From: Oscillospiraceae bacterium
Lineage (GTDB): Bacteria > Bacillota > Clostridia > Oscillospirales > Ruminococcaceae
Assembly: GCA_017460835.1 (NCBI GenBank)
Contig: JAFUAD010000056.1
Coordinates: forward strand, 1-55,956
Length of the DNA stretch: 55,956 nt
Reading direction: 5' to 3'
The position numbers and the translations under genes are program-made. The notes beneath the pieces were generated by a model that saw only the letters and a program-made list of their open reading frames with translations, did no database searches and was not told the origin of the DNA. Positions 1-55,956 of the stretch are shown piece after piece. The first letter of the stretch is position 1, and each line of letters starts with the position of its first letter.

Positions 1-111
1 ATGGTAGAAAAAAAGTGGCATTCACGCTTATATTGTCTACCAACGCTCACTCGAAACGTAGTTAAATCGGGCAGAAACGGAAAAATTTACAATCAAACTC
101 ATATAATAGAG

Positions 112-140
112 TAGACAAATGCACGATTTTATGATATAAT
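112..140 (+). promoter_or_regulatory. sigma-A promoter for DUF1292 gene
   Basis: TAGACA at 112-117 and a perfect TATAAT at 135-140 are separated by 17 bp, about 70 bp upstream of the first gene. The 1-110 stretch is AT-rich and shows only a 37-codon ORF from base 1 without a ribosome binding site; I see no gene in it. Confidence 0.7.
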
Positions 141-212
141 AGAGACAATCGCGCCGGGAAAGCAGGGGCTTTCAGCCGGATGCATCATCAAAATGAAACG
201 GAGAATGAGAAA

Positions 213-515
213 ATGGCGGACGAAAAGCTGATGCAGCAGGAGCCGGAGACCGAGGACGACGATCTGGTGCTGCTGGAGGATGAAAACGGAAACCTGACGC
301 GCTTTCAGTTCCTTGAGCTGGTGACGGTCGATATGAAGCCCTATGCGGTGCTGCTGCCGGTCGATGACAACGAGGACGGCGGCGTGGTCATTGTCGAGGT
401 CGTGGATCTCGGCAAGGATTCCGAGCACTACGATGCCGTGACCGATGATGCGCTGAACGAGCGGATCTTCGAGCAGTTCCGGAAGGAATTCCGCGACAGC
501 TATGACTTTGAATAA
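213..515 (+). CDS. DUF1292 family acidic protein
   Basis: A 100-residue, strongly acidic protein. The segment DDLVLLEDENGNLTRF followed by PYAVLLPVD is typical of DUF1292 (YrzB-like) proteins, whose role is not established. The start at 213 is preferred over an in-frame ATG at 180 because GGAG at 200-203 lies 9 bases before it. It is followed 34 bases later by the YihY-type gene in the same direction and probably shares its transcript. In many Firmicutes DUF1292 genes sit beside Holliday-junction resolvase and Fur-type genes; those are not in this window, though they could lie upstream. No transmembrane segment or signal peptide is seen. Confidence 0.8.
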   Translation: MADEKLMQQEPETEDDDLVLLEDENGNLTRFQFLELVTVDMKPYAVLLPVDDNEDGGVVIVEVVDLGKDSEHYDAVTDDALNERIFEQFRKEFRDSYDFE

Positions 516-549
516 ACAGCCCGCTCTGACAGAAAAAGGATGGTGAACT

Positions 550-1479
550 ATGCGCCATAAGGGACCGCTGCTGCGAGGTTTGGATTTCGCAGCCCGTACA
601 TCCGAAAAATTCAACCGGGATCATCTCTCTGCTTTTTCGGCGCAGGCGACGTTTTATCTGATGCTGGCAATCTTCCCGTTTGTCATGCTGCTGTGTCTGG
701 CGATCCGGCTGCTGCCGTTTATGTCAAAGGACACGCTGCTGATGGCCGTCGGCCTGATACCGGAATCCTACCGCAGCTTCATCACAGAGATGATCAACGG
801 CTATTTCAACGACAATTTCGGCTATGTCGGAATCGCGCTGATCATCTTTCTGATCTGGACGGCCTCGCGGTTCATGCAGGCCTTGATCAACGGCTTCAAC
901 ACCGCTTACGGCATTGAAGAAAACCGGAATCAGGTCGTGCTGCGGCTGATCGGCTGCCTGTATACGGTCGTGCTCTGCGGCATTCTGGTCTGTCTGGTCG
1001 TGATGTACGCGCTGGGCACAAAGATCGTCGGGCTGATGATCAATTTCGCGCCCGCGCTGCTCCCGCTGGAATTCCTGATCACGCTTGCGCGGAATCTCGC
1101 GATGCCGGCGCTGCTGCTGCTGATCTTCTGGATGTCTTATGTGTTCCTGCCGAGCCGCAAGGGGCATTTCCTCGATGAGCTCCCCGGCGCGCTGCTGACG
1201 ACGATCGTCTGGCGCGGCTCTGCGGCGCTGTACGGCTTTTTCGTGCAGATGTCGATGGATCGGTATTCGTATGTTTACGGCACCCTGACCGGTGTTGTGA
1301 TGATTCTGATCTGGCTGTATACGGATATGTTTTTCTGGTTTGTCGGCGCCGAGCTGAACAGCTTTGTGCTGAAGTACAAGTCAGAGCATCCGCCGCTGCG
1401 CAATGCCTACCGGAAATCCAAGCTCTTCCGGAAGAAAAATCAGAACCCGCCGCCCGATCAGCAGAACCAATCGCGCTGA
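550..1479 (+). CDS. YihY/BrkB family inner membrane protein
   Basis: A 309-residue polytopic membrane protein. The N-terminus has the family pattern of a short amphipathic helix then SAFSAQATFYLMLAIFPF; about six hydrophobic segments follow, and the C-terminal GTLTGVVMILIWLYTDMFFW region is characteristic of the YihY/UPF0761 family, formerly misnamed RNase BN. The function is not firmly known; a transport or envelope role is usually assumed. A GGATGG-type ribosome binding site lies just upstream of ATG 550. The tail is basic and polar, probably cytoplasmic. A bidirectional terminator follows. Confidence 0.88.
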   Translation: MRHKGPLLRGLDFAARTSEKFNRDHLSAFSAQATFYLMLAIFPFVMLLCLAIRLLPFMSKDTLLMAVGLIPESYRSFITEMINGYFNDNFGYVGIALIIFLIWTASRFMQALINGFNTAYGIEENRNQVVLRLIGCLYTVVLCGILVCLVVMYALGTKIVGLMINFAPALLPLEFLITLARNLAMPALLLLIFWMSYVFLPSRKGHFLDELPGALLTTIVWRGSAALYGFFVQMSMDRYSYVYGTLTGVVMILIWLYTDMFFWFVGAELNSFVLKYKSEHPPLRNAYRKSKLFRKKNQNPPPDQQNQSR

Positions 1480-1494
1480 ACCTGATACCGAAAC

Positions 1495-1530
1495 AAAAGG
1501 CACAGTCCGGTCAATGGGCTGTGCCTTTTC
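1495..1530. terminator. bidirectional intrinsic terminator
   Basis: AAAAGGCACAG at 1495-1505 pairs with CTGTGCCTTTT at 1519-1529. A T-run follows the stem on both strands, so it can end both the YihY transcript and the convergent ABC permease transcript. Confidence 0.85.
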
Positions 1531-1607
1531 TGCTGCCTGTTTGATTCCGTAAAACCGAAGCCGCCGGCGGACAAGGGCATACCGTCCGTGCCGCTTTTTG
1601 TGATTTG

Positions 1608-3902
1608 TTATTCCATGCCCTTGAGCACCTCGACCATATCAATCTTCCTGATTCGCTTTGAAAACAGGAAGCTGACCAGCACCGATACGGTCATGACGAA
1701 TACCGCCGCGATCAGATAAGTGACCGGCGAGATGTAGCAGGGCCAGTCGATCGCATCGCCGTTGGAATCCATCATCGCCTGAAGCGGAACCTGACCGAGC
1801 GGCAGGCCGCAGATCACGCCGAGAACGGACAGCCACAGATTCTGCGTGGAAAGCAGCCTGCGGATTGCCCCGCTCCGGAATCCGAGCACCTTGAGCGTCG
1901 CAAATTCCTTTTCGCGCTCGTTGAAGGAGAGATTGCCGGAATTATACAGCACAATGACGATCAGCAGGATCGAGAATCCGACCATGAAATACACAAGCAG
2001 ATTCATAATTTCCATCATCTTGTCGAATGCGGCGATCAGGTCCTTCATGCTGTGAACCGCGGAAACGCAGTCCTTGTCCGCCGCATTTTCACAGTTGTTT
2101 TTCGAGACCAGCATCACCGGGCGGAAGGTCATATCCGCCGCTTCATAGTCCTCGCGCAGCATGGTGATGCCCGTGATATTCGGGTGACGGGAGATCAGGC
2201 CGATCCGGTTCGCATTCCATTTGCTGCCCGAGGCGGTTTTCCAGTAAACGGTGTCGCCCTCTGACAGTCCGAGCTTTCTCGCCTGCTTCATGGTCAGCGC
2301 AACCGTCCCCGCCGGAATGGGCTTGGTGTTCAGGTCAACGTCGGAAACACAGTATAGCTGCTCGCCCTCCGTCACGGCGAGCCGGCAGCTCAGAATGCCG
2401 TCCGAGGTCGGGTGCGGCTCCGCTGCAATGGAGATCGCATCCATCGCGATCAGCTCGCCGCCGATCTCCTGCTTCAGTGCCTCCGCCTGCTCCGGCGTGC
2501 AGCTGTCATTCAGCAAGACCTGATATTCATAATTCTGGATATCATGGAAATACCACTCGCGGACATAATCGACCGTATCATAGGCGCCGATTCCGAGCTC
2601 CATGATCATCATGCCCATGCATGTGCCGAATACGCCCATAAATGCCCGCATTTTCGAGCGCGAAATGTCGCGGAGATTGTATCTTGCACTGAAGCCGAGC
2701 CGGTTCCAGAACGGCAGCTTTTCAAAGATGCAGGGCTTTGCCGATTTGGCCGCCGGGGGTCTCAGCGCTTCGGAGGGGTGAATCTTCAGAATCTTCTTGC
2801 AGCTCAGATACGAGGTTCCGGTGCAGATCAGCACAAGCACCGCCGCAACGAGAATGCTCATATAGCTGAAGCCGGGGTGCCAGTCAAGAATCGTATAAAA
2901 CTGACTGAACATATTGACCATCAGTCGGCCGAGCGTCAGCAGCCCGAGGACAATGCCGAGCACACAGCCGATCACGGAAAGCAGGAAGCTGAAGCTGAGG
3001 TAATGCAGCATGATTTTGCTGCGCTTCATGCCGAGTGCGTTCAGCGTGCCGATCTGTGTTCTCTGCTGCGCGATCATGCGCTTCATCGTCGTGATGATGA
3101 CAAGCATCGCGATCGCGACAAATACAAAGGAGAAAATATACGAAAAGCTGTCATGCTGCGCCAGCTCATCCGAGAGCTGATACCAGCCGCGGATGCTGTT
3201 GCGGTCGCCGAGATAGGCATAATCATCGCCCAGTGCCGCGGCGATCTGCTGCTCATAGCTGAGCGCCTTGCCCTTGCAGGTATAGATGATCTCATTGCTG
3301 GCGCGCAGCTCCTCCGGCAGCACATTCTGCGACAGATAAACAAAGCCGATATTGTGAAAATCCGTGTCCGTATCGGAGGAGGCGCACGCAAATTCATATT
3401 CCGGCGTAATGATCAGGCCCTTGATCTCCTTTTCGATGTCCAGCCCCATGACATGCACGGTGAAGCGGTCGCCGACCTTTATGTCCCATGCTTCGGCAAA
3501 CCGGCTGAACAGCCAGATTCCGTCCGGATCGTCCGGGCGAAAGTCCGCGCCTTCCACAGTGCGCGGCACCGTCACATCGGCGCTGCTCTGAAAGTAGCAG
3601 TACATCTCCGCGGTATTGTAGGCCTCATCGGCTTTTCCGAGCACCTCCGTGCGGCGCTGAACCCGCGTGATTCCGTCGATTTCTTTGATTTTCTGCTCCT
3701 GTTCTGCACTGAAATCCGCGCCGTAGATCCAGCCGTCCGCAAAATCGGCATCGGCCTCAAAGGCCTTGCGCGCCTTGTTTCCGCCGATGACATTCGCCTG
3801 AAAGCCCGTATAGCACCACATGGCGACCAGCGAGAGCAGCATGATTGAGAAAAACTGCGCAAAATTCGCCCTGACATCACGGAGCATTTTTCTTCCGAGC
3901 AT
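1608..3902 (-). CDS. FtsX/MacB-like ABC transporter permease
   Basis: A 764-residue protein with two copies of the FtsX-type permease domain. An N-terminal TM is followed by a large extracytoplasmic domain, three TM segments around residues 260-400, a further TM near residue 460, a second extracytoplasmic domain, and three C-terminal TMs. Each repeat carries the conserved IGTLNALGMKRSKIMLHY or ATLKVLGFRSGAI coupling-helix pattern. ATG 3902 is chosen because GAGGTG lies just upstream and the start follows the ATPase stop by about 10 bases; upstream in-frame ATGs lie inside the ATPase gene. This architecture usually serves export of peptides, lipids or drugs; the substrate is not predictable here. 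Confidence 0.9.
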   Translation of the reverse strand: MLGRKMLRDVRANFAQFFSIMLLSLVAMWCYTGFQANVIGGNKARKAFEADADFADGWIYGADFSAEQEQKIKEIDGITRVQRRTEVLGKADEAYNTAEMYCYFQSSADVTVPRTVEGADFRPDDPDGIWLFSRFAEAWDIKVGDRFTVHVMGLDIEKEIKGLIITPEYEFACASSDTDTDFHNIGFVYLSQNVLPEELRASNEIIYTCKGKALSYEQQIAAALGDDYAYLGDRNSIRGWYQLSDELAQHDSFSYIFSFVFVAIAMLVIITTMKRMIAQQRTQIGTLNALGMKRSKIMLHYLSFSFLLSVIGCVLGIVLGLLTLGRLMVNMFSQFYTILDWHPGFSYMSILVAAVLVLICTGTSYLSCKKILKIHPSEALRPPAAKSAKPCIFEKLPFWNRLGFSARYNLRDISRSKMRAFMGVFGTCMGMMIMELGIGAYDTVDYVREWYFHDIQNYEYQVLLNDSCTPEQAEALKQEIGGELIAMDAISIAAEPHPTSDGILSCRLAVTEGEQLYCVSDVDLNTKPIPAGTVALTMKQARKLGLSEGDTVYWKTASGSKWNANRIGLISRHPNITGITMLREDYEAADMTFRPVMLVSKNNCENAADKDCVSAVHSMKDLIAAFDKMMEIMNLLVYFMVGFSILLIVIVLYNSGNLSFNEREKEFATLKVLGFRSGAIRRLLSTQNLWLSVLGVICGLPLGQVPLQAMMDSNGDAIDWPCYISPVTYLIAAVFVMTVSVLVSFLFSKRIRKIDMVEVLKGME

Positions 3903-3912
3903 TGCTGTCACC

Positions 3913-4614
3913 TCACCATTCGATGTCATGGACGGAGAGCGGCTTTTCGTTTGTTTTGATGGATTTGATCTTGCCGTTCCGCATATGGATGATCCGGTTC
4001 GCGCATTTTGCGATATCCGCATTGTGCGTGACGAGAATGACCGTATTGCCGTTCTCGGTCGAGAGCTTTTGCAGCAGGTCTATGACGATCTTGCCCGTCT
4101 CGGAATCGAGCGCACCGGTCGGCTCATCGCCGAGGATGATCTTCGGATTCTTCGCAAGCGCCCGTGCGATCGAGACCCTCTGCTGCTGGCCGCCGGACAT
4201 CTGCGCGGGGAATTTGTGCTTCTGGTCGGCAAGGCCGACCCGTTCAAGCATCTCATCCGCGCTGAGTGCGCCTTTTTTGATGTCCTTGACCAGCGCAACA
4301 TTTTCATATGCGGTCAGGCCGGGCAGAAGATTGTAGAACTGGAAAATGAACCCGATCATATCCGCGCGGTAATCCGAAAGCCGGCGGTCGGAATACGCCG
4401 AAATATCCTGCCCGTCTACGATCACGCTGCCCTCCGTCGGGCGATCCATGCCGCCGAGCATATTCAGAACGGTGGATTTTCCCGCGCCGGACTGCCCGAG
4501 AATCACAACAAATTCGCCCTTTCCGATCGTAAAGCTCACATGATCGACGGCGACCTGCTGTCCCTCTCCCTTGCCGTAAATTTTGACAACATCCTTGAAT
4601 TCCACTGCATCCAT
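3913..4614 (-). CDS. ABC transporter ATP-binding protein (LolD/MacB type)
   Basis: A 233-residue nucleotide-binding protein. Walker A is GQSGAGKST, the signature is MSGGQQQRVSIARAL, and Walker B is ILGDEPTGALDS followed by the H-loop VTHN. The EPTGALDS form is typical of the MacB/LolD/FtsE-like exporter ATPases that partner FtsX-type permeases, as the next gene encodes. The start at 4614 is supported by GGAGAGGGAG about 8 bases upstream. The reading frame stays open far upstream, but that region holds the promoter and a hairpin repeat, so the longer version is rejected. Confidence 0.93.
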   Translation of the reverse strand: MDAVEFKDVVKIYGKGEGQQVAVDHVSFTIGKGEFVVILGQSGAGKSTVLNMLGGMDRPTEGSVIVDGQDISAYSDRRLSDYRADMIGFIFQFYNLLPGLTAYENVALVKDIKKGALSADEMLERVGLADQKHKFPAQMSGGQQQRVSIARALAKNPKIILGDEPTGALDSETGKIVIDLLQKLSTENGNTVILVTHNADIAKCANRIIHMRNGKIKSIKTNEKPLSVHDIEW

Positions 4615-4640
4615 GTGCAACGCTCCCTCTCCGTAAAATA

Positions 4641-4697
4641 TAGTTAGCCTATGCAAACTACTGACCATATTATAGCATAAACCGGCGAAAAAAACAA
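4641..4697 (-). promoter_or_regulatory. ABC operon promoter with overlapping palindromic operator
   Basis: Read on the minus strand, TTGTTT (4692-4697), 17 bp, and TATAAT (4669-4674) form a promoter. Just downstream, at about the transcription start, lies the 20-bp imperfect palindrome TAGTTTGCATAGGCTAACTA (4641-4660). Its position suggests a repressor site. MarR- or TetR-type control would be usual for such exporters, but no regulator gene of that type is adjacent. Confidence 0.6.
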
Positions 4698-4803
4698 GCG
4701 CCGCCCTGCCCAAGAGTGTGTGACATTTTGCTCCGGATTCTGTACCTTTTTTCTGCTGTATGAGGCTGGGAAGTGAACGAAACGCGGAGATTATATATAA
4801 AAG

Positions 4804-5053
4804 AAGTATCCGCTTCGCGGATGCTATTTTGGAATGGGGACCTCTATCGCCCATGTTTCGCAAAGCGAAACTGCGCAGTTTGCCTTCGGCAAACATGGGG
4901 TCCCCAAGCCCGCCGAGCTCTTTGCACGCTAGGGGAGTTTCGCGCTCTGCGGAGCGCGACCAGAGGCTCTGCCTCTGGACTCCGCAAGCCTTTGAAAAGG
5001 CTTGAGCGAAACTTTCAGAATGGGTGCTCGCGTCGAGTTTGAATGATTTCCCC
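4804..5053 (+). repeat. dispersed hairpin-rich repeat, copy A
   Basis: A chain of short hairpins, including GTATCCGCTTCGCGGATGC, GTTTCGCAAAGCGAAAC, GTTTGCCTTCGGCAAAC, CGCGCTCTGCGGAGCGCG, AGAGGCTCTGCCTCT and AGCCTTTGAAAAGGCT. About 212 bp of it (4804-5015) recurs in inverted orientation at 46606-46818. Several stems differ in sequence between copies yet keep pairing. The last 40 bp resemble part of the repeat near 23.3 kb. No transposase or credible ORF is present. With flanking DNA it fills most of the 4615-5290 non-coding stretch. Confidence 0.8.
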
Positions 5054-5083
5054 GATTTGTCATACCTTATACGACTTTGTCCC

Positions 5084-5208
5084 TTTACTTTTTCCCGGAA
5101 TCGGTGTATAATAAGAGCAGAACTCAACCGCAGGGTGAACCCCTCAACCGTATCTTACGCCAAAGCAAGCAGAATTCGCTTGAACTCAACCGCAGACTAT
5201 GCTACAAT
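5084..5208 (+). promoter_or_regulatory. two tandem promoters before the XRE gene
   Basis: Promoter 1 has TTTACT (5084-5089), 17 bp, TATAAT (5107-5112). Promoter 2 has TTGAAC (5180-5185), 17 bp, TACAAT (5203-5208). The string GAACTCAACCGCAG occurs twice, once just after promoter 1 and once overlapping the -35 region of promoter 2, and could be a regulator-binding repeat. Transcripts from promoter 2 would have about 75 untranslated bases. Confidence 0.6.
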
Positions 5209-5290
5209 CAAGAAAGGAAAAGCCGCCGGTGCCGGTGTACCGCTCCCCTTCAGCGTGTGCAGAGCAGCACTGCCGCGGCAGATACCCGCT

Positions 5291-6178
5291 ATGAAGCAAA
5301 AAGACCGTTTTCACGAAATCCTCAGCAGCCGCCGCAGGGAGCTCGGGCTCACGCAGGAGCAGCTCGCACAGCGCATGAATGTCTCTGCGCAGGCGGTGTC
5401 CAAGTGGGAGAAAAACAGCTTCCCCGACGCCGCTGTTCTGCCGCGGCTCGCAGAAGCACTGAATATCTCGCTCGACACGCTCTTCGGGCTGCACGACCCC
5501 TCCGGGCAGCAGGACCCCGAGGCGGTCATCAGCCGCATCTTCCGCAGCATTGCGCCGGAGCAGCGCACTGCCCTGTTCATGCGGATGCTCTACACCGCGG
5601 TCTGCACCTATGACCCGTCATGGGAGGAGATCAGCCGGCTGCCGGACCGCTTTGCCTGCGAGACCTTCGCATCGCTGAAAACCGATGATGCGCTCTTGCT
5701 GATGCGCCTGAATCCCGATCTGCGGTATGCGTGCTTTCTGGAGGTTCCGGAGAACGGCATCGGCGCCTACCTCGGGGATACGATCCAGCTCCGCCGCCTG
5801 TTCCGGACGCTCTCCGACGACGAGGCGCTCCGCATCATCGCGCACCTCGGAAGCGGCGCCCGCAATAAGATGTTCTCGGTTGCGGGAATCGCGCAGACAC
5901 TTGAGATTCCGTCAGAGCATGTTCAGGAGATTCTGAACCGGCTCGAACGCTTCGGGCTCGTGTGGCGCATGAAGGCGGAATTTGACGACGGCCACCGCAT
6001 TGTCTACGGCAATACGCACAAAACGCCGCTGACCATGCTGCTCATTCTCGCAAAAACCATCACGAATTACATCCGCAATATCAATCCGGATACGGATATC
6101 TGGCAGCACGGAGTTTTTCGCGGCGGCGATGCGGGAGAGCTCGAACCGATCCCGTTCTGGGAGGACAATGAACTGTAA
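5291..6178 (+). CDS. XRE-family HTH regulator with second winged-helix region
   Basis: A 295-residue protein. Residues 6-65 form a Cro/C1-type helix-turn-helix (LGLTQEQLAQRMNVSAQAVSKWEK). Residues about 178-245 look like a winged helix: a recognition-helix-like stretch, VAGIAQTLEIPSEHVQEIL, then a basic wing ending GHRIVYG. The N-terminal AQAVSKWE form is common in Firmicutes regulators. ATG 5291 lacks a strong ribosome binding site (AAGAAAGG lies about 80 bases upstream), so the start is less certain. The GH44 gene begins 53 bases downstream with no terminator between, so both may be on one transcript and this protein may control the glucanase (inference). Confidence 0.82.
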   Translation: MKQKDRFHEILSSRRRELGLTQEQLAQRMNVSAQAVSKWEKNSFPDAAVLPRLAEALNISLDTLFGLHDPSGQQDPEAVISRIFRSIAPEQRTALFMRMLYTAVCTYDPSWEEISRLPDRFACETFASLKTDDALLLMRLNPDLRYACFLEVPENGIGAYLGDTIQLRRLFRTLSDDEALRIIAHLGSGARNKMFSVAGIAQTLEIPSEHVQEILNRLERFGLVWRMKAEFDDGHRIVYGNTHKTPLTMLLILAKTITNYIRNINPDTDIWQHGVFRGGDAGELEPIPFWEDNEL

Positions 6179-6230
6179 CCGATCACAACCGTACCCGATT
6201 CAGAAAAGGGACGAAAAAAGGGGTAATTTT

Positions 6231-8483
6231 ATGAAAAAAGCAATTGCATTTCTCACCGTACTGGTGATGCTTTCCTCCAACGCAGCGGCCGCTGCACCGG
6301 CTTCCCCGGCAATCGCCGCGGGCAGCTATGACATGAGCATTACGGTGGATCTCTCCGGCAGCGGCAAGGCGATCAGCCCGTATATCTACGGCATCAATGA
6401 GTACGGCCATCAGGATGATCTGAAAAAGGTCACCGCGACGGCGCTGCGGCAGGGCGGAAACCGCATGACCGCGTACAACTGGGAGACCAACGCCTCCAAC
6501 GCAGGCTCCGACTGGAAGTACAGCTCGGACAACAATCTTTCGGCCTCGGATGCGCCGGCGGACTGCGTACAGCAGCTCTCGAAGGAAGCGGAAAAGTACA
6601 ATGTCGGCTACAAGCTGACGACCCTTCAGCTCGCAGGCTATGCCGCCGCAGACAAAAACGGCACCGTCACCGAGGCGGAGGCCGCGCCCTCGGAGCGCTG
6701 GAATGAGGTAAAGCTCACCAAGGGCGGCGCCTTTGCCGAGAGCCCCGATCTCACCGACGGCACCGTTTACATGGATGAATATGTGAACTATATCATCGGA
6801 ATACTCGGCGATTCGCAGACTGCATCGGGCATTCAGGGCTATTCGCTCGACAACGAGCCCGCGCTCTGGCACAACACCCACAGCCGCATTCACCCGAATC
6901 GGGTCAGCGCCGCCGAGCTGCGCGACAAGTCGGTCGAAATGGCGGCGGCGGTCAAGAAGCTCGACCCGAATGCGGAGATCTTCGGCCCGGCGCTCTACGG
7001 CTACACCGCCTACGATCATCTGGCGGATACCGATTCCGATACCGAATGGGAAACGATCAAGGCAGAGGGCGGCTATCACTGGTATATCGACTACTACCTC
7101 GACAGCATGAAAAAAGCCTCCGATGCGGCGGGAACCCGTCTGCTGGATGTGCTGGATATCCACTACTATTCCGAATCCTGCCGAAACGGAACAGCGGACC
7201 GGCTGCAATCAGTTCGCACGCTCTATGAAAAGGGCTTTGTGGAAAACAGCTGGATCGGACAGTGGTGCCAGACCAATATTCCGATTCTGCCGACCGTTCA
7301 GGCGTCGATCGACAAGTATTTCTCCGGGACAAAGCTCGGCGTGACCGAGTACAACTTCGGCGGCGATGACGAGGTTTCCGGCGCGATCGCGCAGGCGGAG
7401 GCGCTCGGCTGCTATGCGGATGCCGGTGTCTATTTCGCATCGCTCTGGGGCGGCAGCGGGTACATCCTCTCCGCGCTGAATCTTTACACCAATTATGACG
7501 GAAAGGGCGGCTGCTTCGGCAGCACGCTGATGCCGGCTTCGACGGAGGATGTCTCGAAATCCAGCGCATATGCCGCGAAAAACGACGATGCCTCGCTGAT
7601 TACGGTCATGGTGACAAACAAGGAGCTCACAACGCCGGAGCATGCCGTAATCTCGCTCAGCGGCGCGAAAAAGACCTATCAGAAGGCTGCCGTTTACATG
7701 ATCGACAGCACCTCGACCGACATTCAGTATGTCGATGTTTATGATGTATCGGGCGGCAAAATTGATCTCACGCTCCCTGCATACTGCGCCGCAATGGTCG
7801 TGGTTTCCGACGATGAAAATGCTTTTGCGGATGCAAAGCCGGAGGAGCAAACGCTCAAATCGGCGGTTTATGATGCCCCGATGGATCTGGTCAACAAAAA
7901 CGGCTATGTTGAGATTCCGATTACCGATCCTGCGCATCTGAAGCAGATCATCATTACCGGCGATGTGACGTCGAGTGCGGGCTCTCAATGGGGCAGTGCA
8001 GGCTGTGCTGTCTGCATCAACGCCGTCACGCCGGACGGCACCAAATTCTGGACCTCAAAGGGCTATTCGCTCTCTCTCGGCACCGGCTCAAAGGCAATTG
8101 TCGAGTTCGACGGCACGCTGAACAAGAAGGAATCGGCGGAGGACACCGTCGGAACAGACGTCGAGGCTGTCATCGCAGACGGCAAGGTGGAATTGCAGCA
8201 GTGGTGGTCATCCTCTGAAAAGCAGGAAGCGAACATTGCCGACACGGTCTCCGTGAAATACACAAGGGTCGAGGTCATTTACAGCTACACCGGCTCCGGC
8301 GAGGCCGTGCGCGGCGATGTCAATGCCGACGGAAAGCTGGATTCCGCCGATGCGGTCATGATGCAGCAGTTCCTGTGTACGGAGGGGACGCTCACGGACT
8401 GGAACGCCGGCGATCTGGATGAATCCGGCAAAATCAATGCTGCCGACCTCACGATCATGAAGCGGCTGCTGCTTGCAAAATAA
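6231..8483 (+). CDS. GH44 endoglucanase/xyloglucanase with C-terminal dockerin
   Basis: A 750-residue secreted enzyme. A signal peptide covers about residues 1-25. A GH44 catalytic module spans roughly 30-520: the acid/base Glu is E209 in SLDNEPALW and the nucleophile is E373 in VTEYNFGG, both canonical for the family. Residues about 575-690 form a beta-rich module with aromatic residues (GSQWGSAG, QQWWSS) that is probably carbohydrate binding; it may be the CBM76-like type reported with GH44 in R. flavefaciens, but I cannot confirm that. A type-I dockerin at 695-748 has two Ca-binding loops (DVNADGKLDSAD and DLDESGKINAAD), which should attach the enzyme to a cellulosome scaffoldin. The ribosome binding site is AAGGGG. 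Confidence 0.92.
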   Translation: MKKAIAFLTVLVMLSSNAAAAAPASPAIAAGSYDMSITVDLSGSGKAISPYIYGINEYGHQDDLKKVTATALRQGGNRMTAYNWETNASNAGSDWKYSSDNNLSASDAPADCVQQLSKEAEKYNVGYKLTTLQLAGYAAADKNGTVTEAEAAPSERWNEVKLTKGGAFAESPDLTDGTVYMDEYVNYIIGILGDSQTASGIQGYSLDNEPALWHNTHSRIHPNRVSAAELRDKSVEMAAAVKKLDPNAEIFGPALYGYTAYDHLADTDSDTEWETIKAEGGYHWYIDYYLDSMKKASDAAGTRLLDVLDIHYYSESCRNGTADRLQSVRTLYEKGFVENSWIGQWCQTNIPILPTVQASIDKYFSGTKLGVTEYNFGGDDEVSGAIAQAEALGCYADAGVYFASLWGGSGYILSALNLYTNYDGKGGCFGSTLMPASTEDVSKSSAYAAKNDDASLITVMVTNKELTTPEHAVISLSGAKKTYQKAAVYMIDSTSTDIQYVDVYDVSGGKIDLTLPAYCAAMVVVSDDENAFADAKPEEQTLKSAVYDAPMDLVNKNGYVEIPITDPAHLKQIIITGDVTSSAGSQWGSAGCAVCINAVTPDGTKFWTSKGYSLSLGTGSKAIVEFDGTLNKKESAEDTVGTDVEAVIADGKVELQQWWSSSEKQEANIADTVSVKYTRVEVIYSYTGSGEAVRGDVNADGKLDSADAVMMQQFLCTEGTLTDWNAGDLDESGKINAADLTIMKRLLLAK

Positions 8484-8492
8484 CAAAACACA

Positions 8493-8526
8493 GACCGCCG
8501 TCTGCAACAATATGCAGGCGGCGGTC
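8493..8526 (+). terminator. stem-loop after GH44 gene
   Basis: GACCGCCGTCTGCA pairs with TGCAGGCGGCGGTC (one mismatch) around a 6-base loop, 10 bases after the stop. No clear T-run follows, so it may be a weak terminator or an mRNA 3'-end stabiliser. Confidence 0.55.
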
Positions 8527-8543
8527 AGTCTGTCGGGAGCCGG

Positions 8544-8572
8544 TTGACTTTTCAGGCAGAGTTTTGTATAAT
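8544..8572 (+). promoter_or_regulatory. sigma-A promoter for AraC/MutS-like pair
   Basis: TTGACT (8544-8549), 17 bp, TATAAT (8567-8572). The predicted transcript start leaves a leader of about 155 bases before the AraC start; I see no recognisable riboswitch in it. Confidence 0.75.
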
Positions 8573-8737
8573 AGATGACAGAGGACTGAGGGCAGGCAGC
8601 GGCATACCCGCCGGAGCGGAATCAACGGCTGTATTTCATGCATTCCGCACCGGACCCCGACAAAGAGTGCACAAAATGTCGGGCGAAAGCTGCCGCAATG
8701 TGATATACTGATCTTACAGCGGAAAGCGGTGAGCATC

Positions 8738-9571
8738 ATGCAGGGTTGGATTGACGGATTTCAGGAGTCGATCGAGTACATTGAGCAGAATCTTTCCGGA
8801 ATGCTGGAGATTGAGGAGATTGCAGCGAAGGCCGCACTTTCCCCGTTCTATTATCAGCGGATCTTCGGCGCGCTCTGCGGCATGACCGTCGGGGAGTACA
8901 TCCGTGCCCGGAGGATGACGCTTGCGGCACAGGAGCTCACCTGCTCTGACCGGAGAGTAATCGACATTGCCCTGAAGTACGGCTATGATTCCCCCGACAG
9001 CTTTGCGAAAGCCTTTCAGCGATTTCACGGCATCACCCCGACCGGGGCGAGGGAATCCGGCGCAAGCCTGCGGTCATTTGCTCCGCTGCACATCAAAATT
9101 ACATTGGAGGGCGGAACAATGCTCGATTACAAAATTGTGGAAAAGGCGCCGTTTACGGTCGTCGGCATCAAAAGACGGTTCAATTCCGAGACAAGCTACA
9201 CGGAGGTTCCGGCATTCTGGGGCGAGTGGGCGTCGGATATGAAGGGCTTAAAGGGGATGTTCGGCATCTGCTCGGACATGGACGGAAAGAACTTTGACTA
9301 CTGGATCGCGGATCTGTATCAGCCGTGGCTGGATATCCCGGCGGGCTGCGAGACATTTCAAATACCCGGCGGACTGTGGGCGGAGTTCCGGTGCAAGGGT
9401 CCCCTGCCGGAAAGCTTACAGAAGGTCAATACGCAGATCTGGTCGGAGTGGCTTCCCTCGTTGCAGGGCTATGCCTTAGCAGGCAATTACTCGCTGGAAT
9501 TCTATCTGCCGCCTGCGGAGGATCCCGCCGAGACCGTCAGCTACATCTGCATTCCCCTGAAAAAAATCTGA
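8738..9571 (+). CDS. AraC-family regulator with GyrI-like effector domain
   Basis: A 277-residue protein. Two helix-turn-helix motifs in the N-terminal 105 residues (LEIEEIAAKAALSPFYYQRI and VIDIALKYGYDSPDSFAKAF) are followed by RFHGITPTGARE, the usual AraC ending. Residues about 125-277 form a GyrI/SOUL-like effector-binding domain, as in Rob and related regulators of drug or stress response. ATG 8738 is used; GTG 8729 is an alternative with similar support. The MutS-like gene begins 11 bases after the stop, so the two are surely co-transcribed. Confidence 0.9.
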   Translation: MQGWIDGFQESIEYIEQNLSGMLEIEEIAAKAALSPFYYQRIFGALCGMTVGEYIRARRMTLAAQELTCSDRRVIDIALKYGYDSPDSFAKAFQRFHGITPTGARESGASLRSFAPLHIKITLEGGTMLDYKIVEKAPFTVVGIKRRFNSETSYTEVPAFWGEWASDMKGLKGMFGICSDMDGKNFDYWIADLYQPWLDIPAGCETFQIPGGLWAEFRCKGPLPESLQKVNTQIWSEWLPSLQGYALAGNYSLEFYLPPAEDPAETVSYICIPLKKI

Positions 9572-9582
9572 GAGGTGATCGT

Positions 9583-11301
9583 ATGAGATTCAGCCTGATG
9601 CAGCCCGCGGAAGCGGAAATCGAATACCGCAGCCTGCCCGATTCCGTGATGCACGATCTCGGGCTGGACAGCATCTGTGCCTGCGTGACGGCGGATGCAA
9701 AGGAGCAGAAGCTGATTCTCCGCACACTCTCGCAGATGACAGCCGACCCGCGCGCTGCGGCATACAGACAGAAGGTTTTTGCGGATATTCTGCGGCTGCC
9801 CGATTTCCGGGAGCGGATGACCGCGCTGTTTGACCGCATCGGGTTTATCCGCGATTTCGACAGCAATCACCGCAGCCGCGATGAGGCAATCGGGCTCTGG
9901 CATCTGATGCACCGTCTGGACGAGCTCGACCAGTATATTCAGTGCATCGAGGAGATGCGGGACTGTCTCGCCGGAACGGATTTGCAGTCTGAGGGGCTGA
10001 AAGCCTTTGCGGAATATGTCGAATCGCTCTGGCAGGACGCCGCCTTTGATGCGATGAAGCAGGACATTGCCGCGCTGAAGCAGCAGACCGCCGACATCAA
10101 AAGCGTCACGCTCGGCATCAATGTCAACGAGCGCTTTGAGGCGATCAGCATGGGGCTCATCTCGATCAACAACAAATACTTCAAAAAATCCGGCATAGTG
10201 CGCAATTTTGCAAATGCGATCACCGCCGGAAACGGTATACAGGACGGCACTGACTGGAACGGCGACATGCACTATCATCCGCTCGTGCGGGAAAACGCAG
10301 GAGAGGTCGCGGCGTTTCTTGAAAAGCAGGCGAGCTTTGGCAGCATCGGTATGTCGGCGCACGCTGATGCCGCGACGCGCGCCACGATCGTCAGCACGGC
10401 AGAGGGCGACAGCTCCCGCGGCACGACCTTTTACCTTGAGGGTGTCATCAACAAAATGCTGGATGCGATTGTCCGGCGCCTGCGCGAGACGCTGACCAAA
10501 TACGCAAATATCGCGATCGTCGATCTCTCGCGCCTGCTGCCGGAGTTCCTCTACTATATCCGGTTTGCGGAGTTTATCGAGGCGCGGCGGGCAGAGGGGC
10601 TGACGTTCTGTGAAGCGGAGGTTCTGCCGCAGGATGCCGCCTGTTCGATGGAGGCTGCGGACTTTTACAATCTGCGGCTGGCCGTCAACAAAACCGATCC
10701 TGCGGAGATCGTCTGCAATGATCTGGTTTTTGATCCGCAGCACACGGTTTATATCCTCACCGGCGCAAACCGCGGCGGCAAGACAACCGTTACACAGGCG
10801 ATCGGGCAGCTTTTTGTGCTGGCGCAGGGCGGGATTTTTGTTCCCGCGGCGAAATTTGCCTATGCGCCCGCGGACTGCATCTGCACCCACTTCCCGGCGG
10901 ACGAGGAAAAAACGATGGATCTTGGCAGGCTCGGCGAGGAATGCGTGCGCTTCCGGGAGATGTATGCGGGCTGCACCGCATCGAGCCTGATGCTGCTGAA
11001 CGAGACCTTCTCGACGACCTCCTTTGAGGAGGGCTTCTACATTGCGCGGGATTCCGTCAGGGCGCTGCTGAAGAAGCGCGTCCGGACGGTTTACAATACG
11101 CATATGCACAAGCTCGCGGCGGAGGCGCCGGCCATGACGGCAGAGGCGGAGGGCGCCGGTGCCGCGTCGCTGACCGTGCAGAGCGAAAACGGCGCAAGAT
11201 CGTTCAAAATCGCAGTTGCGCCGCCGGAGGGCATGTCCTATGCGCGGGATATTGCGGAAAAATACGGCGTGACCTATGAGATGCTGGTCAGCGGCTCATG
11301 A
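9583..11301 (+). CDS. MutS-related ATPase lacking mismatch-recognition domain
   Basis: A 572-residue protein. The C-terminal half is a MutS-type ATPase: Walker A GANRGGKT at 394-401, a Walker B region ending LLNE with E474, then FSTTSFEEG and the H-motif VYNTHMHKL. The N-terminal half is a helical MutS core/lever-like region; the mismatch-binding domain I of true MutS is missing. Asn at 473 replaces the usual Walker B Asp. Such short MutS homologues occur in many Firmicutes and their roles are mostly unknown; mismatch repair is unlikely. GAGAGGTG before ATG 9583 is a strong ribosome binding site. Confidence 0.85.
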   Translation: MRFSLMQPAEAEIEYRSLPDSVMHDLGLDSICACVTADAKEQKLILRTLSQMTADPRAAAYRQKVFADILRLPDFRERMTALFDRIGFIRDFDSNHRSRDEAIGLWHLMHRLDELDQYIQCIEEMRDCLAGTDLQSEGLKAFAEYVESLWQDAAFDAMKQDIAALKQQTADIKSVTLGINVNERFEAISMGLISINNKYFKKSGIVRNFANAITAGNGIQDGTDWNGDMHYHPLVRENAGEVAAFLEKQASFGSIGMSAHADAATRATIVSTAEGDSSRGTTFYLEGVINKMLDAIVRRLRETLTKYANIAIVDLSRLLPEFLYYIRFAEFIEARRAEGLTFCEAEVLPQDAACSMEAADFYNLRLAVNKTDPAEIVCNDLVFDPQHTVYILTGANRGGKTTVTQAIGQLFVLAQGGIFVPAAKFAYAPADCICTHFPADEEKTMDLGRLGEECVRFREMYAGCTASSLMLLNETFSTTSFEEGFYIARDSVRALLKKRVRTVYNTHMHKLAAEAPAMTAEAEGAGAASLTVQSENGARSFKIAVAPPEGMSYARDIAEKYGVTYEMLVSGS

Positions 11302-11342
11302 GACCGCGGCGCTCTCTGTCACGGCTTTTTGTATGAAAACAG

Positions 11343-11374
11343 AGCGGCCAGGGTATTGCCCCTGACCGCTTTTG
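11343..11374. terminator. bidirectional terminator between MutS-like and anti-sigma genes
   Basis: AGCGGCCAGGG pairs with CCCTGACCGCT (one mismatch) around a short loop, then TTTT on the plus strand. It lies between two converging genes. Confidence 0.75.
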
Positions 11375-11376
11375 CA

Positions 11377-12504
11377 TTATTGCAGCGAGATCACATTGTC
11401 ATTGATGCGGATGGCGGTGAGGCCGTCCATAGTAACCGGTGTGTCAAAGATGTATGTCCTGACAAGCTCCCAGTCATATCTTCCGTCCGGTCTGCCCGCT
11501 GTTATGCGATGGTTTAAGCCGCCGTGGCGGAGCGTGCGCAGCGCAAGCTCGGTGCCGTCGGCATAGACAGCCGTAATGCTGACCTCATCCGCATCCTCGC
11601 CGAAAACCGGCCCCCATTTCGGTGCGGAATCCATCACGCCGACAATGCCGCTGCTCCCGAACCGCATCATGAACGGCGACACAGTCGCAGTGTCAAACGT
11701 ATTGTGATTTGCGTCATTGGGCAGCGTGCCGCCGTAGGAAACCGTCTTGCCGGGCTGAACGGTGATGCCGGAGAGATCGTAGCGCAGATCAAAGTCCGGT
11801 GCCGCCAGCGACATCTCCTCTCCTTCCCCCTCGGAATTGTAATTGTATCCGATGTGAATGAGCTCCTTGTTCATCTCAGGTTCCGCGATATGTCTCAGCT
11901 GAAGCTGCTTGCCGTTCAGATCGGTTCCGGTTTCCATATCCATGACGGAAATGCAGTGCCAGATGCCGTCTTCGCCCCGGACTGCCGGGAATCCGCTTCC
12001 GCCGCAGTTCAGCGTGGTTCCGTCCTCTGCATTGACAATCTCAGGGGTCAGGTACAGCCCCAGTGCGGTGCTGTCATCGGGCTTGATCTGTTCCGTGATC
12101 TCACTGCTCAGTGCGATATCAAGCGCAACATACACATTGCTGCTGTCCGCCACGACCGACCGCACCGTCATCGTGAAGCCCTCTCCCTTGATCTCCTCGC
12201 CGATATCCAGTCCCATGCCGGTGTAATCAAACGAAACCGGGCTGCCGGATTTCTCGGTGAAATATCTGTTGAAAACTGCGCCGTAATTCCAGTCGTTTGC
12301 GGCACCGACCGTTACCGCACCGCCGACGAGCAGTGCCGCCGCCGCTGCAAATCCGATCAAAGCTCTGCGGCGGGGTGCATGCTTTCTGACGGCCTTTGTG
12401 TTCTGCGCATCAAACTGCGCCTGCATCTGCCTTGCCTTCATAAGAATCTCCTCCTTTTCGGTGAAAATCTGCTGCATGGCTGTCCGGTACATCGTCTTGT
12501 TCAT
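11377..12504 (-). CDS. DUF4179-type anti-sigma factor, membrane anchored
   Basis: A 375-residue protein. Residues 1-45 are a cytoplasmic segment, one TM follows (ALIGFAAAAALLVGGAVTVGA, about 48-68), and the rest is an extracytoplasmic domain of the DUF4179/DUF5643 kind commonly paired with ECF sigma factors. The N-terminal MNKTMYRTAM pattern fits the family, so ATG 12504 is chosen; AAAGGAGG precedes it. This start lies inside the sigma gene, giving a 95-base overlap in a different frame. A second possible start at 12441 also has a strong site (AAGGAGGAG), but that would remove the sigma-binding segment. Confidence 0.82.
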   Translation of the reverse strand: MNKTMYRTAMQQIFTEKEEILMKARQMQAQFDAQNTKAVRKHAPRRRALIGFAAAAALLVGGAVTVGAANDWNYGAVFNRYFTEKSGSPVSFDYTGMGLDIGEEIKGEGFTMTVRSVVADSSNVYVALDIALSSEITEQIKPDDSTALGLYLTPEIVNAEDGTTLNCGGSGFPAVRGEDGIWHCISVMDMETGTDLNGKQLQLRHIAEPEMNKELIHIGYNYNSEGEGEEMSLAAPDFDLRYDLSGITVQPGKTVSYGGTLPNDANHNTFDTATVSPFMMRFGSSGIVGVMDSAPKWGPVFGEDADEVSITAVYADGTELALRTLRHGGLNHRITAGRPDGRYDWELVRTYIFDTPVTMDGLTAIRINDNVISLQ

Positions 12505-12985
12505 CCTGCATAACCTCCTTTAGCTGCTTTCGCGCTCTGGTCAGCCACGAGCTGACGGTATTGCTGCTTCTTCTCAGGATCGAAGCAATCTCTTTGACGG
12601 AATATTCCTCATAATAATAAAGATAAATGACATTCCGGTATTCCGGGCGGAGCCGCTGCATCGCCTCCAGCACTGCCAGCGTTTCTTCACTCTGAAAGCC
12701 GCCGCTGTCAGGGGGCAGTGTATGCTCCTCGGCGTCAGTCAGCGAAATATTCCGCTTTCTGCGCGCAGATTTCAGATAATCGAAGCAGCGATTGACCGCG
12801 GCGCGGATCAGGAATGCCTTTGCATGCCCGTGATCGCAGAACTGCTTTCCGGATTCGAGCAGCTTCAGAAAGGTATCCTGTACGATATCCTCCGCCTCCG
12901 CCGTATTTCCCGTGTGCTGGACTGCGATGCGCAGCAGCGTGTTATAATGGGTCGTCATGAGCTCCTCAAAGCTGATCGGGTTCAT
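12410..12985 (-). CDS. ECF-type RNA polymerase sigma factor
   Basis: A 191-residue sigma-70-family factor. Region 2 is visible as AEDIVQDTFLKLLE and AFLIRAAVNRCFDYLKS; region 4 as LRPEYRNVIYLYYYEEYSV then a helix-turn-helix ending SNTVSSWLTRARKQL. A tail of about 30 polar residues beyond region 4 arises from the reading frame running into the anti-sigma gene. ATG 12985 follows GGGGAGGTG; an upstream GTG at 12997 would overlap that site. It should direct polymerase to stress or envelope-response promoters and be held inactive by the overlapping downstream anti-sigma gene. No certain auto-regulated promoter was recognised. Confidence 0.92.
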   Translation of the reverse strand: MNPISFEELMTTHYNTLLRIAVQHTGNTAEAEDIVQDTFLKLLESGKQFCDHGHAKAFLIRAAVNRCFDYLKSARRKRNISLTDAEEHTLPPDSGGFQSEETLAVLEAMQRLRPEYRNVIYLYYYEEYSVKEIASILRRSSNTVSSWLTRARKQLKEVMQDEQDDVPDSHAADFHRKGGDSYEGKADAGAV

Positions 12986-13110
12986 TCGCCGGATCACCTC
13001 CCCGTTTTTGTATTCAGCGCACTGAAAAGAGCAGTGTTGTTTTGCTCTTCACCTATAAAACGAATGAGCGGGCAGTTTCCGCGCATTCTGCTGCAAATTT
13101 TTTCGCCGCA

Positions 13111-13152
13111 GCAAAAAGGCAGAGCCCGGAAGCAATTGCCTCCGGGCTCTTA
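13111..13152 (-). terminator. terminator of transglutaminase-dockerin gene
   Basis: On the minus strand AAGAGCCCGGAGGC pairs with the facing GCTTCCGGGCTCT (13122-13152), followed by a T-run (GCCTTTTTGC). It lies just beyond the stop at 13169. Confidence 0.85.
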
Positions 13153-13168
13153 TGCATATTACCGATCA

Positions 13169-15004
13169 TCATGCTCCGATCGTATTGGACAGGAACTTCA
13201 GCAGCCATGTGAGGTCTGCCGCATCCACACTGCCGCTTAAGTCGCAGTCGGAATTTGCCTTGCCCTGTGCGGTCACGCCCGTTCCGGTATCCTCCGAGGT
13301 GATCCGCGCCAGCATGACCGCATCAAGCACATTGACCTCGCCGTTACAGTCGGTGTCGCCGCGCAGCAGCATCACGATCGGCTCTGCGGTGGTCGTTGCG
13401 GTTGTTGTGGTTTCGGTCGTTGTGGTTGTGGTCGGCGTGAGGGTCGTCTCGGTCGCGGTCGTGGTCGTTGTAGTGGTGATCTCCGTCGCAGTCGTGGTTG
13501 TGGTGATCTCGGTTGTGGTGGTCGCAGCGGGCTCTGTGACGGTCGTCGTGGTTTCCGCTGCGGTTGTTGTGGTCGTAGTCGTGGTCGGGTCGGTATCGGT
13601 TGTGGTGGTTGTAGTCGTTGTGGTGGTGGATTCCGTAACCGTTGTGGTCGTTGTGGTGGTGGTAGTTGTGGCCGTTGTGGTCGTCGCAGACGTTGCAGTC
13701 GTGGTCTCCATCTGCTCGGGCGAATCGAGCTGAAGCGTGTGGAATTCCCGGACAACAGCCGGATCAAGCGGGCTGTTCGGGTCCTCAAAATCCGCGCGCT
13801 CCATGATCTGATAGGTCAGGATGCCGGTCTCATCGTCAATGCGGATGCCGTAGAGATAGCCAGATGCCTTTTCCTCCGCAGTCAGCGTGTAGATCTGCTC
13901 GGCGCTGCTGCCCGAGAGCGTGATTTTGTAGATCGAATCCACGGTATGATAGTAGATCATATCGCCGTATACATCCGAGCAGACATAGCAGGCGGTGTAG
14001 ATTTTATTGTCCGGGGTCGGCCATGATGTTTTGACGGTGCCGATTTTGACCGGGTCTGTGTTCAGGCTGCCGCGCGTGAGAACGGTATAGATCTGGCTGC
14101 TGGTCTGAATCTTTTCCGGGTCATTCATCATCGCATAGATGAAGGTGCCGTCCGGCATGGGCTCGACGGTATCGCACGCGCCGACCCAGAATGCGTCCTC
14201 ATACGCCGTACTGCTGCATGTAATGGTATTTCCCTCGGAAAAATAATTCCAGTCGTCCGCATTGTGATTGATATCCGCCTGCATGTAGGCATCGCTGCAC
14301 AGGACATAGGCGTGCATGGTGTGCCCGAGCATATTCGGCGCAAAATCGTCGTTTGTCGCATCGAGCTGATACCAGCTTCCGTCCACATTGACCACATTCC
14401 ACATGTGGTTCAGGCTGTCGCTGGTGATCGCATAGCAGGGAATCCCAACCTCCCGGCAGAGCAGGTTCATCGCGAGCGCATAGCCCTGACAGACCGCCTC
14501 GCCGCCGACCAGCGCCGCATAGGCGTCGCCGTAGGTGTAGGTGAAATCGTACTCGCAGCCGTCCACAACGCTGTCGTGCAGATACAGAACGGTCTCTGCG
14601 GTGCTCCATTCCGGCTGAATGCCGCTTGTGATCTCGTCGATTCTCTGATTGAGCGCATCCCGCTTCCGGTCGATCTCGTCCTTTTCGTAGTTGTAGGTGA
14701 TCTGGATATTCGTGACCCTGTTTCTGGAATTGAGCTGATAGTAGAAGGATTTGATATAGAACCAGTCGGAATCCGTATACAGCAGATCCATATACAGATC
14801 CGTGATTTCGTCAAGCGTCAGCGAATAGCTGCTGACATTGAGAACAGTCTCATAGTTTGTCCATGCAGTGCGGATGGCATTTGCGGCAGCGTCCAGCGTC
14901 GTGCTGCTTGCGGCGGAGACGGGAAGCGCCGGGATTGCAGTCATCGGAATCAGTGCCGCAAACAGTCCGGCAGTCAGGCGGAAAAACGGATGCAGATGCT
15001 TCAT
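13169..15004 (-). CDS. secreted transglutaminase-like protein with Thr-rich linker and dockerin
   Basis: A 611-residue protein. A signal peptide lies in residues 1-34. A transglutaminase/protease-like fold occupies about 40-300: the Cys nucleophile is C172 in EAVCQGYA, with a following His in SLNHMWNV and Asp in QLDATNDD. A domain of unknown role follows. Then comes a linker of over 100 residues that is almost all Thr with scattered Ala, Val and Glu, and a C-terminal dockerin (GDTDCNGEVNVLDA and DCDLSGSVDAAD). Cellulosome attachment is implied, though the enzyme is not a glycosidase; cross-linking or peptidase activity is possible. ATG 15004 has GGAGGTG upstream; the longer frame would begin within the promoter. 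Confidence 0.88.
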   Translation of the reverse strand: MKHLHPFFRLTAGLFAALIPMTAIPALPVSAASSTTLDAAANAIRTAWTNYETVLNVSSYSLTLDEITDLYMDLLYTDSDWFYIKSFYYQLNSRNRVTNIQITYNYEKDEIDRKRDALNQRIDEITSGIQPEWSTAETVLYLHDSVVDGCEYDFTYTYGDAYAALVGGEAVCQGYALAMNLLCREVGIPCYAITSDSLNHMWNVVNVDGSWYQLDATNDDFAPNMLGHTMHAYVLCSDAYMQADINHNADDWNYFSEGNTITCSSTAYEDAFWVGACDTVEPMPDGTFIYAMMNDPEKIQTSSQIYTVLTRGSLNTDPVKIGTVKTSWPTPDNKIYTACYVCSDVYGDMIYYHTVDSIYKITLSGSSAEQIYTLTAEEKASGYLYGIRIDDETGILTYQIMERADFEDPNSPLDPAVVREFHTLQLDSPEQMETTTATSATTTTATTTTTTTTTTVTESTTTTTTTTTTDTDPTTTTTTTTAAETTTTVTEPAATTTTEITTTTTATEITTTTTTTATETTLTPTTTTTTETTTTATTTAEPIVMLLRGDTDCNGEVNVLDAVMLARITSEDTGTGVTAQGKANSDCDLSGSVDAADLTWLLKFLSNTIGA

Positions 15005-15064
15005 GACAGACACCTCCGAACAAAACGGTATGCGGCATTGCCGCGGCTTTTTTTGCTTATGTAT

Positions 15065-15094
15065 ATTATAGCATATTTTGCAGAATATTGCCAA
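15065..15094 (-). promoter_or_regulatory. sigma-A promoter of transglutaminase-dockerin gene
   Basis: On the minus strand TTGGCA (15089-15094), an 18-bp spacer, and TATAAT (15065-15070), about 60 bases before the start codon. Confidence 0.7.
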
Positions 15095-15223
15095 CGTGAA
15101 AACGCTGAAATTCAGATTCCGTTTTTGTGCGATACGGACAAAAAAGGCGCTATCTTAAAGCGGATTTCAGAATAGGCGAGGCATGCATATTTCTTGTTAA
15201 AATATAAAAATTATAAAATATGC

Positions 15224-15252
15224 TTGACAAATCCCGAAGACTGCGCTAAAAT
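15224..15252 (+). promoter_or_regulatory. trp operon promoter
   Basis: TTGACA (15224-15229), 17 bp, TAAAAT (15247-15252). It drives the T-box leader. Confidence 0.85.
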
Positions 15253-15257
15253 AATAC

Positions 15258-15556
15258 TGACATCCGAAACCGTTGAAGCGGAGATAAAACCGTCGATGCC
15301 CTTACAGAGAGTCCGGGAGGCTGAGAGCCGGACAGGAAACAAACCGGTAAATGGCCCGCTGAGGGCACAGTCGGCATTGCGCCGGGAAAACTGTGACGTC
15401 AGGACACACGTTAGCTGTCAGGGATATGCTGGTATCCTGTAAAAGTGCGCAGCGGGGGCAGCCTTGCTGCGAATCAAGGTGGCACCGCGAGTATGTGAAA
15501 GCTGCTCGTCCTTGACTGTACTGTATTTGTTCAGTCGGGGGCGGGCTTTTTGTTTT
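15258..15556 (+). ncRNA. Trp T-box leader with terminator/antiterminator
   Basis: The leader carries the T-box consensus AAGGTGGCACCGCG at 15476-15489. Its TGGC (15480-15483) would pair with an uncharged tRNA ending GCCA, which fits the discriminator G of bacterial tRNA-Trp. A TGG codon at 15352-15354, on the 3' side of the large Stem I, is the likely specifier for Trp. A strong terminator (about 15504-15550, then a TTTTTGTTTT tail) competes with the T-box antiterminator. Read-through should rise when charged tRNA-Trp is scarce, switching on the trp genes directly downstream. Confidence 0.93.
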
Positions 15557-15589
15557 GCCCCGGCACAGAATGAAAGGAGGGCGTTTGAT

Positions 15590-17056
15590 ATGAACATCAG
15601 ACCGAAACAGGAGGAGGCGCTGCAATTTGCGGCGGCAGGAGAATTCGATGTACTCCCGCTGAGCTGCGAGCTGCTCTCGGATGCGCTGACACCGATCGAA
15701 GCGATCCGCATTCTCAAGCACATTTCCGTTCATACCTTCCTGCTCGAATCCGTCACCGAGCGGGAATCGCACAGCCGCTACACATTCCTCGGCTATGACC
15801 CGCGCATGGAGATCAGCTGCATCGACGGGCAGATGCAGATCGGCGATGTCACCGTGCAGACGGATGACCCCGCGTCGTATTTGCGGCAGCTCCTGAAAAA
15901 ATACCGCAGCCCGAAGCTGCCGGGGCTTCCGCCCTTTACCGGCGGGCTGGTCGGGTATTTCTCCTACGATTATTTCGCATACAGCGAGCCGACCGTCCGG
16001 ACGGCCGCCGAGGACGCAGACCAGTTCCGCGACCTCGATCTGATGCTCTTTGACAAGGTGATCGTGTTCGATCACTTCCGGCAGAAGCTGATTCTGATTG
16101 CGAACATGAAGCTCGCGGACGGCGCCGCAGGCTATCACCGTGCCGCGGCGGAGCTCCGGCAGATGGCATCGCTGCTGCAAAACGGCACGAAGCATACCGA
16201 GCCCAAAAGCCGGATGACCGGCGAGATGGTGCCGCTGTTTGAGAAGGCTGCATACTGCGATATGGTCGAAAGGGCGAAGCACTACATCACCGAGGGCGAC
16301 ATCTTCCAGATCGTGCTCTCCAACCGCTTCAGCGCACCGTTTGAGGGGACGCTGTTCCAGACCTACCGGATTCTGCGGACGATCAATCCTTCGCCGTATA
16401 TGTTCTATTTCTCCGGCACGGACGTCGAGGTCGCGGGGGCATCGCCGGAAACACTGGTCAAGCTGGAGGACGGCGTGCTCCACACCTTCCCGCTCGCGGG
16501 GACCCGCCCCCGCGGGAAAACCGAGGAGGAGGACAAGGCGCTGGAGGCCGAGCTGCTCGCGGACGAAAAGGAGCTCGCCGAGCACAATATGCTTGTCGAT
16601 CTCGGCAGAAACGACCTCGGCAGAATCAGCAGATTCGGAACGGTCGCGGTCGATGCGTTCCATGAGATCGCACGCTATTCGCATGTCATGCACATCGGCT
16701 CCTCGGTGCGCGGACAGATCCGGGATGACTGCGACGCGCTCGATGCGGTAAATGCGGTTCTGCCGGCGGGCACGCTCTCCGGCGCACCGAAAATCCGCGC
16801 CTGTCAGCTCATCGGCAAGCTGGAAAAGGCAAAGCGCGGCATTTACGGCGGCGCGGTCGGGTATCTCTCCTTTCAGGGCGATCTCGACACCTGCATCGCC
16901 ATCCGCATCGCCTACCGCAAAAACAACACGGTCTTTGTCCGGAGCGGCGCCGGCATCGTCGCAGACTCCGTCCCGGAAAAGGAATATCAGGAGTGCCTCA
17001 ATAAGGCCGCCGCGGTCATCCGCGCACTGAAGGAAGCGGAGGAACTGGAATCATGA
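15590..17056 (+). CDS. trpE: anthranilate synthase component I
   Basis: A 488-residue protein of normal length. It converts chorismate and ammonia or glutamine-derived ammonia to anthranilate, the first committed step to tryptophan. The LLES motif at 51-54, which forms part of the Trp feedback site in the family, is present. The C-terminal chorismate-binding domain shows AGTRPRGKTEEED, DLGRNDLGR and LPAGTLSGAPKIRACQ. ATG 15590 is preceded by AAAGGAGGG and lies about 35 bases past the T-box terminator. Its stop overlaps the trpG start by four bases (ATGA), indicating translational coupling to the partner subunit. Confidence 0.97.
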   Translation: MNIRPKQEEALQFAAAGEFDVLPLSCELLSDALTPIEAIRILKHISVHTFLLESVTERESHSRYTFLGYDPRMEISCIDGQMQIGDVTVQTDDPASYLRQLLKKYRSPKLPGLPPFTGGLVGYFSYDYFAYSEPTVRTAAEDADQFRDLDLMLFDKVIVFDHFRQKLILIANMKLADGAAGYHRAAAELRQMASLLQNGTKHTEPKSRMTGEMVPLFEKAAYCDMVERAKHYITEGDIFQIVLSNRFSAPFEGTLFQTYRILRTINPSPYMFYFSGTDVEVAGASPETLVKLEDGVLHTFPLAGTRPRGKTEEEDKALEAELLADEKELAEHNMLVDLGRNDLGRISRFGTVAVDAFHEIARYSHVMHIGSSVRGQIRDDCDALDAVNAVLPAGTLSGAPKIRACQLIGKLEKAKRGIYGGAVGYLSFQGDLDTCIAIRIAYRKNNTVFVRSGAGIVADSVPEKEYQECLNKAAAVIRALKEAEELES

Positions 17057-17634
17057 TTCTTCTGATTGATAATTACGACAGCTTTTCCTATAATTTATAC
17101 CAGTATCTCGGCGAGCTCGCGCAGGAGATCAAGGTCATCCGGAACGATGCGATGACCGTCCCGGAGATCGCGGAGCTGAAGCCGGAGCGCATCATTCTCT
17201 CGCCCGGCCCCGGCCGCCCCGAGGATGCCGGCATCATCATCGAAACGGTGCAGCAGCTCGGCGCGGAGATTCCGGTTCTCGGCGTGTGCCTCGGCCATCA
17301 GGCGATCTGTGCCGCATTCGGCGCGAAAATCGTCCACGCAAAGCAGCTCATGCACGGCAAGCAGTCCGATACGGCGGTTTCGCCGGACTGCCCGCTCTTT
17401 GCCGGGCTGCCGGAAACCGTAAAGGTTGCGCGGTATCATTCCCTCGCAGCCGATGAAGCCACGATGCCGGAGTGCCTGCGCATCACGGCGCGCACTGCCG
17501 ACGGCGAGGTCATGGCGGTGCAGCATGAGACCTTCCCGATCTTCGGCGTGCAGTTTCATCCGGAGTCGATTCTGACGCCGGACGGCAAGCACATGCTGCA
17601 AAATTTTTTGAATAATCAGCCCGCAAACAAATAA
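17053..17634 (+). CDS. trpG: anthranilate synthase component II (glutamine amidotransferase)
   Basis: A 193-residue class I glutamine amidotransferase. The catalytic triad is visible: C79 in GVCLGHQ, and H169 and E171 in FHPES. It supplies ammonia to TrpE. No fused phosphoribosyltransferase domain is present; trpD is a separate gene. In many Firmicutes this subunit also serves p-aminobenzoate synthesis; no pabB is seen nearby. The four-base overlap with trpE supports the start. Confidence 0.96.
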   Translation: MILLIDNYDSFSYNLYQYLGELAQEIKVIRNDAMTVPEIAELKPERIILSPGPGRPEDAGIIIETVQQLGAEIPVLGVCLGHQAICAAFGAKIVHAKQLMHGKQSDTAVSPDCPLFAGLPETVKVARYHSLAADEATMPECLRITARTADGEVMAVQHETFPIFGVQFHPESILTPDGKHMLQNFLNNQPANK

Positions 17635-17649
17635 AAGGAGGAATTTACC

Positions 17650-18669
17650 ATGATCAGCGAGGCAATTAAGAAAATTGTTGACAAGCAGGAACTGACATAC
17701 AATGAGGCGTACACCGTGATGAATGAGATCATGAACGGCGAAACCACCCCGACCCAGAATGCGGCATTTCTGGCGGCACTCTCCACAAAGAGCGCAAAGG
17801 CGGAGACGATCGACGAGATCTCCGGCTGCGCGGCGGCAATGCGCGAGCACGCGACGCCGGTTCACTACGGCGCACCGGTGCTGGAGATCGTCGGAACCGG
17901 CGGCGACAATGCCAACAGCTTCAACATCTCGACGACCTCGGCACTGGTCGCGGCGGCGGGCGGCGCAAAGGTCGCAAAGCACGGCAACCGTGCCGCCTCG
18001 TCATTGTGCGGCACCGCCGACTGCCTTGAGGCGCTCGGCGTCAGCATCGACCAGCCGCCCGAGAAGGCCGTCCGCCTGCTCGATGAGGTCGGCATGTGCT
18101 TCTTCTTTGCACAGAAATATCACACCTCGATGAAGTATGTCGGCGCGATCCGCAAGGAGCTCGGCATCCGCACCGTTTTCAACATTCTCGGCCCGCTGAC
18201 AAATCCCGCGAGCCCGACCTATGCGCTGCTCGGCGTCTATGATGCATCGCTCGTCGAGATCGTGGCGCATGTGCTGATGCGGCTCGGCGTGAAGCGCGGC
18301 ATGGTCGTGTTCGGGCTCGATAAGCTCGACGAGATTTCGCTGAGCTCGGATACCCTCGTCTATCAGTTCTCCGAGGGCGACACCAAGACCTACACGATCT
18401 CGCCGGAGGACTTCGGCTTTGAGCGCTGCACGAAGGAGGACCTCAGGGGCGGCACGCCGGAGGAAAATGCGGCGATCACCCGCGCAATCCTCTCCGGCGA
18501 GGAGAAGGGGCATAAGCGCAATGCGGTTTTGCTGAATGCCGGCGCTGCACTCTACATCGCGGGCAGGGCGACGACCATGAAGGAGGGCGTTGCCCTCGCA
18601 GCCGAGCTGATCGACAGCGGTAAGGCACTCGAAACGCTGAACCGCTTTGTCGAAGCCTCGAACCGGTGA
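17650..18669 (+). CDS. trpD: anthranilate phosphoribosyltransferase
   Basis: A 339-residue enzyme of standard length that joins anthranilate to PRPP. The PRPP-binding [14 protein letters not shown] loop and the [21 protein letters not shown] segment are intact, as is the [10 protein letters not shown] motif. AAAGGAGGAATTTACC precedes ATG 17650. It sits third in the operon, 15 bases after trpG. Confidence 0.97.
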
Positions 18670-19463
18670 GCGGCATGCCGAGCATTCTGAATGAACTCGC
18701 CGCCTTTGCCGCAGAGCGCACCGCGCAGGCAAAGCGCAAGCGCCCGCTGTTTTCGATCCGGGCGGACGCGGAATGCATGCCGAAGGGCAATTTCGGCTTC
18801 GAGAAGGCGCTGAAAACCGACGACATCGCGTTCATCTGCGAATGCAAGAAGGCCTCTCCCTCAAAGGGGCTGATCGCGCCGCATTTCCCGTATTTGCAGA
18901 TCGCGGAGGAGTATGAGGCTGCGGGCGCGGACTGCATCAGCGTCCTGACTGAGCCGCGCTGGTTTCTCGGCGATGACCGCTTTCTGCGGGAGATTGCCGC
19001 AGCCGTGCGGATTCCCTGCCTGCGGAAGGATTTTACGGTTGACCCGTACATGATCTATGAAGCAAAGCTGCTCGGCGCCTCGGCGGTGCTGCTGATCTGC
19101 GCGATTCTCGATGCAGAGCAGCTCCGGGAGTATCTTGCGATTACCGATTCGCTCGGCCTCTCGGCACTGGTCGAGGCACACGATGAAACGGAGATCGGGA
19201 CCGCCGCGCAGTCCGGCGCCCGCATCATCGGCGTCAACAACCGGAATCTGCACGATTTCTCGGTCGATACCGGTCAGGCGGCGCGCCTGCGGAAATATGC
19301 CCCCGCTGAGACGCTGTTCGTTGCCGAGAGCGGAATCCGCTCGGCGGAGGACGTTCAGGCGGTGCGGGAGGCAGGCGCGGATGCGGTGCTGATCGGCGAA
19401 ACATTGATGCGCGCCGCAGACAAGAAAACGGTTCTGCGTGCGCTGAAGGGTGAGGAAGCATGA
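18666..19463 (+). CDS. trpC: indole-3-glycerol-phosphate synthase
   Basis: A 265-residue (beta/alpha)8 enzyme. Conserved IGPS segments are visible: [15 protein letters not shown], the [10 protein letters not shown]-type loop ([12 protein letters not shown]), [28 protein letters not shown] and [11 protein letters not shown]. It closes the indole ring from CdRP. The start may be GTG 18666, whose GTGA overlaps the trpD stop, or ATG 18675; neither has a strong ribosome binding site, which favours coupled translation. It is separate from trpF, unlike the enterobacterial fusion. Confidence 0.95.
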
Positions 19464-20062
19464 CCAAAATCAAGATCTGCGGGCTGATGTCCGCGCAGGA
19501 TGCGGAATCTGTCAATGCAGCGGGCGCCGATCTCGCGGGGGTCATCCTCGCGCCCGGCAGGCGCCGCACGGTCACGGCCGAAGCGCTCCGCAGCATCCGC
19601 GGCGCACTCGACCGGCGCATTCCGCTGACGGGCGTCTTTGTCAATGCACAGATCGCGGAAATCTCGGCGCTTGCCGAAAAGGGGCTGATTCAGCTCGTGC
19701 AGCTTCACGGGCAGGAGGATGCCGCCTATCTGCTGAATCTGCGGAAGGTCTGTGCGCTGCCGGTCATCAAGGCGTACAGCATCGCCTCCGCAGCCGATCT
19801 GCGTGCCGCAGAGCAGTCCGATGCCGATATCGTGCTGCTGGACAACGGCGCGGGCGGCACGGGGCTGGGCTTTGACCGCTCGCTGCTGGAGGGCTTTTCC
19901 CGGCCGTATCTGCTCGCAGGCGGGCTTTCGCCGGAGAATATCGGCGGTGTGATTGCCGCGCATCATCCCTACGGGGTCGATGTCAGCAGCGGCGTCGAGA
20001 CGGACGGAAAAAAGGACCCGGAAAAAATCGCGGCATTTGTCAGCGCAGTCCGGAATTCATAA
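19460..20062 (+). CDS. trpF: phosphoribosylanthranilate isomerase
   Basis: A 200-residue (beta/alpha)8 isomerase. The catalytic Cys is C7 in KIKICGL, and the likely general-acid Asp is in VLLDNGAGGTG. It converts PRA to CdRP. ATG 19460 overlaps the trpC stop by four bases. About 47 bases separate it from trpB, the largest gap inside the operon; no promoter or terminator is evident there. Confidence 0.94.
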   Translation: MTKIKICGLMSAQDAESVNAAGADLAGVILAPGRRRTVTAEALRSIRGALDRRIPLTGVFVNAQIAEISALAEKGLIQLVQLHGQEDAAYLLNLRKVCALPVIKAYSIASAADLRAAEQSDADIVLLDNGAGGTGLGFDRSLLEGFSRPYLLAGGLSPENIGGVIAAHHPYGVDVSSGVETDGKKDPEKIAAFVSAVRNS

Positions 20063-20109
20063 TTTCAGGCAGATGATACCTTAGATCATGAGATGAAAGG
20101 ACAGGAACT

Positions 20110-21300
20110 ATGAAGAATGAGGCAGGACGCTTCGGCATTCACGGCGGGCAGTATATCCCCGAAACCCTGATGAACGCCGTGATCGAGCTCGAAGCGGCAT
20201 ATGAGCACTATAAAAATGACCCGCAGTTCAATGCGGAGCTTGAAACACTGTTCAATGAATACGCGAACCGTCCCTCCCGGCTGTACTATGCCGAAAAGCT
20301 GACGAAGGCGCTGGGCGGCGCGAAAATTTACCTGAAGCGCGAGGATCTGAACCACACCGGCGCACACAAGATCAACAATGTGCTTGGGCAGGCACTCCTT
20401 GCGAAGAAAATGGGCAAAACGCGCCTGATCGCGGAGACCGGCGCCGGCCAGCACGGTGTCGCGACGGCAACCGCTGCCGCTTTAATGGGCATGGAATGCG
20501 TCGTGTTCATGGGCGAGGAGGACACCAAGCGGCAGGCACTCAATGTCTACCGGATGCGGCTGCTCGGCGCCGAGGTCATTCCGGTCACGACCGGCACCGC
20601 GACGCTGAAGGATGCAGTATCCGAGGCGATGCGCGAGTGGACCAGCCGGATCGCCGATACGCATTACTGTCTGGGGTCGGTCATGGGGCCGCACCCGTTC
20701 CCGACGATCGTCCGCGATTTTCAGGCGGTGATCTCGAAGGAGATCCGCGCGCAGATCCTCGAAAAGGAGGGCAGGCTGCCCGATGCGGTCATGGCATGCG
20801 TCGGCGGCGGCTCGAATGCGATCGGCACCTTCTATCACTTCATCCCCGACGAGGGCGTCCGGCTGATCGGCTGCGAGGCGGCGGGCAGAGGCATCGACAC
20901 CTTTGAGACCGCCGCAACCATCAACACCGGCAGGCTCGGCATTTTCCACGGCATGAAGTCTTATTTCTGTCAGGACGAGTACGGGCAGATCGCGCCGGTT
21001 TATTCGATCTCCGCGGGACTGGATTACCCCGGCATCGGCCCGGAGCACGCCCATCTGCACGACATCGGCAGGGCGGAGTATGTCGCCGTGACCGATGACG
21101 AGGCGGTGCAGGCTTTTGAGTTCCTCTCGCGGACAGAGGGCATCATCCCGGCGATCGAATCCGCACATGCCGTCGCGCACGCGATGAAAATTGCGCCGGA
21201 AATGGGAAAGGATCAGATCATCGTCATCACGATCTCCGGCAGAGGCGACAAGGACTGCGCGGCGATTGCGCGGTACAGAGGGGAGGATCTCCATGAGTAA
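20110..21300 (+). CDS. trpB: tryptophan synthase beta chain
   Basis: A 396-residue PLP enzyme. The Schiff-base lysine is K87 in [29 protein letters not shown] and the phosphate-binding [10 protein letters not shown] loop are present. The length and motifs fit the TrpB1 type that pairs with TrpA. It condenses indole and serine. AAAGGACAGG precedes ATG 20110. Its last codons overlap the trpA start by 8 bases. Confidence 0.97.
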
Positions 21301-22066
21301 GATTCAGAATGCATTTCAGAACGGCAAGGCGTTTATCCCGTTCATCACCTGCGGCGACCCCGACCTTGAGACAACCGGAAAGATCGTCCGCGCGCTCGCG
21401 GAAAACGGCGCCGATCTGATCGAGCTCGGCATCCCGTTCTCCGATCCGACCGCGGAGGGTCCCGTCATCCAGGGCGCGAACATCCGTGCCCTCTCCGGCG
21501 GCATCACAACGGATAAGATCTTCGATTTCGTCGCGGAGCTCCGCGCAGAGATTTCCGTGCCGCTGGTGTTCATGACCTATGCGAATGTGGTCTTTTCCTA
21601 CGGCATCGAGCGCTTTGCGGCACGCTGCGCCGAGGTCGGCATCGACGGCATCATTCTGCCGGATGTGCCGCACGAGGAGAAGGAGGAATTCGCCCCCGCC
21701 TGCCGCAGCCACGGCATTGATTTCATCTCGCTGATCGCGCCGACCTCCGAGAACCGGATCGCGGAGATCGCGAAGGATGCAGAGGGCTTTCTGTACGTCG
21801 TATCGAGCCTCGGCGTGACCGGCGTCCGCTCCGAGATTCAGACCGATATCCGCGCCATGACCGAGAAAATCCGCGAAAATACGACGATTCCCTGTGCAAT
21901 CGGCTTTGGCATCTCCACGCCGGAGCAGGCGCAGCATATGGCAGAGGCCGCAGACGGCGTGATCGTCGGGTCTGCGATCGTGAAGCAGATCGCCGCAAAC
22001 GGCAGAGACGCCGCACCCGTTGTCGGGGAATATGTAAAGCGCATGAAGCAGGCGATCTCCGGGTGA
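21293..22066 (+). CDS. trpA: tryptophan synthase alpha chain
   Basis: A 257-residue (beta/alpha)8 enzyme that cleaves indole-3-glycerol phosphate. E44 in [11 protein letters not shown] is the conserved catalytic Glu. The second catalytic residue, Asp60 of the E. coli enzyme in its ADGP motif, is Glu here ([11 protein letters not shown]), a conservative change. GGGGAGGATC precedes ATG 21293, which lies within the end of trpB. It is the last gene of the trp operon; a GCAGAT/ATCTGC hairpin follows but without a T-run. Confidence 0.95.
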
Positions 22067-22114
22067 AAACCGGCAGATGTTTCTGAAAATCTGCTGAAAG
22101 AAAAAAATTTCCGC

Positions 22115-22164
22115 TTGACAAATCCCGCCTTTCTCCGGTATACTGATACCAGAAAGGCGGGATT
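22115..22164 (+). promoter_or_regulatory. promoter embedded in a 44-bp palindrome
   Basis: TTGACA (22115-22120), 18 bp, TATACT (22139-22144). The spacer, -10 and start region lie within an inverted repeat: perfect 14-bp arms AATCCCGCCTTTCT (22121-22134) and AGAAAGGCGGGATT (22151-22164), plus inner GGTAT/ATACC. The right arm contains the ribosome binding site for the next gene. Confidence 0.75.
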
Positions 22165-22168
22165 CGGC

Positions 22169-23305
22169 ATGATACGGCATAAAATACTCCGGAATATTCT
22201 GATTGTCACGGCATCGGTCACGGCGCTGCTGATCGCACTGAGCTTTTCGCAGGGCTTCTGCGACTGGTACACCGATCACATTTACCCGTATCCTGCAAGC
22301 ATCCTCGGCCGGCTGACGGCGCTGCTGCCGTTCGCGCTGGGCGAGATTCTGATGTACCTCAGCATCCTGCTGATTCCCGCGACGGTCATCATCCTGCTCC
22401 TGCTGTTTTTCCTCCGCAGGCGCCCAAAATACCGCAGATTCGCGGCAATCTACGGCAAAACGCTGCTGACGGCTGCGGTCTGCATGGGCTTTCTCTATAC
22501 GGCAAACTGGCTCGTGCCGTTCCGGGGCAGCGTGCTGGGGCAGCAGGTGCAGGCAGAGCAGACATACAGCATTGACGCGCTTGCCGCGCTGCGGGAATAT
22601 GCCGTCACGGAACTGAACCGTGCCGCCGAAGATGTCCCGCGCGATGCGGACGGTGTTGTCATCATGCCCGATCAGGAGACGATCGACAGCGCGGTCGTCC
22701 GGGCGATGCAGCAGCTCAGCGCAGAGTACCCGCGCCTTGCCGGATATTACCCGCCGATGAAGGACGCGCTCTGCTCGGATGTGCTGGACTGGATGAACAT
22801 CGGCGGCTTTACTTATCCCTTTACGATGGAGCTGACCGGGAACCGCTATGTTTCGCGGCTGTATTATCCGGTGCTCTATGCACATGAATCCAGCCACCAC
22901 AAGGGCTATTACAAGGAGCATGAGGCAAATTTCCTGAGCATTCTCGGCTGCTCGCGGAGCGAGGAACCGGTGCTGCGGTATTCGGCGTATTATGAGATGT
23001 ATTACTATCTCGACGATGCATACCGGACGAGCCTGCTCGCGGAATATGAAAGGGAGGATGCGGCTGCGATCTACAAGGCGGCGGCCATGCCCGCGGGCAT
23101 TGTGCGGACGGACTGGCAGCGCAGTCAGGCGGAGGCAGAGGCGCGCTATGCGGCGGATTCTCACCCGCTGAAGCGGTTTTCTCAGACGGCAGAGCAGGCG
23201 GCGGAGACCGGCTGGAGCACGCAGGCGAAGGTGCTGAAGGAATACAATTACGGCGGCGTCGTCGGGCTGCTGCTGCAATATTACAAAGGTATCGCTGCGC
23301 GATGA
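22169..23305 (+). CDS. DUF3810 membrane protein, putative zinc peptidase
   Basis: A 378-residue protein with three N-terminal TM segments (about 8-28, 48-75, 92-110) and a large C-terminal domain. That domain has HESSHHKGYYKEHEANF: H239, E240 and H243 form an HExxH motif, with a downstream Glu in EHEANF as a possible third ligand. This fits DUF3810, a family with a gluzincin-like motif but little functional data. ATG 22169 follows AAAGGCGGGA; a TTG-type upstream extension is rejected because it would start in the -35 box. Its own promoter separates it from trp. The last bases of the gene run into repeat copy D. Confidence 0.85.
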   Translation: MIRHKILRNILIVTASVTALLIALSFSQGFCDWYTDHIYPYPASILGRLTALLPFALGEILMYLSILLIPATVIILLLLFFLRRRPKYRRFAAIYGKTLLTAAVCMGFLYTANWLVPFRGSVLGQQVQAEQTYSIDALAALREYAVTELNRAAEDVPRDADGVVIMPDQETIDSAVVRAMQQLSAEYPRLAGYYPPMKDALCSDVLDWMNIGGFTYPFTMELTGNRYVSRLYYPVLYAHESSHHKGYYKEHEANFLSILGCSRSEEPVLRYSAYYEMYYYLDDAYRTSLLAEYEREDAAAIYKAAAMPAGIVRTDWQRSQAEAEARYAADSHPLKRFSQTAEQAAETGWSTQAKVLKEYNYGGVVGLLLQYYKGIAAR

Positions 23306-23404
23306 TTTTGAATGGGCGCTCGCACGCTTCGCTATGAGTTTGCACCGCAAACTCACCAAACCTCGCCAAAGGGATACTATCCCTTTGGAAACCCATTATA
23401 AATG
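23290..23404 (+). repeat. hairpin-rich repeat, copy D
   Basis: Contains ATCGC-TGC-GCGAT, GAGTTTGCACCGCAAACTC and CAAAGGGATACTATCCCTTTG stem-loops. GGTATCGC...GCGATGATTT is shared with 36711-36778, and TGAATGGGCGCTCGC resembles the end of the 4.8-5.05 kb repeat. It overlaps the final codons of the DUF3810 gene. Confidence 0.6.
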
Positions 23405-23463
23405 ATATATAAGTATATGTGCGCTTTTTATATTTATATTCATATTTATCGAAAAGCAGAAAA

Positions 23464-23489
23464 CTCCCCTCTTATGGGGGAGCTTTTTT
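23464..23489. terminator. intrinsic terminator
   Basis: CTCCCC-TCTTAT-GGGGGAG followed by CTTTTTTG on the plus strand; on the minus strand the stem is followed by TTTTCTGC. It ends the DUF3810 transcript and possibly the GH16 transcript. Confidence 0.85.
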
Positions 23490-23513
23490 GCGTTCCGGGG
23501 CAGGAAACAGAAG

Positions 23514-23544
23514 CGCCCTGCGGTCCGGGAATAAACCGCAGGGC
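23514..23544 (-). terminator. stem-loop after GH16 gene
   Basis: GCCCTGCGGT pairs perfectly with ACCGCAGGGC across an 11-base loop, 25 bases past the GH16 stop. There is only a weak T-run on the minus strand. Confidence 0.65.
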
Positions 23545-23568
23545 ATGAGGGAGGCTTGTGTCAGACGG

Positions 23569-25293
23569 TCATTTGCTCTGATAGGTGACCCACTGATAAC
23601 GGGCAGTGAGAGGGGTATTGCCGTTATAGGGCTTCAGCCATTCGTCCACGCCGATCCCCGGCCATGTGTTCATCATGATCTTGCCGGGTGTATTGGGCAT
23701 ATTGCCCCACATGGTGTGGGCTTCCTTGCCGTCCACATACCAGGTGATGTGATCGGGCTGCCAGTCGAAGCCGTAGGTGTGGAAGCCTTCAGAGGCGTCA
23801 AATCCGAGGTCATACATAAATTCATGACCGCCCTGACCGTCTTTGTAATAATTGAGCTGTACCTTTGTGGTATCCTTGCCGAGAATCTCGATGTCGATTT
23901 CGTCCCACGGGTTGTTGTCCGAGGGGCCGGTGTAGGTGAAGAACGAGGACACAACACCGTCATTCTTGATCGCCTGCATCGAGGTCTCATAGTAGCCGTA
24001 GCTGTAAAATTTGTTGGTGCGGTATTCTGCGCCGGAGTATGCATATTTGCCGGTATAATCGCGGTCAATGGTGAGCTGGAGGCAGCCGTCGGAGATCTTC
24101 GTGTTCCCTTTATACCAGCCGCAGTTGAACGGATTGCCGTTCGTCCAGCCGTCGGATGCGAAGAAATCGCCCGCAGAGCCGGAGGAAAAATCTGAAACCA
24201 TCGTCGCATTGGCGTTCATCTTCGTGCCGTAGTCGGTGAAGCCGGAGGGCGTTGTGCCGCCCTGCTGACCCTGCTGACCCTGCTGACCCTGCTGCCCCTG
24301 AGAGGCGGACTGCTGATAGGTGACCCACTGATACCGCGCAGTCAGCGGCGTATTGCCGTTGTAGCGGTTGAGCCATGAGATGATGCCGCTGTCGGTGGTG
24401 ATGCCCGGCCAGACATTCATCATGATCTTGCTTGCGGTGACCGGCATATTGCCCCATGTGGTGTAGGCCTCCTTGCCGTCCACATACCATGTGATGTGAT
24501 CGGGCTGCCAGTCAAAGCCGTAGGTGTGGAAGCCCTCGGAGGCGTCAAAGCCGAGATTGTACATATACTCGTGGCCGCCCTGACCGTCTCTGTAATAGTT
24601 GAACTGCACCTTTGTGGTGTCCTTGCCGAGGATTTCGATGTCGATCTCGTCCCACGGGTTATTATTCTCGCTCGGGCCGGTGTAGGTGAAGAACGAGGAC
24701 ACAACGCCGTCGTTCTTGATCGCCTGCATCGAGCACTCGTAGTAGCCGTAGCTGTAATTTTCAACGGTGCGGTACTCGGCGGCGGAATAGCCCCTGTCCG
24801 CCTGATAGCTGCTGCTTCTCTTTCCGTCGATCGTCAGGCTGAGGAAGCCGCCGTCGAGCGAGGTATTCTCCTCATACCATGCGCAGTCAAACGGGTCGCC
24901 GTTTGTCCAGCCCTTCGAGGCAATGAAGCTCGACGGTCCGGTCCCGGTGCGGAAATCCGCAAACAGCGTCGCGGATGTATTGGGCGGTGTGCCGTAATCC
25001 GGAATCGTCGGGCCGGGCGGATCAATGATCTGCGACGGGAACATCAGCTCATGCTTGACCAGAGAGAGGTCAACTGCATTGATTTTGCCGTCGCCGTTGA
25101 CATCGGCCGCACCCGGGGCATTGCCCTGCCCGGTCAGATGGCTGAACAGCGATGCGGCATCCTGCTTATTTGCAGAGCCGTCCTGATTGACGTCGGCATT
25201 GATGCCGGAGGCAGCGAATACGCCGGTCGTGCCGGCACAGAGCGCTGCGGTTGTGAGGAGGGTCAGTGCCCTCTGGAATCCCCTGTGTTTCAT
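23569..25293 (-). CDS. cellulosomal tandem GH16 beta-glucanase with N-terminal dockerin
   Basis: A 574-residue secreted protein. A signal peptide (about 1-30) is followed by a dockerin (about 32-88; [12 protein letters not shown] and [12 protein letters not shown]), then two GH16 modules (about 105-335 and 360-574) joined by a Gln/Gly-rich linker (QGQQGQQ repeats). The modules are near duplicates. Each has the ExDxxE active site in [10 protein letters not shown]216/D218/E220 and E465/D467/E469. The sequence is of the lichenase (1,3-1,4-beta-glucanase) type. An N-terminal dockerin is less usual than a C-terminal one. GGGGAGA precedes ATG 25293. An AraC-type regulator lies just upstream. Confidence 0.92.
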
Positions 25294-25360
25294 GATAAAA
25301 TCTCCCCTTGTTTCTGTGTTGATCCTGCACTTCTCTTTCACGGGATCGGGTTCTGATTTC

Positions 25361-25366
25361 ATTATG
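25361..25366 (-). promoter_or_regulatory. possible -10 element of GH16 gene
   Basis: CATAAT on the minus strand about 70 bases before the GH16 start. No good -35 is present at the right distance, as expected for an activator-dependent promoter. Confidence 0.35.
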
Positions 25367-25424
25367 CCACAACCGGCACCGGAGATTCTAGCAATCATAC
25401 TCACAAAATAGTAATTTCATAACC

Positions 25425-26210
25425 TCATTTTGGCTTCATGAACCCGACTGTATAGAATCTGCTCCGGTACTCCTTCGGCGTCAGACCGATCTGCCGGCGA
25501 AAGAGCTTGATGAAATAGCTCTGCGAGCTGAAGCCGAGGTAGTTGCTGATATCCAGCGCGGAAAAATCGGAGAATTGCAGCATATTTGCCGCAGCCTCGA
25601 TCTTTTTGCGGCTGATGTATTCGCTGACCGGCATGCCCATTTCCTGCTTGAACATTCTGGAGAGATAGGGCGCCGTGCGCGAGACCGCTTCGGCAAGGTC
25701 GGTGATGAGAATGCGCTCGTGCAGGTGGTCGCTGATGTAATCGAGCACAGCGAGCATGGTTTTGGTATATTTCTTGCCGCTGTTGATCTGCCGCATGCGC
25801 TTTGTGAAGGTCACGGTCATCTCATAATGCACCGTGTTGATCTCCTCCTGCGAGGTACAGCTGTCGGTGCGGAGGATGTAGATATCGGAGAGATTGTAGG
25901 CATCCTCCGGCTGCATGCCGCCGTTGATGCAGAAGCGGGTAATCAGGGCGATGCTGACAACCAGATGATATTTGAGATTTTGCAGCGGATTGCGGCTGAG
26001 CGTGCCGAAGCCCTCGCCGCCTAAGGGCGTGAACAGGGTCTTGACCGTTTCGAGGCTGCCGGAGCGGACGCTCTCGTAAAAGGCGATCTCCCGCTCAAAG
26101 GGCGCATGCCGGAAGCCGGTCTCGCGCTTGGTAAAAAGATGCTCTGCAAGCGCCGTCCGTGTATCGAGATGATACGGGCTTTCCTCCGGCTGCGGAGAAT
26201 CATGCTTCAT
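25425..26210 (-). CDS. AraC/YesN-type transcriptional regulator
   Basis: A 261-residue protein. The N-terminal 150 residues are a sensor-like region without clear family features. The C-terminal 100 residues are an AraC DNA-binding domain: first helix-turn-helix ITDLAEAVSRTAPYLSRMFK, linker, second SALDISNYLGFSSQSYFIKLFRR, ending QIGLTPKEYRS. AAAGGAGC precedes ATG 26210. It lies in the same direction and about 130 bases upstream of the GH16 gene, so control of that enzyme is a reasonable inference; many such regulators sense plant glycans indirectly. Confidence 0.88.
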   Translation of the reverse strand: MKHDSPQPEESPYHLDTRTALAEHLFTKRETGFRHAPFEREIAFYESVRSGSLETVKTLFTPLGGEGFGTLSRNPLQNLKYHLVVSIALITRFCINGGMQPEDAYNLSDIYILRTDSCTSQEEINTVHYEMTVTFTKRMRQINSGKKYTKTMLAVLDYISDHLHERILITDLAEAVSRTAPYLSRMFKQEMGMPVSEYISRKKIEAAANMLQFSDFSALDISNYLGFSSQSYFIKLFRRQIGLTPKEYRSRFYTVGFMKPK

Positions 26211-26269
26211 AGGACTTTGCTCCTTTCCTGCGGTATTTTTTGGGGATTGTGCCGGGCGCTGCCCCCCTT

Positions 26270-26306
26270 GAAAATTCAGAAAGAGCCCGCAGGCAGCGGG
26301 CTCTTG
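26270..26306 (-). terminator. terminator of zinc-ribbon protein gene
   Basis: AGAGCCCGC-TGCCT-GCGGGCTCT on the minus strand, followed by TTCTGAATTTTC. It separates the gene at 26317 from the AraC gene. Confidence 0.8.
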
Positions 26307-26316
26307 GCGGTGTGAT

Positions 26317-27291
26317 TTATCCGAGCTGATATTCCGTCGGCGGCTCAGCATCGGGGTTTTCCGGCGGAGGAGGAGGAGGCGTCTGATCGGCATACAGCCT
26401 GCCGCCCTTGCGGAACTGCTGCGCCTCGGCGTCATACAGCAGCTCGTAGTAATCGGAATGCACGCCGTTGCTGAAATCAAAGCCGGTCTCAGTCGTATAG
26501 AACGTGCCGCTGCTGTCCTGATAAAAGCCGTTGAGGTCGCCGCAGACGTCGAGCCGGTATGGCTGCCCGTTTTTCACGCTGTAAACCAGCGTATTGTTCA
26601 CGAGCGTGATGCCGGAATAATCGAACCAGAAGAACGATTTTCCGCCGCAGCTCCGGATGTTTCCGTCGGAGCTTTCCGAGTAGCTCTGCGCCGTCGGATT
26701 GTAAAGCACGGTCAGCTCGCCGTAAGCGTTGATGAAATACACCTTGTCGATCGTGTGCGTGAACAGCACCTCGCCCATGACCGTCAGCGCAAAGGCCTCG
26801 CGCAGCCCGTCGCCGTCATAATCGGCATAATGCCACAGCGCAATATTGCCCTGCCCGGAGACGATCTGCTTCAGCACGCTCTCGGGCAGAACGACCGTGT
26901 TCCCGGCGGGCTCCGTCGTGATCTCCGTTGTGATCTCTGTCGTGGTGGTGAGCTCGGTCGTCGTGACGGTCGTCGTCGTCAGCGCCTCGGTCGCGGTTGT
27001 CGTGGTGGTCTCGGTAATCATCGGCAAAGTATCCTCAACCGACTGCTCTGCGGTGCTCCCGACTGCGCCCTCTGCCCGCGTGGACATCCGGAACACAAAA
27101 AAGACCGCCGAGCCGATTCCGGCAAGAAAGAGCAGAAATACTGCCGTCACCATTCCGGCAGCGCCCCTGCGCCGGCTGCGTACAGCCGCCTTGAGGTCCT
27201 CCTGAAAATCTGCCTCCTCCAGCGGGATTCCGCAGTTTTTACAGAAGTTATAGTAATCCTTGATTTTCTCGTTGCATTCACTGCATCGCAT
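26317..27291 (-). CDS. zinc-ribbon, one-TM protein with Thr-rich stalk
   Basis: A 324-residue protein. The N-terminus is a zinc ribbon (C3, C6, C17, C20 in MRCSECNEK and NFCKNCG), then a basic stretch, one TM (about 46-68), and a Thr-rich stalk (about 90-130). The outer domain of about 190 residues contains DYDGDGLREAFAL, resembling an FG-GAP/VCBS-like Ca-binding loop, and ends in a Pro-run. The topology puts the ribbon inside and the stalk and domain outside. No specific function is recognised. GGAGGG precedes ATG 27291. The design is shared with the paralogues at 28.0-30.0 kb. Confidence 0.8.
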   Translation of the reverse strand: MRCSECNEKIKDYYNFCKNCGIPLEEADFQEDLKAAVRSRRRGAAGMVTAVFLLFLAGIGSAVFFVFRMSTRAEGAVGSTAEQSVEDTLPMITETTTTTATEALTTTTVTTTELTTTTEITTEITTEPAGNTVVLPESVLKQIVSGQGNIALWHYADYDGDGLREAFALTVMGEVLFTHTIDKVYFINAYGELTVLYNPTAQSYSESSDGNIRSCGGKSFFWFDYSGITLVNNTLVYSVKNGQPYRLDVCGDLNGFYQDSSGTFYTTETGFDFSNGVHSDYYELLYDAEAQQFRKGGRLYADQTPPPPPPENPDAEPPTEYQLG

Positions 27292-27461
27292 GCGTGGTTC
27301 CCTCCGTTTCCGAATCCTGTGCCGCATTCAGCCGGGTCTGCGGTACCGTTCAAACGCTTCGGGAGATGTGCTTTTTCTTTTTTATCCGAATCCTTGTTAT
27401 CGTTTTTCTGTTTTTGTGAGATGCGCGGGAGCCGCCCGCACATTCCCCGATATTTGCGTCT

Positions 27462-27490
27462 ATTATATCACAACCGCAGAAAAAATGCAA
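27462..27490 (-). promoter_or_regulatory. promoter of zinc-ribbon protein gene
   Basis: Minus strand TTGCAT (27485-27490), 17 bp, TATAAT (27462-27467). It leaves a leader of about 165 bases before ATG 27291; nothing recognisable is seen in the leader. Confidence 0.7.
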
Positions 27491-27515
27491 CCCTTTTTTC
27501 CGGCAATGCCCGGTA

Positions 27516-27956
27516 TTATGGGAGAAGCGGCTTTTCCATGCGGATGCAGCGGAAGGTATCGCCGCAGATTTCCGCGCCCGGAACGGTCTGATAGCCGAGC
27601 TTTTCATAAAAGCCGGTTTTTTCGAGGCGCGATTCCAGAACGGCGGTGACGAAGCCGAGCTCTGCCGCCCACTGCTCCGCCTCCTGCACGACGGCTCTGC
27701 CGAGCCCTTTTCCGCGGTATTCCTCCAGCACGACGATCCTGCCGAGCATAACGCGCTCTGTGTCGATCGCATAAAGCCTGCCGGTCGCGACGGGCAGCAC
27801 GCCGTCATAGAGCACGATGTATTTCGTATCGGGGGTGTCGTGTTCATCGAATTCCTGCTCCGGGGAAATCCGGTGCTTGACCGCCATCGCGGCGATGCGG
27901 ACATAATACGCGCCGGTGCGCTGCGCGAGGGTCTCCGTTCGGACAGCCTTGATCAT
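27516..27956 (-). CDS. GNAT family N-acetyltransferase
   Basis: A 146-residue protein of typical GNAT size. The acetyl-CoA-binding motif A is visible as LGRIVVLEEYRGKGLGRAVVQEA, with the Q/RxxGxG/A signature RGKGLG. LEKTGFYEKLGYQ is the usual C-terminal motif B. The substrate cannot be predicted. AAAGGAGCG precedes ATG 27956. Confidence 0.9.
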   Translation of the reverse strand: MIKAVRTETLAQRTGAYYVRIAAMAVKHRISPEQEFDEHDTPDTKYIVLYDGVLPVATGRLYAIDTERVMLGRIVVLEEYRGKGLGRAVVQEAEQWAAELGFVTAVLESRLEKTGFYEKLGYQTVPGAEICGDTFRCIRMEKPLLP

Positions 27957-27972
27957 AGTTTTCGCTCCTTTC

Positions 27973-28011
27973 TTAAAAAAAACCGCGGAGCATGCAGTAT
28001 GCCCCGCGGTT
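27973..28011 (-). terminator. terminator of zinc-ribbon paralogue 1
   Basis: ACCGCGGGGCAT on the minus strand pairs with ATGCTCCGCGGT (one mismatch), followed by eight Ts. It lies between the gene at 28021 and the GNAT gene. Confidence 0.88.
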
Positions 28012-28020
28012 CGTGTCAGA

Positions 28021-28920
28021 TCAATGAACATCAACAAACCTCGACAGTCTGATGGAATCTTCGTAGCCCACAATGACCTTCCAGCCGCCGCCGCCGTTGC
28101 CGAGCTTTGCAACATAGAGATAGCCGGTATCGGCATAGTGGTCATCGCTGCCCCTGAGCGAGAAGCGAACCTTCAGCTTATAAGCCTTCTTTACAGTTGC
28201 CTCGGTGCCGTATTCATCCACGATGTACTCTTCGAGCTGTTCGACTGCCTTCTTTTTGAGCTCGGTCGCCTTGCGGATGTCAATGGAACACTTGAGGCTA
28301 TCGCCGTATTCATCCTCAAGTTCTTCCTCCATTTCTTCGTTGGCTTCTTCGAGCTCCTCCTTGAACTCGTCTTTTCCGTATTCTTCCTTCCACTGGTCGA
28401 TGATATCATCCGGGACGCAGGCATCAAAAATGCGCTCGTAATCGCACTTCTGAATACCCTTCTGCAAATCCTTGACAGCGCCCTCATAGCCCCAGCTGAC
28501 GCAGAAGATCAGGATAAACAGTGCAATGATCGCCGCGAGAATGCCGCCGCAGATCGCGCCGAGCTTGATCTTGGTGTTCTTGTCGCCGTTCTTGAATTTG
28601 TCAATCAGCGAGCCAAAGAAATTCTTGACATTGTTGACAATCTCGGTGAACTTGTTGCCGGCCTTCGGCTGTGCCTGTGCATATGCACCGCCTGCCTGCG
28701 CATAGCCTGCCTGCTGCTGGTAGCCCTGAGCCTGCCGTGCAGCGGCCGCGCCCTGACAGGTACACGGTACGCCTACCGGAATCTGTCTGCCGCAATACTC
28801 ACAGAATGTGGTCGGTGCCGATGCGGGTGCTGCCGCCTGACCCCGTGCTGCCTGTGCTCCGGAACAGTTACAGAGCTGTCCGTCCGGAACCTGCTGTCCG
28901 CAAAATTCGCAAAATGCCAT
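28021..28920 (-). CDS. double zinc-ribbon, one-TM protein (paralogue 1)
   Basis: A 299-residue protein. Two small zinc-binding knuckles (C4/C7/C17/C19 and C40/C43/C53/C55) are followed by a Gln/Ala/Gly/Tyr-rich linker, one TM (about 121-143), and an outer domain of about 155 residues with a highly charged Glu/Lys helical segment and the end YLYVAKLGNGGGGWKV. The outer domain recalls small NTF2-like (DUF4878-type) domains, which is only a guess. Function unknown. GGAGG precedes ATG 28920. Minus-strand promoter: TTGACA 29014-29019, 17 bp, TATAAT 28991-28996. It is a tandem duplicate of the gene at 29107-29985. Confidence 0.82.
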   Translation of the reverse strand: MAFCEFCGQQVPDGQLCNCSGAQAARGQAAAPASAPTTFCEYCGRQIPVGVPCTCQGAAAARQAQGYQQQAGYAQAGGAYAQAQPKAGNKFTEIVNNVKNFFGSLIDKFKNGDKNTKIKLGAICGGILAAIIALFILIFCVSWGYEGAVKDLQKGIQKCDYERIFDACVPDDIIDQWKEEYGKDEFKEELEEANEEMEEELEDEYGDSLKCSIDIRKATELKKKAVEQLEEYIVDEYGTEATVKKAYKLKVRFSLRGSDDHYADTGYLYVAKLGNGGGGWKVIVGYEDSIRLSRFVDVH

Positions 28921-28990
28921 AATACTTCCTCCGTTTCTTTGATACGGCACAGATTGTGTATTCTGCCCGCCGTACATACTATATAAAGCT

Positions 28991-29019
28991 ATTATATCAT
29001 ATTCGACAAATCTTGTCAA
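28991..29019 (-). promoter_or_regulatory. promoter of zinc-ribbon paralogue 1
   Basis: TTGACA, 17 bp, TATAAT on the minus strand; a consensus match in both boxes. Confidence 0.85.
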
Positions 29020-29106
29020 TCGTTTTTACCGAACTTTTTGCAGCAGCAGAAAACTGCGGTTCATTCCGGATGCTCAGCGGTTCCTGTGATATCCGGGACT
29101 GTCCGT

Positions 29107-29985
29107 TTACGACAGTCGAGCTTCCAGATCCATAGAATCAGAATAACCCATGATGACCTTCCAGCCGCCGCCGCCGTTGCCGAGCTTTGCGACATAGAGA
29201 TAGCCGGTATCGGAATAGCGGTCATCGCTGCCCTTGATAGAGACATGAACCTTCAGCTTATATGCCTTCCTGACAGTTGCCTCGGATTCAAAGCGGTTCG
29301 CCACATAGTCTTCGATGTCTTCCAGCTTCTTTTTCGAGAGCTCCGTCTTCTTGCGGATATCAATTGTGCACTTGATGTTATCGCCGAGATCATCCTCAAT
29401 GTCTTCCTGAAACTCCTCGCTGCGTTCTTCGAGCATATCCTTGAACTCGTCTTTTCCGTATTCTTCCTTCCACTGGTCGATGATATCATCCGGGACGCAG
29501 GCATCAAAAATGCGCTCGTAATCGCACTTCTGAATGCCCTTCTGCAAATCCTTGACAGCGCCCTTGTAGCCCCAGCTGACGCAGAAGATCAGGAACAGCG
29601 CAATGATCGCTGCGAGGATGCCGCCGCAGATCGCATAGAGCTTGATCTTGGTGTTCCTGTCGCCGTTCCTGAATTTGTCAGCCAGCGAGCCAAAGAAATT
29701 CCTGACCTTATCCGGGAATCCGCCCGTCTTCGGCTGCGCCTGTGCATATGCCCCGCCGGGCTGCGGATAGCCTGCCTGCTGCGGATAGCCCTGAGCCTGC
29801 CGTGCAGCGGCCGCGCCCTGACAGGTACACGGTATGCCTGCCGGGATCTGTCTGCCGCAATACTCACAGAATGTGGTCGGTGCCGATGCGGGTGCTGCCG
29901 CCTGACCCCGTGCTGCCTGTGCTCCGGAACAGTTGCAGAGCTGTCCGTCCGGAACCTGCTGTCCGCAAAATTCGCAAAATGCCAT
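29107..29985 (-). CDS. double zinc-ribbon, one-TM protein (paralogue 2)
   Basis: A 292-residue protein with the same layout as its downstream neighbour. The first 60 residues, the TM, and the DYERIFDACVPDDIIDQW region are almost identical. The charged central part of the outer domain has diverged (EERSEEFQEDIEDD versus EANEEMEEELEDE), which suggests a recent duplication with diversification of the outer face. GGAGG precedes ATG 29985. It has its own consensus promoter. The 120-base gap to the next gene has only a weak hairpin, so some read-through is likely. Confidence 0.82.
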   Translation of the reverse strand: MAFCEFCGQQVPDGQLCNCSGAQAARGQAAAPASAPTTFCEYCGRQIPAGIPCTCQGAAAARQAQGYPQQAGYPQPGGAYAQAQPKTGGFPDKVRNFFGSLADKFRNGDRNTKIKLYAICGGILAAIIALFLIFCVSWGYKGAVKDLQKGIQKCDYERIFDACVPDDIIDQWKEEYGKDEFKDMLEERSEEFQEDIEDDLGDNIKCTIDIRKKTELSKKKLEDIEDYVANRFESEATVRKAYKLKVHVSIKGSDDRYSDTGYLYVAKLGNGGGGWKVIMGYSDSMDLEARLS

Positions 29986-30055
29986 AATACTTCCTCCGTT
30001 TCATTGATACGGCACAGATCGTGCATTCCGGCCGTCATCATTACGAGATAAATTT

Positions 30056-30084
30056 ATTGTATCATATCCGGCAAAGCATGTCAA
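30056..30084 (-). promoter_or_regulatory. promoter of zinc-ribbon paralogue 2
   Basis: Minus strand TTGACA (30079-30084), 17 bp, TACAAT (30056-30061). Confidence 0.82.
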
Positions 30085-30143
30085 TGAAATAAACAAAAAT
30101 TCTTCATATATTTTTCGGGGATATCATGCGGCCGCGGCGCCGA

Positions 30144-30172
30144 TTGACAAAGCGCCGGAAACATGCTATAAT
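30144..30172 (+). promoter_or_regulatory. promoter of cysteine desulfurase-mnmA operon
   Basis: TTGACA (30144-30149), 17 bp, TATAAT (30167-30172), about 50 bases before the start codon. Confidence 0.88.
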
Positions 30173-30228
30173 TTAGTGGAAAATTCCGACCGAACCGAAT
30201 AAGTGAAAAGAAGGGAGGCATCCGGGCG

Positions 30229-31389
30229 ATGATCTATGCAGATCACGCGGCAACAACCGCGATGAGCCGCGCCGCGCTGGAAATACTGCTGCGGTATTCG
30301 GGCGAGCTTTACGGGAACCCTTCTGCGCTGTATACCTTCGGGCAGCGGGCAAAGCGCGTGCTGGAGGATGCGCGCAGCGAAACCGCCGCGCTGCTCCATG
30401 CGGATGCAAAGGAGCTGACCTTCACCTCCGGCGGCAGTGAATCGGACAATCAGGCGCTCCGCTCCGCCGCAGCGATCGGAGCGGCAGCGGGCAGGCGGCA
30501 TATTGTCTCAACGGCATTTGAGCATCACGCCGTTCTGCGGACGCTCGAACAGCTCCGGCGCGAGGGCTTTTCCGTGACGCTGCTGCGGGTGCCGGAATCC
30601 GGCATCGTCCGCGCAGAGCAGGTCGCCGCCGCAATCCGCGGGGACACCTACCTTGTCTCCGTGATGTTCGCGAACAACGAGATCGGCACGATCCAGCCGG
30701 TCGCGGAGATCGGCGCAGTCTGCCGCGAACGGGGCGTGCTGTTCCATACGGACGCGGTGCAGGCTGCCGGCCATCTCGAAATCGACGTAAAATCGCAGAA
30801 TATTGATCTGCTTTCGCTTTCCGCGCATAAATTTCACGGCCCGAAGGGAATCGGCGCACTCTATGCACGGCGCGGCATCCGCCTGACACCGCTGATCTGC
30901 GGCGGCGCACAGGAGCGGGGCGTCCGCGCAGGGACAGAGAACGCTCCGGCTGCCGCGGCAATGGCGGCGGCGCTTTCCGAATGCTGTGCGCAGCTCCCGC
31001 AGATGCAGGAAAAGCTCACGCGGCAGCGCGACCGGCTGATCGAGGGGCTTTCTGCGATCCCCGGCAGCATCCTGAACGGCGACCGCCTGCAACGCCTGCC
31101 CTCAAATGTCAATTTCAGCTTTCCGGGGATTGAGGGGGAAACGCTGCTGCTTTTGCTCGATCAGCGGGGCATCTGTGCATCCTCCGGCAGCGCGTGCGCA
31201 TCGGGCTCTGCCGAACCGAGCCATGTGCTGACGGCGATCGGGAGAGACGCGGAGACCGCGCGCGGCTCGCTGCGCCTGACCATCGGCAGGGAGACGACCG
31301 ACGCGGAGATCGAAGCGCTGATCGCCGCCGTAACCGAATGCGTCACCGCGCTGCGCAGCCTGATGCATGACAGGAGTGACAACACATGA
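30229..31389 (+). CDS. cysteine desulfurase (NifS/IscS type)
   Basis: A 386-residue PLP enzyme that takes sulfur from cysteine as a persulfide. The PLP lysine is K201 in SLSAHKFHGPKG, and the persulfide Cys is C323 in SSGSACASG. AGTENAP and the N-terminal DHAATT motif are normal for the family. The next gene is mnmA, whose start overlaps this stop (ATGA), so the enzyme most likely supplies sulfur for tRNA 2-thiolation. No IscU-type scaffold is nearby. GGGAGGCATC precedes ATG 30229. Confidence 0.94.
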   Translation: MIYADHAATTAMSRAALEILLRYSGELYGNPSALYTFGQRAKRVLEDARSETAALLHADAKELTFTSGGSESDNQALRSAAAIGAAAGRRHIVSTAFEHHAVLRTLEQLRREGFSVTLLRVPESGIVRAEQVAAAIRGDTYLVSVMFANNEIGTIQPVAEIGAVCRERGVLFHTDAVQAAGHLEIDVKSQNIDLLSLSAHKFHGPKGIGALYARRGIRLTPLICGGAQERGVRAGTENAPAAAAMAAALSECCAQLPQMQEKLTRQRDRLIEGLSAIPGSILNGDRLQRLPSNVNFSFPGIEGETLLLLLDQRGICASSGSACASGSAEPSHVLTAIGRDAETARGSLRLTIGRETTDAEIEALIAAVTECVTALRSLMHDRSDNT

Positions 31390-32465
31390 AAACAGCACTG
31401 ATCGCGATGAGCGGCGGCGTCGATTCGAGCATCGCCGCATATCTGACGCAGCAGGCAGGCTATTCCTGCATCGGCTGTACGATGAAACTGTATGAAAATG
31501 CGGATGCGAATATTCCGCGGGAGAACACCTGCTGCTCGCTCGATGATATCGAAGATGCGCGCAGCGTCGCCTTCCGGCTGGATATGCCGTACTATGTCTT
31601 TCAGATGACCGATCTGTTCCGCGAAAAGGTCATCCGGAAATTCTGCGATGCATACTGCGCGGGCAGAACGCCCAACCCCTGCATCGACTGCAACCGCTAC
31701 CTGAAATTTGAGGCGCTGCTGGCGCGTGCGGATGCCCTGCACTGCGATAAGATCGTGACGGGGCACTATGCGCGCATTGAGGAGACCGACCGGGGCTATT
31801 TGCTGAAGAAGGCCGCCGATCCCGCAAAGGATCAGAGCTATGTGCTCTATATGCTGACGCAGGCGCAGCTCGCGCGCATCCTGTTTCCGCTCGGCGGACT
31901 GCAAAAGCAGCAGGTGCGGGCGCTGGCCGAAGCGCAGGGCTTTGTCAATGCGCACAAGCACGATTCGCAGGATATCTGCTTTGTGCCGGACGGCGACTAT
32001 GCCCGCGTCATCGAGACGCAGACCGGCATCACGCCGGAGCCCGGAGATTTTGTTGATTTGCAGGGCAATGTGATCGGGCGGCACGACGGGCTGATTCACT
32101 ATACCGTCGGGCAGCGGCGCGGGCTCGGCATCGCGATCGGCAAGCCCGCCTATGTCTGCGGGCTCGATGTGCCGGGGAACCGCGTTGTCATCGGCGAAAA
32201 CGCGGATTTATTCCGCAGAGCCTGCATCGTCACCGGCATCAACTGGATATCCGGCGAGCCGCCGCAGGAGCCGGTGCGCTGCGAGGCGAAGATCCGATAC
32301 CGCCACCCCGGACAGCCCGCGCTGCTGGAATTCACGGATTCCGATACTGCCCGGCTGACCTTTGATGCGCCGCAGCGCGCGATTACGGCGGGGCAGGCGG
32401 CGGTGTTCTATGACGGGGACACCGTGCTCGGCGGCGGGGAAATCCTTAGAACAGAGAACGAATAA
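31386..32465 (+). CDS. mnmA: tRNA-specific 2-thiouridylase
   Basis: A 359-residue enzyme that makes 2-thiouridine at the wobble base of Lys, Glu and Gln tRNAs. The ATP-binding PP-loop is MSGGVDSS (8-15). C102 (in CIDCNRYLKF) and C198 (in SQDICFVP) are the catalytic Cys pair, and the tRNA-binding VGQRRGLG motif is present. The length is typical. It is translationally coupled to the cysteine desulfurase upstream, a common Firmicutes arrangement. Confidence 0.96.
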   Translation: MKTALIAMSGGVDSSIAAYLTQQAGYSCIGCTMKLYENADANIPRENTCCSLDDIEDARSVAFRLDMPYYVFQMTDLFREKVIRKFCDAYCAGRTPNPCIDCNRYLKFEALLARADALHCDKIVTGHYARIEETDRGYLLKKAADPAKDQSYVLYMLTQAQLARILFPLGGLQKQQVRALAEAQGFVNAHKHDSQDICFVPDGDYARVIETQTGITPEPGDFVDLQGNVIGRHDGLIHYTVGQRRGLGIAIGKPAYVCGLDVPGNRVVIGENADLFRRACIVTGINWISGEPPQEPVRCEAKIRYRHPGQPALLEFTDSDTARLTFDAPQRAITAGQAAVFYDGDTVLGGGEILRTENE

Positions 32466-32507
32466 ACCCGCATTTCCGTGCATATGATGTGCAAAAGGAG
32501 TGATCGT

Positions 32508-32741
32508 ATGCCGGAGCAAAATGGGGAAAACTCCCTGCGCGATCTGTTTGCGGCGCAGGGAATCGTTGCAGTGCCGGCAGCCATTTTGGTGCTGGTGCTG
32601 CATATTTTTTCGCCGGATGATTGCAGGGCACTGCTGGCCGCGCTGCATCATGCCGCACAGGAAAGCCCGGAGATTCCGGAGCTCGTACACAGGCTTGTTT
32701 CGGCGGTGACGGCATGGTTTGCTTCCGGCTCCGCGGCATAA
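32508..32741 (+). CDS. small one-TM protein upstream of M50 protease
   Basis: A 77-residue protein not recognised as any family. It has a polar N-terminus, one hydrophobic stretch (about 20-34: IVAVPAAILVLVLHIF) and an amphipathic C-terminal helix. AAAGGAGTGATCGT before ATG 32508 is a strong ribosome binding site, and its end overlaps the protease gene by 28 bases. The size, topology and coupling suggest a partner or regulator of the protease, analogous in position to SpoIVFA before SpoIVFB, although no sequence similarity can be claimed. Confidence 0.65.
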   Translation: MPEQNGENSLRDLFAAQGIVAVPAAILVLVLHIFSPDDCRALLAALHHAAQESPEIPELVHRLVSAVTAWFASGSAA

Positions 32742-33289
32742 CGCTGCTCGCGGATTTCACCGCGCCGGCACTGCTCTGCCTGCTGATGCTGATGCAGCCG
32801 CAGGAGGCGGTCCTGCGGCTGCTTGGAGCATGCATATTACACGAAAGTGCGCACTTTTTCGCGGCTGCGCTGACCGGCCGGCGCCCGGATACGCTGCGGA
32901 TTTCCGCATCGGGGCTCTGCCTGACGCTGAAGCAGCCTGCGCTCTGCCCGCTGCCGGCGTATACCGCGATTCTGCTCGCCGGGTCGGGGGCAAATCTTGC
33001 GGCGGCAGCGGGATTTTTCGCGGCGGGATTCCCCGCAGCGGCGCTTGTGAATCTGGAGCTCGGGCTGTTCAATCTGCTCCCCTATCGCTGCACGGACGGC
33101 GGCACGCTGCTGTATCTGCTGCTCTGCCGGGCGGCGGTGCGGCGCAGCTTCCGGGTGCAGCGGGTCATGTGCGGGATTTCGCTGCTGACCTCGCTGCTGC
33201 TGGCGGCGGCCATGCTGTACTGCGGGGCGGGAAGCCCGGCACTCTGGGCAATGCTCGGGTATCTGAGCCTTTCGGCGGCCGGCGCGTGA
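32714..33289 (+). CDS. M50 site-2-type intramembrane protease (SpoIVFB-like)
   Basis: A 191-residue polytopic membrane protein. The zinc site HESAH (H43, E44, H47) lies in a hydrophobic segment, and the third ligand is D128 in NLLPYRCTDGG, the family's NxxPxxxxDG motif. The small size and lack of a CBS or PDZ domain fit short SpoIVFB-like proteases, which in Bacillus cleave pro-sigma-K during sporulation. The target here is unknown. ATG 32714 lies within the preceding small gene in another frame; GGCGGTGA gives a modest ribosome binding site, consistent with coupled translation. Confidence 0.85.
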   Translation: MVCFRLRGITLLADFTAPALLCLLMLMQPQEAVLRLLGACILHESAHFFAAALTGRRPDTLRISASGLCLTLKQPALCPLPAYTAILLAGSGANLAAAAGFFAAGFPAAALVNLELGLFNLLPYRCTDGGTLLYLLLCRAAVRRSFRVQRVMCGISLLTSLLLAAAMLYCGAGSPALWAMLGYLSLSAAGA

Positions 33290-33365
33290 ACCGGCCGTCA
33301 TATTGCATCCCATCAGCCGAAGCAGTCATCCGCATGCCGCAGAGCATACATCCATTACAATAAAT

Positions 33366-33407
33366 ACAACAAAAAGAAAACCGATACGGGCTTTCCGCAT
33401 CGGTTTT
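33366..33407. terminator. bidirectional terminator at HU gene
   Basis: AAAACCGAT and ATCGGTTTT arms enclose CGG/CCG pairs; on the minus strand the stem is followed by CTTTTTGTTG. It lies 10 bases past the HU stop and can also end the M50 transcript. Confidence 0.88.
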
Positions 33408-33416
33408 CGTGTAGGA

Positions 33417-33725
33417 TTACTTCTTTGCCTTCTTAGCCTTCTTTGCGGGCTTGGTGTTGACCTTTTCCTTCAGGGCAGCGCCTGCCTTGAATTTGACCTG
33501 GGTCGAAGCCGCGATCTTGATGGTCTCACCGTTTGCCGGATTGCGGCCGGTTCTTGCGGCTCTCTCAGCCGTCTCAAAGGTTCCGAAGCCGATGAGCTGC
33601 ACCTTGTCCTTCTTCTGAAGTGCATCAGAAACGACATTGATGAAAGACTTGAGCGCTGCGTCAGTGTCCTTCTTGGAAAGGCCGGTTTCATTTGCGATCG
33701 CATCGATCAGTTCTGCTCTGTTCAT
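33417..33725 (-). CDS. hup: HU family DNA-binding protein
   Basis: A 102-residue histone-like protein that bends DNA non-specifically. MNRAELIDAIANETGLSKKD and the HU signature GFGTFETAERAARTGRNPANGE are clear. The C-terminus carries an extra Lys/Ala/Pro-rich tail (KPAKKAKKAKK) beyond the usual 90 residues, probably adding non-specific DNA contacts. GGAGG precedes ATG 33725; the 10 extra upstream codons of the open frame are not needed. Confidence 0.96.
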   Translation of the reverse strand: MNRAELIDAIANETGLSKKDTDAALKSFINVVSDALQKKDKVQLIGFGTFETAERAARTGRNPANGETIKIAASTQVKFKAGAALKEKVNTKPAKKAKKAKK

Positions 33726-33781
33726 TTTTGTATTCCTCCAAATCATTACGCACACAGGGTCAGTCCCGTGTTGCTTTTTCT

Positions 33782-33810
33782 ATTATAGTACAAGAGCGGC
33801 AGTTTGTCAA
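33782..33810 (-). promoter_or_regulatory. HU promoter
   Basis: Minus strand TTGACA (33805-33810), 17 bp, TATAAT (33782-33787); full consensus, fitting high expression. Confidence 0.9.
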
Positions 33811-33848
33811 GAGGGAAACCCCGATTTTTCTGCAAATCTCCGCCCTTT

Positions 33849-33925
33849 CCGGTCATCGGAGGAGAAAAGCCGCGCCCGGCGGCGCAAAACGCTGCGGCAT
33901 CTGCCGGGCGCCGTGCAGTGACCGG
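33849..33925. repeat. nested inverted repeat between HU and CotH promoters
   Basis: Outer arms CCGGTCA (33849-33855) and TGACCGG (33919-33925) enclose inner arms GCGCCCGGC (33872-33880) and GCCGGGCGC (33903-33911). It lies upstream of both divergent promoters, outside either predicted transcript. Confidence 0.6.
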
Positions 33926-33939
33926 AGATGGTAAATTGC

Positions 33940-33968
33940 TTGACAAATCCGGGGAATTATGCTACAAT
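33940..33968 (+). promoter_or_regulatory. promoter of CotH-dockerin gene
   Basis: TTGACA (33940-33945), 17 bp, TACAAT (33963-33968). It produces a leader of about 185 bases that starts with a GCACAG/CTGTGC hairpin and contains an AAAGGAGG box (about 34028) far from the real start. No known riboswitch class is recognised in it. Confidence 0.78.
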
Positions 33969-34160
33969 ACAAGCGAAAACCCGCATAAATGGCACAGAAG
34001 CTGCTGTGCGGAGCAATTCTAATAGGCAAAGGAGGGCAGCAGATTACAAAAAACCTGTTTCATGTCAGGGGGAGCAAATACGGCGGACAAAAGGCTGCAC
34101 AAAAAAAGACGGCTGCGGTCCGGCTGAAAAAAGTCATGATAAACGGGGAGGATCTGAAGC

Positions 34161-36698
34161 ATGAAAACAAACAAAATGGGCTCTGTGTGTCTGGCGGCAA
34201 TGCTCGCGGCTGTGTGCAGTCTCGGGGCGGTGCCGGCGATACAGGCGGATGCTGCTGCATCGGGCGATCTGGACAGCGACGGGAAGGTGTCCGCCTCTGA
34301 TGCGCGGCTGCTCGCAGACTGGCTGCGCGGCGGTGCAGCACTGCCAAGCTGGCAGAATGCCGATCTTGACGGGAACGGCAGACTGAATGCCGCCGATCTC
34401 ACACTGCTCAAGCGCCTGATACCGGAGGAGGAAAGCGATCCGGTCTACATTCATCTGAACGGGAACAGCATTACCTATGAGGGCGCAAATGTCACGGTCA
34501 GCGGCAGCACCGCGACCGTCACGCATTCCGGCACATACTATATCGACGGCAGACTGACGGACGGGCAGATCATCGTCAATATTCCCGATGAGACCGCCGA
34601 CGCAAAGACCGTCAAGCTCTTTCTGAACGGCGTGGAGATGACGAACCGCACCGCGCCCTGCATCATGATCGAGAATGCAGAGAATACCTCGGTCAATCTT
34701 GTAGATGGCACGGAGAATTCGCTCTCGGACGGCACCGAGGCACCCACCACCGAGACCGAGCCCGCATTCGCGGTTCTGCATGCAAAGGACGATATGACGA
34801 TCAAGGGCAGCGGCACGCTGACGGTCACGGCCGGCATGCAGTACGGCATCCACTGCAACAACGATCTGAAATTCAACGGCGGCACGGTCTATGTCACGAC
34901 CGGGAATGCCGATGCTGTCCGCGGAAAAACGTCTGTCACCGTAAAGGACGGCGATCTGCATATTGATTCCGAGGGCGACGGCATCAAATCGACAAAGGGC
35001 AGCATGGCCGTCACCGGCGGCAGCATCGCGGTCAAATCCGGCAAGGATGCATTGCAGGCCGAGACCGACATGACGCTCACCGGCGGAGAGATTCAGGCAT
35101 GCGGCGACCGCGGCCTGCGGGCATCCGGCGCGATCACGCTCGACGGCTGCACGCTGCTTGCGACTGCGACCGATTACCAGTGCGAGAATCTCGGCACGCA
35201 GCCGCAGAGCACGATGTCCCTCACCTTTACAAAGGAATGGGCAAAGAACAATCCGATCACGCTGACGGCATCGGGAAAGACCGCATTCGAGCAGAATACG
35301 CTCAAAAAATTCCGCTACGCGATCGTTTCCGCGCCGGCGCTTTCCGGAAGCTGCCGGCTCTGGACAGGCGGCATCGCGGTCGAGGCAAACGGGCAGAGCA
35401 GCTTCAGTGTATCCGGCTCCTATGCCGATGTCAACAATACCGACACCGCAGAGCTGCTCTATGCCGATCTGTTCGATCAGAGCCGCGTCCATAAAATCGA
35501 GATCGAGATGCCGAACTGGAGCGCGTTTATCGCCGATGCGGATTCCGAGGAATACTACCCCTGCGATATCACGATCGACGGCGAAACGATCAAAAATGTC
35601 GGCATCCGCACAAAGGGCAACAGCTCGCGGCAGTTTGTCTCGCAGGCAAACCGGGACAAATACAGCTTCCGCGTCAAATTCGATAAATACGACAAATACG
35701 CGAATTATCACGGGCTGACGGAGCTCTGCATGAACAACATGTACTCCGATCCCTCGTGCATGCGCGATATTCTGTGCTATAATGCCTGCTATGAGATCGG
35801 CGCCTATGCGCCCAGATGCGCCTATACCGATACCTATGTGAACGGCTCGCTTTACAGCTTCTATTTCCTCGCCGAGCAGCCGGGCGATACGCTGGCAGAG
35901 CGGCTCTCGCTCAGCGACGGCGCGGTGTTCTATAAGGCCGCGGATAAGATCGGCGGGAACGGCGGCTATGACTGCTCGTTCAAATCCTCGATGGAGCTCG
36001 ACAATTTTGAGGTAAAGTTCGGCAAGGACGACACCTTGCAGCACATCGACGAGGTCAAGCAGGCGATCAACAGCTTCAATACAAGCAATTACAAAGCAAT
36101 CGAGGAAATCCTCGATGTTCCGAGCTTTTTGCAGGGATTTGCGGTCAATGCGGCGCTCTGCAACTATGACAGCTACAACGGGCAGATGGCGCACAATTTC
36201 TACCTTGTCTACTCCGAGGGGAAGATGCACTATGTCTGCTGGGATTACAATTTGTCGCTCGGCAACTTCATGGATTACGGCGCCTCTGCGGAATCGGACA
36301 TCCGGACGGCGGCCTATCAGACAACCGTCGCGGACCGTCCGCTCTTAAAGCTCCTCGATGTGCCGGAATACCGGCAGATGTACGAGGGCTATGTGAAGCA
36401 GATCGTCGCGATGTATCAGGATCCGGAGCGCGCAGTCGCACCGATCGCGTCACTGATCCGCCCGCATGTGCAGGCAGACCCGCGCTTCTTCTTCACGGCA
36501 GACCAGTTTGAGAGCAATATCGCGCGCTCGGCAAACGGCCTTCAGGTCGGCGGAGGCGGCGGCTGGGGCGGCTTCGGCGGCTTTGGCTGGGGCTTCGGCG
36601 GAGGCGGCGGACTGTTCTCCTACGGCGGCGAACAGGTCTCGATCGTCGATTTTATGATCAAGCGCAATGAGGTCATCCGCGCTGCGATCGGAAGCTGA
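34161..36698 (+). CDS. secreted dockerin protein with DUF4353-like and CotH domains
   Basis: An 845-residue protein. A signal peptide (1-33) is followed by a dockerin (about 34-88; DLDSDGKVSASD and DLDGNGRLNAAD). A repetitive beta-helix-like carbohydrate-binding domain (DUF4353/Cthe_2159 type, about 95-400) has repeated G-x-T/S-x-T strands. The CotH domain (about 430-770) includes NVGIRTKGNSSRQF and the CWDYNLSLGNF segment, which resembles the CotH kinase active-site Asp region. A Gly/Trp/Phe-rich stretch (about 795-825) precedes the end. CotH proteins are protein kinases in spores; dockerin-borne CotH proteins occur in cellulosome producers with unclear roles. GGGGAGGATC precedes ATG 34161. 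Confidence 0.9.
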   Translation: MKTNKMGSVCLAAMLAAVCSLGAVPAIQADAAASGDLDSDGKVSASDARLLADWLRGGAALPSWQNADLDGNGRLNAADLTLLKRLIPEEESDPVYIHLNGNSITYEGANVTVSGSTATVTHSGTYYIDGRLTDGQIIVNIPDETADAKTVKLFLNGVEMTNRTAPCIMIENAENTSVNLVDGTENSLSDGTEAPTTETEPAFAVLHAKDDMTIKGSGTLTVTAGMQYGIHCNNDLKFNGGTVYVTTGNADAVRGKTSVTVKDGDLHIDSEGDGIKSTKGSMAVTGGSIAVKSGKDALQAETDMTLTGGEIQACGDRGLRASGAITLDGCTLLATATDYQCENLGTQPQSTMSLTFTKEWAKNNPITLTASGKTAFEQNTLKKFRYAIVSAPALSGSCRLWTGGIAVEANGQSSFSVSGSYADVNNTDTAELLYADLFDQSRVHKIEIEMPNWSAFIADADSEEYYPCDITIDGETIKNVGIRTKGNSSRQFVSQANRDKYSFRVKFDKYDKYANYHGLTELCMNNMYSDPSCMRDILCYNACYEIGAYAPRCAYTDTYVNGSLYSFYFLAEQPGDTLAERLSLSDGAVFYKAADKIGGNGGYDCSFKSSMELDNFEVKFGKDDTLQHIDEVKQAINSFNTSNYKAIEEILDVPSFLQGFAVNAALCNYDSYNGQMAHNFYLVYSEGKMHYVCWDYNLSLGNFMDYGASAESDIRTAAYQTTVADRPLLKLLDVPEYRQMYEGYVKQIVAMYQDPERAVAPIASLIRPHVQADPRFFFTADQFESNIARSANGLQVGGGGGWGGFGGFGWGFGGGGGLFSYGGEQVSIVDFMIKRNEVIRAAIGS

Positions 36699-36710
36699 GG
36701 ATGTAATAAG

Positions 36711-36780
36711 GTATCGCCTGTTTCACTTCGTGAAACTGCGCAGTTTGCTTCGCAAACATGCGCTGCGCGATGATTTCCCG
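36711..36780 (+). repeat. hairpin repeat, short copy C
   Basis: GTTTCACTTCGTGAAAC and GTTTGCTTCGCAAAC hairpins joined by CTGCGCAG, all within a long stem ATCGC...GCGAT. The two hairpins correspond to those at about 4853-4892 and 46731-46770 but with changed, still complementary arms. The outer stem matches copy D, where the two inner hairpins are absent. Confidence 0.65.
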
Positions 36781-36789
36781 GAAAACTAA

Positions 36790-36827
36790 GGCGGACACCG
36801 TTTTTGGTGCCCGCCTCTGCTTTTTTA
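36790..36827. terminator. terminator between CotH gene and acyl carrier protein gene
   Basis: GGCGGACACC-GTTTTT-GGTGCCCGCC, then TCTGCTTTTTT on the plus strand. It serves CotH and possibly, with a weaker tail, the convergent O-acetylation operon. Confidence 0.85.
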
Positions 36828-37070
36828 CAGTGTTCCGCGCTCCGCGACGATCTCCGCGAGCTCGCCGACATTCTTCATGCCGGAGACCTCCTTCATCTTA
36901 AAGCGCATTCTGAACCGGCTCTCGATCTCCGAGATCAGGTTGAAGTGCTCGACGCTGTCCCAGCCGTCCACATCGGCAGCGGTCATCTCCTCGCTGAGCT
37001 CGATGCTGTCGTCATCAAACAGCTCCTGAAAAATCGGGGTCAGGGCCTCCATCGCTTCCTGCTTTGTCAT
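36825..37070 (-). CDS. acyl carrier protein of the O-acetylation operon
   Basis: An 81-residue acidic carrier protein. The 4'-phosphopantetheine site is S39 in DGWDSVEHFNL, where DS is the hallmark; the D-Ala or fatty-acid carrier consensus is only partly matched. ATG 37070 follows AAAGGAG. It is the last gene of an operon with DHHW and MBOAT genes, 38 bases after the DHHW stop. A stand-alone carrier here suggests that acyl groups are presented to the membrane acyltransferase by a dedicated protein, as DltC does for DltB. It is unlikely to be the housekeeping ACP, which normally sits with fab genes. Confidence 0.88.
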   Translation of the reverse strand: MTKQEAMEALTPIFQELFDDDSIELSEEMTAADVDGWDSVEHFNLISEIESRFRMRFKMKEVSGMKNVGELAEIVAERGTL

Positions 37071-37108
37071 AATTTTCTGTTCTCCTTTCTTTATTCCGCC
37101 GCGCCGCA

Positions 37109-39148
37109 TTACTGCGTGCGGATCGTATCAATCTTTCTGCCGTTTCCGCCGTTTGCGCTGAAGGAATTCATGCAGAACAGCACATCCGTCACGCCCTTTT
37201 CCTTCATGAACTGCACCGCATTCACCTTGAAATAGCGCATGTCGATCACAAAAATCTCCTCAAAGGACGAGGTCAGCCACGGGATCAGCGCATTGCCGTA
37301 GCTGTCCTTGATGACCGCGAGCTTGCGCCCGTTGTGTACCTCGGTCTGCAAATGCACCATATGGTCATCGCCGATCATATACACCAGATAATAGCTGACC
37401 GGCTTCGTATTCTTCAGGCTCATGAAGTAGCTGCCCTCGGCCTGCTTGACCAGACTGCTGGTATAATAGGTCGTCCGGAAGGGCGCCTTCGGCACATACC
37501 AGAAGAATTCCTCCGGGTTTTCCTTCAGCGTGATATCGCCGGAATAGCCGTAAAGCGTGCCGACATAGTCATCCTTGGAATTTCTCTCGTATTCCTCGAT
37601 CCGCGCAAACGGCACTCTTGCGGCAGCCGAAAACTTCTCTGCGGCATAGAACGCGCCGAGCGCCGACCAGTGGTGGTCGGTGCGCATGAAGATCGGTTCA
37701 TCCTTGTGCTGCTCAAGCGCGGAATACGCATCGACCGGAATCACGCCCTCAAGCTGGCTGTTGAGATAGTCGATATTCTTTTTCTCGCTGGTGACCAGCC
37801 GCTTGTATTCCTCCGGCAGATAGAATGAGCAGACCGTCGGGATGGTCATGTTATACATTCTGACATTGGGCAGATCCTGCTGAAAGCGGTTCAGGATGGC
37901 GGCATATCCCGCGCCCGTCTTCTCACCGGCGCCGAACAGCATAATACCGCGCTTATTGACGACGAAGATGCTGTTTTTGCCCATTTCGCCGCCCTGTACC
38001 TCTTCCTCCTCTGCCGGGGCAGCCGTCGTCGTGACCGCCGCGGTCGTCGTGACGGTGATGCCGGTCTCGCCGGGCGCCGTTGTGATCTCTGCGGGTTCTG
38101 TTGTCTCGGTGACCTCCGCAGTCGGCTCCTTCTCGATCAGCGGTGCGCCGCCGTGAATGACCGGCCCGCCGGTCAGCCCCATATGCTTGCGGAATTTCTG
38201 CGTCAGCACCTTGAAGGTCGAGCGGAACGGCACGGTGTCATTGTAATATTCCGCGACGCCGTTGGTATATTCGCCGCTGAGATAGCTCTCCGTCGAAAAT
38301 TTCGGCATTCTGGCAAGGTTGCGGTTTTCCTCCATCGAGACGGTCGGGCGCTTCAGCACCAGCATGCCGATTGCGATGCCGAACAGCATCGTCAGGCAGA
38401 CCGCGATGTTGATTTTCGCGGAGATGCGGCCGACCTGCTCCCCCCGGATCTTCGCCTGAATCTCGGAGGATTCCCGCCGCCATGCGCGGTCGCTTTTCCG
38501 CGAGAGTGCCCTGACATAGGATTTCGCATCCCTTGAAATGCGGCGGTACTGATCCGCTGCCTCGGATTCGGACATCAGTGCGCGCTTGGCGGAAAATGCC
38601 CGCAGCTCCCGCAGAACGGTCTCCTCGGTCTGTTCAGTATCCCCGGGCTGTTCTATTTGCTCCGGCTCCGATTCGCTGCTTATTGCCGCGGCCTCGTCTG
38701 CGATTTCTTCGGGCTCTGCGGATTCTTCGGGCTCTGCGGATTCTTCGGGCTCTGCGGCAGCATGCTGCTCCTTTGCCTGTGCCCGCGATTCCTCCCGCAG
38801 CATCGCGATGATCTCGTCCGCATCGGCATGGCCGGTATCCCCGGGCTCCTCAGGCCTTGCGGCATCATCGAGCCAGCCGAATTTTCCGCTTGCATTGGAG
38901 ATCGCCTTCGGGGCGGTCTGACGGTGTCTGGGTCTGCGGGGCGGGGCGGGCTCTGCATGCTCCATGATCGAGCTTGCCTCCATTGCGGCGCGCGCCTTCA
39001 CGCCCTGTCCTTCATTTGCCGCTGCTTCTCTCCGGATCGCACGCGCCTTCCGGATCGCTGTCCGGCGGTCGGTCGGGGCATCCTGCGGCTTCGGTCTGCG
39101 CGGCTTCTGAGCCGGTCTGTTTTTCTCCGGCATATCGTTCTGCGCCAA
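37109..39148 (-). CDS. DHHW/AlgX-like SGNH acetyltransferase-type protein
   Basis: A 679-residue protein. The N-terminal 240 residues are cytoplasmic, charged and low in complexity (Glu/Ala-rich, with EESAEPEESAEPEE repeats). One TM (about 243-266) is followed by an extracytoplasmic AlgX/AlgJ-like domain interrupted by a Thr-rich insert. The catalytic-type motif DHHW is at 491-494 (RTDHHWSALGAFYA), and S616 in IKDSYGNALIPWL is the likely nucleophile. The family transfers acetyl groups to exopolysaccharide or wall polymers. The start is TTG 39148, with AAAGGAG 8 bases upstream; ATG 39133 is too far from that site. The long cytoplasmic N-terminus is unusual for the family. Confidence 0.85.
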   Translation of the reverse strand: MAQNDMPEKNRPAQKPRRPKPQDAPTDRRTAIRKARAIRREAAANEGQGVKARAAMEASSIMEHAEPAPPRRPRHRQTAPKAISNASGKFGWLDDAARPEEPGDTGHADADEIIAMLREESRAQAKEQHAAAEPEESAEPEESAEPEEIADEAAAISSESEPEQIEQPGDTEQTEETVLRELRAFSAKRALMSESEAADQYRRISRDAKSYVRALSRKSDRAWRRESSEIQAKIRGEQVGRISAKINIAVCLTMLFGIAIGMLVLKRPTVSMEENRNLARMPKFSTESYLSGEYTNGVAEYYNDTVPFRSTFKVLTQKFRKHMGLTGGPVIHGGAPLIEKEPTAEVTETTEPAEITTAPGETGITVTTTAAVTTTAAPAEEEEVQGGEMGKNSIFVVNKRGIMLFGAGEKTGAGYAAILNRFQQDLPNVRMYNMTIPTVCSFYLPEEYKRLVTSEKKNIDYLNSQLEGVIPVDAYSALEQHKDEPIFMRTDHHWSALGAFYAAEKFSAAARVPFARIEEYERNSKDDYVGTLYGYSGDITLKENPEEFFWYVPKAPFRTTYYTSSLVKQAEGSYFMSLKNTKPVSYYLVYMIGDDHMVHLQTEVHNGRKLAVIKDSYGNALIPWLTSSFEEIFVIDMRYFKVNAVQFMKEKGVTDVLFCMNSFSANGGNGRKIDTIRTQ

Positions 39149-39183
39149 TTTGTATGCTCCTTTCTGTCTGCGGGGAAAACCGC

Positions 39184-40149
39184 TCAGAGCGGTTCATAGG
39201 AATACGTTGTAGTCTCGGTGCCGCCGTCAAGATAGGTCGTGACGACCTGAATCAGACGGTTCTCCGCATCGTATTCCCGCTCATAGGTTGTTTTTTTCGA
39301 GATCTCATTGTCAAATTCCCAGTATGTGTTCTCGCTGAACACCGCATTGCCGCGGTCGTCATAGCGCGATTCCTTCAGGATGCGGTAATAGGGCGCCTTC
39401 ACATCGGACTGATACACCGCGTCCTCCGCGATGCGGCTGCCGTTTTCATCATAGCTGTAGGTCGTCTCGGACTTGAGCCTGCCCTCGGAATTATACATAC
39501 GGCTTTTGAGCAGATGCCCGCTGTCATCGTATTCGCATTCGGTCTGAACCTCAGTCGATGTCGTGTAAATCTCTTTTTTATGCGATGCCGGGTCAGTCCG
39601 GTCATAAAACTCGTAATACACGCCGAGGTAATTGCCGTAATCGTCATAGAACTCCTCGATCAGAAAAGAGGGCACGCCGTCCTCATAATGCTCCTGCGCA
39701 ACCGGCGCGTCAATGCCGTCTATATATTGATAGTACATCTCCGAAATGCGCTGCTCCCCGATGACCGTGGAATACTCACATTCCCAGAGCTTCTGTCCCT
39801 TGTCGTTATACTCATATTCACAGCATTTGATATCGCTCTGCTCGCCGGTTTCCAGCGTGATCTCATATTCCAGCAGCGGGTCGCCGTGATCGTTCCGGTA
39901 TTCGACATTCGTATAAAGCGGCTTGCCGATCCCGGAATCGACCGAGGTGCGCGAGACCTTTACGCAGGCATCCGCGGGAATCTCCGTGCTGATGCCGCCG
40001 AGCGTTCTCTCGTGCGTCCGGAAGGTCTGCGTGGAGTAGCGGGATTCGCTCCCCTTGACTTTCTCAGAATTTTCGTCCTTTTTGCCGCATCCGCAAAGGA
40101 TGCAGCAAATCGCCGGAAGAAGCACCGGCAGGATACGGGCTTTGTTCAT
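39184..40149 (-). CDS. lipoprotein with YD/MORN-like repeats
   Basis: A 321-residue predicted lipoprotein: signal peptide ending in the lipobox LCGC near residue 20. The mature part consists of short repeats of the type CEYDDSGHLLKSRMYN and YSYDENGSRIAEDAVY, resembling RHS/YD or YwqK-like antiparallel strands. AAAGGAGCC precedes ATG 40149. It lies between the MBOAT and DHHW genes, suggesting a surface role in the acetylation machinery, but nothing shows this directly. Confidence 0.8.
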   Translation of the reverse strand: MNKARILPVLLPAICCILCGCGKKDENSEKVKGSESRYSTQTFRTHERTLGGISTEIPADACVKVSRTSVDSGIGKPLYTNVEYRNDHGDPLLEYEITLETGEQSDIKCCEYEYNDKGQKLWECEYSTVIGEQRISEMYYQYIDGIDAPVAQEHYEDGVPSFLIEEFYDDYGNYLGVYYEFYDRTDPASHKKEIYTTSTEVQTECEYDDSGHLLKSRMYNSEGRLKSETTYSYDENGSRIAEDAVYQSDVKAPYYRILKESRYDDRGNAVFSENTYWEFDNEISKKTTYEREYDAENRLIQVVTTYLDGGTETTTYSYEPL

Positions 40150-40168
40150 GGTCGGCTCCTTTCCTCCC

Positions 40169-41581
40169 TCAGAAGCGGAAATACAGGAACGGGTTATTCG
40201 TCGCATCGACGAGCAGAATGCTGCTCATCGCGAGCATCGCGGCATTCGCAATGATCTGGAAGGTATCGACCGCGGCGACCGCGCCGGGCTTTCTGCTCCG
40301 CAGCTTTTGCAGCCCGTCATAGAGCGGGAAGCAGCAGATCAGCGCGGCGATCAGCAAAAACAGATTGTTCTTCATCGAAAGTGCCGTGACGCTGTCCCAG
40401 AGCGCATTGTGATTGAGCCCGACGAGGTTTTTGAAGAAGCCGCCGAGGCGTCCGAGATTCTCGAAATAGAAGATGCCGAAGCCGATGATAATGATGATCT
40501 TGCTGTAAATATGCCGGATGACCAGCGGGATTTTCCTGATGCGCTTTTTGCCGATGAGCTGCTCGATCAGGATAAACACGCCGAAGTAGAGACCCCAGAT
40601 GATGAAATTCCAGCTTGCGCCGTGCCAGAGGCCGGTGCAGAACCAGACCAGAAACAGTCCGCCGTATTTTCTGCGCTTGCCGAAGATCGGCACATAGAGC
40701 AGGTAGTCGCGGAAGAAGGTGCCGAGGGAGATGTGCCAGCGCTGCCAGAATTCCGAGATATCCTTGCAGAGGAAGGGATGCCGGAAGTTTTCGTCGAAGT
40801 GGAAGCCGAACATCCGCCCCATGCCGATCGCCATATCCGAATAGCCGGAGAAATCGAAATAAATCTGCATCGCGTAGACGATCACCGCATACCATGTTCC
40901 GGCGACGGAGATCTCGATGCCCGCCGTCCCGAAGAATTCCTTGACGATGACAGAGAGATTGTTCGCGAGGATGACCTTTTTCGCAAGCCCGATCATCAGG
41001 CGGGTCAGCCCCTCGCTCAGGTCATACAGCGTGGTTTTCCGGTTTTTGATCTCCTCCGCGATCGTGCTGTACCGGACGATCGGGCCGGCGATGAGCTGCG
41101 GGAACATGGAGATATAGAGCAGCAGGTGCAGCGGGTTTTTCTGCACATCAATCTTCTCCCAGTAAAGGTCGATGACATAGGAGAGAATCTGGAAGGTATA
41201 GAAGCTGATGCCGATGGGGAGCGTCAGCTTCGGAACGGGGAGGTGAATCCCCGGAATCCGGTTGAGGTTTTCGGCGATGAACCTGCTGTATTTGAACACG
41301 CCGAGCAGCCCGATATTGAACACGAGGCTGAGCGTGAGCAGCGCCTTTGCCGCGCCGGGCTTATCGTGCTTCTGGCAGCCGCCCAAGCCGAGCCCGAACA
41401 GGTAGTTCGCAAAGACGCTCGTCAGGAGCAGCAAAATATAGACAGGCTCTCCCCATGCATAAAAGAACAGGGAGAAGACTGTCAGTGTGAGATTTTTGAT
41501 TGTAAGATTCGGGGAGAGCCCGTAGACCAGAAGGCATGCGGGCAGAAAGAGGTAGAGAAAAATCAGGCTTGAAAAGACCAT
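40169..41581 (-). CDS. MBOAT O-acyltransferase (AlgI/DltB-like)
   Basis: A 470-residue protein with about 11 TM segments. The MBOAT catalytic His is H319 in TGLWHGASWNFIIWG; upstream FWQRWHISLGTFFRDYL is the typical AlgI motif. AlgI-type proteins carry acetyl groups across the membrane for transfer by AlgJ/AlgX-type (DHHW) proteins, encoded two genes downstream. GGAG lies 12 bases before ATG 41581. It is the first gene of the four-gene minus-strand operon with a promoter at 41695-41723. The acceptor polymer is not identified; no glycosyltransferase is nearby. Confidence 0.93.
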   Translation of the reverse strand: MVFSSLIFLYLFLPACLLVYGLSPNLTIKNLTLTVFSLFFYAWGEPVYILLLLTSVFANYLFGLGLGGCQKHDKPGAAKALLTLSLVFNIGLLGVFKYSRFIAENLNRIPGIHLPVPKLTLPIGISFYTFQILSYVIDLYWEKIDVQKNPLHLLLYISMFPQLIAGPIVRYSTIAEEIKNRKTTLYDLSEGLTRLMIGLAKKVILANNLSVIVKEFFGTAGIEISVAGTWYAVIVYAMQIYFDFSGYSDMAIGMGRMFGFHFDENFRHPFLCKDISEFWQRWHISLGTFFRDYLLYVPIFGKRRKYGGLFLVWFCTGLWHGASWNFIIWGLYFGVFILIEQLIGKKRIRKIPLVIRHIYSKIIIIIGFGIFYFENLGRLGGFFKNLVGLNHNALWDSVTALSMKNNLFLLIAALICCFPLYDGLQKLRSRKPGAVAAVDTFQIIANAAMLAMSSILLVDATNNPFLYFRF

Positions 41582-41694
41582 ATGAACCGACGCTCCTGCT
41601 TTTGTTCTGTATTGACTGCCCGGGCGGGAGATACTGAGGGGGGGCGCTGTCTCTTTCTCCGCGCACTTCGCCGCATCCGGACAGAATCTACTCT

Positions 41695-41723
41695 ATTATA
41701 CCACATCTTCCGCAAACATGCAA
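41695..41723 (-). promoter_or_regulatory. promoter of O-acetylation operon
   Basis: Minus strand TTGCAT (41718-41723), 17 bp, TATAAT (41695-41700); the leader is about 105 bases. Confidence 0.75.
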
Positions 41724-42142
41724 GACATTTCCAAGAAATTTGCCTGCCGGCCGGCAGGGCCGGCAGCCGTTTCGCTTCGCACCATAATGAACGGAGGCGT
41801 GTTTTTTTTCTCAGCCGAATATTTTGGCACGCTTGGGCGTGCACGCGAATGGAAACTGCTTTTTTATTCGCCCAATCGTCAACAGGCGAGATTCAAACCA
41901 ATATAGAACAATTCGCCTAGACGGCGCTTTGCTGTATCGCCAGCGGGGGCTCCCCGCCGCAGCACAGGAGTGTGCTGGCCGGCAGGGCCGGCAGCCGTTT
42001 TGGCTTCGCGGATTTCTTTTCGCATGCACCCAGTACCAATTAGGACGCAGCACAGGAGTGTGCTGCTCTTTGAGTTTATGCTCCCATTGTCTGTATTGAT
42101 TTGTCTAATATTGCCGCAAGATGATACAACTCCGGTACACCA

Positions 42143-42236
42143 TTTGAAGAAGAAGAAGGAGTAGATTTTTCTCTAAAAATATAAAATTAAATATATATAT
42201 TATTATTTTAGATTTTACTCCTCCTTCTTCTTCAAA
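42143..42236. repeat. long AT-cored hairpin, unit 1
   Basis: Arms of 21 bases (42143-42163 and 42216-42236; GAAGAAGAAG-type against CTTCTTCTTC-type, one mismatch) enclose an AT-rich core. An almost identical hairpin follows 149 bp later. Confidence 0.75.
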
Positions 42237-42291
42237 AAAGGAGCGCGCTTTGCCTTATATTGCTGCAAGATGATACAATTCCGGTACACCA

Positions 42292-42389
42292 TTTGAAGAA
42301 GAAGAAGGAGTAGATTTTTCTCTAAAAAAATATAAAATTAAATATATATATATTATTATTTTAGATTTTACTCCTCCTTCTTCTTCAAA
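42292..42389. repeat. long AT-cored hairpin, unit 2
   Basis: The second copy of the same hairpin, with arms 42292-42312 and 42369-42389. The flanking CCGGTACACCA and TTGCTGCAAGATGATACAA are repeated too, so the duplicated unit is about 149 bp. Confidence 0.75.
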
Positions 42390-43002
42390 ATGGGAGCGTG
42401 GTTTGTTTGATGTTGCTGCAAGATAATTTTAACGATGTGCTCCAATGTATCTGCGCCCGCTGACTTTGGATGAGGTGAACCCCGCGCCAACAGGCGCGAA
42501 GAAAGTCGATATAGAACAATTCGCTCAGCCGTCGCTTTGCTGTATCGGCAGCGCGGGCTCCGCGCCGAAGCGAATTGGCAGCGGGGGCTCCGCGCCTCCT
42601 CCTTCTTCTTCAATATGGGAACATGGTTTGTTTGATATTGCCGCAAGATAATTTTATCAAGCGTTTCGGATTGTCTGCACCCGCTGTCTTTGGATGAGGT
42701 GAATCCCGCCTGATGGCTATTGGGCAGCTAACAAAAGCAGTTTCCGTCTGCGTGCACGCCCAAGCGTGCCCACATATTCGGCTGAGATAAAACAATCAGC
42801 TTATCTCATTATGGTGCGAAGCGAAATGGAGCCCGGCACTGCCGGGCAGCACACTCCTGTGCTGCGTCCTAATTGGTACTGGGTGCATGCGAAAAGAAAC
42901 CCGCGAAGCCAAAATGGAGCCCGGCACTGCCGGGCGGGCAGTGCCCGGCTCCGGTTCTGCTCCCCGGCAATCCCCCCTCAAAACTTTTTTCATCCGCTCC
43001 CA

Positions 43003-43031
43003 TTGCGTTTTGGGGCATAATATGGTATAAT
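43003..43031 (+). promoter_or_regulatory. promoter of prfC
   Basis: TTGCGT (43003-43008), 17 bp, TATAAT (43026-43031), about 120 bases before the TTG start. A second possible -10 (TACAAT, about 43124) lies nearer the gene. Confidence 0.65.
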
Positions 43032-43149
43032 AACCGTAAAAGAAAGCCCATGTGCATCAGACAGGAGCGTGAAACCGGTGTAAAACCGCAGTGAACCGAA
43101 CACTCAACCGCGATCATACCATAATACAATAAACAGGAGGTAATCCCCC

Positions 43150-44739
43150 TTGCTGACATTACAGGAAGAAATCCGGCGCCGGCGCACCTTTGCGATCATC
43201 TCGCACCCGGACGCCGGCAAAACCACCCTGACCGAAAAGCTGCTGCTCTACGGCGGCGCCATCTCGATGGCAGGCGCGGTCAAGGGCAAGAAAAATGCGC
43301 GCCATGCCGTCTCAGACTGGATGGAAATTGAGAAGCAGCGCGGCATTTCCGTCACATCATCCGTCATGCAGTTTGAATATAACGGCTGCTGCATCAACAT
43401 CCTCGATACCCCGGGACACCAGGACTTCTCAGAGGACACCTACCGCACGCTCATGGCCGCCGACGCTGCCATCATGGTCATCGACGCATCAAAGGGCGTC
43501 GAGAACCAGACCCGCAAGCTGTTCAAGGTCTGCGTCATGCGGCATATCCCGATCTTCACCTTCATCAACAAAATGGACCGCGAGGCGCGGAATCCGTTTG
43601 ATCTGCTCGATCAGATCGAAACAGAGCTCGGCATCAAGACCTATGCGGTCAACTGGCCGATCGGCTGCGGAAAGGACTTCCGCGGCGTATTCGATCTCGA
43701 AACGCGGCACATCCTCTCCTTCGAGGGCGACAGCGGCGCACATGCGGTCTCCAAGACCGAGGTGCAGCCGGATGACCCGGCGCTCGCTGAGCTGATCGGC
43801 AAGGACAACCATGCACAGCTTGCCGAGGACATCGAGCTGCTCGACGGCGCCTCCGAGGACTTCGATCCGGAGGCGATTCAGAAGGGTGAGCTCTCTCCGG
43901 TATTTTTCGGCTCGGCACTGACCAATTTCGGCGTAGAGCCGTTCCTGAAGCGCTTTCTGGAGCTGACGCCGCCCCCGCTCGCCCGCATCGCAGACGGCGA
44001 AACCGTCTCCCCGTTCGACGAGGGCTTCTCGGCGTTCGTGTTCAAGATTCAGGCGAATATGAACAAGGCGCACCGCGACCGCGTGACATTCCTGCGCATC
44101 TGCTCGGGAAAATTCACCCGGGACATGGAGGTCTACCATGTGCAGGGCGACAAGAAAATGCGCCTCTCGCAGCCGCAGATGATGATGGCGGAGAACCGCG
44201 AGATCATCGACGAGGCCTATGCCGGCGATATCATCGGCGTGTTCGACCCGGGGCTGTTTGCGATCGGCGACACGATCTGCGCGCCGGGCATGAAGCTGCG
44301 CTTTGAGGGCATCCCGACCTTTGCGCCGGAGCATTTCGCCCGCGTGCGCCACAAGGATACGATGAAGCGCAAGCAGTTCGTCAAGGGCGTCATGCAGATC
44401 GCGCAGGAGGGCGCAATCCAGATCTTCCGCGAGCCGGGAACCGGTATGGAGGAGGTCATCGTCGGCGTGGTCGGCGTATTGCAGTTTGAGGTGTTCGAGC
44501 ACCGGATGCGCACGGAGTACAATGTCGAGATCATCCGCGAGCCGCTGAGCTACCAGTATATCCGCTGGATCTCCGGCATTCCGACCGAGACCAAGCCGCA
44601 GCTCATCATCAGCGAGGACACCAAGCTCGTGCAGGATTTCCGCGACCGGTATCTGCTGCTGTTCACGAGCGAGTGGAATATCCGCTGGGCACTGGAAAAG
44701 AACGAGGGTCTGGAGCTGGAGGATTTCAGCCGGAACTGA
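43150..44739 (+). CDS. prfC: peptide chain release factor 3
   Basis: A 529-residue translational GTPase, the standard RF3 length, which removes RF1/RF2 from the ribosome after termination. G1 is SHPDAGKTT, G2 lies in QRGISVTSSVM, G3 is DTPGHQD and G4 is FINKMDRE, as in RF3. The start is TTG at 43150: CAGGAGG ends 9 bases before it, and no ATG lies nearby in frame. It has its own promoter and a terminator at 44746. Confidence 0.96.
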   Translation: MLTLQEEIRRRRTFAIISHPDAGKTTLTEKLLLYGGAISMAGAVKGKKNARHAVSDWMEIEKQRGISVTSSVMQFEYNGCCINILDTPGHQDFSEDTYRTLMAADAAIMVIDASKGVENQTRKLFKVCVMRHIPIFTFINKMDREARNPFDLLDQIETELGIKTYAVNWPIGCGKDFRGVFDLETRHILSFEGDSGAHAVSKTEVQPDDPALAELIGKDNHAQLAEDIELLDGASEDFDPEAIQKGELSPVFFGSALTNFGVEPFLKRFLELTPPPLARIADGETVSPFDEGFSAFVFKIQANMNKAHRDRVTFLRICSGKFTRDMEVYHVQGDKKMRLSQPQMMMAENREIIDEAYAGDIIGVFDPGLFAIGDTICAPGMKLRFEGIPTFAPEHFARVRHKDTMKRKQFVKGVMQIAQEGAIQIFREPGTGMEEVIVGVVGVLQFEVFEHRMRTEYNVEIIREPLSYQYIRWISGIPTETKPQLIISEDTKLVQDFRDRYLLLFTSEWNIRWALEKNEGLELEDFSRN

Positions 44740-44745
44740 TACACC

Positions 44746-44786
44746 GGGAAGCATGCTGTCCGTCTGAGGCAGTGTGCTTCCCTTTT
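44746..44786 (+). terminator. prfC terminator
   Basis: GGGAAGCATGCTG pairs with CAGTGTGCTTCCC (two internal mismatches), followed by TTTTC, 7 bases past the stop. Confidence 0.85.
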
Positions 44787-44792
44787 CAGGCT

Positions 44793-44831
44793 GTTCCCGC
44801 TGTCCCGCATACCGCGGGCATACGGGAGAAC
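44793..44831. promoter_or_regulatory. palindrome upstream of response regulator
   Basis: GTTCCCG...CGGGAGAAC outer arms (imperfect) and CCCGC-ATACC-GCGGG inner arms, 35 bases before the GTG start. It could be an operator or an RNA hairpin; no clear promoter was found in this short gap. Confidence 0.45.
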
Positions 44832-44865
44832 GCCGCCGTGACACAACGAAAGCGAGGCGATAACC

Positions 44866-45540
44866 GTGCCGAAGATTCTGCTGATCGAGGACGACAAGCA
44901 GCTTGCGAAAAACCTGACGCGCTTCCTCACCGACGAGGGCTATGCCGTGACCCATGCCGAGGGGCAGAGAGACGGGCTCGCGGCATTTTCTGCATCGCGC
45001 TTTGACTGCGTGCTGCTCGATCTCTCGCTCGCCGACGGAAACGGATTTGCCGTCTGCTCGGCGATCCGCGCCGAATCGGATACACCGGTCATCTTCCTGA
45101 CCGCCTCCGCGGACGAGGCCTGCACGGTCGCGGGCTTCGAGGTCGGTGCGGATGACTACATCGGCAAGCCCTTCCGCACCAGAGAGCTGATCGCCAGAAT
45201 CAAGAACGCCATGCGGAAGCATCCGCAGAGCGCCGCACAGATCACCTGTCAGGAGCTCTGCATCGACACGGCAAAGGGAACCGTTGCCAAAAACGGCACC
45301 GAGCTCTTTCTCTCCGCGCTCGAATACCGGCTTCTGCTGATTTTCCTGACGAACAAGAACCAGCTTCTCTCCCGCGACCGGCTGATCGACGAGCTCTGGT
45401 CGATCTCCGGCGAATTTGTCTCGGATAATACGCTGAATGTCTACATCAAGCGCCTGCGCGAGAAGATCGAGGACGACCCGCAGAATCCCCGCATCCTGAA
45501 AACCGTGCGCGGGCTCGGGTATAAGGCGGTGGATGCGTGA
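44866..45540 (+). CDS. OmpR-family response regulator
   Basis: A 224-residue regulator. The receiver domain has the acidic pair ED (8-10), phosphoacceptor D52 in VLLDLSLADGNG, and the conserved Lys in GADDYIGKPF. The C-terminal winged helix ends with SDNTLNVYIKRLREKIED and TVRGLGYKAV. The GTG 44866 start follows GAGGCGAT. Its stop overlaps the histidine kinase start. The target genes are not evident; the pair stands alone, without an adjacent transporter. Confidence 0.95.
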   Translation: MPKILLIEDDKQLAKNLTRFLTDEGYAVTHAEGQRDGLAAFSASRFDCVLLDLSLADGNGFAVCSAIRAESDTPVIFLTASADEACTVAGFEVGADDYIGKPFRTRELIARIKNAMRKHPQSAAQITCQELCIDTAKGTVAKNGTELFLSALEYRLLLIFLTNKNQLLSRDRLIDELWSISGEFVSDNTLNVYIKRLREKIEDDPQNPRILKTVRGLGYKAVDA

Positions 45541-46547
45541 TGCTCCGCGGCAGGGATATTCAGATCACGCGGGTCATACAGTTGATCTTCGCGGCAGCCG
45601 GGACGCTTGCCTGTCTGGTGTTCTGCGGCATTATCCCCGCGGTGATACTGGCTGTGACGGCCGCTGCAATTCTGATCACCGGCGCAGTATTTCAGCACCT
45701 CCGGCAGAAGAAAATCGCGGAAATGTGCGAAAATATCAGTCAGGTTCTGCGCGGCGCAGAGCAGTTCCGCATCCCGGAATACGACGAGGGCGAGCTGAGC
45801 ATCCTCAGCACCGAAATCCAGAAGCTGACCCTGAAGCTGCGCGAGCAGAATCAGCAGCTTTCGGATGAAAAGCTGCATCTGAAGGAGTCGCTTGAGGATA
45901 TCTCGCACCAGCTCCGCACGCCGCTGACCTCCGTCATGCTGCTGCTGGAGCGGATGCACCGCCCGCCCGATGACCGCGCACAGTATACCGAAAACCTCCG
46001 CGAGCTCTTTGCGCTGACCGCAAGGATGCAGTGGCTGATCGAGACGCTGCTCGGGCTCTCGCGCATGGAGACGGGCGCGGTGCGGTTCCGGCAGGAGACG
46101 GTTCTTTGCCGGGATGTGATCCGCAGCGCGCTGGAGCCGATCGCCGTGGCGATCGAGCTCAAGGGGATCGAGGTCAGAACCGAGATCAGCGGGGAGCCCG
46201 CCTTCTGCGGAGATGCGCAGTATTGCGCCGAGGCGATCGGCAATCTGCTGAAAAACTGCATGGAGCATACGCCGCCGGGCGGGACGATCCGGATCGCTTC
46301 GGAGCAGAATACGCTCTATGCCGGCATTGTCATCACCGATTCCGGCAGCGGCATCGCGCAGGAGGATCTGCCGCATCTGTTCGACCGGTTCTTCCGCGGC
46401 TCGGAATTCGCAAAGAACGGCTACGGCATCGGGCTGGCCTTCGCAAAGCGCGTCATTACGGGGATGAACGGCAGCATTCAGGTTCGGAATGCCCGGCCGC
46501 AGGGCGCCCTCTTTGACCTCCGCTTCTACCGGCTTCCTGATAAATAG
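45540..46547 (+). CDS. sensor histidine kinase
   Basis: A 335-residue membrane kinase. Two TM helices (about 10-50) with almost no extracytoplasmic loop suggest sensing within the membrane, as in BceS-like kinases. H123 in EDISHQLRTPLTSV is the phosphorylation site; the N-box GNLLKNCMEH, DSGSGI and GYGIGLAFAK of the ATPase domain are intact. ATG 45540 overlaps the regulator stop (TGATG); GTG 45537 is an alternative. It should phosphorylate the regulator encoded just upstream. Confidence 0.94.
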   Translation: MLRGRDIQITRVIQLIFAAAGTLACLVFCGIIPAVILAVTAAAILITGAVFQHLRQKKIAEMCENISQVLRGAEQFRIPEYDEGELSILSTEIQKLTLKLREQNQQLSDEKLHLKESLEDISHQLRTPLTSVMLLLERMHRPPDDRAQYTENLRELFALTARMQWLIETLLGLSRMETGAVRFRQETVLCRDVIRSALEPIAVAIELKGIEVRTEISGEPAFCGDAQYCAEAIGNLLKNCMEHTPPGGTIRIASEQNTLYAGIVITDSGSGIAQEDLPHLFDRFFRGSEFAKNGYGIGLAFAKRVITGMNGSIQVRNARPQGALFDLRFYRLPDK

Positions 46548-46605
46548 AGGTGCGGCGGGGAGTGTTTGTTGGGGGAATTTTCGCATCCATAATCGGAGCT
46601 CTCTT

Positions 46606-46818
46606 TGAAGTTTTTGGTCGAGCTTTTTTCAAAAAGCTCGCGGGTCGAGGGCAGAGCCCTCGTCGCCCGTCGCAACGGGCGAAACTCCCCTAGCGTGCAG
46701 AGAGCTCGGCGGGCTTGGGAACCCCATGTTTGCCGAAGGCAAACTGCGCAGTTTCGCTTTGCGAAACATGGGCGATAGAGGTCCCCATTCCAAAATAGCA
46801 TCCGCGCAGCGGATACTT
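46606..46818 (-). repeat. dispersed hairpin-rich repeat, copy B
   Basis: The reverse complement of the unit at 4804-5015. Read on the minus strand it has the same order of hairpins. CGCCCGTTGCGACGGGCG replaces CGCGCTCTGCGGAGCGCG, CGAGGGCTCTGCCCTCG replaces CCAGAGGCTCTGCCTCTGG, and GAGCTTTTTGAAAAAAGCTC replaces AGCCTTTGAAAAGGCT; pairing is kept each time. The joining sequences (AAACTGCGCAGTTTGC, CCCGCCGAGCTCT, GCACGCTAGGGGAGTTTCG) are nearly invariant. It fills most of the 46548-46964 gap. Confidence 0.8.
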
Positions 46819-46873
46819 TATCCCTGTAATCATAAAATCCCCGATATGCCACACCGAGAGGTGCAGAGGGCAG

Positions 46874-46902
46874 TTGCTTTTTTCGGCAAAACGTGGTATA
46901 AT
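46874..46902 (+). promoter_or_regulatory. promoter of CobW-type GTPase operon
   Basis: TTGCTT (46874-46879), 17 bp, TATAAT (46897-46902). A small palindrome GCACG-GGAT-CGTGC at 46910-46923 sits at the predicted start of the transcript. I see no match to the Firmicutes Zur box. Confidence 0.72.
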
Positions 46903-46964
46903 AGAATTTGCACGGGATCGTGCGAGAATCCTATACAATCCTATACATTGAGAAAGAAGTGTTC

Positions 46965-48164
46965 ATGTTGACCAAAATCACCATTTTCTCCGGCTTTCTC
47001 GGAGCCGGTAAAACGACCCTGATCAAAAAGCTCATTCAGGACGGCTACAAGGGCGAAAAGCTCGTGCTGATCGAAAACGAATTCGGTCAGATCGGCATTG
47101 ACGGCGGCTTCCTCAAGGATGCCGGCATCCAGATCAACGAAATGAACTCCGGCTGCATCTGCTGCTCGCTTGTCGGCGATTTCGGCAAGGCGCTGGTGCA
47201 GGTTCTGGAGGAGTATCAGCCCGACCGCATCCTGATCGAGCCCTCGGGCGTCGGCAAGCTGAGCGACGTCATCAACGCGGTGCGGAACATCCATGCACAC
47301 GATGTCGAGCTCGACGGCTTCACGACCGTGGTCGATGCGAAGAAATGCAAGATGTATCAAAAGAATTTCGGCGAATTCTTCAACAACCAGATCACCTATG
47401 CGAGCTGCCTGATTCTCAGCCACACCGCCGGCCTGACGCAGGAGCAGATCCAGGATGCCGTACAGCGCATCCGGAGCTTCAACCCCTCCGCCCCGATCGT
47501 CACGACCGAATGGGACGAGCTGACCGGCCAGCAGCTCATTGATGCCATGACGCAGAAAAACACGCTCGATGACGCGCTGAAGGAGCTGCTCGACGAAGCA
47601 AATCACCATCATCACCACCATCATCATGATGACGACGATGACGAACATGAGCACGAGCATCACCACCATCACCACGATCATGATGATGACGAGCATGAGC
47701 ATGAGCACGAGCATCACCAACATCACCATGATGACGATGACGAACACGAGCATGAGCATCACCACCATCATCACGATCATGATGATGACGATGACGAGCA
47801 TGAGCATCATCATCACCACGACCACGGCCCCGACTGCACCTGCGGCTGCCATGACCACGATCATGACCACGAGCACCACCATGCCGATGAAATCTTCACG
47901 AGCTGGGGCGTCGAGACGCCGAAAACCTTTACGGCGGACGAGATCACCGCGGCACTCCGCGCGCTGGACAATGAGGCGGAATACGGCATGATTCTCCGCG
48001 CAAAGGGCATTGTCGCGGGCGAGGACGGAAAGTGGATTCACTTTGACTATGTGCCGGGTGTACCGGATGTGCGCTACGGCAGCGCCGAGACAACCGGCAG
48101 ACTGTGCGTCATCGGCTCGGAGCTCCGCGAGGATGCGGTCGCAAAGCTGTTCGGCGTCGCGTAA
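46965..48164 (+). CDS. COG0523/CobW GTPase with giant His-rich metal loop
   Basis: A 399-residue G3E-family GTPase. The P-loop is GFLGAGKTT (10-18), the metal-binding CxCC is CICC (64-67, in NSGCICCSL), and the base-recognition region follows. Residues about 213-305 are almost entirely His, Asp and Glu, a far longer metal-binding loop than usual. The C-terminal CobW domain is intact. Members deliver Zn, Co or other metals to client enzymes; the His-rich loop favours Zn or Ni/Co storage and buffering. The ribosome binding site is weak (AGAAAG). The next gene encodes a second G3E-like protein, so they likely act together. Confidence 0.93.
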   Translation: MLTKITIFSGFLGAGKTTLIKKLIQDGYKGEKLVLIENEFGQIGIDGGFLKDAGIQINEMNSGCICCSLVGDFGKALVQVLEEYQPDRILIEPSGVGKLSDVINAVRNIHAHDVELDGFTTVVDAKKCKMYQKNFGEFFNNQITYASCLILSHTAGLTQEQIQDAVQRIRSFNPSAPIVTTEWDELTGQQLIDAMTQKNTLDDALKELLDEANHHHHHHHHDDDDDEHEHEHHHHHHDHDDDEHEHEHEHHQHHHDDDDEHEHEHHHHHHDHDDDDDEHEHHHHHDHGPDCTCGCHDHDHDHEHHHADEIFTSWGVETPKTFTADEITAALRALDNEAEYGMILRAKGIVAGEDGKWIHFDYVPGVPDVRYGSAETTGRLCVIGSELREDAVAKLFGVA

Positions 48165-48176
48165 GGAGGCAGAGCT

Positions 48177-49130
48177 ATGCCAAATCAGGACGATTTTATT
48201 CCCGTTTACCTGTTCACCGGCTTTCTGGAGGCAGGCAAAACGAAATTTGTGCAGGATGCGCTGGAGGACGAGCGCTTCCAGAACGGTGAGCGCACGCTGC
48301 TGCTGATCTGCGAGGAGGGCGAGAACGAGTACGATCTCAGCCGCCTCCCGCAGGATACCGTTTTTCCGCATGTCATCGAGGAAAAAGAGGAGCTGAATCC
48401 CGAAAACCTCGCCAATCTGCTGAAGCAGTACAACGCAGAGCGGGTCGTCATGGAATACAACGGCATGTGGCTGATCACCGATCTGTTCAATGCCCTGCCG
48501 GACGACTGGGCGGTGTATCAGGCGGTGTTTATCGCGGATGCCTCGACCTTCATGCAGTACAATACCAATATGCGCAGCCTTGTGGTCGATAAGATCAACG
48601 CCTGCGAAATGGTGTTCTTCAACCGCTTCACCGATGACATGACCGTCAAGGAGTTCCACCAGATCATCCGCGGTGTCAGCAGAAGAACCGATATTTACTA
48701 TGAATATCCGGACGGCAAGACGATGTTCGATGACATCGAGGACCCGCTGCCGTTCGATGTGAATGCCGCACAGATCAAGATCGAGGACCGCGATTATGCG
48801 CTCTGGTTCCGCGATCTGATGGAGAAGCCGGAGCAGTACGACGGCAAGGTCATGACCTTTAAGTGCATGGCCGTCCGGCAGCTCAATTTCCCGAAGAATA
48901 TGGTCGCGGTCGGCAGGCATATCATGACCTGCTGCGTCGAGGATATCCAGTTCTGCTGGCTCGGCGCGTTCTACAATCAGAAGTTCACGCCGCGCAAGGG
49001 GCAGTGGTACACCGTGACCGGAAAGATCGAGCTGAAGCGCAACCGCGACGGCTCCCCCGCCCCGATTTTACAGCTCTCGGATGTGCAGGACGCCGAGGCG
49101 CCCGCTCAGGAGGTCGCGACATTCTATTAA
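48177..49130 (+). CDS. G3E-like GTPase fused to TIGR03943/DUF1980-like domain
   Basis: A 317-residue protein. The N-terminus has a P-loop, GFLEAGKT (15-22), and a CobW-like GTPase fold to about residue 185, but the CxCC metal motif is missing. The C-terminal 120 residues (YDGKVMTFKCMAVRQLNF, MTCCVEDIQFCWLGAF, KGQWYTVTGKIELK) resemble the OB-like domain of TIGR03943/DUF1980 proteins, whose B. subtilis members (YcgQ) are under zinc control. A fusion of the two would tie them in one protein. AAGGAGG precedes ATG 48177, 13 bases after the CobW stop. Confidence 0.78.
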   Translation: MPNQDDFIPVYLFTGFLEAGKTKFVQDALEDERFQNGERTLLLICEEGENEYDLSRLPQDTVFPHVIEEKEELNPENLANLLKQYNAERVVMEYNGMWLITDLFNALPDDWAVYQAVFIADASTFMQYNTNMRSLVVDKINACEMVFFNRFTDDMTVKEFHQIIRGVSRRTDIYYEYPDGKTMFDDIEDPLPFDVNAAQIKIEDRDYALWFRDLMEKPEQYDGKVMTFKCMAVRQLNFPKNMVAVGRHIMTCCVEDIQFCWLGAFYNQKFTPRKGQWYTVTGKIELKRNRDGSPAPILQLSDVQDAEAPAQEVATFY

Positions 49131-49149
49131 CCGCAAGAAAGGAGCCGCT

Positions 49150-49725
49150 GTGACAGTACCGGAACTGCCGTGTGAGATCACGGTCATCCGCAGCAGGCGG
49201 AAAACTCTCGCTGCCGAGATCCGGCGGGACGGAGCCCTGATTGTCCGGGCGCCGCTGCGTCTGCCGGAAGCGGAGATCCGGCGCTTTCTTCATGAGAAAT
49301 CCGCATGGATCCGTTCCCATCTCGCAAAACAGCAGGCTCTGCGCGAGCAGCTCGCTCAGATGCCCGCCTTTACGCAGGAGGAGCTTGCAGCGCTCCGGCA
49401 GCAGGCACAGCATACCATTCCGGCGCGCGTTTCGTATTATGCCGCAAGGCTCGGCGTCACATACGGCAGAATCACGCTCCGGTTCCAGAAAACCCGCTGG
49501 GGGAGCTGCTCCGCCGCCGGCAATCTCAATTTCAACTGTCTGCTCATGCTCGCGCCGCCCCGGGTGCTCGACAGCGTGGTCGTGCATGAGCTCTGCCACC
49601 GCATTCACCCGGATCATTCAAGGGCATTCTATGCCGAGATTCGCCGCGTATTCCCGGACTATGCGCAGTGTCACGGCTGGCTCCGGCAGAACGGCGCCCG
49701 GCTCATCGGCAGACTCCCGGACTGA
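49150..49725 (+). CDS. YgjP-like M48 family metallopeptidase
   Basis: A 191-residue protein of the DUF45/YgjP group. The zinc motif is HELCH (H146, E147, H150) in VVVHELCHRIHPDHSRAFY, and the preceding TRWGSCSAAGNLNFN is the family signature. It is probably a cytoplasmic zinc protease. The start is GTG 49150 behind AAAGGAG. It follows the G3E-like gene by 20 bases, so all three metal-linked genes share a transcript, ended at 49766. Confidence 0.93.
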   Translation: MTVPELPCEITVIRSRRKTLAAEIRRDGALIVRAPLRLPEAEIRRFLHEKSAWIRSHLAKQQALREQLAQMPAFTQEELAALRQQAQHTIPARVSYYAARLGVTYGRITLRFQKTRWGSCSAAGNLNFNCLLMLAPPRVLDSVVVHELCHRIHPDHSRAFYAEIRRVFPDYAQCHGWLRQNGARLIGRLPD

Positions 49726-49728
49726 CAA

Positions 49729-49766
49729 ACGACCCGTATCCCGACTGCGGATACGGGTCGTTCTTT
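49729..49766 (+). terminator. terminator of CobW-YgjP operon
   Basis: CGACCCGTATCC-CGACTGC-GGATACGGGTCG perfect 12-bp stem followed by TTCTTTG. Confidence 0.9.
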
Positions 49767-49840
49767 GCCCTTAGCAGTAACAAATACACTAAAATATCGG
49801 TTTTCAAACTGTGAAAGCCGACAAAGAGCCGGATGCCGTA

Positions 49841-49869
49841 TTGACATCTTTTGGAAGATATGGTATAAT
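49841..49869 (+). promoter_or_regulatory. promoter of zinc-ribbon/TerY-like gene block
   Basis: TTGACA (49841-49846), 17 bp, TATAAT (49864-49869); full consensus. No other strong promoter or terminator is seen from here to the window end. Confidence 0.9.
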
Positions 49870-49953
49870 GTTTTATGCATAGTATATTGTGGCAAATTAT
49901 GCGTATTTCCGATTCGCCGCAATACAAATACACCAGAAACCGAGGTAAGTAAA

Positions 49954-51075
49954 ATGGGCATTTACGGCATCTGCGCAAACTGCGGTGCAGACCTTGAGGA
50001 GAGTGCGCGCTTCTGTGTCATCTGCGGCACGCCGGTCTCCGCTCCGGCACCGGCACCCGCTCCCGCACCGATTCCCTTCCCGGCCGTCACGCCGGTATCC
50101 GCACCGGCTCCGGCTCCCGCACCCGCAGCGATTCCCTTCCCGGCTGTCACACCTGTGCCGGCTCCGGCGCCCGTACCGATCGCGCCGCCCGCACCGGCTC
50201 CTCTGCCGACCGTCGCGCCGTCCTTCTGCACGAGCTGCGGCGCAAAGCTGATGGAGGGCACTGCCTTCTGCGTGAGCTGCGGCGCGAGGGTTCAGAATGT
50301 TCCCGATCCTGCGTCGGCGCCTCTGCCGGCATCCGGCGGATTCTACGGCACACCCGCGCCTGCTCCGGCACCGGACGGGTTCTACGGCACGCCTGCTCCC
50401 GCATCAGACGGATTCTACGGCACGCCTGCTCCTGCTCCCGCACCGGACGGGTTCTACGGCACGCCTGCGCCCGCTCCCGCATCAGACGGGTTCTACGGGA
50501 CGCCTGCGCCTGCTCCTGCTCCGGCTGCACCCGCACCGGCTCCGGCACCCGGCGGATTCTACGATTCCCCCGCACCGACGGTTCCGGCGGCAGCATCCGG
50601 CGGGTTCTATGATACCCCCGCTGCACCGGTTAGCCCGGCCTCCGATATCCCGGCGGGCTTCTTCTCGGATACCCCCGCGCCGGCAGCACCCGCTGCTCCT
50701 GCGGCTCCGGGCGGCTTCTACGGGGATGCACCCGCGGCGCCTGCGGTTCCGGGCGGATTCTATGATGATACGCCCGCTCCGGCGGTTCCCGGCGGATTCT
50801 ATGACGATGCACCGGCACCGGCTCCCGCTGCGCCCGCTGCATCCGCTCCCGATGATTTTGACGATCTGCCCGCACCGGGCGGATTCTACGGCGCTTCTCC
50901 GGCACCGGCTCCTGCCCCCGCACCCGCTCCCGCGCCGGCTCCGGCACCTGCACCCGCACCGGCACCTGCGGCTCCTGCTCCGGCACCCGCGGCGCCCGCT
51001 CCTGCGGCAGAGGATCCGGATTCCGGACGGCATCAGAGCAGCCTGTTTATTCAGGCGGATGATTTTGATATTTAA
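49954..51075 (+). CDS. double zinc-ribbon, Pro/Ala-rich repeat protein
   Basis: A 373-residue protein. Two CxxC...CxxC zinc ribbons ([19 protein letters not shown] at the start and [19 protein letters not shown] near residue 95) are separated by a Pro/Ala spacer. The rest is low complexity: about ten repeats of a [20 protein letters not shown] unit. No TM or signal peptide is seen, so it is probably cytoplasmic. A flexible scaffold or a kinase substrate is plausible (inference). GAGGTAAGTAAA precedes ATG 49954. It is the first gene of the block that ends with phosphatase and kinase genes. Confidence 0.85.
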
Positions 51076-51117
51076 CGATTCTGCGCACCTCAATTTCATA
51101 ATAAAGGCGGCGATATC

Positions 51118-52920
51118 ATGAAGCTAATCCGGAGACTCATCCATGCTCTGGCTGTCGGCGCTTCCGCGCTGCTCCTGATGCAGGGTGCTGCGATCTCTGC
51201 ATCGGCTGCTCCGGCAGCCGCGACCACGACAACCATGCCCGCAACCACGGCGGCCCCGCCCCAGACCACACGTTCCGCCGAAGCGCAGGTTGTCTCCGTC
51301 TCCTCAGAGGAGTACCTGACCTTCCTTGACGACACCGAGCCGATGAAAAAGTATTACGATGAAATGGCGGCGCGCAGGGAGGTCTATGACGAGGAAACGG
51401 ACATGACGGCCTTCTTCGCGGAGGCACAGTACAAATTCCACGATGCCTTCGGCACGGCGCTCACCGACGAGATCGGCAAGGGCGTGATGATCACGGTTCT
51501 GATCGTGCTGATTCTGCTCTCGCTGCTCTGGGCGTGTACCGGTCATAAGACCTATCCGTTCTTTGCATCCCTGCTGATTTTCCTGCTGATGAACGGGCTG
51601 TCCATTGCCGAGCTGATCTGTGCCGCGACCGGCGCGGACACCAAGCTCTTTACGGCGGTTCCGATCTGGCTGAACACGGTCGTGTTCCTGCTCTCGGCCG
51701 GACTGATCTTCTTCTGCTTCAAGCGGCGGCGGTTCTCGGCATTCATCATGATGATGACCTGTACCCTCCCGCCGGTTCTGATCGCAGGCTGGTTCGTCCT
51801 CAGAGAGCGCTATGTCAATGCATACGCGGTCTGGCTCGGCTACCGCAAAACGCTGCTTTCCGGCGCCGACGCGGAAAATGCCGAGGCGACGCTGGCAATC
51901 CTGACCGTCATCCTGTTCGCATTCAGCATCGGCATTGCTGCGATCATCTCGCTGCTCGGCGCGAAATTCCGCAAGCCGTTCCTGATGATCGCCTCCTCGC
52001 TGAGCTGCGGCGTGTTTGCCGGCTATCTGCTCTCCTCGATGATTTCCAAATCCAGCAAAATTACCGTTCTGACCTGTCTGGCAATGGGACTGCTCGTGCT
52101 CGGCGGATTCCTCGTGCAGCTCTATATCGGCCGCGGATTCCTGGAGCGCAAAAAACAGCCTGCGCCTTCTCCGGTCGGCGGTGACGATCTGATTCAGACA
52201 GACGGTGACGATGCCCTGGATCCGTTCCCGCACTCCGATTTTGCGGTGCAGCCCGCACCGTTCCCGCAGCCTGATTTCGGGCAGCAGCCAGATTTCGCAC
52301 CGCAGCCTGATTTCGCGCAACAGTCCGGGTTCCCGCAGCAGCCTGATTTCGGGCAGCAGCCTGAATTTGCACCGCAGCCTGCACCGTTCCCGGAGCAGCA
52401 GCGGACACCGGCGCCTGTGCCTGAGATTCCGGCGCCTGCACCGGTACCGGTTCCCGATCTCCCGCTCCCCGCTGCTCCGCGCCCCGCATTCTGCACGAAC
52501 TGCGGCTCTCCGCTGGAGCCCGATGCAGTATTCTGCACAAACTGCGGCCTCCGCGCCGGCGCCGATGCGCCCGAGAGCTCCGCAGCGCAGATTCCGGAGA
52601 CGGAACCGTATGAGCCGGATCCCATCCGGGACGCCTTTACCGACCCCTTTACCGGCGAGGCCGAAAAGCCCGCTCCCGCGCCCGCGGAGCCCGCTCCCGA
52701 AGCAGAGTCCGCCGAGCGCCCCGCTGCCAATCAGGAATCCCGCCGCAGCCGCGAAGCTGCCGGGTCGCAGCAGACTGTGCGCGAGACCGAGCGCACGGGC
52801 GGCCCTGTGATTCACATGGGCGGCAAAAAGCCCGAGGAAACCGGCCTGAAGCTGCACTTTGAGAAAAAAGAGCAGAAAACCAGCACCGGCGACGATGTAT
52901 TCGACAAGGGCGACTTCTGA
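51118..52920 (+). CDS. multi-TM protein with cytoplasmic zinc ribbon
   Basis: A 600-residue protein. A signal-like TM (about 8-30) is followed by a Thr/Ala-rich outer segment of about 90 residues and about six TM helices (120-345). The C-terminal 250 residues are Pro/Gln-rich (repeats of QPDFGQQPDF) with a zinc ribbon CTNCGSPLEPDAVFCTNCG, then a charged tail. The ribbon closely resembles those of the upstream protein. Function unknown; the layout suggests a membrane sensor or anchor that presents a cytoplasmic ribbon to partner proteins. AAAGGCGGCG precedes ATG 51118. Confidence 0.82.
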   Translation: MKLIRRLIHALAVGASALLLMQGAAISASAAPAAATTTTMPATTAAPPQTTRSAEAQVVSVSSEEYLTFLDDTEPMKKYYDEMAARREVYDEETDMTAFFAEAQYKFHDAFGTALTDEIGKGVMITVLIVLILLSLLWACTGHKTYPFFASLLIFLLMNGLSIAELICAATGADTKLFTAVPIWLNTVVFLLSAGLIFFCFKRRRFSAFIMMMTCTLPPVLIAGWFVLRERYVNAYAVWLGYRKTLLSGADAENAEATLAILTVILFAFSIGIAAIISLLGAKFRKPFLMIASSLSCGVFAGYLLSSMISKSSKITVLTCLAMGLLVLGGFLVQLYIGRGFLERKKQPAPSPVGGDDLIQTDGDDALDPFPHSDFAVQPAPFPQPDFGQQPDFAPQPDFAQQSGFPQQPDFGQQPEFAPQPAPFPEQQRTPAPVPEIPAPAPVPVPDLPLPAAPRPAFCTNCGSPLEPDAVFCTNCGLRAGADAPESSAAQIPETEPYEPDPIRDAFTDPFTGEAEKPAPAPAEPAPEAESAERPAANQESRRSREAAGSQQTVRETERTGGPVIHMGGKKPEETGLKLHFEKKEQKTSTGDDVFDKGDF

Positions 52921-52992
52921 TTCCCACCCCAGTGCAAACCGGCACGCTGCCGGGAATTATATTAGAATATATGAATGAAAGGATCTGTTACA

Positions 52993-53679
52993 ATGGGAAG
53001 CAATTTCAAAGCGACATATAATGTCGATCTGGTATTCGTGATTGATGCAACCGGCAGTATGACCGACCTGCTGGATCTGGTGAAGACCAATGCGCTGAAT
53101 TTCTATCCGGATCTGATGCGCGTCATGGAGGAGAAGAAGAAGATCATTGATGCCCTGCGCATCAAGGTCGTCGCATTCCGCGATTATGTTGAGGACCGCG
53201 AGGACGCGATGCTCCGCACAAACTTCTTCAACCTCCCCGCGGATGACCAGATCTTCCGCGAGACCGTCAACTCGATCGAGGCCTTCGGCGGCGGCGACGA
53301 GCCGGAGGACGGCCTTGAGGCGCTGGCCTTCGCGATCCGCTCCAAGTGGTCGGACGGCGGTGTCAGACGCCGCCAGATCATCGTGGTCTGGTCCGATGCC
53401 TCCACGCATCCGATCGGCTACGCAAGAGGTGCATACAACTACCCGAAGACTATGGCGGAGAGCTTTGATGAGCTGACCAAGTGGTGGGGCGACAAGAAGG
53501 ACGGCGGCTATATGGAGGACAACGCCAAGCGCCTGATCATGTATACCCCCGATGTCCCCGGCTGGAGCGACATCACCAAAACATGGAACAACGTCATCCA
53601 CTTTATGTCTGAGGCGGGCAGAGGTCTGGAGGAAGCCGATTATCACCAGATCATCAATGCCATCGCCAACAGTATCTGA
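52993..53679 (+). CDS. TerY-like vWA domain protein
   Basis: A 228-residue protein that is almost entirely a von Willebrand A domain. The MIDAS metal site is D18-x-T20-x-S22 in FVIDATGSM, a Thr variant of the usual DxSxS, and GGGDEPEDGLEAL carries the later ligand region. The ending and size fit TerY-type vWA proteins, which in predicted TerY-P triads are paired with a PP2C phosphatase and a kinase, exactly the next two genes. AAAGGATC precedes ATG 52993; the in-frame ATG at 52975 is part of that region and is rejected. Only 3 bases separate its stop from the phosphatase start. Confidence 0.88.
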   Translation: MGSNFKATYNVDLVFVIDATGSMTDLLDLVKTNALNFYPDLMRVMEEKKKIIDALRIKVVAFRDYVEDREDAMLRTNFFNLPADDQIFRETVNSIEAFGGGDEPEDGLEALAFAIRSKWSDGGVRRRQIIVVWSDASTHPIGYARGAYNYPKTMAESFDELTKWWGDKKDGGYMEDNAKRLIMYTPDVPGWSDITKTWNNVIHFMSEAGRGLEEADYHQIINAIANSI

Positions 53680-53682
53680 GCC

Positions 53683-54690
53683 ATGGCGGTCATCAATCCT
53701 GCCCAGCAGGGCAGCTCGACCAATGCGCTGCCGGATCTCGTGATCTGTGCCTCCAAGGAGCGCATCAAGGGCGCGGGCGAGGACGCCTTTGCCCTGCAAT
53801 ATTCCGAAAGCAAGACCAATACCGGCTATATCGCCGTCTTTGACGGCTGCGGCGGCATGGGCGCACAGAAGTATCAGAAGGCCAAGAATCAGAGCGGCGC
53901 CCGGCTCGCCTCCAATATCACGGCCGATATCGTCGATCGCTTCTATTCCGCGCCGAACGACGGCTTCCACTTCGACGGCAAGGATGCGGAGCGGCTCGAG
54001 CAGAAGCTCAGGTCCGTGCTCCAGACCGTCAAGCAGGAGATCGGCGAGCACTCCTCGTTCGTGATCGGCGGCGACCTCTTCCGCGAGCTGCCGACCACTG
54101 CCAGCATCATTGTCTCGAAAACAGGCAATGACGGCAGCGTCTACTGCGAATACCTCTGGGCGGGCGATTCCAGAGGCTATATGCTCAACGGGGACGGCAT
54201 CTGCCAGATCACCGAGGATGACCTCGAAACCGAGGAGGATGCCTACTCGAACCTGCAAAGCGACGCGAGACTCTCCAATGTCGTGAATGCAGACAAGGCG
54301 TTCGTCATGCACGAAAAGGTCATCAAGCTGAATTCGCCGGTCATGCTGATTACGGCAACCGACGGCTGCTTCGGCTACCTGCGGACACCGATGCACTTCC
54401 AGCATCTGCTGCTCAATACGCTGATGCGCTCGACCAACGAGAAGGCGTGGGAGCAGAATCTGATCAACGAGCTCGACAAGATCGCCGGCGACGACTGCGC
54501 GATCGTCATCTCCATCTACGGCTGCGGCAGCTTCGAGGAGTGCAAGCGCATGTTCATGAAGCTCTACGGTATGCACAATACCAAGTATATCAAGCCGCTC
54601 GCTGCCGATGAAAGCGAGGAAGCCGCTGCCGCGCTCTGGGAGAAGTTCAAGCCGGCATATTACAGAGAATTTGTGCAGAAAAGACGGTGA
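53683..54690 (+). CDS. PP2C-like Ser/Thr phosphatase
   Basis: A 335-residue protein of the PPM/PP2C fold. Metal-binding Asp residues are D34 (GAGEDAFAL), D54 (VFDGCGGMG), D227 (ATDGCFGYL) and D270/D271 (AGDDCAIV); D162 is in WAGDSRGYML. VFDGCGGMG replaces the usual DGHGG, with Cys in place of His, as in several bacterial members. It should remove phosphate from targets of the kinase encoded next. A C-terminal extension of about 55 residues lies beyond the domain. Confidence 0.92.
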   Translation: MAVINPAQQGSSTNALPDLVICASKERIKGAGEDAFALQYSESKTNTGYIAVFDGCGGMGAQKYQKAKNQSGARLASNITADIVDRFYSAPNDGFHFDGKDAERLEQKLRSVLQTVKQEIGEHSSFVIGGDLFRELPTTASIIVSKTGNDGSVYCEYLWAGDSRGYMLNGDGICQITEDDLETEEDAYSNLQSDARLSNVVNADKAFVMHEKVIKLNSPVMLITATDGCFGYLRTPMHFQHLLLNTLMRSTNEKAWEQNLINELDKIAGDDCAIVISIYGCGSFEECKRMFMKLYGMHNTKYIKPLAADESEEAAAALWEKFKPAYYREFVQKRR

Positions 54691-54700
54691 TTTCTGAAAA

Positions 54701-55735
54701 ATGGCTTTGGTAATCGACAAAAGGCTGACTGAGGAGCATAAGCCGCAGGAGCAGCCGCCGGCAGAATTCCAGCCCTATAACATCGGCGACTATACCCTGA
54801 AGGCGCCGCTGACCAGCAACAAGAGCGGCTTCTCCAAATGGGGCTTCTGCTGGAAGGGCGATACGGAGTTTTTCATCAAGGAGTTTCTCTCGCCGGTCTA
54901 TCCGGATGACAGCGTGGAGCTGAATTCCGCGCTCCGCGAAAAGCGAATCGAGGAGTGCATCCACTGGTTTGAGCAGAAAAGCCACATCTATAATACGATC
55001 GTCGCGGCGCAGACCGGCAATCTGGTCGTTCCGGTCTCCTTTTTCAAGTTCAAAAGCCGGTTTTATCTCGTGACGCAGAAGGTCTCCGAGAATGCAATGG
55101 ATTTCGCCATCCTGAGCCGGTTCGATATGGAGCATAAGCTCATTGTCATGAAGGTGCTCGCAAACAGCTTCGCACGGCTCGCAGAGCACAATATCGTCCA
55201 CGCCGACGTCAAGCCGGATAACCTGCTGATCAAGCAGACAAACGGCGGCTTCTTCACAATGAAGATCATCGACTTCGACGCAAGCTATCTGGCGGATTTC
55301 CCGCCAGATCCCGACGAGATTCAGGGCGATACCGTCTATTATGCGCCGGAAACGCTGCTTTATATTATCGGGGAGTGCAATACGCTGACGCCGAAGGTCG
55401 ATGTGTTCGCGATGGGCATTATCTTCCACCAGCTTCTGACCGGTGCGATGCCGGTCATCAAGCCGGAATATGACTATATCTATGAGTCCATCCTGAGCGG
55501 AGACGAGCCCCGGCTCGATCCCTCGCTCCCGGAGCATTACCGCCGGCTTCTGAACGGCATGCTGCAAAAGGAGCCCGAGGACCGGTTCTCGATGCAGCAG
55601 GTGTTCGATATGCTGACGGACTTCCGGGAGCTGGACCGCGCAGATGCAGAGGCGGCCTCTGCCGCCGCCGCCCGAAAGGCGGATGCTCCGGCACAGGTCG
55701 GCTTCATCAGTGCGACCGATGACGATTTATGGTGA
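54701..55735 (+). CDS. divergent Ser/Thr protein kinase
   Basis: A 344-residue kinase without TM. The Lys of subdomain II is K60 (FFIKEF); the catalytic loop is HADVKPDN with D169, K171 and N174; the metal-binding DFG is DFD (191-193); VYYAPETL and DVFAMGIIFHQLLTG complete the lobe. The glycine-rich loop is poor (LTSNKSGFSKWG), and DFD replaces DFG, so it is divergent but probably active since all key residues are present. Homology and order match the kinase of TerY-P triads. Its start is 10 bases past the phosphatase stop. The C-terminus is short and Ala-rich. Confidence 0.9.
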   Translation: MALVIDKRLTEEHKPQEQPPAEFQPYNIGDYTLKAPLTSNKSGFSKWGFCWKGDTEFFIKEFLSPVYPDDSVELNSALREKRIEECIHWFEQKSHIYNTIVAAQTGNLVVPVSFFKFKSRFYLVTQKVSENAMDFAILSRFDMEHKLIVMKVLANSFARLAEHNIVHADVKPDNLLIKQTNGGFFTMKIIDFDASYLADFPPDPDEIQGDTVYYAPETLLYIIGECNTLTPKVDVFAMGIIFHQLLTGAMPVIKPEYDYIYESILSGDEPRLDPSLPEHYRRLLNGMLQKEPEDRFSMQQVFDMLTDFRELDRADAEAASAAAARKADAPAQVGFISATDDDLW

Positions 55736-55746
55736 GGTAAAAAAAC

Positions 55747-55956
55747 ATGTGGATATGCAGTAAATGTAAAAAAGGAAATCAGGATACGACCTCCGTATGC
55801 ACCTGCGGCGCACCGCGGATGTGGGTCTGCACGACCTGTGAGACCCTGAATCCGTATTCCGTCGGCATCTGCTCGATCTGCGGCGCAGCAAAGCCCGCGG
55901 CCTCGCAGCAGCAGCCGGTCACATGGGGCAAGGGCTTCAGCGGCTCGATGGTAACC
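55747..55956 (+). CDS. zinc-ribbon protein, N-terminal part
   Basis: The first 70 residues of a protein cut off by the window end. Three CxxC or CxC pairs in a row are seen (CSKCKKG, CTCG, CTTCE, CSICG), forming at least two zinc knuckles, then a Gln/Pro/Ala stretch. It starts 11 bases after the kinase stop and so extends the same block. It continues past the window; the rest cannot be described. Confidence 0.8.
   Translation, partial: MWICSKCKKGNQDTTSVCTCGAPRMWVCTTCETLNPYSVGICSICGAAKPAASQQQPVTWGKGFSGSMVT

Follow-up and report, generated by a model that had tools for sequence, protein, structure and literature searches.

The window analysed here is a stretch of 55,956 nucleotides that makes up an entire contig, and its last part is occupied by six open reading frames on the same strand (Table 1), separated by gaps of 42, 54, 3, 10 and 11 bases; the second gap widens to 72 bases with the later start at 52993, which is probably the conserved start of gene 3. 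Because the window is the whole contig, the truncation of gene 6 is due to the assembly. The promoter ahead of gene 1 matched the consensus at 12 of 12 positions, and a scan of the region returned 3 promoter-like sites against 2.2 expected from shuffled sequences, the remaining two scoring 9/12. Strand and promoter consensus thus agree with what a preliminary sequence-only reading had proposed, six co-directional genes following a single strong promoter. The hairpin upstream of this promoter probably marks the end of the preceding transcription unit. A second hairpin, in the gap between genes 2 and 3, may cause a partial transcription stop, which counts against a single transcript; terminator-like sites in the region numbered 8, with 4.8 expected by chance.

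Table 1. Genes and regulatory features of the locus, in window positions.
Feature	Position	Strand	Basis
Probable terminator of the preceding gene (hairpin, T-rich tail)	49728..49762	+	Direct reading; absent from terminator scan list
Sigma-70-type promoter, TTGACA-17-TATAAT, extended -10 TG	49841..49869	+	12/12 consensus positions
Gene 1: two zinc ribbons, Pro/Ala linker, C-terminal tag (10 residues)	49954..51075	+	Pfam, tag regex match
Gene 1 C-terminal tag and stop	51043..51075	+	ADDFD+stop pattern
Gene 2: signal-like N terminus, several transmembrane helices, zinc ribbon near C terminus	51118..52920	+	Pfam, hydropathy
Terminator-like hairpin, gap between gene 2 and gene 3	52939..52953	+	Terminator scan
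Gene 3: vWA (VWA_4), integrin-beta-I-like motifs	52975..53679	+	Pfam, PDB profile comparison, alignment
Gene 4: PP2C phosphatase, conserved metal-ligand Asp residues	53683..54690	+	Pfam, alignment
Gene 5: Ser/Thr kinase, flexible tail ending GFISATDDDLW (genus form of tag)	54701..55735	+	Pfam, alignment
Gene 6: RanBP-type/double zinc ribbon, cut by contig end	55747..55956	+	Pfam Zn_ribbon_RanBP

Pfam searches placed two Zn_Ribbon_1 domains in gene 1, whose Pro/Ala linker contains 12 GFYG/GFYD/GFFS motifs, and one ribbon at residues 458-477 of gene 2. By the simple hydropathy window used for all transmembrane (TM) predictions, gene 2 has 6 to 8 helices under the two settings applied, and homologues of gene 6 carry a TM segment at their C-terminal end. 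The three different zinc-ribbon proteins described around the central triad, one of them a membrane protein, were confirmed. The ADDFD+stop pattern has a single match in the genome, at the end of gene 1; no clear tag could be recognised at the C terminus of gene 2, whose last residues are DDVFDKGDF.

Genes 4 and 5 scored in PP2C_2 (7e-6) and Pkinase (3e-27), respectively. The kinase had been called divergent, a description that had to be corrected, as gene 5 retains the catalytic residues; judged from the alignments, active-site residues are conserved in both enzymes. When the 6 proteins were scanned with PADLOC, the kinase alone was matched, by way of its kinase domain (best model mad6, 1e-29), and no complete PADLOC defence system was found among them. 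Gene 3 matched VWA_4 (3e-9) and, below the family cut-off, Integrin_beta (8e-5), and its PDB matches at E values up to 0.01 comprised only integrin beta-8 and beta-6, both weak (6e-4 to 6e-3). Its metal-site set (D18/T20/S22, GGxDxPE, SDAxTH) is integrin-beta-I-like: in the alignment with integrin beta-8 both the MIDAS and the DxPE loop are present, and the MIDAS-type residues (DxTxS/DxSxS) together with D102, P104 and E105 were invariant in 30 aligned vWAs, the degenerate second vWA of L087 being left out. The vWA is also the most conserved of the three proteins, with a mean identity of 62% vs 40% and 41% for the other two (21 loci). We also considered whether vWA positions that discriminate by tag are enriched at the metal site and set this aside (5 of the 11 lay in loops; p 0.01 over all columns, 0.10 over conserved columns).

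The sequence of gene 3 does not sustain its former description as TerY-like, since it falls in VWA_4 instead of PF00092. The TerY assignment was rejected, hhalign giving probabilities of only 16% and 11% against two vWAs from Ter plasmids, and a genuine Ter-linked TerY used as control (L129) scored in PF00092 and carried TerY_C. Pfam detected neither a TerY_C domain nor a fused zinc ribbon in the vWA (gene 3) or the kinase (gene 5). The PADLOC TerY model was discarded as a test: it misses genuine TerY, so the lack of a match on gene 3 counts for nothing. The absence of TerD, noted at first for the neighbourhood, held genome-wide, PF02342 being found in 0/1 for the own genome (assembly 88% complete) and 2/14 in the control rings.

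Across 26 Clostridia loci that were compared, the vWA, PP2C and kinase genes recurred as a set next to zinc-ribbon or membrane proteins. PP2C followed the vWA in 26/26 and was directly followed by the kinase in 17/26, the adjacency that characterises TerY-P. A ribbon gene lay within three genes upstream of the vWA in 22/26 loci and within six downstream in 19/26, and ribbons were encoded by 84 of the 203 other operon genes vs 13 of 184 genes outside. Both the linkage of zinc-ribbon and membrane proteins to the triad and the conservation of a co-directional gene set around it thus extend beyond the window. Accessory proteins of the relatives contain leucine-rich repeats, Ig-like and carbohydrate-binding domains; among 20 that were scanned, several without any Pfam match, no nuclease, toxin, pore or protease domain appeared. 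The 26 loci exclude repeats (L041-L045 and L053, equal to L020, L022, L024, L023, L021 and L028), L028 because frame changes break its core genes, L051, L088 and L090 as divergent loci whose PP2C and kinase are longer and which gave no regex match for the tag, and L054 and L089 because no vWA-PP2C-kinase set could be found in them; L099 and L100, pieces of the own genome, were not counted, and L001-L019 and other short loci were excluded from the neighbourhood counts. Open reading frames were called with a heuristic of our own in place of a gene finder, and gene 1 of L022 was mis-called.

The operon is carried by gut bacteria related to Ruminococcus and, with the own genome included, was found in 6/30 genomes of the genus, 7/394 of the order, 14/391 of the class and 1/398 of the phylum sample. 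An integrase lies upstream of the L027 operon, and 8 plasmid records contained a match (best 49%). The next gene of L020 has a second match, on contig C82 (43%). A viral origin was rejected: 4 loci in viral contigs were all just 27-28% identical, and 1 of 50,697 phage records matched, a faecal contig (L128) at 56%.

At the level of sequence, the kinase and its non-homologous zinc-ribbon and membrane neighbours often share a short C-terminal tag, a new finding. Its core reads F-x-x-A-[G/D]-D-[L/F] and sits on a flexible linker. This lead was recorded before the class-level loci were collected, and the regex was set after seeing the data. The regex matched 21 of 195 non-kinase operon genes and 0 of 140 outside genes; 17 of 24 kinases carried the strict form, 5 more a variant form and 2 (L027, L050) none. 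Most genes truncated at contig ends were excluded from these counts, the upstream-open gene 1 copies of L021 and L023 being kept. A strictly tagged non-kinase protein was present in only 15 of the 26 loci as called, or 16 with gene 1 of L022, which is tagged too and was missed by the ORF caller. When a matrix was derived solely from kinase tails, with the own locus and genus excluded, 15 of 195 non-kinase operon genes outscored every one of 144 outside genes (p 2.4e-4), and 0/195 did so in the internal control. The tag of the window's genus is divergent: its kinase matches only the looser pattern, and the kinase-tail matrix gave the window's gene 1 a score of 5.0, lower than that of the top outside gene (8.3) and about equal to that of an operon gene judged untagged by eye (5.1). 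The regex found no tag in L051, L088 or L090, nor in 13 genes near a Calothrix vWA.

At the DNA level, the strict tag pattern gave 21 matches in 15 genomes and 0 in the reversed control. Nineteen belonged to this system, including one located on a different contig of its genome and one that arises from overlapping contigs; of the other two, one was not followed by a stop and one ended a 59-aa ORF on another contig in G870. Tags of accessory proteins resembled the kinase tag of their own locus (23.8) more than those of others (14.7, sd 2.9; p 2e-4, 22 pairs, 15 loci, phylogeny uncontrolled). Across 38 tails the core contains no conserved Ser/Thr, so that the tag itself is not a fixed phosphosite. 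The acidic position was D in 36 of 38 regex matches, the regex admitting D, N or E only, and is not absolute, being N in L049 and S in the L128 kinase.

The tag probably lies on the cytosolic side of the membrane, as deduced from predicted topology. Even TM counts were found in 13 of 14 tagged TM proteins vs 24 of 115 untagged (p 2e-7; 3e-6 to 2e-4 with the strict regex at four thresholds), under a parity rule set after seeing the data and with 5 of the 26 tagged proteins in the TM comparison judged by eye. None of the single-TM zinc-ribbon proteins was tagged at the main threshold, against 52 untagged (1 and 51 at the loosest). Together, these two results make a cytosolic position of the tag probable. 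One tagged protein is built as signal peptide-LRR-TM-tag.

The occurrence of one tag on otherwise unrelated proteins suggests a common receptor that gathers them into a single complex. We therefore propose, with confidence evenly divided for and against, a membrane-linked phospho-signalling operon organised around a cytosolic vWA, in which the tag, borne by the kinase and by a complement of ribbon and membrane proteins that differs between loci, would dock the kinase and surface sensors on one receptor. The tag would be a docking peptide, its receptor may be the vWA, most likely through the metal site, and this site could accept the acidic residue of the tag, similarly to the Asp of RGD in integrins. 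Those membrane proteins that have extracellular domains would sense something at the cell surface, docking would bring the kinase to them, and the PP2C would reset the signal. The comparisons above support conservation of the gene set, a tag common to non-homologues, its near-confinement to the system and, through predicted topology, its cytosolic side. The earlier idea of a flexible ribbon scaffold presenting substrates in a phospho-signalling module stands as regards the recurring set, the conserved enzyme residues and the ribbon and membrane partners; it had missed the shared tag, which yields a more specific mechanism.

The shared tag could be read in other ways. That its likeness arose by chance or because the tagged proteins share an ancestor is very improbable and largely refuted: some accessory proteins are paralogues within a locus (9189 and 10051 of L084), but once the last ten residues were removed, 23 accessory proteins compared with 24 kinases gave one weak BLAST match, and neither the reversed control nor the outside genes contained the tag. 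A C-terminal sorting or degradation signal for a general factor outside the operon, such as a protease adaptor or a polar localiser, also seems improbable. Short hydrophobic C termini are common degrons, and the tagged ORF of G870 lies away from the system, but the tag hardly occurs elsewhere and covaries with the locus that carries it, and the scan of 20 accessory proteins turned up no protease model. Less remote, though still unlikely, is that the tag docks on the kinase or the PP2C and not on the vWA, the tagged proteins being substrates and the kinase tail an autoinhibitory or dimerising copy. The kinase is indeed the commonest tagged protein (22/24, strict or variant), and an aromatic F/W with a hydrophobic end resembles hydrophobic-motif docking, as in the docking motifs of eukaryotic kinases. 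However, a protein that reads a fixed tag should evolve under constraint, so the lower conservation of the kinase and PP2C counts against this explanation, and the acidic position suits a metal site better.

The operon as a whole might instead be a TerY-P-type anti-phage or conflict module with the membrane proteins as effectors, a reading we find doubtful. Its patchy spread, the integrase of L027, the mad6 match and the vWA/PP2C/kinase sets described in defence in the available parts of two sources (PMC11090510, PMC10889362) are in its favour, but the mad6 match covers the kinase domain only, several accessory proteins are sensor-like, and nuclease, toxin and pore domains were absent from those scanned.

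The proposed vWA-centred signalling operon has several relatives among known systems. In Ter systems, the TerY-P triad (locus L129, on a K. pneumoniae plasmid) is alike in its adjacent vWA, PP2C and kinase and in the metal-binding domains nearby, but differs in its TerY, described above, in the presence of a TerD gene and in its vWA profile, where similarity is marginal. In the E. coli YegL-PphC-YegI locus (L101) the three proteins are likewise encoded together, but YegL matched only 14 vWA-profile columns and PphC 16 PP2C-profile columns, and the YegI match (88% probability) is that of any kinase fold. The triad of Herpetosiphon (Chloroflexota) plasmid pHAU01 (L126) has the same VWA_4-type vWA (49% identity) and gene order; it differs in having neither a tag by regex nor a zinc ribbon in the 14 genes checked. 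As for the integrin beta I-like domain, its DxTxSM/DxSxSM, GxxDxPE and TDxxxH motifs align with the gene 3 vWA, and its expected ligand is an acidic residue in a short peptide; the vWA here is cytosolic and bacterial and lacks an alpha subunit, similarity is weak (E 6e-4 at best), and its ligand role is presumptive. According to the sections available of PMC11090510, TerY-P of Type II/III-A CoCoNuTs combines vWA, PP2C and Ser/Thr kinase with an associated zinc ribbon, as here, but there the ribbon forms a fusion with the kinase and the triad is found alongside McrBC-like systems, whereas here the ribbons belong to proteins of their own, which are frequently membrane proteins, and the 20 accessory proteins scanned showed no nuclease domain. 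The accessible text of PMC7159879 describes actinobacterial GAP1-N2 GTPase systems in which an active kinase with zinc ribbon or TM, a PP2C and a standalone vWA are adjacent, and its authors point to vWA-mediated peptide interactions; these systems, likened by description only, differ in being GTPase-centred and actinobacterial, with no shared C-terminal tag in that text. The portions of the literature open to our search showed no account of this operon or its tag.

If the signalling operon works as proposed, the extreme C-terminal tag offers a short, concrete docking code that can be tested, and a simple search for it finds partners, among them leucine-rich-repeat proteins of gut bacteria that resemble receptors. 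The prediction of vWA/PP2C/kinase triads in bacteria goes back years, to our knowledge without an account of how they find their partners. More tentatively, and leaning somewhat to the side of doubt, we suggest that a vWA reading an (A)GD(L)-type C-terminal tag may be a bacterial intracellular counterpart of integrin-ligand recognition, with any protein bearing that tail able to plug into a shared kinase/phosphatase circuit. Surface receptors could then be exchanged freely from genome to genome, since conservation would be required of only about the last eight residues, and, should the metal site of the vWA be what reads the tag, the extracellular logic of animal integrins would operate inside bacteria.

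In line with the sequence-only reading, six genes on one strand lie behind a single sigma-70-type promoter, which is perfect, and zinc ribbons were found by Pfam in three of them, including the multi-TM protein that it had pointed out. The intergenic gaps span 3 to 54 bases (72 if a later vWA start is used), and transcription may stop partially between gene 2 and the vWA gene because a terminator-like hairpin lies in that gap (8 such sites in the scan versus 4.8 expected).

Features of the operon and its upstream flank in the window
Feature	Position	Strand	Content	Basis
GTPase 1	46941-48164		CobW/G3E-type	Pfam
GTPase 2	48177-49130		CobW/G3E-type	Pfam
Promoter	49841-49869		sigma-70-type, perfect	promoter scan
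Gene 1	49954-51075	+	two zinc ribbons	Pfam
Gene 2	51118-52920	+	one zinc ribbon; signal-like start, several TM helices	Pfam (ribbon)
Hairpin	52939-52953		terminator-like	scan
Gene 3	52975-53679	+	VWA_4	Pfam
Gene 4	53683-54690	+	PP2C_2	Pfam
Gene 5	54701-55735	+	protein kinase	Pfam
Gene 6 (cut)	55747 onward	+	RanBP-type/double zinc ribbons	Pfam

The gene 1 linker carries 12 GFYG/GFYD/GFFS motifs, which could be multivalent docking sites; the copy at L020 (L-numbers denote loci from related genomes) repeats GGYYD. The two GTPase genes lie directly upstream of a YgjP-like peptidase gene and the operon, and the product of the first contains long stretches rich in His, Asp and Glu. At L020 a heavy-metal P-type ATPase is encoded downstream of the operon; C35, another contig of the window's own genome, has an ORF that begins similarly.

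The window is a complete contig (55,956 bases) that ends within gene 6, and the operon probably continues on C35, since the best own-genome match to the next gene of L020 lies 300 bases from the end of C35 and is preceded by a reading frame ending like the C-terminal TM of the gene 6 family. Against this, the first ~100 bases of C35 are without a match and a weaker match to the L020 gene occurs on a further contig, C82; the contigs were kept separate in the analysis.

The vWA had been read as TerY-like. In an authentic Ter-linked set, taken from a Klebsiella plasmid as yardstick, TerY matches PF00092 and carries TerY_C, whereas the window vWA matches VWA_4 and, weakly, Integrin_beta; profile comparison with two Ter vWAs gave probabilities of just 16% and 11%, and identification as TerY was discarded. 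Values for the PP2C (38%) and kinase (87%) were higher, the latter reflecting the general kinase fold, and E. coli YegL and PphC were no closer to the window vWA and PP2C than the Ter set. The remark that no TerD was in sight held for the whole own genome (2.98 Mb assembly, 88% complete), where none was found. Judged on these profiles, the triad resembles TerY-P in parts but, by its vWA, is not a member.

The closest named relatives are Oscillospiraceae and Ruminococcus MAGs, several of sheep-gut origin, and the distribution of the system is patchy. The window vWA has one match in its own genome, and the vWA profile matched 6/30 genomes of the genus and 7/394 of the order (both E 1e-12), 14/391 of the class (E 1e-30) and 1/398 in a phylum sample (E 1e-20), own genome counted in each, plus 4/21 of one other family (E 1e-30, own genome outside the count); the single sequence matched 11/197 genomes of the family at E 0.001, mostly weakly. 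The comparison covered the 26 loci left after removal of duplicates, one broken copy and the divergent forms. PP2C follows vWA in all 26, and the kinase follows PP2C directly in 17, the rest having accessory genes in between or a contig end. Co-occurrence of ribbon proteins with the triad, the test that the sequence-only reading had set itself, was borne out: a zinc-ribbon gene lies within 3 genes upstream in 22/26 loci and within 6 downstream in 19/26, and among the other operon genes 84 of 203 encode ribbons, versus 13 of 184 genes outside. The broken copy, in a Ruminococcus MAG (L028, 4881-7619, the same record as L053), has its entire triad disrupted by frame changes downstream of an integrase-like frame, reflecting module decay or an assembly error. 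L088 (7110-13317, oriented), L051 and L090 have longer PP2C and kinase proteins and represent a divergent sister form; in L088 a C-terminal segment of another kind, QFxRxxMxxxQKLAK, is common to the kinase and a zinc-ribbon protein.

Similar endings of different proteins in one operon were first noted among the initial relatives, before loci from other families had been obtained. These later loci revealed a clearer C-terminal tag, their kinases ending in WFKPAGDL, WFSSAGDL, WFHHAGDL and the like, as do co-operonic proteins. A strict pattern was found on 17 of 24 kinases, and tail-pattern inspection of the 24 found no tag on those of L027 and L050. The form in the window genus is F-x-x-A-T-[D/E]-D-D-L-W, the L025 kinase ends in WKKATFD, and at a locus found later on a phage-labelled faecal contig (order PP2C-kinase-vWA) the kinase ends in KFKQAGSLF, a tag with its Asp replaced by Ser. 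No Ser or Thr is conserved in the tag. Kinases with an extra ~130 residues separating the kinase domain from the tag include those of L080, L084 and L087.

A fixed pattern matched 21 of 195 non-kinase operon genes versus 0 of 140 outside genes. Since this pattern was devised after inspection of the tails, a matrix was built from kinase tails alone, excluding the tested locus and its genus; 15/195 non-kinase operon genes outscored all 144 outside genes (p 2.4e-4), and 0/195 did so once the last 15 residues were removed. Window gene 1 scored 5.0, under the bar of 8.3 set by the top outside gene, though it passes the regular expression; one operon gene with no evident tag scored 5.1. Gene 1 of L022, missed by the ORF caller, is tagged (10-residue ending not shown). 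At the DNA level, F-x-x-A-G-D-L followed by TRR gave 21 matches in 15 whole genomes (reversed control, 0), 19 of them at this system, including a kinase on a separate contig (G810) and a contig overlap (G886). Of the other two, one continues into TGG, with no stop, and one ends a 59-residue ORF (L119, 1345-1524) whose start looks like a cut helix-turn-helix gene and which a lipoprotein-like gene follows. The ADDFD form gave 3 matches in 8 genomes, all of them terminating gene 1. Similarity between a tag and the kinase tag of the same locus exceeded that to kinase tags from other loci (23.8 versus 14.7, sd 2.9, p 2e-4, a statistic that ignores phylogeny).

For 26 tagged non-kinase proteins (21 by regular expression, five by eye), the predicted TM count is even, zero included, in 25 cases; among TM-bearing operon proteins, even counts were obtained for 13/14 tagged versus 24/115 untagged, and all 52 single-TM zinc-ribbon proteins are untagged. 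The parity contrast held with the strict pattern at four hydropathy limits (p 3e-6 to 2e-4), the loosest leaving 1/52 single-TM ribbon proteins tagged. These predictions suggest that the typical membrane protein presents an N-terminal ribbon, a C-terminal tag or both to the cytosol, and some neither. Outside parts, in 20 proteins scanned (several without a match), include BspA-type leucine-rich repeats, Ig-like Big_2, NPCBM, DUF5050 and copper-amine-oxidase-N. One protein (L084, 14257-15345), with signal peptide, leucine-rich repeats, TM and tag in that order, reads as a receptor without its kinase. We consider it very probable that the tag is shared, system-specific and cytosolic.

The tag would be a docking peptide, and probably docks on one operon-encoded receptor. 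Such a reader would be expected in every locus and under strong constraint, and of the core proteins the vWA is the best conserved (mean identity over the same 21 loci 62%, against 40% for the kinase and 41% for PP2C). Its MIDAS residues are invariant in 30 aligned sequences, leaving out a degenerate second vWA of L087. This copy (7881-8573) lies beside the first and, like a degenerate duplicate, has lost two MIDAS residues (D to G, S to D). The sole PDB matches of the vWA at E up to 0.01 are the I-like domains of integrins beta-8 and beta-6, weak matches whose alignment nevertheless spans the DxPE and TDxxxH loops. These integrins bind RGDL-type peptides, and the common tag form ends in AGDL. 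Metal sites of vWA domains are regarded as binding extended peptides, and for an actinobacterial kinase/PP2C/vWA set it has been proposed that the vWA binds peptides (PMC7159879). Against this reading, the acidic residue of the tag is not absolute, two kinases lack the tag, and none was found near a Herpetosiphon triad (14 genes), near a Calothrix vWA (13 genes) or in L051, L088 and L090; vWA positions differing between tagged and untagged loci were not placed significantly at the metal site. On balance, the vWA metal site is a tentative candidate, its chances slightly below even. In the PP2C C-terminal region, an invariant W-x6-Y motif (W319, Y326) is perhaps a second docking element.

Catalytic residues are kept in kinase and PP2C, so phosphorylation is likely real. 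A defence function for the operon is unlikely. Surface sensing by a kinase/PP2C switch is slightly more likely than not. A full-text literature search that covered few subscription papers found no description of the operon or tag; the vWA/PP2C/kinase triad is of a known kind, from which the tag and membrane partners set this operon apart.
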